Assembly (NCBI GenBank): GCA_016290765.1
Contig: JAEEVE010000006.1
Span: forward strand, 1-36,045
Direction of reading: 5' to 3'
Origin: Muribaculaceae bacterium
Lineage (GTDB): Bacteria; Bacteroidota; Bacteroidia; Bacteroidales; Muribaculaceae
DNA: 36,045 bases
A program made the translations under genes and the position numbers. Every line of letters starts with the position of its first letter. Position 1 is the stretch's first letter. Positions 1 to 36,045 of the stretch are shown here, one piece after another. Below the pieces are notes generated by a model. The model did no database searches. It was not told the DNA's origin and worked only from the letters and a program-made list of their open reading frames with translations.

Positions 1-674
1 GGCGTGCATTTGCCAACGACTTTCTGCAGCGGCATCTGGGAATCGTGCGTGAGCAGTGGACCACACAAATCAGCAACTATGACAATCTGTCTGCACTGTT
101 CGATGCGCTGAAGCGCCTGTGCACCATCCTCATTGACTTGGATCGCGACATCTGGATGTATATCTCGATGAACTACTTCAAGCAGAAGATCAAAGCTGGA
201 GAGGTGGGCTCCAGCGCCATGCCCCACAAGGTCAACCCCATCGACTTTGAGAACAGCGAGGGTAACCTGGGCATCGCTGTCGCCATCCTTGAGCACCTTT
301 CGCGCAAATTGCCCGTGTCGCGTCTGCAACGCGACTTGACCGACTCGACGGTGCTTCGCAACGTGGGAGTGCCGTTTGGTCACCTTGCCATTGCGCTGGC
401 GAGTACGCTCAAGGGCCTGAACAAGCTCATCCTCAATGAGCAAGCCATCCATGCCGATCTCGACAGCCAGTGGAACGTGGTGGCCGAAGCCATCCAGACC
501 ATCCTGCGCCGCGAGGGCTATCCCAAGCCCTATGAGACGCTGAAGGAACTCACGCGCACCAACGAGGTGGTGAATGCTGAGTCGATTGCGCGGTTTATCG
601 ACACGCTGGCAGTGAGCGATGTGGTCAAGGCTGAGCTCAAGCGTATCACGCCCAGCAACTATACGGGGTACTAA
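1..674 (+). CDS. purB: Adenylosuccinate lyase, C-terminal part (5' end outside window)
   Basis: Adenylosuccinate lyase removes fumarate from SAICAR and from adenylosuccinate in purine synthesis, in the cytosol. The open frame runs from base 3 to the TAA with no in-window start that fits, so the gene begins to the left; 223 residues are visible. The fumarase/aspartase superfamily signature GSSAMPHKVNP is encoded from about base 207, followed by IDFENSEGNLG and the LPVSRLQRDLTDSTVLRN stretch. These follow the order seen in the E. coli-type PurB (about 456 residues), rather than the shorter Bacillus type. The C-terminal end (TPSNYTGY) also matches that subfamily. The next gene is 248 bp away and appears to have its own promoter, so purB probably ends a transcript. 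Confidence 0.96.
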   Translation, partial: RAFANDFLQRHLGIVREQWTTQISNYDNLSALFDALKRLCTILIDLDRDIWMYISMNYFKQKIKAGEVGSSAMPHKVNPIDFENSEGNLGIAVAILEHLSRKLPVSRLQRDLTDSTVLRNVGVPFGHLAIALASTLKGLNKLILNEQAIHADLDSQWNVVAEAIQTILRREGYPKPYETLKELTRTNEVVNAESIARFIDTLAVSDVVKAELKRITPSNYTGY

Positions 675-687
675 TATACTTCTAGAT

Positions 688-728
688 GCCCTGGGTGTTC
701 AAGATGGACTGTCTGGAGCATCCAGGGC
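688..728 (+). terminator. Possible weak terminator hairpin after purB
   Basis: A 7-bp inverted repeat (GCCCTGG at 688-694, CCAGGGC at 722-728) encloses a 27-nt loop just after the purB stop. An A-rich rather than T-rich stretch follows, so it lacks a proper U-tract. It may be a weak terminator or chance. Confidence 0.3.
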
Positions 729-774
729 CTGCTGTTGCAGTTATTAAAAAAGCCTAAAAATCATGCGCCAGATA

Positions 775-804
775 TTGGCAGGTGTGGTTTTTGCGTTAAA
801 TTTG
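775..804 (+). promoter_or_regulatory. Bacteroidota-type promoter for the pseudouridine synthase gene
   Basis: TAAATTTG at 797-804 fits the Bacteroidota -7 consensus TAnnTTTG. TTGG at 775-778, 18 bp upstream, is a near match to the -33 element TTTG. This would give a leader of about 110 nt before the ATG at 923. Confidence 0.45.
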
Positions 805-922
805 CACATTCCAACCAGCCACATGGCAAACCATACACAAGTTATTACATAAAATGAAGGCCGCGAGGCCTGGCAATTCTTATTATATTCAAAGCAAGAA
901 ACACTAACCGTTATTAATCGTT

Positions 923-2434
923 ATGGACGACAATTTTGAGAAGAGACCTAGACGTCCCCGAATCGGTGAGGCGAAGTCTAACCCCGAGAGCACAAGCGAT
1001 GGCGCACGCTATGAGCGTGTAGACTATGATCGTGAGACACAAGCCGCACAAACATCACAACCCGAAGAAGGCTATCAGCCACATTACCAATCTGAAGGCT
1101 ATCAGCCGCGTGGTTACCAACAGCGTGGCTATCAGTCGCGTGGTTATCACCAGCGTGGCTACCAGCAACGCAACTATCATCAACAAGGTTATCAACAAGG
1201 CTATCAGCCTGGCTATGAGGCTCAAACGTCCAGTGAGCCTGTAGGCGAAGAGGGTGCCGAGCAACAGCAGACTAGTGGCTACCAGCCTCACCAACAAGGC
1301 GGCTACCAGCCCCGTCAGCAGGGTGGTTACCGTCAGCAAGGCGGTGGTTATCGCCAGCAGGGTGGTTACCGTCAACAGGGCGGTGGATATCGCCAGCAAG
1401 GTGGTTACCGTCAACAAGGTGGCGGATATCGTCAACAGGGCGGTGGCTACCGTCAGCAAGGTGGCGGATATCGTCAGCAGGGCGGATATCAGCAGGGTGG
1501 TTACCAACAAGGTGGTTATGAGCAAGGCGGATATCAACAAGGTGGATACCGCAAGCGCCCCAAACGCAAACAAAGTGGGCCGAAGCCTCAAATGCGCTTT
1601 GTGCCGCGTCCCAAGCCTGTGGAGTATGAAGAGCCCATTGTCGACCCGAATATGGAGGTTCGCCTGAACAAGTTCCTGGCAAATGCTGGTGTGTGTTCAC
1701 GTCGTGAGGCCGACGAGAAGATCCAGAATGGTGAAATCAAGGTCAATGGCACTGTGGTGACCGAGCTGGGTGTGAAAATTACACCCAAGGACATCGTGGA
1801 ATATGACGGCAAGGTTGTGACCACAGAGAAGAAGTGCTACATTTTGCTGAACAAGCCCAAGAACTGTGTAACCACATGTGATGACGAGAAAGATAATCGT
1901 GGCATTGTCGACGGTTCTGAAGATGCCGAAACTACTGAGCCCAAGTCCCAGCAGAAACCGCGCAAGACGGTGATGGATCTGGTGAAGGGTGCTTGCGAGG
2001 AGCGCATCTATCCGGTGGGTCGTCTAGACCGCAATACCACTGGCGTGTTGTTGCTCACAAACGACGGCGATCTGGCATCGAAGCTCACGCACCCCAAATA
2101 TGTGAAAAAGAAGATCTATCAAGTGTGGACCGACAAACCCATCAGTGAGGAAGACATGCAGCACATCGCCGATGGTGTGGAACTGGACGATGGGCCTATC
2201 CATGCCGACGCTGTGAGTTATGTGTCGACGACCGACCGCAAGCAGGCCGGCATCGAGATTCACTCGGGCCGCAACCGTGTGGTTAGACGCATCTTTGAAG
2301 CGCTGGGTTATCGCGTCGTTAAGTTGGATCGCGTCTACTTTGCTGGCTTGACCAAGAAGAACTTGGCTCGTGGCCGCTGGCGCTACCTGACCCAGGAAGA
2401 GGTGAACTACCTGCGTCAAGGTTCATTTGAATAA
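923..2434 (+). CDS. rluB: RsuA/RluB/RluE/RluF-family rRNA pseudouridine synthase with Q/G/Y-rich N-terminal tail
   Basis: Predicted to isomerise a uridine in rRNA, most likely 23S as in RluB. The 503-residue protein has three parts. Residues 1-243 are a low-complexity, positively charged tail with many GYQ and GGYRQQ units and a basic RKRPKRK end. An S4 RNA-binding domain starts at [21 protein letters not shown] (about 244-305). The catalytic domain carries [18 protein letters not shown] with the expected catalytic Asp369, and ends with the usual [15 protein letters not shown] motif. Between VTT and TVMDLV (about 319-348) there is an acidic/polar insert of roughly 25 residues where relatives have a short loop. 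asnS follows after 58 bp, probably on the same transcript. Assignment to RluB rather than a sister enzyme is inferred. Confidence 0.9.
1298..1549 (+). repeat. In-frame tandem repeat coding GGY-R/Q-QQ units
   Basis: The DNA repeats 15-21 bp units coding 14 GGY motifs spaced by RQQ, QQ or EQ. Synonymous positions vary between copies (ggt/ggc/gga, caa/cag). Shorter GYQ-type units extend the region upstream to about 1069. Confidence 0.9.
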
Positions 2435-2492
2435 TTCACTAACGGCTGGGGCGACCCGGCCCACCGAACAAGATAAAACACTAACAGAAATC

Positions 2493-3887
2493 ATGACATT
2501 GAAACGAACAAAGATTGTTGACATCTTCGCTCCCGAAATGGTAGGTGAGCAGGTGTGTGTTAAGGGCTGGGTGCGTACGCGCCGCGGCAACAAGCACGTG
2601 CAGTTCATCGCATTGAACGATGGTTCGACAATCAAGAACCTCCAGATTGTCATCGACCTGGAGAAGTTCAGCGAAGAGGAACTGAAACCTATTACAACTG
2701 GTTCGAGTCTGCACGTTGAGGGTACGCTCGTCGCATCGCAGGGCAAGGGCCAGACCGTTGAGGTCCAGGCGCAGACTGTCGAGATCTATGGCACTGCCGA
2801 CCCCGACGAGTATCCATTGCAGAAGAAGGGCCACACGCTGGAGTTCCTTCGTGAGAAGGCACACCTGCGTATGCGCACCAACACCTTTGGTGCCGTGTTC
2901 CGCATCCGCCACCACCTGGCATTTGCTATTCACAAGTTCTTTAATGACAAGGGCTTCTTCTATATGCACACGCCACTGATTACAGGCAGTGACTGCGAAG
3001 GCGCTGGCGATATGTTCCAGGTGACGACCCTTGATCTGGGCAACTTGCCTAAAAACGAGGATGGCAGCAACGACTACACGCAGGACTTCTTTGGCAAGCC
3101 CACCAGTCTGACCGTAAGTGGTCAGCTTGAAGGCGAGCTGGGTGCGACGGCACTGGGAGCCATCTACACCTTTGGTCCCACATTCCGTGCCGAGAACAGC
3201 AACACGCCTCGCCATTTAGCTGAGTTCTGGATGATTGAGCCCGAGGTTGCGTTCAACGACATCACCGACAATATGGACCTTGCCGAGGAGTTTATCAAGT
3301 ACTGCGTGCAGTACGCGCTAGACCATTGCAAGGACGACATCGAGTTCTTGAACCAGATGTATGACAACACGCTCATCGAGCGTCTGCAAGGCGTTCTCAA
3401 GCAGGATTTCATCCGTCTGAGCTATACCGAGGGTATCAAAATCCTTGAAGCTTCGGGCAAGAAGTTTGAGTTTCCTGTCAAATGGGGCGTTGACCTGCAG
3501 AGCGAGCACGAGCGTTACCTGGTTGAGGAACACTTCAAGTGTCCTGTCATCCTGACCGACTATCCGCGCGAAATCAAGGCATTCTACATGAAGCAGAACG
3601 ATGACGGCAAGACCGTCCGCGCTATGGACGTGCTGTTCCCGCAGATTGGCGAAATCATTGGCGGTAGTGAACGTGAGGAGAATTACGACAAGCTCATCGG
3701 CGAGATTGAGCGTCGTGGCATCCCGATGAAGGACATGTGGTGGTACCTGGAAACTCGCAAGTTTGGCACGGTGCCTCACGCTGGCTTTGGTCTGGGCTTT
3801 GAGCGCCTGATCCTGTTCGTGACGGGCATGGCTAACATCCGTGACGTCATTCCGTTCCCGCGCACTCCTAACAACGCTGAGTTCTAA
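2493..3887 (+). CDS. asnS: Asparaginyl-tRNA synthetase
   Basis: Charges tRNA-Asn with asparagine in the cytosol (class IIb aminoacyl-tRNA synthetase). The 464-residue protein starts with an OB-fold anticodon-binding domain ([14 protein letters not shown], then [14 protein letters not shown]). Class II motif 2 is [21 protein letters not shown], and motif 3 is [16 protein letters not shown] near the C-terminus. The end [16 protein letters not shown] is typical of AsnS and separates it from AspS. I chose the ATG at 2493 over the longer frame opening at 2427, because family members begin just before RTKIVD and the extra 22 residues overlap the upstream stop. No Shine-Dalgarno sequence is seen, as usual for Bacteroidota. 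Confidence 0.97.
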
Positions 3888-3917
3888 TTAGCCGCAAAGC
3901 ACGCGAGTTTAAATTTA

Positions 3918-3959
3918 AACCGCGAATGGCGCGAATTTGATTTCGCGTGATTCGCGGTT
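3918..3959. terminator. Strong hairpin between convergent genes
   Basis: AACCGCGAAT (3918-3927) pairs perfectly with ATTCGCGGTT (3950-3959). An inner stem CGCGAA/TTCGCG (3930-3935/3942-3947) closes a 6-nt loop. It lies between the convergent asnS and DedA-type genes and could end transcription both ways, though U-tracts are short. A 14-bp perfect palindrome (3907-3920) abuts it. Confidence 0.65.
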
Positions 3960-3980
3960 ATTGTTGTGTGTGCTTGATTG

Positions 3981-4445
3981 CTAAATCAGGGCGGCTACCC
4001 CCAGGGTGCCGGCAATGACGAGACCGTAGCGAATGACTTTGCCGATGGTCATGGCGGTGATGGTGATGGGTATGTTGGCTCGCATCATGCCCAGAACGAC
4101 GGTGAGGGCGCTTCCCAGGACGGGGACGAATGCAAAGAACGCCATCCATGCACCACGACCGTGGATAAATCGCTCGGCTCGCTCGAGTTTTTCATGGTTG
4201 ACATGGGCGTATTTCTCAATCCACTCCATATTACCTAGCGTTCCTAGCCAGTAGCAGGTCATGCCTCCCGACACATTGCCGGCCGTCGCTGCAAGCAGGC
4301 ACAGCCATGGACTGAGGTGAAGGGGGCCGACAAAGGCGATTAGAACCGCCTCGCTACTGAGCGGGACGATACTACCTGCAATAAATGCCGAGAGAAACAT
4401 TCCCCAGTATCCCCAATCGATAAAAAACTGCACCAATGAATCCAT
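3981..4445 (-). CDS. DedA/YqaA-type (SNARE-associated/VTT) inner-membrane protein
   Basis: A 154-residue membrane protein resembling the small YqaA branch of the DedA superfamily (COG1238). Relatives are thought to move lipids across membranes, but the role of the YqaA branch is not settled. The N-terminal part has two hydrophobic stretches around the conserved region FIAGSIVPLSSEAVLIAF. The middle has AATAGNVSGGMTCYWLG, the Gly-rich DedA-type motif, followed by a basic soluble loop and a final hydrophobic part starting FVPVLGSALTVVLGMMR. It is convergent with asnS and has its own -7 box about 30 nt upstream. The start at 4445 gives the family's usual N-terminus. Confidence 0.8.
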   Translation of the reverse strand: MDSLVQFFIDWGYWGMFLSAFIAGSIVPLSSEAVLIAFVGPLHLSPWLCLLAATAGNVSGGMTCYWLGTLGNMEWIEKYAHVNHEKLERAERFIHGRGAWMAFFAFVPVLGSALTVVLGMMRANIPITITAMTIGKVIRYGLVIAGTLGVAALI

Positions 4446-4473
4446 GAATACTTGCGATGTTGCAAAAGTCGTG

Positions 4474-4481
4474 CAAAGATA
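4474..4481 (-). promoter_or_regulatory. -7 box for the DedA/YqaA-type gene
   Basis: On the minus strand TATCTTTG matches TAnnTTTG exactly, 28 nt before the start codon. No clear -33 TTTG is seen; the expected place lies in the upstream gene's terminator. Confidence 0.5.
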
Positions 4482-4484
4482 GCA

Positions 4485-4522
4485 AAAAAATCGCTAGACC
4501 GTGAATGGTCTGGCGATTTTTT
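4485..4522 (-). terminator. Intrinsic terminator of the Cys/His-repeat protein gene
   Basis: A 16-bp stem (4485-4500 with 4507-4522, one G-T pair) with a 6-nt loop ends in a run of Ts on both strands. It lies 30 bp after the stop of the minus-strand gene at 4552 and would also work in the other direction. Confidence 0.85.
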
Positions 4523-4551
4523 AGGATCAGGGCTTATGTGGCCCAGACTAC

Positions 4552-5361
4552 TTAATTAGTCTTCTTGCAGGCGTTTCCGTCACACTGAGCCTTGTCCTTG
4601 CAGTCATGGCCGGCAGCCTTATCCTTGCAGTCGTGACCTTTGCCGCACTCAGCTTTTGCCTTGTCGCATTGAGCTTTCGCCTTGTCGCAGTTGTGGCCTG
4701 CTTTAGCCTTGTCGCACTGAGCCTTGTCCTTGCAGTCATGGCCGGCAGCTTTATCCTTGCACTCATGACCCTTGCTGCACTCAGCTTTCGCCTTGTCGCA
4801 TTGAGCTTTTGCCTTGTCACACTCATGACCTGCTTTTGCCTTGTCACACTCATGACCTGCCTTTGCCTTGTCACAGTCGTGGCCGGCAGCCTTGCAGTCG
4901 TGGCCTTCGCACTCGGCTTTCTCCTTGCCAGCGTGGCGCTGTCCGTCATGATGGCGGGCCTTGTTTCCACGCTGTTCGCGATCGGCCACCATTTGCTCAT
5001 ACTTTGCCTTCTGATCGGCCGTGAGAACGGCGGCTACTTTGGCATCAACCTCAGCCTGGCGGGCTTTCATCTGCTCTTTACGGGCCTTCATTTCTTCGGG
5101 CTTGGGTTGAACTTTCTTATCTTGCATTTGCTGCATCTCGGCCTTTGCTTGCTCTGCCTGCTCGCCGTAGATTGATGCGATGGCCGATTTCTGGTCAGGG
5201 GTGAGTTGCAGTTGCTTGTCGAGCATGGCAATGCGATGCTCAATCATCTTTTCGGGGTTCATACCGCCGCGAGGACCATGGTGACCGCGGCCTTGGGGCT
5301 GGGCGTTCATGCCGGCCACTGCCAGCAACGCCATCATGATAACAAAAATAGTTTTCTTCAT
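4552..5361 (-). CDS. Secreted Spy/CpxP-like (LTxxQ) protein with Cys/His-rich repeat tail
   Basis: Probably a periplasmic or surface metal-binding protein. The 269-residue product has a signal peptide (MKKTIFVIMMALLAVAGMNA), a Gly/His-rich linker, then a helical region with two LTxxQ motifs (LTPDQ at 53-57, LTADQ at 113-117), as in the Spy/CpxP family of periplasmic chaperones and metal sensors. Residues 151-267 are a repeat tail with 17 cysteines and nine GH-x-C units (GHDC, GHEC, GHNC) separated by Lys/Ala/Asp-rich spacers. The start at 5361 is chosen because it begins the signal peptide; an upstream extension of the frame to 5520 would cross the promoter at 5422-5452. Metal binding is inferred from the Cys/His pattern; which metal is unknown. 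Confidence 0.8.
   Translation of the reverse strand: MKKTIFVIMMALLAVAGMNAQPQGRGHHGPRGGMNPEKMIEHRIAMLDKQLQLTPDQKSAIASIYGEQAEQAKAEMQQMQDKKVQPKPEEMKARKEQMKARQAEVDAKVAAVLTADQKAKYEQMVADREQRGNKARHHDGQRHAGKEKAECEGHDCKAAGHDCDKAKAGHECDKAKAGHECDKAKAQCDKAKAECSKGHECKDKAAGHDCKDKAQCDKAKAGHNCDKAKAQCDKAKAECGKGHDCKDKAAGHDCKDKAQCDGNACKKTN
4561..4911 (-). repeat. Imperfect tandem repeats coding the Cys/His tail
   Basis: The DNA is a run of related units of about 15-27 bp coding GHDCKDKA, GHECDKAKA and QCDKAKAEC blocks. A larger block with KGHxCKDKAAGHDCKDKAQCD occurs twice. This suggests growth by internal duplication. Confidence 0.85.
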
Positions 5362-5421
5362 TGCGTTTGTTTTTAAAGAAATGAATGTTAGTATGCCATC
5401 GTTTAGCTTGTGATGACGGTG

Positions 5422-5452
5422 CAAAATTAGGACAAATATTTGAGTTGACAAA
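5422..5452 (-). promoter_or_regulatory. Promoter of the Cys/His-repeat protein gene
   Basis: Read on the minus strand: TTTG (5449-5452), a 19-bp gap, then TAATTTTG (5422-5429). Both elements match the Bacteroidota primary-sigma consensus. The leader to the ATG at 5361 would be about 55 nt. Confidence 0.75.
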
Positions 5453-5608
5453 ATAGTTTTTTGCCTGTTGCTGACCAATGCTAAAAAATCATTGACAAAT
5501 GCAAGATAAATGTAGACCAATCAACTGGGCGTAAAAGTGAGCAGAATGATTACAATATGTTAAAATGGCTCGTTATTTGCTAAAAAAATAGGGCAAAGGG
5601 CTTAAAAA

Positions 5609-5641
5609 TTTGTCGTAAGTGCGAAAATTTCAGTAACTTTG
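5609..5641 (+). promoter_or_regulatory. Promoter of the GT5-like gene
   Basis: TTTG at 5609-5612, a 21-bp gap and TAACTTTG at 5634-5641 form a full consensus promoter. The start codon is 22 nt further on, so the leader is very short. Confidence 0.8.
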
Positions 5642-5663
5642 CATACATTAAACTCAAAACATC

Positions 5664-6470
5664 ATGGAGGTAAAGAAAGCATTATACATCTCGCAGGAGA
5701 TAGCACCTTATCTTGACGAGAGTGCGATGGCCAATTGGGGCCGCGACCTGCCTCAGGGCATCAAGGAGCGCGGTGCCGAGGTTCGCGCATTCATGCCCAA
5801 GTATGGCTATATCAACGAGCGACGCAATCAGCTTCACGAGGTGTTCCGCCTGTCGGGCATGAACATCATCATCGACGATACCGACCACCCGCTGATTATT
5901 AAGACCGCGACGATGCTCCCTTCACGCATCTCGGTGTTCTTTATCTATAACGACGACTATTTCACTCAGGCGATGACCAAGGAGCTTGAGACGACACTGT
6001 ACAGTGAGACCAACGATGAGCGCAGCATCTTCTATGTCCGTGCCATCATCGAGGCATTGCGCAAGCAACGCTGGACTCCAGATGTGATCCAGTGCAGCGG
6101 ATGGATCACTGCGCTTGCACCTGTGTATATGCGTGAGCTTTATCCCGATGACCCGTCATTCCGTGATGCGAAGATTATCTATGAACTTTGGGACGATGCG
6201 TTCGATAACCCCATGAGTAACCGCATGGCTCGACTGCTGTGCCAGGATGGCATTAGCGAGAGCACCGTGCAAGACATCTATGACCAGCCCGTGAGCCATA
6301 CGGCATTGACTCGTCTAGCGCTGCAGCATAGTGATGCGGTGATTCAGTGTAGCCCTCACGTAAGCCCCGAGTTGATTGAACTTGCTCAGGCTTCAGGCTT
6401 GCCGTTCTTGCCCTATTCTGATGATGAGGACCGTGTCGAGACCGTAGCCAAGTTCTACAAATCGCTTTAA
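5664..6470 (+). CDS. Short glycogen/starch synthase-like protein (GT5 N-terminal domain only)
   Basis: The 268-residue protein matches the N-terminal Rossmann half of GT5 glycogen/starch synthases: KKALYISQEIAPYLDESAMANWGRDLPQGIKERGAEVRAFMPKYGYINERR. The C-terminal half, which supplies much of the ADP-glucose site, is absent; full enzymes have about 480 residues. The KxGGLGDV substrate loop of true synthases is replaced here by AMANWGRDLP (residues 21-30). Catalytic glycogen synthesis is therefore unlikely. Small proteins of this type occur in many Bacteroidales genomes, usually next to a DUF4270 gene as here (start 19 bp after this stop). The pair is probably co-transcribed. Role unknown. 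Confidence 0.85.
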   Translation: MEVKKALYISQEIAPYLDESAMANWGRDLPQGIKERGAEVRAFMPKYGYINERRNQLHEVFRLSGMNIIIDDTDHPLIIKTATMLPSRISVFFIYNDDYFTQAMTKELETTLYSETNDERSIFYVRAIIEALRKQRWTPDVIQCSGWITALAPVYMRELYPDDPSFRDAKIIYELWDDAFDNPMSNRMARLLCQDGISESTVQDIYDQPVSHTALTRLALQHSDAVIQCSPHVSPELIELAQASGLPFLPYSDDEDRVETVAKFYKSL

Positions 6471-6489
6471 TACCCAGTTGTTTGGCATC

Positions 6490-7875
6490 ATGAAACATAT
6501 TTTCTATAGCCTGCTCACCCTGGCAGCTGTGCTGGGGTTTCAGTCGTGTGTCGACGATACCATCGGTTCGTCGCTGACCGATACCCGCGCGGCCATCATC
6601 GAGGACTCGTCGTTTGTCATCACAGGGCACAGTGTGCCCAACCAGCGTATCATGGCCCGCACGAGCACTCAGTTAGTGGGTCTTCTTAAGGCTGATGGTT
6701 ACGGCACGCTCAGTAGCGAGGTCGTGACGCAGTTTATCCCTTCGACCATCATTGACACCATGGGCGTGAGTGCTGACATGATAGACTCCTGCCGCCTGAT
6801 GTTGACCATCTCCCCCAATGGGTTTACTGGTGATGCGCAACCCCCGATGCGTTTGAGCGTCTATCGCCTGAAGGAGCAACTGCCCACGCCGTTGTACAGC
6901 GACTTTGACCCCACTGATTATTACGATGAGAGCGGTTTGTTGGGTTCAAACTCTTACTCTCCCAAGTCAACTGTACCGGTATACTATGAGACCAGCAGTG
7001 GCCAAATAGAGTATGAGGCGGTCTACGTTCCAATGCCCGTGAGCCTTGCCCGTGAGATTCAGACCGAATACCGCCAGCATCCCGAGACCTTCAGCTCACC
7101 CACGGCATTTGCCAAGTTCTTTCCAGGTATGTATTTCAAGAACAGCTATGGCAGTGGTCGCGTGATGAACTTTGTGCGCACTGAGTTCCAGGTGTTCTAC
7201 CGCAAGCGCAGCACCATTCTTGAGACGGACACAACGACCAATAACACGGCTACCTATATGGCTGCTACGCCCGAGACGTTGCAGGACAACATTATCTCAT
7301 TGGATGTTGACGCCAGTGTCAAGCAACGTGTTGCCGATGGCCAGGCGATTATACTGGCCCCTGCAGGCTATGAGGTCCAGGTGCGGTTCCCCATACAAGA
7401 AATCATTGACAAGTTCAACACCGATGTGGGTGACGACTTGGGCGTGATCAACAAGTTGGAACTGACCATTCCCGTCGAGGATACAGGCACGGCCTATGAC
7501 ATCGCGCCACCGACCAACCTGCTAATGGTGAAGACATCGAAGAAAGATGAGTTTATCGCGGGCGACAGCCTGACCAACAACAAGGACTCGTTCTATGCCA
7601 CCTATAACAGCACCAAGCGTGCCTATGTGTTCAGCGGCCTGCGTGCTTATATCATGAACATCATTGACAACCAGGGTGGTGCTGCTAGCGATGATGACAT
7701 CAATCTGACCATCACCCCAGTGGATGTGACGACCTACACGACTCAAGCGTCTTATTACCAAGAGGCCCGTACTGTTGTGACCAAGATTGCTCCCATGGTG
7801 TCTGCGCCAGCCATTACGCGTTTGCGCCTTGACAAGGCTAAGGTGAAGATTACTTACAGCAAGCAGATGATGTAG
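6490..7875 (+). CDS. DUF4270 family lipoprotein
   Basis: A 461-residue Bacteroidota envelope protein. The N-terminus is a lipoprotein signal (MKHIFYSLLTLAAVLGFQSC) with the lipid-bearing Cys at 20. CVDD follows; acidic residues just after the Cys are a feature linked to surface exposure in Bacteroidota. The body has the DUF4270 pattern: SSLTDTRAAIIEDSSFVITGHSV, then segments on stress-tolerant beta-rich folds such as LMLTISPNGFTGD and RLSVYRLKE. I chose ATG 6490 over the in-frame ATG at 6478, since it places the signal peptide directly at the start. The function is not established. It follows the GT5-like gene closely and is likely in one transcript with it. Confidence 0.87.
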   Translation: MKHIFYSLLTLAAVLGFQSCVDDTIGSSLTDTRAAIIEDSSFVITGHSVPNQRIMARTSTQLVGLLKADGYGTLSSEVVTQFIPSTIIDTMGVSADMIDSCRLMLTISPNGFTGDAQPPMRLSVYRLKEQLPTPLYSDFDPTDYYDESGLLGSNSYSPKSTVPVYYETSSGQIEYEAVYVPMPVSLAREIQTEYRQHPETFSSPTAFAKFFPGMYFKNSYGSGRVMNFVRTEFQVFYRKRSTILETDTTTNNTATYMAATPETLQDNIISLDVDASVKQRVADGQAIILAPAGYEVQVRFPIQEIIDKFNTDVGDDLGVINKLELTIPVEDTGTAYDIAPPTNLLMVKTSKKDEFIAGDSLTNNKDSFYATYNSTKRAYVFSGLRAYIMNIIDNQGGAASDDDINLTITPVDVTTYTTQASYYQEARTVVTKIAPMVSAPAITRLRLDKAKVKITYSKQMM

Positions 7876-7960
7876 GAAAGAAGAATGTAAAAGAGAGTTA
7901 AAAATGATGAGCTCTCAAGAATTATTCTCAATTCTCAACCCTCAATTCTCATTTTTATAG

Positions 7961-7968
7961 TACCTTTG
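7961..7968 (+). promoter_or_regulatory. -7 box upstream of the tRNA gene
   Basis: TACCTTTG matches TAnnTTTG exactly, 31 bp before the tRNA. No TTTG is seen 19-21 bp upstream; that stretch is filled by ATTCTCAA-type short repeats. Confidence 0.5.
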
Positions 7969-7999
7969 CAGCCGCAATGCAGAATTGCGCGTTGCATCA

Positions 8000-8072
8000 G
8001 CCGCAATAGCTCAGTCGGTAGAGCATTTCATTCGTAACGAAAAGGTCGCGGGTTCGAGTCCCGCTCGCGGCT
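8000..8072 (+). tRNA. tRNA-Thr (anticodon CGU)
   Basis: A 73-nt cloverleaf can be folded by hand. The acceptor stem pairs GCCGCAA with TCGCGGC (one A-C mismatch). The D stem is GCTC/GAGC. The anticodon loop TTCGTAA has CGT at 8033-8035. The T arm is GCGGG-TTCGAGT-CCCGC. The discriminator base is T. The anticodon stem has a possible A-C pair next to the loop. CCA is not encoded. The anticodon reads the ACG threonine codon. Confidence 0.95.
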
Positions 8073-8124
8073 CAACACACAACCGCCCTCCCAGCAACTT
8101 GGAAGGGCGGTTGTGTGTTGTTTT
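8073..8124 (+). terminator. Terminator of the tRNA-Thr gene
   Basis: A perfect 17-bp stem (8073-8089 with 8104-8120) directly follows the tRNA and is followed by TTTT. This is a strong intrinsic terminator. Confidence 0.9.
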
Positions 8125-8150
8125 CACTAGAGACGACACGAGATGTGAGA

Positions 8151-8187
8151 AAAACAGTCCGGAATGGAGCAAACCTCCATTCCGGAC
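8151..8187 (-). terminator. Terminator of secA
   Basis: A perfect 13-bp stem (8157-8169 with 8175-8187) with a 5-nt loop lies 20 bp after the secA stop on the minus strand. On that strand it is followed by TGTTTTT. Confidence 0.88.
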
Positions 8188-8206
8188 TTGTGATAGTTGC
8201 ATTGAA

Positions 8207-11200
8207 TTACAGCCCGCGTCCGTGGCAGTTTTTGTACTTCTTGCCGCTGCCGCAGGGACATGGATCGTTGCGGCCCACCTTGGGACCAGCATTAACGATG
8301 GGTGCGGTGGGACCCTGGGGCTTGTGTGAGGCACCACGAGCTGCGGCTTGCTGAGCACGTGCGTTGGCAGCCACAGCATCTTCCTGTCCACCTCCACGGC
8401 TCTCTTGGTAGCGCGGCTGGCGCTGACGCGGCATTTCGCGTTCCTGGACAGTAGTGGGCTCTTGCATCGGGATTTGTCCGCGCATGAGGATAGACACTGT
8501 CTTGGCATTCATCTCGCCAACCATCTGCTTGAACATGTTGAACGATTCCACCTTATATATAACAAGGGGATCTTTCTGCTCGTAGCTGGCATTCTGCACA
8601 CTCTGGCGCAACTGGTCCATCTCGCGCAAGTGCTCCTTCCAACTCTCGTCGATGGTGAGCAGCATCAGCGCCTTCTGCCAAGCTTTCTGCAACGACTTGC
8701 ACTTGGTCTCATAGGCCTCCTTGATGTCGATGACGATTCCAAAGGTGCGTTTGCCGTCGGTGATGGGCACGCGTATCAGACCCTGCGGCTCCATGCCGTT
8801 GGCCTTCTGGTCGTTGACAATGTTTTCGATGACGGGATAGGCCACCTCGCTCAGTCGCTCGGTCTTGCGGTTGAAGGCTTTGAGCACCTCGTTGTATAGG
8901 GCATCAACCTTGTCCTGCTTGTCGGCACGGCGGAAAGTTTCCTCGTCGATATTCGGCTCAAGGGCATAGGTGCGCAGTACCTGCATCTTGTAGTCCTCAT
9001 AGTCATCGGGTCCAAATTTTTCGGTGATGTCCTCAACGCTGTCATACAGGGTGTTGATGATATCCAGGCCGATGCGCTCGCCCAGCAATGCGTGGTGACG
9101 GCGTGTATAGATGACCTTGCGTTGTGCATTCATCACGTCGTCATACTCGAGCAAGTGCTTACGGATGCCGAAGTTGTTCTCCTCGACGCGCTTCTGAGCA
9201 TTTTCGATAGCATTGGTGACGCGGCGGTCTTCGATGGCCTCGCCATCCTTGAGCCCAAGGAAGTCGAGCATCTTCACCACCTTCTCGCTGGCGAACAGAC
9301 GCATGACCTTGTCTTCAAACGAAACGAAGAACACACTGGAACCTGGATCACCTTGACGTCCCGAACGACCACGCAACTGGCGGTCGACGCGGCGTGACTC
9401 GTGACGCTCGGTGCCGATGATGGCCAGACCACCAGCCTCGCGCACGGCGGGGCTGAGCTTGATGTCGGTACCGCGGCCTGCCATGTTGGTAGCAATGGTG
9501 ACGACACCCTTGCCGTCGACTTGCTGACCTGCCTGTGCAACGATATCGGCCTCCTTCTGGTGCAACTTGGCGTTCAGCACCTGGTGCGGTATGTGACGCA
9601 GGTTGAGCATGCGGCTCAGCATCTCACTGATGTCGACCGAGGTCGTACCCACCAGAACAGGACGTCCGCTGTTGCGCATCAGTTCAATTTCCTCGATGAC
9701 GGCAAGGAATTTCTCCTTGGCAGTCTTATAGACGCGGTCGGGCATGTCGTTACGGATGACAGGCTTGTTGGTCGGAATAGTAACGACATCCAGCTTGTAG
9801 ATATCCATAAACTCGCCCGCCTCGGTCTCGGCAGTACCGGTCATACCTGCCAACTTGTGGTACATGCGGAAGTAGTTCTGCAGGGTGATGGTGGCGAATG
9901 TCTGTGTTGCCGCCTCGACGTTGACGCCTTCCTTTGCCTCGATGGCCTGGTGGAGTCCGTCGCTATAGCGGCGTCCCTCCATGATACGTCCTGTCTGCTC
10001 ATCTACAATCTTCACCTTGCCCTCTTCATCAACAATATATTCCTCATTGATGTTAAACAGGGTATAGGCCTTGAGTAGCTGAGTGACTGTGTGCACGCGC
10101 TCGCTCTTGAGGGTGTAGTTCTGTAGCAGCTCGTCTTTTTTGAGCACTTTCTCCTCATCGCTGATGTTTTCGTTGGTCACCTGCGATAGCTGTGTGGCAA
10201 TGTCAGGCAAGATAAAGAACTGCGGGTCGTCGGTACCCTTGGTGAGCACGTCGATACCCTTGTCGGTAAGCTCGACGGTATTGTTCTGCTCCTCAATAAT
10301 GAAGTACAGCGGGTCGGTGACAATGGGCATGTCGCGGCTGTTGTCCTGCATATAGAATGCCTCGGTCTTGAGCATGGCGGCCTTCACGCCTTCCTCGCTC
10401 AGGTACTTGATCAGGGGCTTGTATTTGGGCAGGCCCTTGAAGGCACGGTAGAGCAGCAGTGTGCCTTCTTTCTGCTCCTTCTCGTCATCGCTGGCCATCA
10501 AGCGCTTGGCATCGACCAGGAGCTTGGTCACCAGTTCGCGCTGGGCGCGGTAGACACGCTCAACGTTGGGCTTGTAGTCATTAAACATCTGGTCCTCGCC
10601 CTTGGGCACGGGACCCGAGATGATGAGTGGTGTACGAGCATCATCAATCAACACCGAGTCGACCTCATCGACGATGGCATAGTTGTGCATGCGTTGCACC
10701 ATGTCCTCAGGGCGCATGGCCATGTTGTCGCGCAGATAGTCGAAGCCGAACTCACTGTTGGTACCGAATGTAATGTCGCAGTTGTATGCGGCGCGGCGCT
10801 CGGGCGAGTTGGGTTGCGTCTTGTCGATGCACGCCACCGAGAGCCCATGGAATTGATAGAGCGGTCCCATCCACTCGGAGTCACGCTTGGCAAGATAGTC
10901 GTTGACGGTCACCACGTGCACACCATTGCCGGTGAGTGCGTTAAGGAAGACAGGCAGGGTTGCCACCAGGGTTTTACCCTCACCTGTGGCCATCTCGGCG
11001 ATTTTACCTTGATGCAGCACGGTACCACCAATGAGCTGTACATCGTAGTGTATCATGTTCCATACGGTATCGTTGCCGCCAGCCACCCAGTGGTTGTGAT
11101 AGATGGCCTTGTCACCATCGATGTCAACAAAGTCCTTACCCTCGGCCGCGAGGTCGCGATCCATCTGCGTGGCGGTGACAACAATGTCCTCGTTCTGCGC

Positions 11201-11563
11201 AAATCGGCGGGCGGTTTCCTTGACAATCGAGAAGACTACGGGTAGTACCTCGTTGAGTTTGTCCTCAAGCACTTCGAGGATTTCCTTCTCAATCTTGTCC
11301 ACCTTTTCCCACAGGGGCTCACGCTTGTCGTAGTCGAGCGTCTCGATCTCTTCCTTGATACGAGCTATCTCGTCACGCTTGTCCTGCACGGCATCGCGCA
11401 GTTGTTGACGGATGTCGGCGGTGCGCTGTCTCAGGGCGTCATTGTCGAGCTGTTCAATCTCGGGGTAGACAGCCTTGATGCTCTCGACCACAGGCATCAA
11501 CTTTTTCAGGTCTCGGTCCGACTTGGTACCGATGAGTGATTTCAGAAAATCTCTAAATCCCAT
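8207..11563 (-). CDS. secA: Preprotein translocase ATPase SecA
   Basis: SecA is the ATP-driven motor that pushes unfolded proteins through the SecYEG channel at the inner membrane. The protein has 1118 residues, longer than E. coli SecA (901), as is common in Bacteroidota. Walker A is in MATGEGKT (191-198), and the DEAD-like box DEVD is at 299-302, followed by [15 protein letters not shown]. The second helicase half has [47 protein letters not shown]. The extreme C-terminus is the SecB/zinc-binding tail with Cys1102, Cys1104, Cys1113 and His1114. The start at 11563 gives the usual MGF-x-F beginning. The many secreted and lipoprotein genes in this window depend on this route. A strong terminator follows. 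Confidence 0.98.
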
Positions 11564-11663
11564 ATTTGTTTTGTAAACTAGTTAACTATTTATTTTGCTC
11601 CAAAGCAAAGCTATGGACTACAAGGACGGCACTTGTTCTAGCCGTTCTTGCCCAATCAAGCCG

Positions 11664-11671
11664 CAAAGTTA
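11664..11671 (-). promoter_or_regulatory. -7 box for secA
   Basis: On the minus strand TAACTTTG matches TAnnTTTG, about 100 nt before the secA start. No good -33 match was found, so secA could also be read from the upstream gene, whose stop is only 116 bp away. Confidence 0.45.
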
Positions 11672-11679
11672 CGAAATAA

Positions 11680-12891
11680 TTAGGAATTACACCTATTTAT
11701 TAACAAAAAATTGGCTGAGCGTATGGCGGGCAGTGCCATGAGCGGGAAAAATGCGGGGTTGGCAACCTGTGGAATCCAGTACCATGCTAGCATCAGCAGG
11801 ACGATGACCATCAGGTTAATCCAGTGGTAGGCCTTCAGAGCACTTCGCGCCGACGCAAACCATACGGCGACTGCCGGGAAGAGCATGAAAGGATTGGCCC
11901 AAAAAGCATTGTAGTTGGGCCATGTGGCCTCTCGCACCGAGCAGAACATGAGAAAGAACAGCACACATCCCACCATCGCATAGAGGGTGTAGAGGACAGT
12001 GTCGAACCATCGCGTCACCTTGCGTCGCCGCAAGTCGCGCACAGTCATTGCCACAGTAATGACCAGCATCAGCAAGGCGGCTGCTATGGGCGTGCGCCAC
12101 CAGGGGGTGGGAGGCAGTACTGTACCTTGCTCGCTGCCGTCGACCATCACCTGCGTGTCAATGACCAGGGGTTGCGTTTGCCCGTCACGGGTAACGGTAG
12201 CATGGTCGTATGCCTGCATGAGTGCCATGGGGATGAACATTCGTTGGCGCTCGTCCAATGGCTGGTCCAGCCTAGGACCTAGCACTAGGTCAATGCCAAA
12301 TTGTTCCCAGGGGTAATTGGCGGTGTAATGTGACATCATGTCACGATAGGTGACAAAATCGGTCACTGGGGCGTAGTGCAGACTGTCGCCCAACGCCATC
12401 TCGATGATGTCGCGAGGGCGTGTCGAGCAGTTGTCGCCCAGATATTGGTAACAATAGGTATTGTTGCCTGGTAATGAATTGATTACAAGGTAGTCTCGCA
12501 CCGCGCGCGCTTGCTGTTGCGTCAGGTTAAGTCGCTGCTCAATCATGCGTCGGCCGTCCATGCCATAGGCGGCGAGATTGGGCGGCAACACACCACACAT
12601 ATACTCAGCATCGCCTCGAACAAAACGGTAGACAAAATTGGGTGTCTTGAAGTCAAACACACCGTAATTGTAGTAATAGTCGTGCTTGCCTTGTGTCACC
12701 CGCAGGTCGGTGTGTCCATAGACAGCAAACACCTCGTCACCAGGATAGAAGGTAACAAGTTTGACCACGATGGAGTCTTCATGCTTCGCTGTGTCATTGG
12801 GCATCGGCGGTTTCTGCGCTGTCGCTACCATTCCCAATAGTGCCACGATGAGCAAAGTACAAATCTTTCGGTTCAACAAATGATGTGCCAT
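11680..12891 (-). CDS. DUF4105/Lnb_N family membrane protein (candidate lipoprotein N-acyltransferase)
   Basis: The 403-residue protein has a signal sequence, a periplasmic domain to about residue 262, and four or five transmembrane segments after that (about 268-284, 298-318, 333-349, 357-373, 378-392). The periplasmic domain shows the two conserved DUF4105 motifs: YGHTDLRV with His60 and DNCSTRPRD with Cys155. This is an NlpC/P60-like Cys-His arrangement. From family knowledge, DUF4105 proteins of Bacteroides were recently identified as the N-acyltransferase (Lnb) that adds the third acyl chain to lipoproteins, standing in for Lnt. Paralogues exist, so that role here is inferred. It lies directly upstream of secA on the same strand, an apt place for an export-related gene. 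Confidence 0.78.
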   Translation of the reverse strand: MAHHLLNRKICTLLIVALLGMVATAQKPPMPNDTAKHEDSIVVKLVTFYPGDEVFAVYGHTDLRVTQGKHDYYYNYGVFDFKTPNFVYRFVRGDAEYMCGVLPPNLAAYGMDGRRMIEQRLNLTQQQARAVRDYLVINSLPGNNTYCYQYLGDNCSTRPRDIIEMALGDSLHYAPVTDFVTYRDMMSHYTANYPWEQFGIDLVLGPRLDQPLDERQRMFIPMALMQAYDHATVTRDGQTQPLVIDTQVMVDGSEQGTVLPPTPWWRTPIAAALLMLVITVAMTVRDLRRRKVTRWFDTVLYTLYAMVGCVLFFLMFCSVREATWPNYNAFWANPFMLFPAVAVWFASARSALKAYHWINLMVIVLLMLAWYWIPQVANPAFFPLMALPAIRSANFLLINRCNS

Positions 12892-12974
12892 AATAAAATT
12901 ATTCTTGCAACAATAGTGCCAATTATTTTTGGTAAAAAAAGCAACAAAATCTTTTATTATTAAAAAAATATCCC

Positions 12975-12982
12975 TACCTTTG
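12975..12982 (+). promoter_or_regulatory. -7 box for the small secreted repeat protein
   Basis: TACCTTTG matches TAnnTTTG; TTTT (12952-12955), about 19 bp upstream, is a near -33 match. The leader would be about 30 nt. Confidence 0.6.
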
Positions 12983-13019
12983 TGAGTTGATTAGAAAAGA
13001 AACCTAAGATTTAACGCTT

Positions 13020-13763
13020 ATGTTACGCAAAATATCACTGATTATCGCCTTTTTAGCGTGTAGTTCGCTGATTAGTTGGGGTGCACAACAAGTTGTTGTG
13101 ATGGATGCAGATCACGGCACAATCTCGGTCGACAAGCCTGCCGCCAATGGGGGCGAGGTGGTCACCATTACCGTTGATCCACAGCCAGGCTATACCACCA
13201 CTACTGCCGACATTTGTGCCGAGGTGACCATCGACCCCGGTATTGGCCATGCTCCGCAGCGCGCGCCACAAGTGGGCCAACTGCTTGAATTGACCGAGGT
13301 GACGGCTGGCGAGACCTACACCTTCGTGATGCCAGAAGAACCATACAATGTTTGCGTCAGCGCGACTTTCCGCGCCATTGACTACAACATCAACATTGTC
13401 AACGAGGGCAACGGCGAGGCGCAGTGTGGGCAATCAACAGCTACTGTGGGCGAACTTATCACCCTAACCATTGTGCCTGGGGCAGGCTATTCATTGGAAT
13501 TGCTTACTATCACCGATGCTAGTGGCCATGAGATTGTCTACAATCCTACGGCAGATAATGTCTATACCTTTGAAATGCCTGCGAGCAATGTCACAGTGAC
13601 TGCAACGTTTATGCAGTCGAGCCCCACTGCCATTGACAGTGTACGGCAGTCGACATCGGGTGTTACACACTACTATGACTTGAACGGCCGCTATCTAGGC
13701 ACTGTCCTTCCCCCAGGCCACGGAATTTGCGTCACTCAAGACGGGCGCAAGGTCATGAAGTAA
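13020..13763 (+). CDS. Secreted protein with two InlB-B-type beta repeats
   Basis: A 247-residue protein of unknown role. It has a signal peptide (about 1-22, ending in SWGA). Two related beta-rich repeats of about 85 residues follow. The first starts at VVVMDADHGTISVDKPAANG and ends at YTFVMPEEPYNVCVSATF; the second starts at INIVNEGNGEAQCGQSTATVG and ends at YTFEMPASNVTVTATF. The GYT/GYS plus FEMP-ASNVTVTATF pattern is that of divergent InlB B-repeats (Flg_new_2 type), common in Bacteroidales surface proteins. The C-terminus (HYYDLNGRYLGT ... GICVTQDGRKVMK) resembles the short C-terminal segment found on many Prevotella-type secreted proteins. It has its own promoter and terminator, so it is monocistronic. 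Confidence 0.8.
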   Translation: MLRKISLIIAFLACSSLISWGAQQVVVMDADHGTISVDKPAANGGEVVTITVDPQPGYTTTTADICAEVTIDPGIGHAPQRAPQVGQLLELTEVTAGETYTFVMPEEPYNVCVSATFRAIDYNINIVNEGNGEAQCGQSTATVGELITLTIVPGAGYSLELLTITDASGHEIVYNPTADNVYTFEMPASNVTVTATFMQSSPTAIDSVRQSTSGVTHYYDLNGRYLGTVLPPGHGICVTQDGRKVMK

Positions 13764-13764
13764 A

Positions 13765-13804
13765 AACAATCACTGCAGCGCAACAGCTGCAGTGATTGTT
13801 TTTT
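13765..13804 (+). terminator. Intrinsic terminator after the repeat protein gene
   Basis: A perfect 14-bp stem (13765-13778 with 13787-13800), 8-nt loop and a following T-run begin 2 nt after the stop codon. Confidence 0.93.
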
Positions 13805-13950
13805 AGGAGTTAGGGTGCTGCACACTCTCAAGAGCCAGAGTTAGGTATTGTGTCCTGAAACCTCATTTGTCAGCATGAGTTTGATGATGGCAAGAAATGT
13901 GCCACTTGCGATAGGATGAATCGTCTCATTCTCATCTAGTCTAGAAGAAT

Positions 13951-13982
13951 TTTGGCGGGAGGTTAGAAAAAATGTAATTTTG
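13951..13982 (+). promoter_or_regulatory. Primary-sigma promoter for the ECF operon
   Basis: TTTG at 13951-13954, a 20-bp gap and TAATTTTG at 13975-13982 form a full Bacteroidota consensus promoter. The leader to the first gene would be about 135 nt. Confidence 0.7.
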
Positions 13983-13993
13983 TCACCACGTTT

Positions 13994-14023
13994 GCAACTT
14001 TTTGATGCACTCGTTGCGTCTAA
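13994..14023 (+). promoter_or_regulatory. Candidate ECF-sigma promoter (autoregulation)
   Basis: GCAACTT (13994-14000) and GCGTCTAA (14016-14023), 15-17 bp apart, resemble the AAC / CGTC elements of ECF-sigma promoters. Its place just before an ECF-sigma operon suggests the sigma factor drives its own genes. This is inference from motif and position. Confidence 0.45.
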
Positions 14024-14121
14024 TGCACGAAAAACATCAAGAACGAGTTAATGAACTGCGAATTACACGAAGCATTTTGTTCTTATGTTCTTTTGTCTAA
14101 TGATTTTAAAAGTATAGAAAG

Positions 14122-14937
14122 ATGAAAAAGTACATTTTATTGATTGCTGCCGTGCTGATAGCCTCGATGCCGATGACGGCTGGACGCTTGATTGAGACGC
14201 GCGGCGACACATTGCTGATTGCTCGCGATGGCGACACCGTGCGCCTGAATGGGACACAATCCATCAAGGAGCTGGTGGGGATGCTCGATGACACGCTCAT
14301 CAACATCAATGAGAATCCTGACCAGGCTGAAGCTGACCACGAGATAATTGACACTGAAACAAGAGACTTTGCCATTGAGTCGCAACAGATCTGGGCCCGC
14401 GTTGCCACCGAAGCCATCATCTGCTGTACCTGGGGATTGGTATTTCTCATCATCTTCATCCTGCTGTTCAACTACCTGAAGCGCCGCCGCAAATACAAAA
14501 TGGTGGAGAAGGCGATTGAGAACAACTACTCGCTGCCGCCCTATGTATTTGACGGCCACACCTCCGCTCCCTCTAACTACTACGCCCCTGTTCCTCCCGT
14601 GCAAGGTTCACCGGTACTAGAAGGGATGCCCGTGAACGAGGGCGAGCCCATGGTAGACGAGAACGGCGAGGTGGTGCCGCCACCGCTGGGCGCACAAAGC
14701 GACCCATGGAACAATGCCGCTCAGGCACAGCCAGTGATGGGCCAGCCGCGCATGAACTGGCGCGCCTTCCAAGGCAGTTTCATCCTGGTAGCAGTGGGAC
14801 TGGGACTGATGATGATGTTTCATGAGACACAATTGATGGGCATCTTCGCCATCCTCGTGCTCATCGGTCTAGGCAAGGGTTTCCTGACCTACCAAGACCA
14901 ACGCGAGGCCATCGATGCTTGGAAAAACAGAAAGTAG
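14122..14937 (+). CDS. Membrane protein of the ECF-sigma operon (DUF6249-like)
   Basis: A 271-residue protein with a signal peptide or N-terminal TM (1-20), a periplasmic stretch of about 75 residues, a central TM (about 98-118) followed by the basic stop KRRRKYK, a Pro-rich cytoplasmic linker (about 145-210) and a C-terminal TM pair (about 217-233, 236-253). The part KYKMVEKAIENNYSLPPYVF resembles DUF6249 membrane proteins, which often sit beside ECF sigma genes in Bacteroidota; I am moderately sure of that family. As first gene of a three-gene operon with sigma and a likely anti-sigma protein, it may sense the envelope or be a target of the response. There is a 49-bp gap to the sigma gene. 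Confidence 0.7.
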   Translation: MKKYILLIAAVLIASMPMTAGRLIETRGDTLLIARDGDTVRLNGTQSIKELVGMLDDTLININENPDQAEADHEIIDTETRDFAIESQQIWARVATEAIICCTWGLVFLIIFILLFNYLKRRRKYKMVEKAIENNYSLPPYVFDGHTSAPSNYYAPVPPVQGSPVLEGMPVNEGEPMVDENGEVVPPPLGAQSDPWNNAAQAQPVMGQPRMNWRAFQGSFILVAVGLGLMMMFHETQLMGIFAILVLIGLGKGFLTYQDQREAIDAWKNRK

Positions 14938-14986
14938 ACCCAAGGAACACTGGGTATTCTGAGAATACTGAGAAAGCTGAGAAGCA

Positions 14987-15523
14987 ATGAAGAAGTTTGA
15001 CGAACTGCGACTGATCGCGCAATGTGCGCTGGCCGACAACCGACGGGCCTTTGGCCTGCTGGTGGAGGCCTATCAGCCGCAGTTGCGCCGCTTCTTGATG
15101 AACTTGACCGGAGGCAACGAGTCGCTCACCGACGACTTGGCGCAAGAGACGTTCCTCAAGGCCTATGTAAATGTGCGTAATTTCAAGGGAATGTCGAGCT
15201 TCAGCACCTGGCTTTACCGCATCGCCTACAACGAGTTCTATAGTCACAAGCGCAGCGAGCACCCCACGCAAGGCATGGATGAGGGATTCAGCGACGAGGG
15301 ACTTACTGACCGGTCGGTCGAGAGCATCGACGCACACCTGACGGTGAAAGAGGCGTTGCAGGCGTTGGGCGCGACCGAACGCGCTGTGATCACGCTTTTC
15401 TACATCGAAGACCAGCCCATCAAGAAGATAGCGCAAATCATGGATATGCCTGAGGGCACGATCAAATCGCACCTGCGCCGCGGCGAGGATAACTTGAAAC
15501 AAACAATTAAAACACCCTACTGA
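14987..15523 (+). CDS. ECF-type RNA polymerase sigma factor
   Basis: A 178-residue sigma-70 family factor with only regions 2 and 4, as in ECF factors. Region 2 (about 24-90) has DDLAQETFLKAYVNVRNFKG and FSTWLYRIAYNEFYSHKR, the -10 recognition part. A variable linker (91-120) follows. Region 4 (about 122-175) has ATERAVITLFYIEDQPIKKIAQ and MPEGTIKSHLRRGEDNLK, the helix-turn-helix for the -35 element. The next gene starts 1 nt after its stop, so the two are probably translationally coupled, as usual for sigma/anti-sigma pairs. Target genes may include this operon itself (see 13994-14023). Confidence 0.95.
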   Translation: MKKFDELRLIAQCALADNRRAFGLLVEAYQPQLRRFLMNLTGGNESLTDDLAQETFLKAYVNVRNFKGMSSFSTWLYRIAYNEFYSHKRSEHPTQGMDEGFSDEGLTDRSVESIDAHLTVKEALQALGATERAVITLFYIEDQPIKKIAQIMDMPEGTIKSHLRRGEDNLKQTIKTPY

Positions 15524-15524
15524 T

Positions 15525-15839
15525 ATGAACAAACTAGATCAAGATATGGATGACTTGCAATTGGGCGAACTGCTGAAAAATGAAGCATACCCTGCGACCG
15601 AGAACCGCTGGTTCACGCGCCGCGTGCTCAACCGCTTGCCGGCAAGGCACCATCGCAGCTGGTTTATGACGGTGGTCTACATTATCGTCGCGCTGGTGTG
15701 CGCCTTGAGTTGGCACACGATGCTCACGGGCCTGAACGGCACGGTCACCGTGCGCGACGTGCTCTATATGGTTGTCATGGCAGCGGTGACGCTCTATGCC
15801 ATCCTCAGCGCCGTCGCCACCGTCGTCAAGACTGAGTAA
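15525..15839 (+). CDS. Small two-TM protein, likely anti-sigma factor
   Basis: A 104-residue protein. The cytoplasmic N-terminus (about 45 residues) includes LGELLKNEAYPATENRWFTRRVLNRLP, resembling the start of short Bacteroidota anti-sigma proteins. Two TM segments follow (about 46-66 and 79-98). It lacks a zinc-binding HxxxCxxC motif. The anti-sigma role is inferred from its position, 1 nt after the ECF sigma stop, and its layout (soluble N-terminus, then membrane). Confidence 0.75.
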   Translation: MNKLDQDMDDLQLGELLKNEAYPATENRWFTRRVLNRLPARHHRSWFMTVVYIIVALVCALSWHTMLTGLNGTVTVRDVLYMVVMAAVTLYAILSAVATVVKTE

Positions 15840-15883
15840 ACTTCTTTTTGATTGGCAGTCGACTTAACAACTGCTATCTAACA

Positions 15884-15915
15884 AATGCAGCCTGGCAAAT
15901 TTGCCAGGCTGCATT
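15884..15915. terminator. Perfect 32-bp palindromic terminator between convergent genes
   Basis: Bases 15884-15899 are the exact reverse complement of 15900-15915. The DNA is flanked by AACA and TGTG rather than T-runs. It lies between the convergent sigma operon and the LRR gene and can end both. A tight hairpin would need to open a few central AT pairs as a loop. Confidence 0.75.
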
Positions 15916-15945
15916 GTGCATTGTGCATTGTGCATTGTGCATTGA
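15911..15945. repeat. Tandem heptamer GCATTGT, nearly five copies
   Basis: Four exact copies of GCATTGT and a fifth ending in A run from the 3' arm of the palindrome to the stop codon of the LRR gene. Confidence 0.95.
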
Positions 15946-18900
15946 TTAACTTTTTCCGAGCATGATGTTGATAATCTTGTTCACGTCACTCACATCCACC
16001 TTGTTGTCATTGTTGACATCGGCGTTGCCCGGATACTGGCTCGCTTGAACCTTGCCCAGCATGATGTTGATGACAATGTTCACGTCGCTCACATCCACCT
16101 TGCCGTCGCCATTGATGTCACCCAAGGAGTATTGCGGCGTGGTGGGCTTGCTAATCACCACATTCCTGCTACTGATGGTGTAGCCATTGGCATCGACCAC
16201 GGTGCCATAGCTGTTGAAGTAGGCTCCGGAAGGCTCGGTGACGGCCAACCCATTGTTCAGGGTGGGATGCATATGTGAGAGTGAGGCGGCCCCGTTTGTG
16301 GAATTGTTGCTCTTGGCCGTAAGCTTCGTGGTGGCACCACTCATAATCAGTTGAGCGCCACTGCCACCACCACCTACTAATCCACATGCGTTGCCGATGA
16401 ACGTAACCTGGGCACCACCAGTGATGCTCAATGTCTTGTCTCCAGACACCCCACATCCACTTCCGCTATAGCCCCCCGACTGAGTGGCACTAAGCGAGCC
16501 GGTGCCAGTGATAGTGGTAGATTTACATAAATATAGAGCTTGAGGTGCTGCTCCTACCGAACTTACAGTGTTGCTCCCCACCAGCTTAATCGTCAGATTT
16601 TCGATGTTTTGTTCGATGGCTCCATTATAGTTACCGCCATAACCGATGGTGGCATTCTGCAGCGTCAACGTATTGGTCGAGGGGTCATAATTCACTGTGC
16701 CGCTCACGCCGTCAATGACACTGAGGTCACCAGCGTTTATGTCGGTAACCCTCACACCTTTGATGTAGAGGTCATACTGATTGAAGTCGCGGCCGATGGT
16801 GATGTAGCCATACATATAGCCGATATCATTCTTGTCTAGGTAAGCCTTACCGGCGGCAAGCTGCATCGCGGCACTCTGGTCGGTGTGCTTGACAAACTTT
16901 TGCGTGGTCTCATTGAAGTAGTAGTCACTATAGTAGAGGTAACCATAGTCTACGCTTGCGCTCGAGGGCCTGACACCCGACAGCACATTGTTCTCTACTG
17001 TCATAATGGTAGAGGATTCATTGAGACGTTCCCTGAAACGGTAGACCGTGCCGATGGTGCCCTTGAAGAGCATACCCATGTAACCGGCAATATGTTCTGA
17101 GTTGGACAGTTTGCTCTTAAGCAAGCAGAGATTAGTCTTGTCCAGCATTGGTGCGACGTAGAATTCACCGCTCGCGGGCAAACGGATACCGTCGTTCACC
17201 GGCACCGAGATGGCATCCCACTCGTGGGTTGGCTTGATGTAAGGCAGCAGACGGCGTAGGCTCAACTGGTTGGGCAGCCAATTGCGTGTCTGGTAAGCAA
17301 TGTTGTGCATCTGTGCCAGTGGTACGTACAACCGGATGGGGTCGACTGCCGAGGTGGTCGTGGTGTTCCAGCACTGAGTGCCGATGGTGGTCGTGCTGGT
17401 GCGGTTCAGGAAGATGCTGGGCAACTGGGTGCAGCCATAGAAGGCATATTGTCCAATATAGCTCACTGACTCGGGTACGTTCAACTCATATTTCAACCCC
17501 GAGCAACCACGGAAGGCATAGTCGCCAATGCGCGTGATGGTGCTGGGGAGGGTGAGGTTGTTGAAGTTCTCGCCTTGATGCACTTGGCCATTGCTGCTAT
17601 AGTAGATGGTGGCATCCATGCAGTTGGGGCCAATCTCGGTCATGGTGTAGGTCTTGCCAATCGCGGTGTTGGTCTCGGTAGTCCTGAAGTCAATTGATGA
17701 ACCAGATGTCACCCTGGCGTTGCCGTTGACCACATATTTCGCCGTCATGTTTGGGGTGCTGATCACCGTCATGCGATAGGGGGTGGTCCACAGGTCGGAG
17801 CCGCGGTAGAAGTCAAAAGCACCAGCACGCACCCATACTTGCTCGTTGAAGACGGCCCGGATGCCCGCGTCTTGTGATTGATAAGCCGCCAGGTATTCTT
17901 GGGGAACAAACAGCAGATGGCCGTCCCAGTCGTAGGCATTGCTGGCGCTGGTGTTCACGCGGCGGCACCAGTCTTCGCGCGTCGATTGAAATATCCCGTA
18001 AGGTACGTTCAAGAAGATGGCGTCGAGGTGACGGGCATATTGGAAGGCGTTGGAGGCGATGGTGGTGACACTGCTGGGGATGACCACGATGTTCTCATGC
18101 ACAGGCTCGCTCAGGCCATTGCCATACTCGTCGCTCATAAACGCCTGGGCACCAATCTTCTTCACACCAAAGGGGATGATGATGTAGCGACAGTTGACCC
18201 ATCCTAAGCCCGTGGCGGGAATCTCGGTGATGTTGGGCGATAGACGCAATGAGTCGAGTTGGGTTGAACCAGCCAAAAAGCGTGATCCGATCTTGGTGAC
18301 ACTGTTGGGCATAATCACCTGCTGGACAGCAGTCGAGCGGAACGCGTCGTTGCCGATGGTGGTCAAGCGGTTGCCCAGCGTGATGGTCGGTGTCCAGCAG
18401 TTGAACAGCGACGAGTCGCAGAACTCAATGGGGTTGGGGATATTGAAGCCATTGGTGCAGCCTGTCAGGCCAGCGAACGACAAGGCGCCAATCTTCTTGA
18501 TGCCCGAGCCGCCGGTGACACGCTTGATGAGCGTCTGGTTGCGGAACACCTCGCGCTGCACCTCGGTGATGATATAGGTCTTGCCACGGTGCGCCACCGT
18601 GTTGGCAAAGGTGATGGTGCCGTTGAAGTAGCTCGATGAGCCGATGGTGGCACCCACCACGGTCAACTGACCGTCAGTGGCCGCCGACTGCACATAAGTG
18701 TCGGTATAGGACCCGGCACTGCTCACGGTGTAGCGCAGCGTGTAGTCGACGTAGTTGCCCGAGGCAACCTTATTATATGTAAAGTCGTAGGAGTCCTCCA
18801 CTACACCGGCAGTGAACTTGCTGCCCCAGCCGCCGCTCCACCAACTGCCAGTGGTGTAGTAGTTGGTGCGCCACAATGGCACGTGCAGCTTCACACCAGT

Positions 18901-20415
18901 GGGCAGACTGCTGAATGCACTAGTTGACTGAATACCGCTCGGTATCGTCTTGAGGTTCATGTATATATGCTTGAGAGTCGTCGTATTCAATCCTGAGAAG
19001 GCGGTGGAAGCCACTGAAGTGACCGAACTGGGAATGCGTATGGTTTGGACACTGGGCATCCCGCTGAAGGCATAATGGTCGATGCTCTTCACACCATAGG
19101 GAATGTCTACAATGCTGAGTTTCGCTCCTGCCAAAGCGCGGATTCCGATGTAGATGAGTGTGTTGGGCAGGGAGCTGCTCAAGTCAACCATGTTCGAAGG
19201 TTTGGTGCCCCCACCCATCTGATACAGAGTGGTCTTAGCCTTGTTGTAGAGACAGTTGGGTGAGTTGGTGTCGGCGGCAAAGTAGTTGTTCGAACTGCTC
19301 ACGGTGAACTTGGTCAGGCTGCCGCAATATGCAAACGCAGCACCATAGACCGTGAGTGAACTGGGAATATAGACGCTTGTCACACCCGTGTAGGCAAAGC
19401 ATTGATTGTACAGCTCCTGCACACCCTGGCTGCTCTCGCTCGAGCCGTACAGCTGCAGCGTCTTCAGGTTCGTGCAGTTGTAAAAGGCGTAAGAGCCAAT
19501 CACCTTGGCACTCACGATGGCCTTGGTCAGCGCGGTGCAGCCGTAGAATGCGTTGGCGTCAATCGTGTCAATCTTGTTGGTCTCGCTCATGTCCAGCGTC
19601 TCGATGGTGGAGCAACGGTAGCGCATCGACTTGTCAATGCGGGTGACATAGAAGTAGGCCAATTTTTGCGAATAACTTTGGTTTTGCCCAATTTTGAGCG
19701 TCTTGTTCGTGGTGCTGGAACGGGAGTTAGCACCCAGCAACTTCAATTTGCCGTAGGTCTGCGTGGCCGGATCCCAGCCTTGGGTGACGTTCAGGTACAC
19801 GTCATACAGGTTGCCGTCACTGCTGCTTCCCATGACATAGTCATGGAAGTCGGCGGCGGTGTGGCTCCACTGGACGGTGAAGTTGCTGGTAATCAAGCTT
19901 ACATTGTTGGCGGCATCCTGGCCGTCGGGCGTGGCGCAAGTCCAGTACCGCGAGCCGCTCACGGTGCCCAGATGGTTAAGTGCGTTGCTGTTGAGCGTGG
20001 GCATCGTCTCGGCTGCGCAGTTAATCATCGAGATAGGTGCATTGTAGAAGACACCACTTGCGAGGCTTTTGATACTGCTCGGCAGGTCGACAGTCTTCAG
20101 GCTCGTACAGCCATTGAACGCATACGTGCTGATATCTTCCACACCATACTGGATAGTGACCCTCTGCAGCGAAGTCTTGCCGTTGAACGCATAAGGGCCG
20201 ATTGTCTTCACCTTGTAGTACTTCTGCGTGCTCGAGTCAAAGCAGTATCCGGGAATGGTGATGGAGGTGGGACTGCCCGTGTAGCCACTCTTGAAGCCAA
20301 AAATGGTGGCAGTACCATCCGACTGCACATTAAATGTGAAATCACCCCACACAAAGTCTGCGCTGGCGGCTATTGCCACCATCGCAAACAATAGCGTTAG
20401 TAGTTTCTTTTTCAT
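15946..20415 (-). CDS. Giant BspA-like LRR surface protein with C-terminal dockerin-like pair
   Basis: A 1489-residue exported protein. It begins with a signal peptide (MKKKLLTLLFAMVAIAASA). Most of the body is made of BspA-type (LRR_5) leucine-rich repeats with units like IGPYAFNGKTSLQRVTI and SVTSIASNAF, in at least three blocks (about 60-500, 600-830 and 940-1060) split by non-repeat beta-rich spacers. From about 1240 to 1425 there is a beta-helix-like region (SGTVNYDPSTNTLTLQNATI, then glycine-rich strands). The last 60 residues (from about 1429) hold two calcium-loop repeats, DINGDGKVDVSD and DVNNDNKVDVSD, each followed by a helix ending INIMLGK: a type I dockerin-like module. BspA-like proteins bind host or microbial partners; the ligand here is unknown. 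A membrane-bound AraC-type regulator lies directly upstream. Confidence 0.92.
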   Translation of the reverse strand: MKKKLLTLLFAMVAIAASADFVWGDFTFNVQSDGTATIFGFKSGYTGSPTSITIPGYCFDSSTQKYYKVKTIGPYAFNGKTSLQRVTIQYGVEDISTYAFNGCTSLKTVDLPSSIKSLASGVFYNAPISMINCAAETMPTLNSNALNHLGTVSGSRYWTCATPDGQDAANNVSLITSNFTVQWSHTAADFHDYVMGSSSDGNLYDVYLNVTQGWDPATQTYGKLKLLGANSRSSTTNKTLKIGQNQSYSQKLAYFYVTRIDKSMRYRCSTIETLDMSETNKIDTIDANAFYGCTALTKAIVSAKVIGSYAFYNCTNLKTLQLYGSSESSQGVQELYNQCFAYTGVTSVYIPSSLTVYGAAFAYCGSLTKFTVSSSNNYFAADTNSPNCLYNKAKTTLYQMGGGTKPSNMVDLSSSLPNTLIYIGIRALAGAKLSIVDIPYGVKSIDHYAFSGMPSVQTIRIPSSVTSVASTAFSGLNTTTLKHIYMNLKTIPSGIQSTSAFSSLPTGVKLHVPLWRTNYYTTGSWWSGGWGSKFTAGVVEDSYDFTYNKVASGNYVDYTLRYTVSSAGSYTDTYVQSAATDGQLTVVGATIGSSSYFNGTITFANTVAHRGKTYIITEVQREVFRNQTLIKRVTGGSGIKKIGALSFAGLTGCTNGFNIPNPIEFCDSSLFNCWTPTITLGNRLTTIGNDAFRSTAVQQVIMPNSVTKIGSRFLAGSTQLDSLRLSPNITEIPATGLGWVNCRYIIIPFGVKKIGAQAFMSDEYGNGLSEPVHENIVVIPSSVTTIASNAFQYARHLDAIFLNVPYGIFQSTREDWCRRVNTSASNAYDWDGHLLFVPQEYLAAYQSQDAGIRAVFNEQVWVRAGAFDFYRGSDLWTTPYRMTVISTPNMTAKYVVNGNARVTSGSSIDFRTTETNTAIGKTYTMTEIGPNCMDATIYYSSNGQVHQGENFNNLTLPSTITRIGDYAFRGCSGLKYELNVPESVSYIGQYAFYGCTQLPSIFLNRTSTTTIGTQCWNTTTTSAVDPIRLYVPLAQMHNIAYQTRNWLPNQLSLRRLLPYIKPTHEWDAISVPVNDGIRLPASGEFYVAPMLDKTNLCLLKSKLSNSEHIAGYMGMLFKGTIGTVYRFRERLNESSTIMTVENNVLSGVRPSSASVDYGYLYYSDYYFNETTQKFVKHTDQSAAMQLAAGKAYLDKNDIGYMYGYITIGRDFNQYDLYIKGVRVTDINAGDLSVIDGVSGTVNYDPSTNTLTLQNATIGYGGNYNGAIEQNIENLTIKLVGSNTVSSVGAAPQALYLCKSTTITGTGSLSATQSGGYSGSGCGVSGDKTLSITGGAQVTFIGNACGLVGGGGSGAQLIMSGATTKLTAKSNNSTNGAASLSHMHPTLNNGLAVTEPSGAYFNSYGTVVDANGYTISSRNVVISKPTTPQYSLGDINGDGKVDVSDVNIVINIMLGKVQASQYPGNADVNNDNKVDVSDVNKIINIMLGKS

Positions 20416-20466
20416 AATGTTTTATTGTTAATGAATGTTAATAATTAGGCGGATTATTTGATAGTG

Positions 20467-20474
20467 CAAAATTA
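20467..20474 (-). promoter_or_regulatory. -7 box for the LRR gene
   Basis: On the minus strand TAATTTTG matches TAnnTTTG, 52 nt before the start codon. There is no TTTG at the -33 place, which suggests an activator is needed. Confidence 0.55.
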
Positions 20475-20496
20475 CTGCTTTTTTGCCCCTAGGCTT

Positions 20497-20535
20497 TTGA
20501 CATTTTCGTTCAAAGTTGTTGACATTTTGCGTCAA
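20497..20535. promoter_or_regulatory. Two 17-bp direct repeats, 22 bp apart (candidate activator site)
   Basis: TTGACATTTTCGTTCAA (20497-20513) and TTGACATTTTGCGTCAA (20519-20535) share 14 of 17 bases and start 22 bp apart, about two helical turns. They end 23 bp upstream of the LRR gene's -7 box. AraC-family proteins commonly bind such phased direct repeats next to the RNA polymerase site. Confidence 0.6.
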
Positions 20536-20640
20536 CCCCCCGAAAAACACTACTTTGGCCTAAAAAACGATGGCTTTTCCGTGAAAAAGAACAAAAATTC
20601 TTAGTTGAGTCCACTTTAAAAAGTCAAGTTGACGATATTT

Positions 20641-20727
20641 AAGACTAAAAAGACATAAAATATTTTTAAACAACTGCAAATCAAGCTTTTAGCTTTCAAG
20701 ATTTTGTCTTTTTGTCTTTATAGTCTT
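20641..20727 (-). terminator. AT-rich imperfect hairpin after the AraC-type gene
   Basis: AAGACTAAAAAGACA (20641-20655) pairs imperfectly with TGTCTTTATAGTCTT (20713-20727). An inner AGCTT-containing stem lies between. It is 32 bp after the regulator's stop and may end its transcript, though pairing is weak. Confidence 0.4.
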
Positions 20728-20758
20728 TTTTCTGCCACTTTTTCAAGTATACTCTTAG

Positions 20759-22426
20759 TTAATGCCGGGTACGGTATTGCGTAGGGGTCTCGCCAAACAC
20801 GCGCTTGAAGGTGCGGGTGAAACTACTGGTCTCACCGAAACCGCAGGCATAAGCCACATCAGCCACGGCGCCGCCCTCGTCCAGCATCTTGCGTGCCTTG
20901 TCCATCTGGATAGCTTGGATATAGGCCTTGGGCGTCTCGCCGGTGACCGCCTGCATGCGACGACGCAACGTCGACACACTCATGCCCAAGTGGGCCGCGA
21001 TGGTCTCCACGCTCATGTCGCCACCAGCGAGGTGGTCGTTGACACATGCGATGATGCGCTGCAGCAATGCCGTGTCGCTCTCCTCGCTCTCCTTGCTGAC
21101 CTCGGAGGACTCGTCTATCTCGGAATGTTCTGAAAGTTTGACTTCTTCGTGGGCCAGGCGCAGGCGCTCGATTTCGCGCAACAACTCGGCGGTGCGCCGC
21201 TGGTGCGCGCGCTGGCGACGGCGCATGAGCCATAGGCCGGACACCATCAATGCCAATAGTGCCACCACGGCGATGATGATGTCGCGCAGGTGGGCCATGC
21301 GCTCGCGGTCCATCTGTTGTTGCAACTGGTCGTTACCAAACTCGGCATTCATGCGTGCTAACGCTTCGGCCGCGTCGTGTGTATACAACGAGTCCTTCAT
21401 CTCGTTGAAGCGGTTCAGTTCGGCCCGCGCACTGTCGGGATTGGTCTCCCACAGGCTCAGGCATAGTCCGCGATGAGCGTATAGTTCGTTGACCGGGTCG
21501 CCCATGCGCGAAAGCAGTTGGGCCGCCTCTCGGTAATAGGGTGCCGCCTCGGCCTCACGCTTTTGCCATATCAGACAGGTGCCCAGGTGGTTGCTAGCGA
21601 TTGCCAGCGAGTGCAACTCACCCTGCTCGCGCAGCACTGGGATGGCCTCGCGCAGTGTCTGCTCGGCCTCCTCATATCGCTTCAAGCCCATCAGTGCCGA
21701 TGCCTTCTGGTCCATGCGGATGGCGGCATGCAGTGGTCTCCCCAATTGCTTTTCCAGTGCCAAGGCTTGTTCGGCATAGTCAAGGGCCTGCTCCTCGTGG
21801 GTCATCGCATGGTACACCTCCGATGCCATGCCCAGTAGCACCGCCTTGCGAGCAGGGTTGTTGGCTTTCTCGGCATGGCCGATGGCCTGAAGTATCCAGT
21901 GCTCGGCCTCACTGTTCTGCTTGGCCGACATGTAGATGCCCGCTAGCGTGTTCATGCTCGACGAGATGCGGTCGTGGTCGCCGCTGGCCAGGTCAATGTT
22001 TAGGCATTGCTTGGCATAGGTTGCCGCACGGTTGAAATCGCCCTGGCGCACAAAGATGCAGCCTAGCAGGTTTAGGCAATCGGCCTTGCCCTCGCTGTCA
22101 CTGTGGTACAATGGCAGCGCTTTCATGGCATACTGCCGCGCCTTCTCATAGGCGCTGTGACCATAGTGCCACTCAGCCGCCCAGTACCACACTTGCTGGC
22201 GCATCGAGTCAACAGGCACCGTCGCGGCAAATCGGATAGGCGATTCGGTGAACTCCTCGCGGTCCAGCTGTTGGAAGAAGGCGTTGGCGGTCGCAGCCTG
22301 CGGCGAGCGGTCGAAGGCTGCCAGCAACTGCTCAACGGTGCCCGCATCACCACGCGCAACCATGCTAACCAGTGTTAATCCCAGTAATAATATATATCGG
22401 ATTCTTGGCAAATTACTCATTGTCAA
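20759..22426 (-). CDS. Membrane-bound TPR/AraC one-component transcription regulator
   Basis: A 555-residue regulator that combines a periplasmic sensor with a cytoplasmic DNA-binding domain. An N-terminal signal anchor (about 9-27) is followed by tetratricopeptide-type helical repeats (about 75-330; for example KADCLNLLGCIFVRQGDFNRAATYAKQCL). One TM helix (382-401) ends in the basic stop RRRQRAHQRR. A charged coiled-coil and Ser/Glu-rich linker (about 405-452) leads to an AraC-type double helix-turn-helix (455-555) with MSVETIAAHLGMSVSTLRRRM and VADVAYACGFGETSSFTRTFKRVFGETPTQYR. It has no histidine kinase or receiver domain, unlike hybrid two-component regulators. The LRR gene downstream on the same strand is its likely target (inference). 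An alternative start is the next Met, two codons on. Confidence 0.92.
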   Translation of the reverse strand: MTMSNLPRIRYILLLGLTLVSMVARGDAGTVEQLLAAFDRSPQAATANAFFQQLDREEFTESPIRFAATVPVDSMRQQVWYWAAEWHYGHSAYEKARQYAMKALPLYHSDSEGKADCLNLLGCIFVRQGDFNRAATYAKQCLNIDLASGDHDRISSSMNTLAGIYMSAKQNSEAEHWILQAIGHAEKANNPARKAVLLGMASEVYHAMTHEEQALDYAEQALALEKQLGRPLHAAIRMDQKASALMGLKRYEEAEQTLREAIPVLREQGELHSLAIASNHLGTCLIWQKREAEAAPYYREAAQLLSRMGDPVNELYAHRGLCLSLWETNPDSARAELNRFNEMKDSLYTHDAAEALARMNAEFGNDQLQQQMDRERMAHLRDIIIAVVALLALMVSGLWLMRRRQRAHQRRTAELLREIERLRLAHEEVKLSEHSEIDESSEVSKESEESDTALLQRIIACVNDHLAGGDMSVETIAAHLGMSVSTLRRRMQAVTGETPKAYIQAIQMDKARKMLDEGGAVADVAYACGFGETSSFTRTFKRVFGETPTQYRTRH

Positions 22427-22459
22427 CGGGTTGGCGATTTTAATAAAATATCTATGCTA

Positions 22460-22492
22460 CAAAGATACACATTTTTTTGTTATTTCAGCAAA
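22460..22492 (-). promoter_or_regulatory. Promoter of the TPR/AraC regulator gene
   Basis: On the minus strand TTTG (22489-22492), a 21-bp gap and TATCTTTG (22460-22467) form a full consensus promoter, 34 nt before the start. It overlaps the opposing promoter at 22476-22508. Confidence 0.8.
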
Positions 22493-22508
22493 AAAAACCT
22501 TATCTTTG
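22476..22508 (+). promoter_or_regulatory. Promoter of the UvrA-like gene
   Basis: TTTG (22476-22479), a 21-bp gap and TATCTTTG (22501-22508) form a full consensus promoter. The leader is about 58 nt and includes a 3-codon frame (ATG at 22538, then stop). Confidence 0.82.
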
Positions 22509-22571
22509 CGCTGAAAAAGATAAAAAATAAACAACTATGACGGTATAAGAGCGCATAGTGCGGTCTATATT

Positions 22572-24830
<2,259 letters not shown>

Positions 24831-24866
24831 ATCTGTTCCGGGCAAAAATAATTCTTCACTCTCCTT

Positions 24867-24898
24867 TTTTCAATTCTCAATAAAAAGCATTATCTTTG
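24867..24898 (+). promoter_or_regulatory. Promoter of the DUF4836 gene
   Basis: TATCTTTG at 24891-24898 matches the -7 consensus. TTTT at 24867-24870, 20 bp upstream, is a near -33 match. The leader would be about 90 nt. Confidence 0.65.
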
Positions 24899-24935
24899 TA
24901 GCCTGAATATGGGGTGTGCCAACGAACGGCCTAAT

Positions 24936-24982
24936 GGAGCCATGCCAACCTGGCCACTCCCCTCAACGCAACCTATGGCTCC
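24936..24982 (+). other. Leader hairpin before the DUF4836 gene
   Basis: GGAGCCAT (24936-24943) is the exact reverse complement of ATGGCTCC (24975-24982). The 47-nt structure ends 12 nt before the start codon, close enough to affect ribosome access. It could be chance. Confidence 0.35.
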
Positions 24983-24994
24983 TCCTTATTTTCA

Positions 24995-26431
24995 ATGAAA
25001 ACATTCAAATTCTGTCTTGCTGCGATGGTGTTGTTGCTGGTCACCTCGTGCAACAAAGTAGAGAACAAGATGGAGAGCATGATTCCCGATGATGCCGTCA
25101 TGGTGGCAAAAATCGATGTGCCTTCACTCATCAGCAACCTGAAAGTGGAGTTCAAGGATGGCAAATTGGTCCTCCCCGAGAAATTCGCCAAGATGCTCGA
25201 AGAGAAAGGCGAGACCTTTGACAAAGATGCCGAGAAACTGTTGAACGCGGGTCTCGATTTCACAAGCAGTTTCTATTTCTTTGTACCCAATGACAAGGAA
25301 TTCTCGTTGGTGGGTCTCGTTCCGGTGAGCGACCCCGGCAAACTTAAAAAATTCTTGACCGAAGAAGTGAAAGTGACTTTTGAGTCAAAGGATGGCATGG
25401 AAATCGCATCGCAGGATGGAATGGGTTACGTCATCAAGGACGATATTTTGTTTGTCACCGAGGGCAAAGACCCCGCCACAATTGTCAATGGTTTGGCTTC
25501 GCTCAAGAAGAACATGGGTGATAATGCCTCGATGGTACGCGCACTCGATGCTAGCGACGACATCAATGTGTATGTCCATACCAAGCGTTTCAAAGAGTGG
25601 GCTGGCGATAATGTTAAGGTGGAAGGCATGGGCAAGAACGGCGAGATGGCAAAGATGGCCTTTGACCTGATGGACGTCAAGAGCTCAGCGCTGCACATGA
25701 GTTTTGCCGACAATGATTGGTGCTACAGCGTAGAGAACGAGGTGGATGACAACAGCGACTTTATGAAGCTCATCAACTCAATCACCACCAAGCCTAGTGC
25801 CGAACTGCTTGCCTTCATGCCGAAGGCCGAGAATATGGGTGTACTCAACCTCAACATCGACGGCGAGGGCCTTCTCAACCTTGACATGGTCAAGGCTGCC
25901 CTAGGCGAAGCAGGTAATGATCCTCAGTTGCAGCAAATGCTCGACATCTTCAAGAGCGTGAAAGGCCCAGTGACCTTTGGCGTTGCTGCTTCACAACTCA
26001 ACCCCGAGGAGCTTAGCGGGGCTCTGGCTTTCAAATGCGGCAAATCAAAAGAATTGATCGACATGCTCAAGCAGATGTTCGAGGGATCCTATACACAGAA
26101 TGGTGATGAGTATGTGTTCGGCCAGAGGATTGAAGGCTATAATGCATCTCTGATTGTGAAGGGTGATGTCATTTGCGTCACGATGGCCAACAGAGATTAC
26201 CCCGAGAACATGGCGAGCGTGGGCGATGCAAAGAGTGTGCTGTCTGATGCCATGTTGGGAGGATTTGTCGCCTTGACGGTTGACAATATGCAGTTGCAGC
26301 TTATCATTGACGGCAAGAATGTCAAGCAAGGAAAGGTGATGATGTGCGTCAAGGAAGATGGCAAAAAACTCTCGCCGCTCGACGCGCTCACATTCTTTGA
26401 CCGCCTCTCGCGCAAGGTCAAAGGCCTCTAA
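24995..26431 (+). CDS. DUF4836 family lipoprotein
   Basis: A 478-residue predicted lipoprotein of the Bacteroidota envelope. The signal MKTFKFCLAAMVLLLVTSC puts the lipid-bearing Cys at 19. The next part, IPDDAVMVAKIDVPSLISN, is the typical start of DUF4836 domains (a statement that a protein must show IP-D/N-A-hydrophobic then V/I-D at this point). The rest is an alternating alpha/beta sequence rich in Lys, Asp and Met with no catalytic motif I recognise. It has its own promoter and stands alone between the UvrA-like gene and the adhesin-type genes. Function unknown. Confidence 0.85.
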   Translation: MKTFKFCLAAMVLLLVTSCNKVENKMESMIPDDAVMVAKIDVPSLISNLKVEFKDGKLVLPEKFAKMLEEKGETFDKDAEKLLNAGLDFTSSFYFFVPNDKEFSLVGLVPVSDPGKLKKFLTEEVKVTFESKDGMEIASQDGMGYVIKDDILFVTEGKDPATIVNGLASLKKNMGDNASMVRALDASDDINVYVHTKRFKEWAGDNVKVEGMGKNGEMAKMAFDLMDVKSSALHMSFADNDWCYSVENEVDDNSDFMKLINSITTKPSAELLAFMPKAENMGVLNLNIDGEGLLNLDMVKAALGEAGNDPQLQQMLDIFKSVKGPVTFGVAASQLNPEELSGALAFKCGKSKELIDMLKQMFEGSYTQNGDEYVFGQRIEGYNASLIVKGDVICVTMANRDYPENMASVGDAKSVLSDAMLGGFVALTVDNMQLQLIIDGKNVKQGKVMMCVKEDGKKLSPLDALTFFDRLSRKVKGL

Positions 26432-26485
26432 AAAAGAAATAATGAAATAGTGCATGGTCGCTGATCGCGACTGGCTCGAATTATC

Positions 26486-26511
26486 GGGGGTGGAGCTGCA
26501 GTTCCTCCCCC
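26486..26511 (+). terminator. GC-rich hairpin after the DUF4836 gene
   Basis: An 11-bp stem with one mismatch (GGGGG ... CCCCC outer arms) and a 4-nt TGCA loop lies 55 bp after the stop. No T-run follows directly, so it is a poor intrinsic terminator by the usual rule. Confidence 0.4.
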
Positions 26512-26694
26512 TTAATCGTGCAAAAATCACCTTTTTTCAACTTTTTTGCCGCTTGGTTATTGTAAGAATAAAAAAAAATGGCGAAATTTGTAGCCTCTAT
26601 TTTTACGAAGCCTTAAACACTGGTATCTGTGAAAACCTATTGGTGCTACAAACCGTTAACAAATAAGTATATACTAAATAACTTTCTAACATTT

Positions 26695-29600
26695 ATGAAC
26701 AAAATCTACACCCTGATGATGGCGTTGTTAGTGTCATGGACATTGACCGCCAGCGCTCAGACCCTTATCGATGAGGGGTTTGAGAATGTGCCTGGGACTC
26801 AGACGACCGCCACCTTGCCAAATGGCTGGGAAATGGTCAAACAGTACCCTGGCGCAAATTTGAATTACCAGTGGGCTGTTCACTACAGCTCGAGTGGCAC
26901 AACTATGAGCGGACACAAGTATGCCGCTTGTGATGCGCCCACTTATTCCGACCCCAACAACATGGACGCTTTGGGCCCGCGCACCGAAATCCTGCTCACA
27001 CCAGCAGTCTTGCTCGACAACACTTACCAGCTCGCTTTTGACTGGGAAGCTGCAGCCTATGGTGTGCTTGAACAGAAGCAGTACACCCTCAAGGTGGGTG
27101 TCGTCGATGTCGCAGCTAGCGACACGACGGTCATCTTTGACATCACCAACGAGGAGCAAGTGCGCGCTAGTGGCGTGCCAGCCGACCCCTACGGACAGTA
27201 CCTGTGGGCCAACTGGGCCGTACAGACCTCAAAGATTGACCTCTCGCCCTGGCAGGGCAAGACTATCAAGGTCGCGTTTATCTATGACTTGCTCAAGCCG
27301 ACTGGCAATATTGTCTATTTGGACAATGTGAGCATCAAGCAGCATGTGCCCGAAACGGGTCCCATCGCCGAACTGACACAGACGACCTACCGTTTCCCCA
27401 CTGCTTACATTGGCGAGAAACTCTACAGCGAGGTGCTGACCCTCAAGAATGTGGGTCTCAAGGGACTGAAGGTCACTGGATTTGAGGGACCTGACGCCTT
27501 CAGCCTGGTGATGGACACCGTCAACATGAACTTGGATGTCAACGAGACTGCCCGCTTCCAGATTTGCTATCAGGCAACGCTGATGAGCCCTGTCCAAGCC
27601 GACCTGGTGATTAAGACCAATGGGGGTGACGTGACACTGCATGTGGAGGCCGCCAAGATGGCTGTGCCCGACGGATACCAGCTCGAGCTCTTCGAGGGTA
27701 ACCAGTTCCCGCCTGCTGGATGGGAAACCGGTGGCTCGCACATTAACTACTGGACCAGCACCATCTATGCCCTCGAGGGCGACAAGAGTATGATTGGCTC
27801 GCCCTATATCGAGGAGAGCAATATTACCACACCTCGCCTTGACCTGAGCAACGAGGAGACGCCCACCGAGTTCATGTTTACCTATTATGCCAACTTTGTG
27901 GGTGAGGATATCTACTATCCCAGCAACGACCTGATTGTGCAGGTTTCGAGCGATGGTGGTCAGACATTCAGTGATGCATGGGTCGCCGACTATACCAAGA
28001 CCGACACGCTAATCAATGTCACCGTCGACTTGGCGCCCTACCGCAGCGAGGATGTGCGTGTGCGCTTTGTCAATACCGCTTGTGGATGGGATGAGGACTA
28101 CGGCATGGACGACGGTAGCTCATTCATCATCGACCGGGTGCTTTTGCCAGGTGTCTACGGTGTGGATGGAGCGCCCATGGCAACCGAACTGATTGCACCG
28201 GCCGACAGTGCCATCAACATCTATCCCAAGCGCATCGTCTTGAAGTGGAAAGAGGCTCAGTTTGCTCAGGGCTACCGCGTGTATGTAGGCAAGAACAACG
28301 ACGGCAACCCGGCATGGGAGCTTGTCAATGGCGTGGATGCGGGTGCCACTACCACCTACACCATCCCCATGGCCGACTACAGCACGATGTATGCTTGGAA
28401 GGTCGTTCCTTATAATAATGTAGGCGATGCAGCCGACTGCCCAACATGGGTGTTCACTACTCAAGAAGACAAGTCGGTCACCGAGTTCCCCTGGAGCGAG
28501 GGATTTGAGAGTGGCACATTTGCACCGCTGGGATGGCTTGCCGAGGGCGGACAGTATACCCGCTGGTCTGCTAGCGACTATTCCCCCTTCGATGGCAAAT
28601 ATAGCGCAATGGCATTCAGCAACGAGATTGAGGTGCCTGCTATCCTCACTACGCCCGACATCCAAGTCAACCAGGAAGGCATGCAACTGAGCTTCTGGTG
28701 GGGTAATGATCGTCCCGTCAACCTCGTGAAGGACAACGAGGCCGTGCACCAGAACCATACCACCGCCGAGGACGGCATCGATGCCGTGATGATGGACATC
28801 CAGGTCAACGGTGGAGAGTGGGAGCAGCTCAAACTTTTGAGCGACAACAAAGAAGGAGTCGATGAAGATGGCGAGCCCATTCGCTACTGGGTCTATGAGA
28901 CGCTCGACCTCTCACCCTACTACGGCAAGAACATTGCACTGCGCTGGCGTTATATCTCGCACAACTACAGCCGTTCGCGTGGCGCAGCACTTGACAACGT
29001 AAAGATTGATCTCGCTGGTTCGAATGTGAGCTTCAGTCTGGACAAGTGGGATGCTTACAAGGTGAACGCCAGCAAGGTCGAGACCTCGCCCACAATGGCA
29101 CTGACCAACCTGGGTAATCAGGCTGTCACTATTACCGACATCAAGTTTGAACAGACTGGCTTCTCGACAACCCTGGCTAAGGATGTTGTAATCGATGCAG
29201 CCGGCAGTGAGCAGTTTACTGTCTCGTTCAATGCAGGCAAGCTTGCCGCTGGCAAGGACTCGTTGCGCGTCAACGACAAGATGACCGTCACCTTTAGCGA
29301 CAACAGTGTCGCAGTCCTGCCAGTGAGTGCCGTAGCCATGCCAGCCGACACGCGTTTCTTCGGCTTTGAGCACGATGCCACTGGCGAGGGCCCCGCTGAC
29401 TTTACCGTCATTGATGTTGACCGTCAGGCAACTAGCCCGCTCAGCTTCTGGGACTTCCCCAACAATGGATATCCCCTGGCATTCTTCGTGCTCAACGACA
29501 GCCAGTGCTACAACTCGCTTAAGGAGCCTCACGGACACCAGTCGCTGATGACCCGTTGCAACGGTGATGGCGCATTTGAGGACTGGATTGTCTCTGCACC

Positions 29601-30075
29601 AATTCTAGCAACCAGCAGGACCAAGTTTGAGTTTGATGCCCGCAACTGGGAGAGCATCAACAGCATCATGCCTGCACAGACCCCGACGCTGCAAGTACTC
29701 GTGAGCACCACCAGTGCTACCGACCGCAACAGCTTTACTCAGGTGGGATATGATGTCACGCTCGACCTCTATGACGATGTTGCATGGACCCACTTGAGCT
29801 ATGACCTCAATCAGTATGATGGACAGCGCATCTTCGTCGCATTGCGTGCCAAGGCGGCCAGTTGCCTTGGAGCGTTCTATGACAACTTCGAGTTGGCACA
29901 CGTGGGCGTCATGGGTGACGTGAATCAGGACGGCGTAGTCGACATCGCCGATGTCAACATCGTCATCAACGTGATGCTCGGCAAGGAAAGCAACACGTTG
30001 GCCGATCTCACTGGTGATGGCAAGACCGACATTTCGGACGTCAATACGGTCATTAACCTGATGCTTGGCAAGTAA
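26695..30075 (+). CDS. Large secreted adhesin-type protein with choice-of-anchor domains and C-terminal dockerin-like pair
   Basis: A 1126-residue exported protein. Start 26695 is chosen because it opens the signal peptide MNKIYTLMMALLVSWTLTASA; an in-frame upstream ATG (26629) would add 22 residues before it. Four regions look like cleaved-adhesin/choice-of-anchor J domains, each beginning with a GFE-type motif and ending with a LDN-type motif: about 22-215 (DEGFENVPG ... YLDNVSI), 325-490, 600-770 (EGFESGTFAPLGW ... ALDNVKI) and 890-1065 (FGFEHDATGEG ... FYDNFEL). A fibronectin-III-like piece is at about 495-590. The last 54 residues carry DVNQDGVVDIAD and DLTGDGKTDISD calcium loops with VINVMLGK and VINLMLGK helices, as in the LRR protein. 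Such modules occur in gingipain adhesin regions. The binding partner is unknown. Confidence 0.9.
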   Translation: MNKIYTLMMALLVSWTLTASAQTLIDEGFENVPGTQTTATLPNGWEMVKQYPGANLNYQWAVHYSSSGTTMSGHKYAACDAPTYSDPNNMDALGPRTEILLTPAVLLDNTYQLAFDWEAAAYGVLEQKQYTLKVGVVDVAASDTTVIFDITNEEQVRASGVPADPYGQYLWANWAVQTSKIDLSPWQGKTIKVAFIYDLLKPTGNIVYLDNVSIKQHVPETGPIAELTQTTYRFPTAYIGEKLYSEVLTLKNVGLKGLKVTGFEGPDAFSLVMDTVNMNLDVNETARFQICYQATLMSPVQADLVIKTNGGDVTLHVEAAKMAVPDGYQLELFEGNQFPPAGWETGGSHINYWTSTIYALEGDKSMIGSPYIEESNITTPRLDLSNEETPTEFMFTYYANFVGEDIYYPSNDLIVQVSSDGGQTFSDAWVADYTKTDTLINVTVDLAPYRSEDVRVRFVNTACGWDEDYGMDDGSSFIIDRVLLPGVYGVDGAPMATELIAPADSAINIYPKRIVLKWKEAQFAQGYRVYVGKNNDGNPAWELVNGVDAGATTTYTIPMADYSTMYAWKVVPYNNVGDAADCPTWVFTTQEDKSVTEFPWSEGFESGTFAPLGWLAEGGQYTRWSASDYSPFDGKYSAMAFSNEIEVPAILTTPDIQVNQEGMQLSFWWGNDRPVNLVKDNEAVHQNHTTAEDGIDAVMMDIQVNGGEWEQLKLLSDNKEGVDEDGEPIRYWVYETLDLSPYYGKNIALRWRYISHNYSRSRGAALDNVKIDLAGSNVSFSLDKWDAYKVNASKVETSPTMALTNLGNQAVTITDIKFEQTGFSTTLAKDVVIDAAGSEQFTVSFNAGKLAAGKDSLRVNDKMTVTFSDNSVAVLPVSAVAMPADTRFFGFEHDATGEGPADFTVIDVDRQATSPLSFWDFPNNGYPLAFFVLNDSQCYNSLKEPHGHQSLMTRCNGDGAFEDWIVSAPILATSRTKFEFDARNWESINSIMPAQTPTLQVLVSTTSATDRNSFTQVGYDVTLDLYDDVAWTHLSYDLNQYDGQRIFVALRAKAASCLGAFYDNFELAHVGVMGDVNQDGVVDIADVNIVINVMLGKESNTLADLTGDGKTDISDVNTVINLMLGK

Positions 30076-30091
30076 CACAGCATTTGAGGCA

Positions 30092-30120
30092 CTAGAGGCT
30101 CTAACATCTAGAGCCTCTAG
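30092..30120 (+). terminator. Hairpin after the adhesin-type gene
   Basis: A perfect 12-bp stem CTAGAGGCTCTA/TAGAGCCTCTAG with a 5-nt loop lies 16 bp after the stop. No T-run follows, and CCTCTAG recurs just downstream. It may only weaken read-through to the next gene. Confidence 0.5.
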
Positions 30121-30180
30121 AACCTCTAGTTAACTATAAAATCTCAAATATAATTCTAACCCAATTAAAAACAAGCACTT

Positions 30181-33159
30181 ATGAAACACTTAAACTATTT
30201 GCTGGGCGTGGCACTGTTGTTGCTGGGCTTCAGTTGGGCAAGTGCTGAGACGGTGACGAACTACACAGTAGACTTCAACACCACCATCAACACGAGCAGC
30301 AAAGATTTTAGAGTAGCTCCAGGATGGTCACACATTGTGGGGTATACTGGTTATGGTAGCTTATACAGCTATTATGAAACATCTGGCGTTGATGGAACGG
30401 GTACGTTATATTGCGGCTCGCAGCAGTCAACTTTAGACTATCTGGTAACTCCTGCCATCACGGGTAGCATGACCATCCAAGTCAAGCTGAGTTACAATGG
30501 AACCATCCAGTTCTATGCCATTAACGAGGCCGAAGATGGTACGCTAACCCCAGGTGACCTCCTGCTTGAGAAGTCATACAGCTCGGAAGAGGGTGCAGTC
30601 TTCGCCGAAATGGCAATCAGCAACCTTAACGGACAGCGCGTGGGCATCGTAGGCAAATATGCTTATCTTGATAACTTTGCCGTCAATGGCACTGCCGAGA
30701 TTGTGTACATGCCGGGCTTGACCGTTACGCGTGAAGGCTATACAAGCTGGATTTATCCCAACTGTGATGTGGATAACCACTTCACCTATGAGTTTACTAA
30801 CATCACCGTGACTAACACGGGTGAGCGCGACATCGCGCTTGGCGAAGAAGGCTTCAGTATTTCGATCGCTCCGCAGAACAAGCCCGATCAGGTCGTCAAG
30901 ACTCTGGAGATTCCTGTGGCACTGGCAATGGGTGAGTCCTACACCTTTGAGAGCATCATGGTCGAGGAGACCTATGACGCCAGTTGGACCGAGGCCAATG
31001 GACGCAAGCGCATGGACATCTATGAAAACATGGGTGGCACATCGTGCACGGGCAACTGGATTCAGCCCAATCCTTATCTGCCTGGCATGAGTGTCAAGTA
31101 TGGTACTAACGACCTGAGCGAGGCTGTTAATGCTGGCAAATTCGGAGGCTTCGGTATGATTGGCGAGGCTACTAGCCGCGTGGCTACCGTGAAGAACACG
31201 GGAGCTGCACCGCTGGTGGGTACGGTGACTCTCACGGCTGAGGGATGCTTCAGCATCGACAACACCACCATCAACTTGGCTGCTGGTGAGAGCGCTGACT
31301 ACACACTGACCGCTAGCGCTGAGACACCGGGTATCTTCACAGGCGAACTCGTGTTTGCCGGTGACGGAGTCGAGAGTGTAACGATTCCGCTGAGCGCTAC
31401 CGTGCTCGATGCCACCAAGTTCTTTGAGCCGTTTACCAACAACGCCAGCTCGACCAATATCCCCGAAGGCTGGTATGCTCCCACAGGCAACTGGACAAAG
31501 ACCAATAACACCAATGGCGACAACAACTACGCCAAGTGCGGTTTGTTGGCTCCCCACAAGCTGATTACCCCGCTGCTCAAGGTGACCGAGGGCGAGAAGA
31601 TGACCTTCGAGGCTAGCAAGCAGAGTGGTAGCAGCGAGCAGTTTGTCAATGTCTACTACAGCGCCGACCGCGTGGAGTGGACGCTGGTGAAGGAGATTCC
31701 TGCTAGCGAGATGGAAGGCTCATACGGCAATGTGGTATTTAAGACCTTCGTTGTCGAGGGTGTGCCCGCCGGTGACTATTACATCGCATTCGAGAGCGGA
31801 TATTGCTTGATTGACAACGTCTATGGCTTCGAGCGTGTGCCCGTCGACTACGATGTGGTGGTCAATAAGTTCGATATTCCTGGCACAGTCATGGCCAACA
31901 ATGACGTGACTGCTAAGGTGACTCTCCAGAACCTGCTGAATGAGGCCGTGGCAGAATATGCTCCTGCACTTTACTTCGCAGGCGTGAAGGTGGCCGAGGC
32001 CGAGCCCGTCGAGATTCCCGCCAACGGCACCGCTGTCGTTGAATTCACCTTCGTTCCCAACGAAGTGGGTACCTTCCCCGCAAAGGCCGAGTTTGTCTTC
32101 AGTGAGGACTACACCGTCACTACCAACGAGGTCGAGGTGACTGTCAACGAAGAGAGCGCCAATACTCTTGTGCAAGTGGGTAATCCAACCGCTACAGGAA
32201 CGAGTGTACCAGTGAGTCTGCTCTACAACAACAGTGAATCAGAGACAATCTATACTGCCGAGCAATTGGGCATCGATGCTAACTCCATGATTACTTCGTT
32301 GACATACAAGGGCTACAGCACTGGCTCTAAGACGCTGACCCCGACCGTTACAATCTGGTTGGCAAATGCCGATGATGCAACTTTGGTCAATGGAATTGCT
32401 AACGTTCCCCTCTACAACACCGATGGCATGACAAAGGTGTTTGAAGAGGTGGTAACTTTTGAACCTAAGGGCTCTTCCAGTGAGACTGTTGACATGCTTG
32501 TTGCCAACTTGAGCGAGCCGTTCATGTATACGGGCGGTAACTTGCGTGTGATTGTTCGTTCAGTCAATGACGATTGGACTTCTTTCTACTTTGAATATGA
32601 CGGCAATGTCTCAGGTCAATGCGTCTATCGTCGCAATGACAACCAGGATACCTTCCTTAATGGTACTACCGTGTCGGCCACTTACAATATGCCAGTGGTT
32701 TACTTGGGCATTCAGAAGGAAGCAGTTACCTACAGTGGCGTTGTCAACGACACCGATGGCAACCCGCTCGAGGGTGTGACCGTGACGTTGACCAGCCAGG
32801 CTGGCCGTGGCGCTACCGCCGGTCCCGCTGTCTACACTGCTACCACTGATGAAGAGGGTAAGTTTGAGGTCAATGTGGTTCAGGCCGACAAGACCTACGA
32901 CGCAACCTTCTCGAAGGATGGCTACAAGGATGTGAACATTGAGGGCATCGACTTTGCCGACGGCAGTGTCGCACTCGATGAGCCTGTAGTGATGGAACTT
33001 GACAACGTGACTGGTGTCAATGGCATCAACGCTGGCAAGACCGTCGCTAGCGTGAAGTACTACAATGTCGCTGGCCAGGCTGCCGACAAGGCATTCCAGG
33101 GCGTGAACATCGTGGTCACCACTTACACCGACGGAACTGCTGGCGGCGTGCCATTGTAG
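30181..33159 (+). CDS. Large secreted surface protein, 3' end replaced at the chimeric join
   Basis: The visible frame codes 992 residues, with a signal peptide (about 1-22, ending WASA). The body is beta-rich with repeated Ig-like spacer motifs (VKNTGAAPLVGTVTL, then AAGESADYTLTASAETPG) and a choice-of-anchor-like segment near FEPFTNNASSTNIPEGWYAP. A carboxypeptidase-regulatory-type domain lies at about 848-925 (YSGVVNDTDGNPLEGVTVTL ... GYKDVNIEGIDF). The end VASVKYYNVAGQAADKAFQG and then NIVVTTYTDGT is the common C-terminal segment of Bacteroidales secreted proteins, which normally runs on for about eight more residues ending in Lys. Here it turns into AGGVPL and stops, because the DNA changes source at about 33139. 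The true C-terminus is missing. Confidence 0.85.
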   Translation: MKHLNYLLGVALLLLGFSWASAETVTNYTVDFNTTINTSSKDFRVAPGWSHIVGYTGYGSLYSYYETSGVDGTGTLYCGSQQSTLDYLVTPAITGSMTIQVKLSYNGTIQFYAINEAEDGTLTPGDLLLEKSYSSEEGAVFAEMAISNLNGQRVGIVGKYAYLDNFAVNGTAEIVYMPGLTVTREGYTSWIYPNCDVDNHFTYEFTNITVTNTGERDIALGEEGFSISIAPQNKPDQVVKTLEIPVALAMGESYTFESIMVEETYDASWTEANGRKRMDIYENMGGTSCTGNWIQPNPYLPGMSVKYGTNDLSEAVNAGKFGGFGMIGEATSRVATVKNTGAAPLVGTVTLTAEGCFSIDNTTINLAAGESADYTLTASAETPGIFTGELVFAGDGVESVTIPLSATVLDATKFFEPFTNNASSTNIPEGWYAPTGNWTKTNNTNGDNNYAKCGLLAPHKLITPLLKVTEGEKMTFEASKQSGSSEQFVNVYYSADRVEWTLVKEIPASEMEGSYGNVVFKTFVVEGVPAGDYYIAFESGYCLIDNVYGFERVPVDYDVVVNKFDIPGTVMANNDVTAKVTLQNLLNEAVAEYAPALYFAGVKVAEAEPVEIPANGTAVVEFTFVPNEVGTFPAKAEFVFSEDYTVTTNEVEVTVNEESANTLVQVGNPTATGTSVPVSLLYNNSESETIYTAEQLGIDANSMITSLTYKGYSTGSKTLTPTVTIWLANADDATLVNGIANVPLYNTDGMTKVFEEVVTFEPKGSSSETVDMLVANLSEPFMYTGGNLRVIVRSVNDDWTSFYFEYDGNVSGQCVYRRNDNQDTFLNGTTVSATYNMPVVYLGIQKEAVTYSGVVNDTDGNPLEGVTVTLTSQAGRGATAGPAVYTATTDEEGKFEVNVVQADKTYDATFSKDGYKDVNIEGIDFADGSVALDEPVVMELDNVTGVNGINAGKTVASVKYYNVAGQAADKAFQGVNIVVTTYTDGTAGGVPL

Positions 33160-33950
33160 GCCGCAAGATCCTCGAGCGTGGTCTCGCCGGAGAGCACGCA
33201 CACAAAGTCGACGCCCGCGTTGTCGGCGATGGCCTTGTCGGTGTAGAGCCTGTCGCCAACGACGGCTATCTCCTCCGGGGCGAACTCGGCGAGCACGGGC
33301 GCGAGCAGAGTGGGGCTGGGCTTCCCGAAGACGTGGCTGGGCTTCATGCCGTTGGTGATCTCGAGAAACTTCATCATCCCGCCGATGTCGGGTATCGGGC
33401 CGCGCTCGCTTGGGCAGCAGTTGTCGGGATGCGTGGCCACGAAGTCCACGGGCGTCTGGTTCCTCGTGCGTACTGGGCACATCGGGCTCGGCGGGCAGTT
33501 GCGCATGTTCCAGAGCGACGTCGCATCCGCGAGCTTCGCGTACGTGAGCTCCTTGTCGTACGTGAGGGCGATGAGCTCGTTGCGCTCGGGATCGTAGTCG
33601 AGCGACACTCCGGCGTCCGCCAGCCGCGCCGCCATGTGAGCCTTCACCTTCTCGCTTGCGATGAGATACACCGACTTGTACCCCTTCTCGCGTATGTACG
33701 CCTCAAGCGTGATGAGCGGCGTGAGTATCTGCTCGGGCGTCACGGGAATCGCCGCGCCCGCGATCTTCTTCATGTACTCCTCAGGACACTTCGAGGTGTT
33801 GTTCGTGAGGTAGAAGTACCTGAACCTTCCGCTCTTCGTGTTGTCGATGACGAACTTCACCGCGCTCTCGATGGGGTTCGGACCCATGAAGAGCGTGCCG
33901 TCGAGGTCGCACACAAACGCCTTCTTCTTCGTCAGATCAAACTTGCTCAT
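33123..33950 (-). CDS. HAD-IIA (NagD-like) phosphatase, 3' end cut by the join
   Basis: A cytosolic HAD-superfamily phosphatase of the NagD/subclass IIA type; the substrate cannot be read from sequence. Motif I is DLDGT with nucleophile Asp15 and acid Asp17; motif II is YFYLTNNTSK; motif III Lys is in HVFGKPSP; motif IV is GDRLYTD (232-238). The cap part shows VATHPDNCCPSERGPIPD, typical of the family. An unusual segment NMRNCPPSPMCPVRTRNQ sits before it. The start at 33950 is chosen since the longer frame to 34031 crosses the -10 box, and AAGGA lies 10-14 nt upstream. The last residues (AVPSV) are encoded by DNA at or beyond the join, so the true C-terminus is probably lost. Confidence 0.85.
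   Translation of the reverse strand: MSKFDLTKKKAFVCDLDGTLFMGPNPIESAVKFVIDNTKSGRFRYFYLTNNTSKCPEEYMKKIAGAAIPVTPEQILTPLITLEAYIREKGYKSVYLIASEKVKAHMAARLADAGVSLDYDPERNELIALTYDKELTYAKLADATSLWNMRNCPPSPMCPVRTRNQTPVDFVATHPDNCCPSERGPIPDIGGMMKFLEITNGMKPSHVFGKPSPTLLAPVLAEFAPEEIAVVGDRLYTDKAIADNAGVDFVCVLSGETTLEDLAAYNGTPPAVPSV
33130..33150. other. Junction between two unrelated genomes (likely assembly chimera)
   Basis: Left of here the reading frame is a Bacteroidales secreted protein up to TDGT; right of here the minus-strand frame is a HAD phosphatase ending near GTPP. Both genes are cut at their 3' ends, GC rises, and promoter and ribosome-site style change. Confidence 0.8.
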
Positions 33951-33987
33951 CAGCTTCTTGTCCTTTTCGATGCGAGAGAACGCGCAC

Positions 33988-33993
33988 ATTATA
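33988..33993 (-). promoter_or_regulatory. -10 box for the HAD phosphatase gene
   Basis: TATAAT on the minus strand, 38 nt before the start. The -35 place is poor (GTGCCG-like) and abuts the inverted repeat at 34016-34038. Confidence 0.55.
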
Positions 33994-34015
33994 CCAAAAA
34001 ACTCGCGCTTCGGCA

Positions 34016-34038
34016 CCGCGCCGTTTGACACGGCGCGG
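34016..34038. promoter_or_regulatory. Perfect inverted repeat over the -35 box (candidate operator)
   Basis: CCGCGCCGT (34016-34024) and ACGGCGCGG (34030-34038) are exact reverse complements around a 5-bp centre TTGAC, which is part of the -35 hexamer of the isomerase-like gene. A regulator bound here would block that promoter and could affect the divergent one too. Confidence 0.6.
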
Positions 34039-34053
34039 CAATGCTAGTATAAT
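34025..34053 (+). promoter_or_regulatory. Consensus sigma-70 promoter of the isomerase-like gene
   Basis: TTGACA (34025-34030), exactly 17 bp, then TATAAT (34048-34053). Both hexamers are perfect consensus, unlike any promoter in the left part of the window. Confidence 0.88.
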
Positions 34054-34070
34054 AAACGCATCTTTCAAAC

Positions 34071-34077
34071 AAGGAGG
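34071..34077 (+). promoter_or_regulatory. Strong Shine-Dalgarno site fixing the start at 34082
   Basis: AAGGAGG lies 4 nt before the ATG at 34082 and rules out the longer frame opening at 34025, which would start inside the promoter. Confidence 0.9.
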
Positions 34078-34081
34078 AAAC

Positions 34082-35677
34082 ATGAACTGCACATCATGCG
34101 CACGGCGCGACTTCATCTACGGAATCCTGGCTGCTGCCGCCACTGGCGGAGCCGCGGCACGCGGAGAGCTGGCCGACTTCTTCGCGGCCCTTCCCGCCCC
34201 CACGCCCGCCGGCAGCATACCCGACAAGTCCGGCGCCGTCAAGGTGCGCCTCGTGTTCTCGATCTGGGACGACGTGCAGGTAAGGAAGACATGGCCCAAC
34301 GCGGGCTTCGATTTCCGTCCCGTGATGAAGAACATCACCGACGCGCTCAACGCCGGCGTTCCCGGCGTAAAGTTCGTCCCCGGCATGGCGTTCGACGCCA
34401 AGGGCTCCGCAAAGATCCTCGAGGAGGACGCCAAGGCCGGCGACGTCAAGGGCTATCTCGTCATCCAGATGAACTCCTGGCCAAACGCCCTCGCCGGCAT
34501 CGTCAAGGCCAGCAAGCCCACCCTCTTCTGCAGCTTCCCCTATTCCGGCATCGGCGGCTGGGACGTGCAGAACGCCGCGATGCTGCGCAGAAAGCAGAAG
34601 AACTACGCCTTCATGTCATCGCTCGACTTCAACGACACCATCGGCGCAGCCCGCGCGTTCGAAACGCTCAAGAACGGCACCGGCGAAGATTTCGTCAAGG
34701 CCGCCACAGAATACCGCCTCGCGCATACGCCAGCGGAAACAGGCATCAAACCGTGCGAGGGTCCGCTTGAATGCCTCTCTCCCGAGGAGACGCTCGCCGC
34801 GGTGAAAGGCAAGAAGATTCTCTCCGTCGAAGGCTGCGACGCGAAAACCAAGGCGAAGATCCTCAAGGACTTCGGCATCATCGTGGAGAACGTGAAGTTC
34901 GACGAGCTCAACGCCGCCTGGGAGAAGGTTCCGGAAGCGCTTGCAAAGGCCAAGGTCGAAGAATGGAAGCGCACGGCGCGCAAGATCGCCGGCGTCTCCG
35001 ACGAGACCCTCCTCGGCTGCGCCAGGCAGTTCTACGGCATGAAGGAGGTGCTGAAGGCGCACGGCGCAGTGGCCATCTCCGTCAACTGCCTCGGCGGATG
35101 CTACACCGGCAAGCTCCACGCCTATCCGTGCCTCGGCTTCATGGAGCTGCAGGACCTCGGCCTCTTCGGCACGTGCGAGAACGACATCCGCTCCACGACA
35201 GCTATGGTCGTCTTTGGCGCTATGACCAAAGGCCGCATGGGATACATCTCCGACCCGGCGATCGACTCGTCGCGCCGCGCGATGATCTTCGCTCACTGCG
35301 TGGCCACGCGCAAGTACCTCGGCACGGACGGCCCCACCGCTCCATACGAGATCGAGACACATTCAGAGGACCGCATGGGCGCGTCAGTGCGCTCGATCGC
35401 GCCTGTCAACTATCCCGTCACCACGGTGCAGTTCCATTTCTTCGGTGACGGCGGCAAGGGCTGCGCGCTGGTGCAGACGGGCCGCACGTTCTCGAACGAC
35501 CCCGACGACCGCGCCTGCCGCACGAAGATGGTCGTGGAGGTGACGGGCGACTTCGAGAAGTCGTACCGCCTCTGGGACCTCTGGGGCTGGCACCGCGTCA
35601 CCTTCCTCGGCGACTTCAAGAAGGACGTCGAGGCTCTCGCGAAGAAGATCGGCTACCGCGTCATCTACGAGTCGTGA
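34082..35677 (+). CDS. Tat-exported L-fucose/arabinose isomerase-like protein
   Basis: A 531-residue protein. The N-terminus has a twin-arginine signal (RRDFIYG at 8-14, then an Ala/Gly-rich hydrophobic stretch), so export in folded form is likely. The body resembles the L-fucose/L-arabinose isomerase-like family found in PVC and other bacteria: NCLGGCYTGKLHAYPCLGFM, then CEND (365-368) with STTAMVVFGAMTKGRMGYISDPAID, HC (405-406) and HSEDRMGASVRS, ending with WDLWGWHRVTFLGD. The acid and His residues fit metal ligands of the aldose-ketose isomerase fold. The enzyme activity and substrate are inferred only at family level. An exported location is unusual for a sugar isomerase. It is divergent from the HAD gene, with a consensus promoter, candidate operator and strong ribosome site. 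Confidence 0.78.
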   Translation: MNCTSCARRDFIYGILAAAATGGAAARGELADFFAALPAPTPAGSIPDKSGAVKVRLVFSIWDDVQVRKTWPNAGFDFRPVMKNITDALNAGVPGVKFVPGMAFDAKGSAKILEEDAKAGDVKGYLVIQMNSWPNALAGIVKASKPTLFCSFPYSGIGGWDVQNAAMLRRKQKNYAFMSSLDFNDTIGAARAFETLKNGTGEDFVKAATEYRLAHTPAETGIKPCEGPLECLSPEETLAAVKGKKILSVEGCDAKTKAKILKDFGIIVENVKFDELNAAWEKVPEALAKAKVEEWKRTARKIAGVSDETLLGCARQFYGMKEVLKAHGAVAISVNCLGGCYTGKLHAYPCLGFMELQDLGLFGTCENDIRSTTAMVVFGAMTKGRMGYISDPAIDSSRRAMIFAHCVATRKYLGTDGPTAPYEIETHSEDRMGASVRSIAPVNYPVTTVQFHFFGDGGKGCALVQTGRTFSNDPDDRACRTKMVVEVTGDFEKSYRLWDLWGWHRVTFLGDFKKDVEALAKKIGYRVIYES

Positions 35678-35712
35678 TTCGTGGTTCGTGGTTCGTGGTT
35701 CGTGGTTCGTGG
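35678..35712. repeat. Tandem heptamer TTCGTGG, five copies
   Basis: Five exact copies of TTCGTGG directly follow the stop codon of the isomerase-like gene. Confidence 0.95.
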
Positions 35713-35732
35713 TATGAGTGCGTGATAGATAG

Positions 35733-35795
35733 TTATAGGCCGGGCTAGGGGTAAGGGTGGCTAGGAATCCTAGCCAAGCCTAGCCAGGCCTATAA
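35733..35795. terminator. Nested hairpin between convergent genes
   Basis: Three nested perfect stems: TTATAGGCC/GGCCTATAA (35733-35741 with 35787-35795), GGCTAGG/CCTAGCC (35743-35749 with 35779-35785) and an inner GGCTAGG/CCTAGCC (35759-35765 with 35769-35775). It lies between convergent genes, so a two-way terminator is likely, but U-tracts are missing. It may instead be a repeat element. Confidence 0.55.
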
Positions 35796-35812
35796 TGGCC
35801 TATAATCCTACC

Positions 35813-36045
35813 CTACCGCAGGAACATGATCGTGCCGGCGGGGGCGATGTTCTTCAGCACGAGACGGCGATTCGCGACGGAGAGCGAGAACTTGTCGGAG
35901 TAGTCGTTCTCGCCGTCAGTCACCGTCACAACTGCGTCGGCGACATCATCAGGCGAGAGACCGGACACCTCGCCGGAGAGGTAGTACGAGAGGCACTTCG
36001 GCTTGTCGTTGAACGTGGCCTTCACTGCCCTGAGTTCGCGGAACG
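35813..36045 (-). CDS. Unknown protein, C-terminal part (5' end outside window)
   Basis: An open minus-strand frame runs from the right window edge to the stop at 35813 (about 76 residues visible, from FRELRAVKATFNDK). The sequence has Asp/Val-rich beta-strand character (VADAVVTVTDGENDYSDKFSLSV) and ends NRRLVLKNIAPAGTIMFLR. I do not recognise a family. It looks like the end of a large beta-rich secreted protein, but that is a guess. The internal GTG at 36025 is unlikely to be the real start as the frame stays open beyond it. Confidence 0.55.
   Translation of the reverse strand, partial: FRELRAVKATFNDKPKCLSYYLSGEVSGLSPDDVADAVVTVTDGENDYSDKFSLSVANRRLVLKNIAPAGTIMFLR

Follow-up and report, generated by a model that had tools for sequence, protein, structure and literature searches.

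A Bacteroidales-type metagenome contig that runs into Kiritimatiellae-group DNA at base 33138, a probable inter-genome chimera

Introduction

Inter-genome translocation misassembly is named as a class of metagenome contig error in the report describing metaMIC (PMC9661791). The window analysed here is the whole of contig C158 (36,045 bp), which belongs to G000, a metagenome-assembled genome (MAG) of 2.87 Mb in 313 contigs that is 83.5% complete and 5.07% contaminated. Read literally, this contig would suggest that genes had moved between phyla, and it would give a Bacteroidales genome both a consensus TTGACA/TATAAT promoter and a strong Shine-Dalgarno (SD) site. A preliminary description had proposed that two genomes are joined between positions 33123 and 33160. 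Homology boundaries, composition, gene order and the continuation of the left gene on another contig bear this out, and the location proves sharper than was claimed (33137/33139). We also agree that genes to the right of 33140 should not be credited to the left genome, with the boundary now set at base 33138, 2.9 kb from the right end of the contig.

Results and discussion

Two origins within one contig

The contig has two origins, the boundary between them lies within a base or two, and another contig of the same MAG, C60, bears the expected continuation of the left gene. The parts are as follows.

1 to 33137, no strand: left part, the MAG's own Bacteroidales-type genome (composition, genus relatives, SecA-like protein)
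33137 to 33139, no strand: join, where base 33138 (T) is unlike C60 and loci L030 and L031
33139 to 36045, no strand: right part, Kiritimatiellae-group DNA to the contig end (homology, composition)

Because of the named relatives on either side, the coinciding homology boundaries, the composition, the continuation on C60 with its kept gene order and the lack of a close right-part copy in the relatives searched, we read C158 as two genomes from different bacterial phyla joined at base 33138. The join is almost certainly an ordinary artefact of metagenome sequencing or assembly and not a real biological feature. More specifically, we infer that C158 is very probably an artefactual inter-genome chimera, formed during library preparation or assembly, whose join never existed in a cell. 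To this extent the analysis supports the earlier preference for an artificial join over a recent transfer. Matches on the two sides are to different genomes, Bacteroidales-type on the left and Kiritimatiellae-group on the right.

The right part

Four features are found in the right part.

33139 to 33950, minus strand: HAD-IIA family hydrolase gene without its last 10-14 codons (Pfam Hydrolase_6, 6.3e-18; Hydrolase_like, 6.8e-13)
34025 to 34053 and 34071 to 34077, plus strand: TTGACA-17-TATAAT promoter-like site and AAGGAGG, both with counterparts at that position in L030 and L031
34082 to 35677, plus strand: 531-aa isomerase-like protein (sulfoquinovose isomerase, NF048012, is matched weakly and only in part, at 39 bits where the cut-off is 700)
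35669 to 35716 and 35724 to 35815, no strand: TTCGTGG tandem repeat and a 92-bp stretch, both recurring elsewhere in the L030 MAG

Positions 33139-35711 are 95.6% identical at the DNA level, over 2573 bp, to L030 from a Kiritimatiellae MAG of roe-deer omasum, and positions 33139-35675 are 93.6% identical, over 2539 bp, to L031 from sheep rectum. The HAD gene, whose best NCBIfam match (TIGR01457) falls below the cut-off, is complete in both loci, and there it is followed in the same order by the spacer, the promoter-like site, AAGGAGG and the isomerase-like gene. Relative to L030, most differences fall at third codon positions: identity at codon positions 1/2/3 is 97.4/98.1/87.6% in the isomerase-like gene and 100/100/94.4% in the HAD gene. 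The 531-aa protein is 97% identical to a Kiritimatiellae protein and has 14 relatives in the scanned genome collection, titled as six Kiritimatiellae, three Lentisphaerae or Verrucomicrobia, four 'uncultured bacterium' and one Bacteroidales. Thirteen of these are 83-97% identical. The remaining relative, at 51%, is borne by locus L043 of the MAG titled Bacteroidales.

The TTCGTGG repeat lies just past the isomerase-like gene and matches 31 other places in the L030 genome and five in that of L031, a few of them at the very start of contigs. This spread rests on inexact matches, because an exact 20-base word of the repeat is present in none of the 33 loci examined. The stretch at 35724-35815 is 93% identical to another contig of the L030 genome, and the last 229 bp of C158 are 75% identical to a third. 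Within G000, no second match to any portion of the right part, including the repeat and the 92-bp stretch, was found at E<=0.001. Given the DNA identity and the repeat matches, almost the whole stretch of 2,907 bases is consistent with a single Kiritimatiellae-group genome, and by homology we assign them to an uncultured gut bacterium of this group.

The left part

On the left side, the protein encoded at 8264-11563, which we take to be SecA-like from its sequence, scores 1318 bits against a genome titled Bacteroidales. Among four Kiritimatiellae-group genomes, its best single piece reaches 585-616 bits in three (plus smaller pieces), and nothing was found in the fourth. The gene at the join and its match on C60 are the following.

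30181 to 33159, plus strand: secreted-type protein frame with its 3' end cut (Pfam CarboxypepD_reg and Ig-like domains)
32975 to 33137, plus strand: match to the end of C60, another contig in this MAG (163 bp, 97%, 5 differences)

The native codons of the secreted-type frame stop at 33137, and the remainder up to the stop codon at 33159 is foreign. Of 100 other genomes in the genus, 24 have relatives of the frame at E<=1e-60, some of them partial, and the best is 68% identical over all 985 native residues.

Three other observations concern this part of the contig. Positions 30090-30135, between two secreted-protein genes, hold a CTAGAGGCTCTAACATCTAGAGCCTCTAG-type palindromic stretch, and a similar CTAGATGTTCTA word comes after a paralog in L004. 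The frame at 923-2434 includes a long repeat of a 12-letter unit ahead of a region that looks like a pseudouridine synthase. Finally, a small secreted-type frame at 4552-5520 (minus strand) has a C-terminal half composed of a Cys/His/Lys-rich repeat (CDKAKAGH, CKDKAAGHD).

Homology boundaries and broken reading frames

Sequence alignments reveal a sharp breakpoint where both homologies stop: the match to C60 ends at 33137, and the matches to L030 and L031 begin at 33139. At base 33138, C60, L030 and L031 all have G. The window has T there, as do L011 and L025 from genus relatives, and the base is assigned here to neither side. When the 14 genomes with a relative of the right part were searched using window positions 29000-33300, ten gave matches, the best of which starts at 33138-33142 in nine genomes and at 33178 in the tenth. 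Neither side of the join was matched in the other four (G121, G124, G126 and G130, the last titled Bacteroidales), and to the left of the join none of the 14 gives a match of more than 55 bp. Approaching from the other side, the matches of genus relatives, among those listed, mostly end at or before 33142. The furthest, in G019:C53, extends to 33150, a few bases beyond the join, a result that does not help the case for a chimera. Two genus relatives have a separate match of 104-105 bp at about 33171-33275, inside the HAD gene.

Both genes are cut at this breakpoint. The left frame reads ...TDGT and then AGGVPL*, where C60 has ...TDGTTQTVKVIK* instead. On the minus strand, the HAD frame reads ...GTPPA and closes with VPSV*, whereas the complete frames of L030 and L031 continue with ...GTPPAIVVETFDKV and then ECGPN* or H*. 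The preliminary description had both frames losing their 3' ends within about 20 bp, and comparison with C60 and L030/L031 brings the two losses to the same point. This point sits within 8-14 codons of the 3' end in both genes, a proximity that we cannot explain beyond chance and that we count against the chimera reading.

With C60 and L030/L031 as native stand-ins, at most four shared bases (AACT, three bases out of register) are found near the join. No insertion sequence, integrase, mobility gene or direct repeat was seen there, either by eye across 29800-36045 or in the boundary comparison. A hairpin was considered as a cause of the join, and 71 bases around it were folded on both strands, with no result beyond those of shuffled sequences, so that this cause was rejected. 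The 24 bases that span the join were not found in viral contigs, a result of little weight given that neither partner is viral and that near records were possibly left out.

A likely native continuation on contig C60

On the minus strand of C60, the 163-bp overlap leads to the end of the gene (...TDGTTQTVKVIK*), then to a strong terminator hairpin after the native stop (-36.6 kcal/mol, z -6.7) and then to an 833-aa secreted-type gene. In G003, a similar hairpin sequence lies behind the ortholog of the truncated gene, and the ortholog of the 833-aa gene is found 132 bp beyond it. Both genes were identified at E<=1e-60 in 23 genus relatives. In ten of these, the two are adjacent on one contig in the same order and on the same strand (gaps of 120-621 bp), and in an eleventh, G050, they are adjacent across overlapping contig ends. 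All seven relatives that are at least 52% identical to the truncated gene fall among these 11. The C60 order is also kept, within 5 kb, in three more of the 23. The nine relatives that lack this neighbour order count against the chimera reading: in six (G042, G060, G093, G011, G088 and G012) the genes are on different contigs, in two (G075 and G043) the order is reversed, and in G072 they are far apart on opposite strands. Past the 833-aa gene, C60 continues with a recO-like gene and three others, an order that the searched stretches of G003, G005 and G023 do not show.

The C-terminal part of the truncated gene is repeated at eight places in G000 besides the window's own, which raises the possibility that the 163-bp match is to a paralog. 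We set this aside, though not as strictly excluded, as C60 is 97% identical, versus 69-87% elsewhere, and the next gene on C60 is also the next gene in close relatives. C60 is likely the true neighbour of the left gene. By arithmetic, four of the five differences in the 163-bp overlap fall at third codon positions, which suggests strain variation there.

Composition across the join

GC content increases from 0.525 (30181-33137) to 0.619 (33139-36045), as had been noticed earlier. To compare oligonucleotide profiles, we used a pentamer (fourth-order Markov) model, with 218,546 bases from 21 other contigs of G000 and 116,421 bases from the two Kiritimatiellae genomes as training sets. The training contigs are not random: those of G000 were hand-chosen, and those of Kiritimatiellae came from matches to the right part. 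The large stretch homologous to the right part was excluded, although small pieces resembling its end and its repeat are contained in the Kiritimatiellae contigs.

With this model, the best single change point to the right of 26000 is 33128. The right part scores -0.063, outside the range of +0.027 to +0.083 given by 65 leave-one-contig-out chunks of the 21 G000 contigs, and the profiles thus agree with the proposed boundary. All 11 chunks of 2.9 kb in the left part (1-31900) score as the MAG's own type. The 34 Kiritimatiellae chunks have a mean of -0.059 and a range of -0.094 to +0.075, which overlaps that of G000 via one odd chunk, L093 2901-5800 (+0.075). Another, L100 1-2900, scores +0.007, barely on the left-genome side, and both were kept in the counts. 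L093 2901-5800 (G117:C52) is a chunk of 46% GC that scores like the left genome in a Kiritimatiellae MAG, and it is possibly a foreign or misassembled stretch there.

Promoter-like and ribosome-binding signals

The preliminary description also proposed a switch of promoter type at the join, and the two motifs do lie as described. TTTG-N17-23-TAnnTTTG occurs five times in the window against 0.44 expected, always to the left, and the exact TTGACA-N17-TATAAT occurs once, at 34025-34053. However, the absence of the former from the right part weighs little, because this part is only 8% of the window. Likewise, TTGACA-N17-TATAAT with up to two mismatches gives two sites versus 1.65 expected, such that only exactness is notable.

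The claim that a strong AAGGAGG site appears where none is seen to the left needs a correction. The word ends four bases ahead of the ATG at 34082 (L031 has ATT where the window has this start codon), and AAGGA is just upstream of both right-hand gene starts. In contrast, none of 13 hand-chosen left gene starts has GGAGG, AGGAG, AAGGA, GAGG or GGAG just upstream. Nevertheless, AAGGAGG occurs five times in the window against 2.9 expected, and three copies precede the join; these are on the minus strand, and no listed start has one.

Origin of the join and alternative readings

An artefactual join would probably have formed in two steps. Differences between strains where the left gene ends, seen in the 97% variant of the 163 bp on C60, would have halted the assembler, and the bridge to a Kiritimatiellae contig would then have come from a chimeric read or from faulty gap closing. 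Because no more than the four AACT bases are shared near the join, we consider a repeat common to both genomes unlikely as the cause, and a chimeric DNA molecule likelier. The mechanism would thus involve a chimeric read or gap closing rather than such a repeat. The single unmatched base would fit ligation of a tailed fragment end, but this is speculation. A blunt join of this kind needs a chimeric molecule with coverage enough for assembly, which we count against the chimera reading.

The best-surviving alternative, though an improbable one, is a real and very recent transfer in which illegitimate blunt end joining placed at least 2.9 kb of Kiritimatiellae DNA in the secreted-protein gene of one strain, with the C60 strain as the empty site. 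The genes gained would be those for a HAD phosphatase and a sugar-isomerase-like protein, and the recipient would be a Bacteroidales-type gut strain with a co-resident C60 strain. The five differences in 163 bp allow for two strains, one of which may in principle have a real rearrangement. In addition, the high identity of the insert would fit recency, and the lack of a shared word at the join is as in blunt end joining. However, the region inspected by eye has no integrase, insertion sequence or direct repeat at the join, and Kiritimatiellae-type sequence continues to the contig end at 36045 with no return boundary within C158. Moreover, no close copy of the right part is present in 100 genus relatives or in 392 other genomes sampled from the order (absent from the latter at E<=1e-20), and the same insertion is found in none of either set. 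These sets overlap partly and hold one genome per species, and thus represent other species rather than other strains.

Some similarity does exist in the genus. Distant protein matches (23-27% identity, E<=1e-10) to the C-terminal half of the isomerase-like protein occur in 30 of the 100 genus relatives, and DNA matches of at most 105 bp, which we read as a HAD motif or chance, occur in ten. The distant protein relatives speak for the right part being a native island of odd composition that merely happens to have Kiritimatiellae relatives. We find this scarcely credible, since 95.6% DNA identity that includes the spacer contradicts it, and the dispersed repeats common to the window and the Kiritimatiellae MAG, together with two genes cut mid-frame, also argue otherwise. 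Equally far-fetched, and with no support found, is a reading in which the contaminant is the left part or in which all of C158 is Kiritimatiellae, as the left part resembles 21 other MAG contigs in its score, has genus relatives and goes unmatched beyond 55 bp in the 14 genomes with a right-part relative.

Comparison with known systems

If C158 is the artefactual chimera that we favour, the matter is one of data quality, and trimming C158 at 33138 would rid the MAG of the foreign genes. Such a chimera can be recognised without reads, from a continuation on another contig and gene order in relatives. C158 is like a recent inter-phylum horizontal transfer in that it has high-identity foreign DNA inside a gene, but unlike one it has no visible mobile element, no second boundary within the contig and no copy in the relatives searched. 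It resembles inter-genome translocation misassembly, as that class is named in PMC9661791, in having flanks from different genomes and a point breakpoint, and it differs from the class as presented there in being recognised from homology, composition and gene order.
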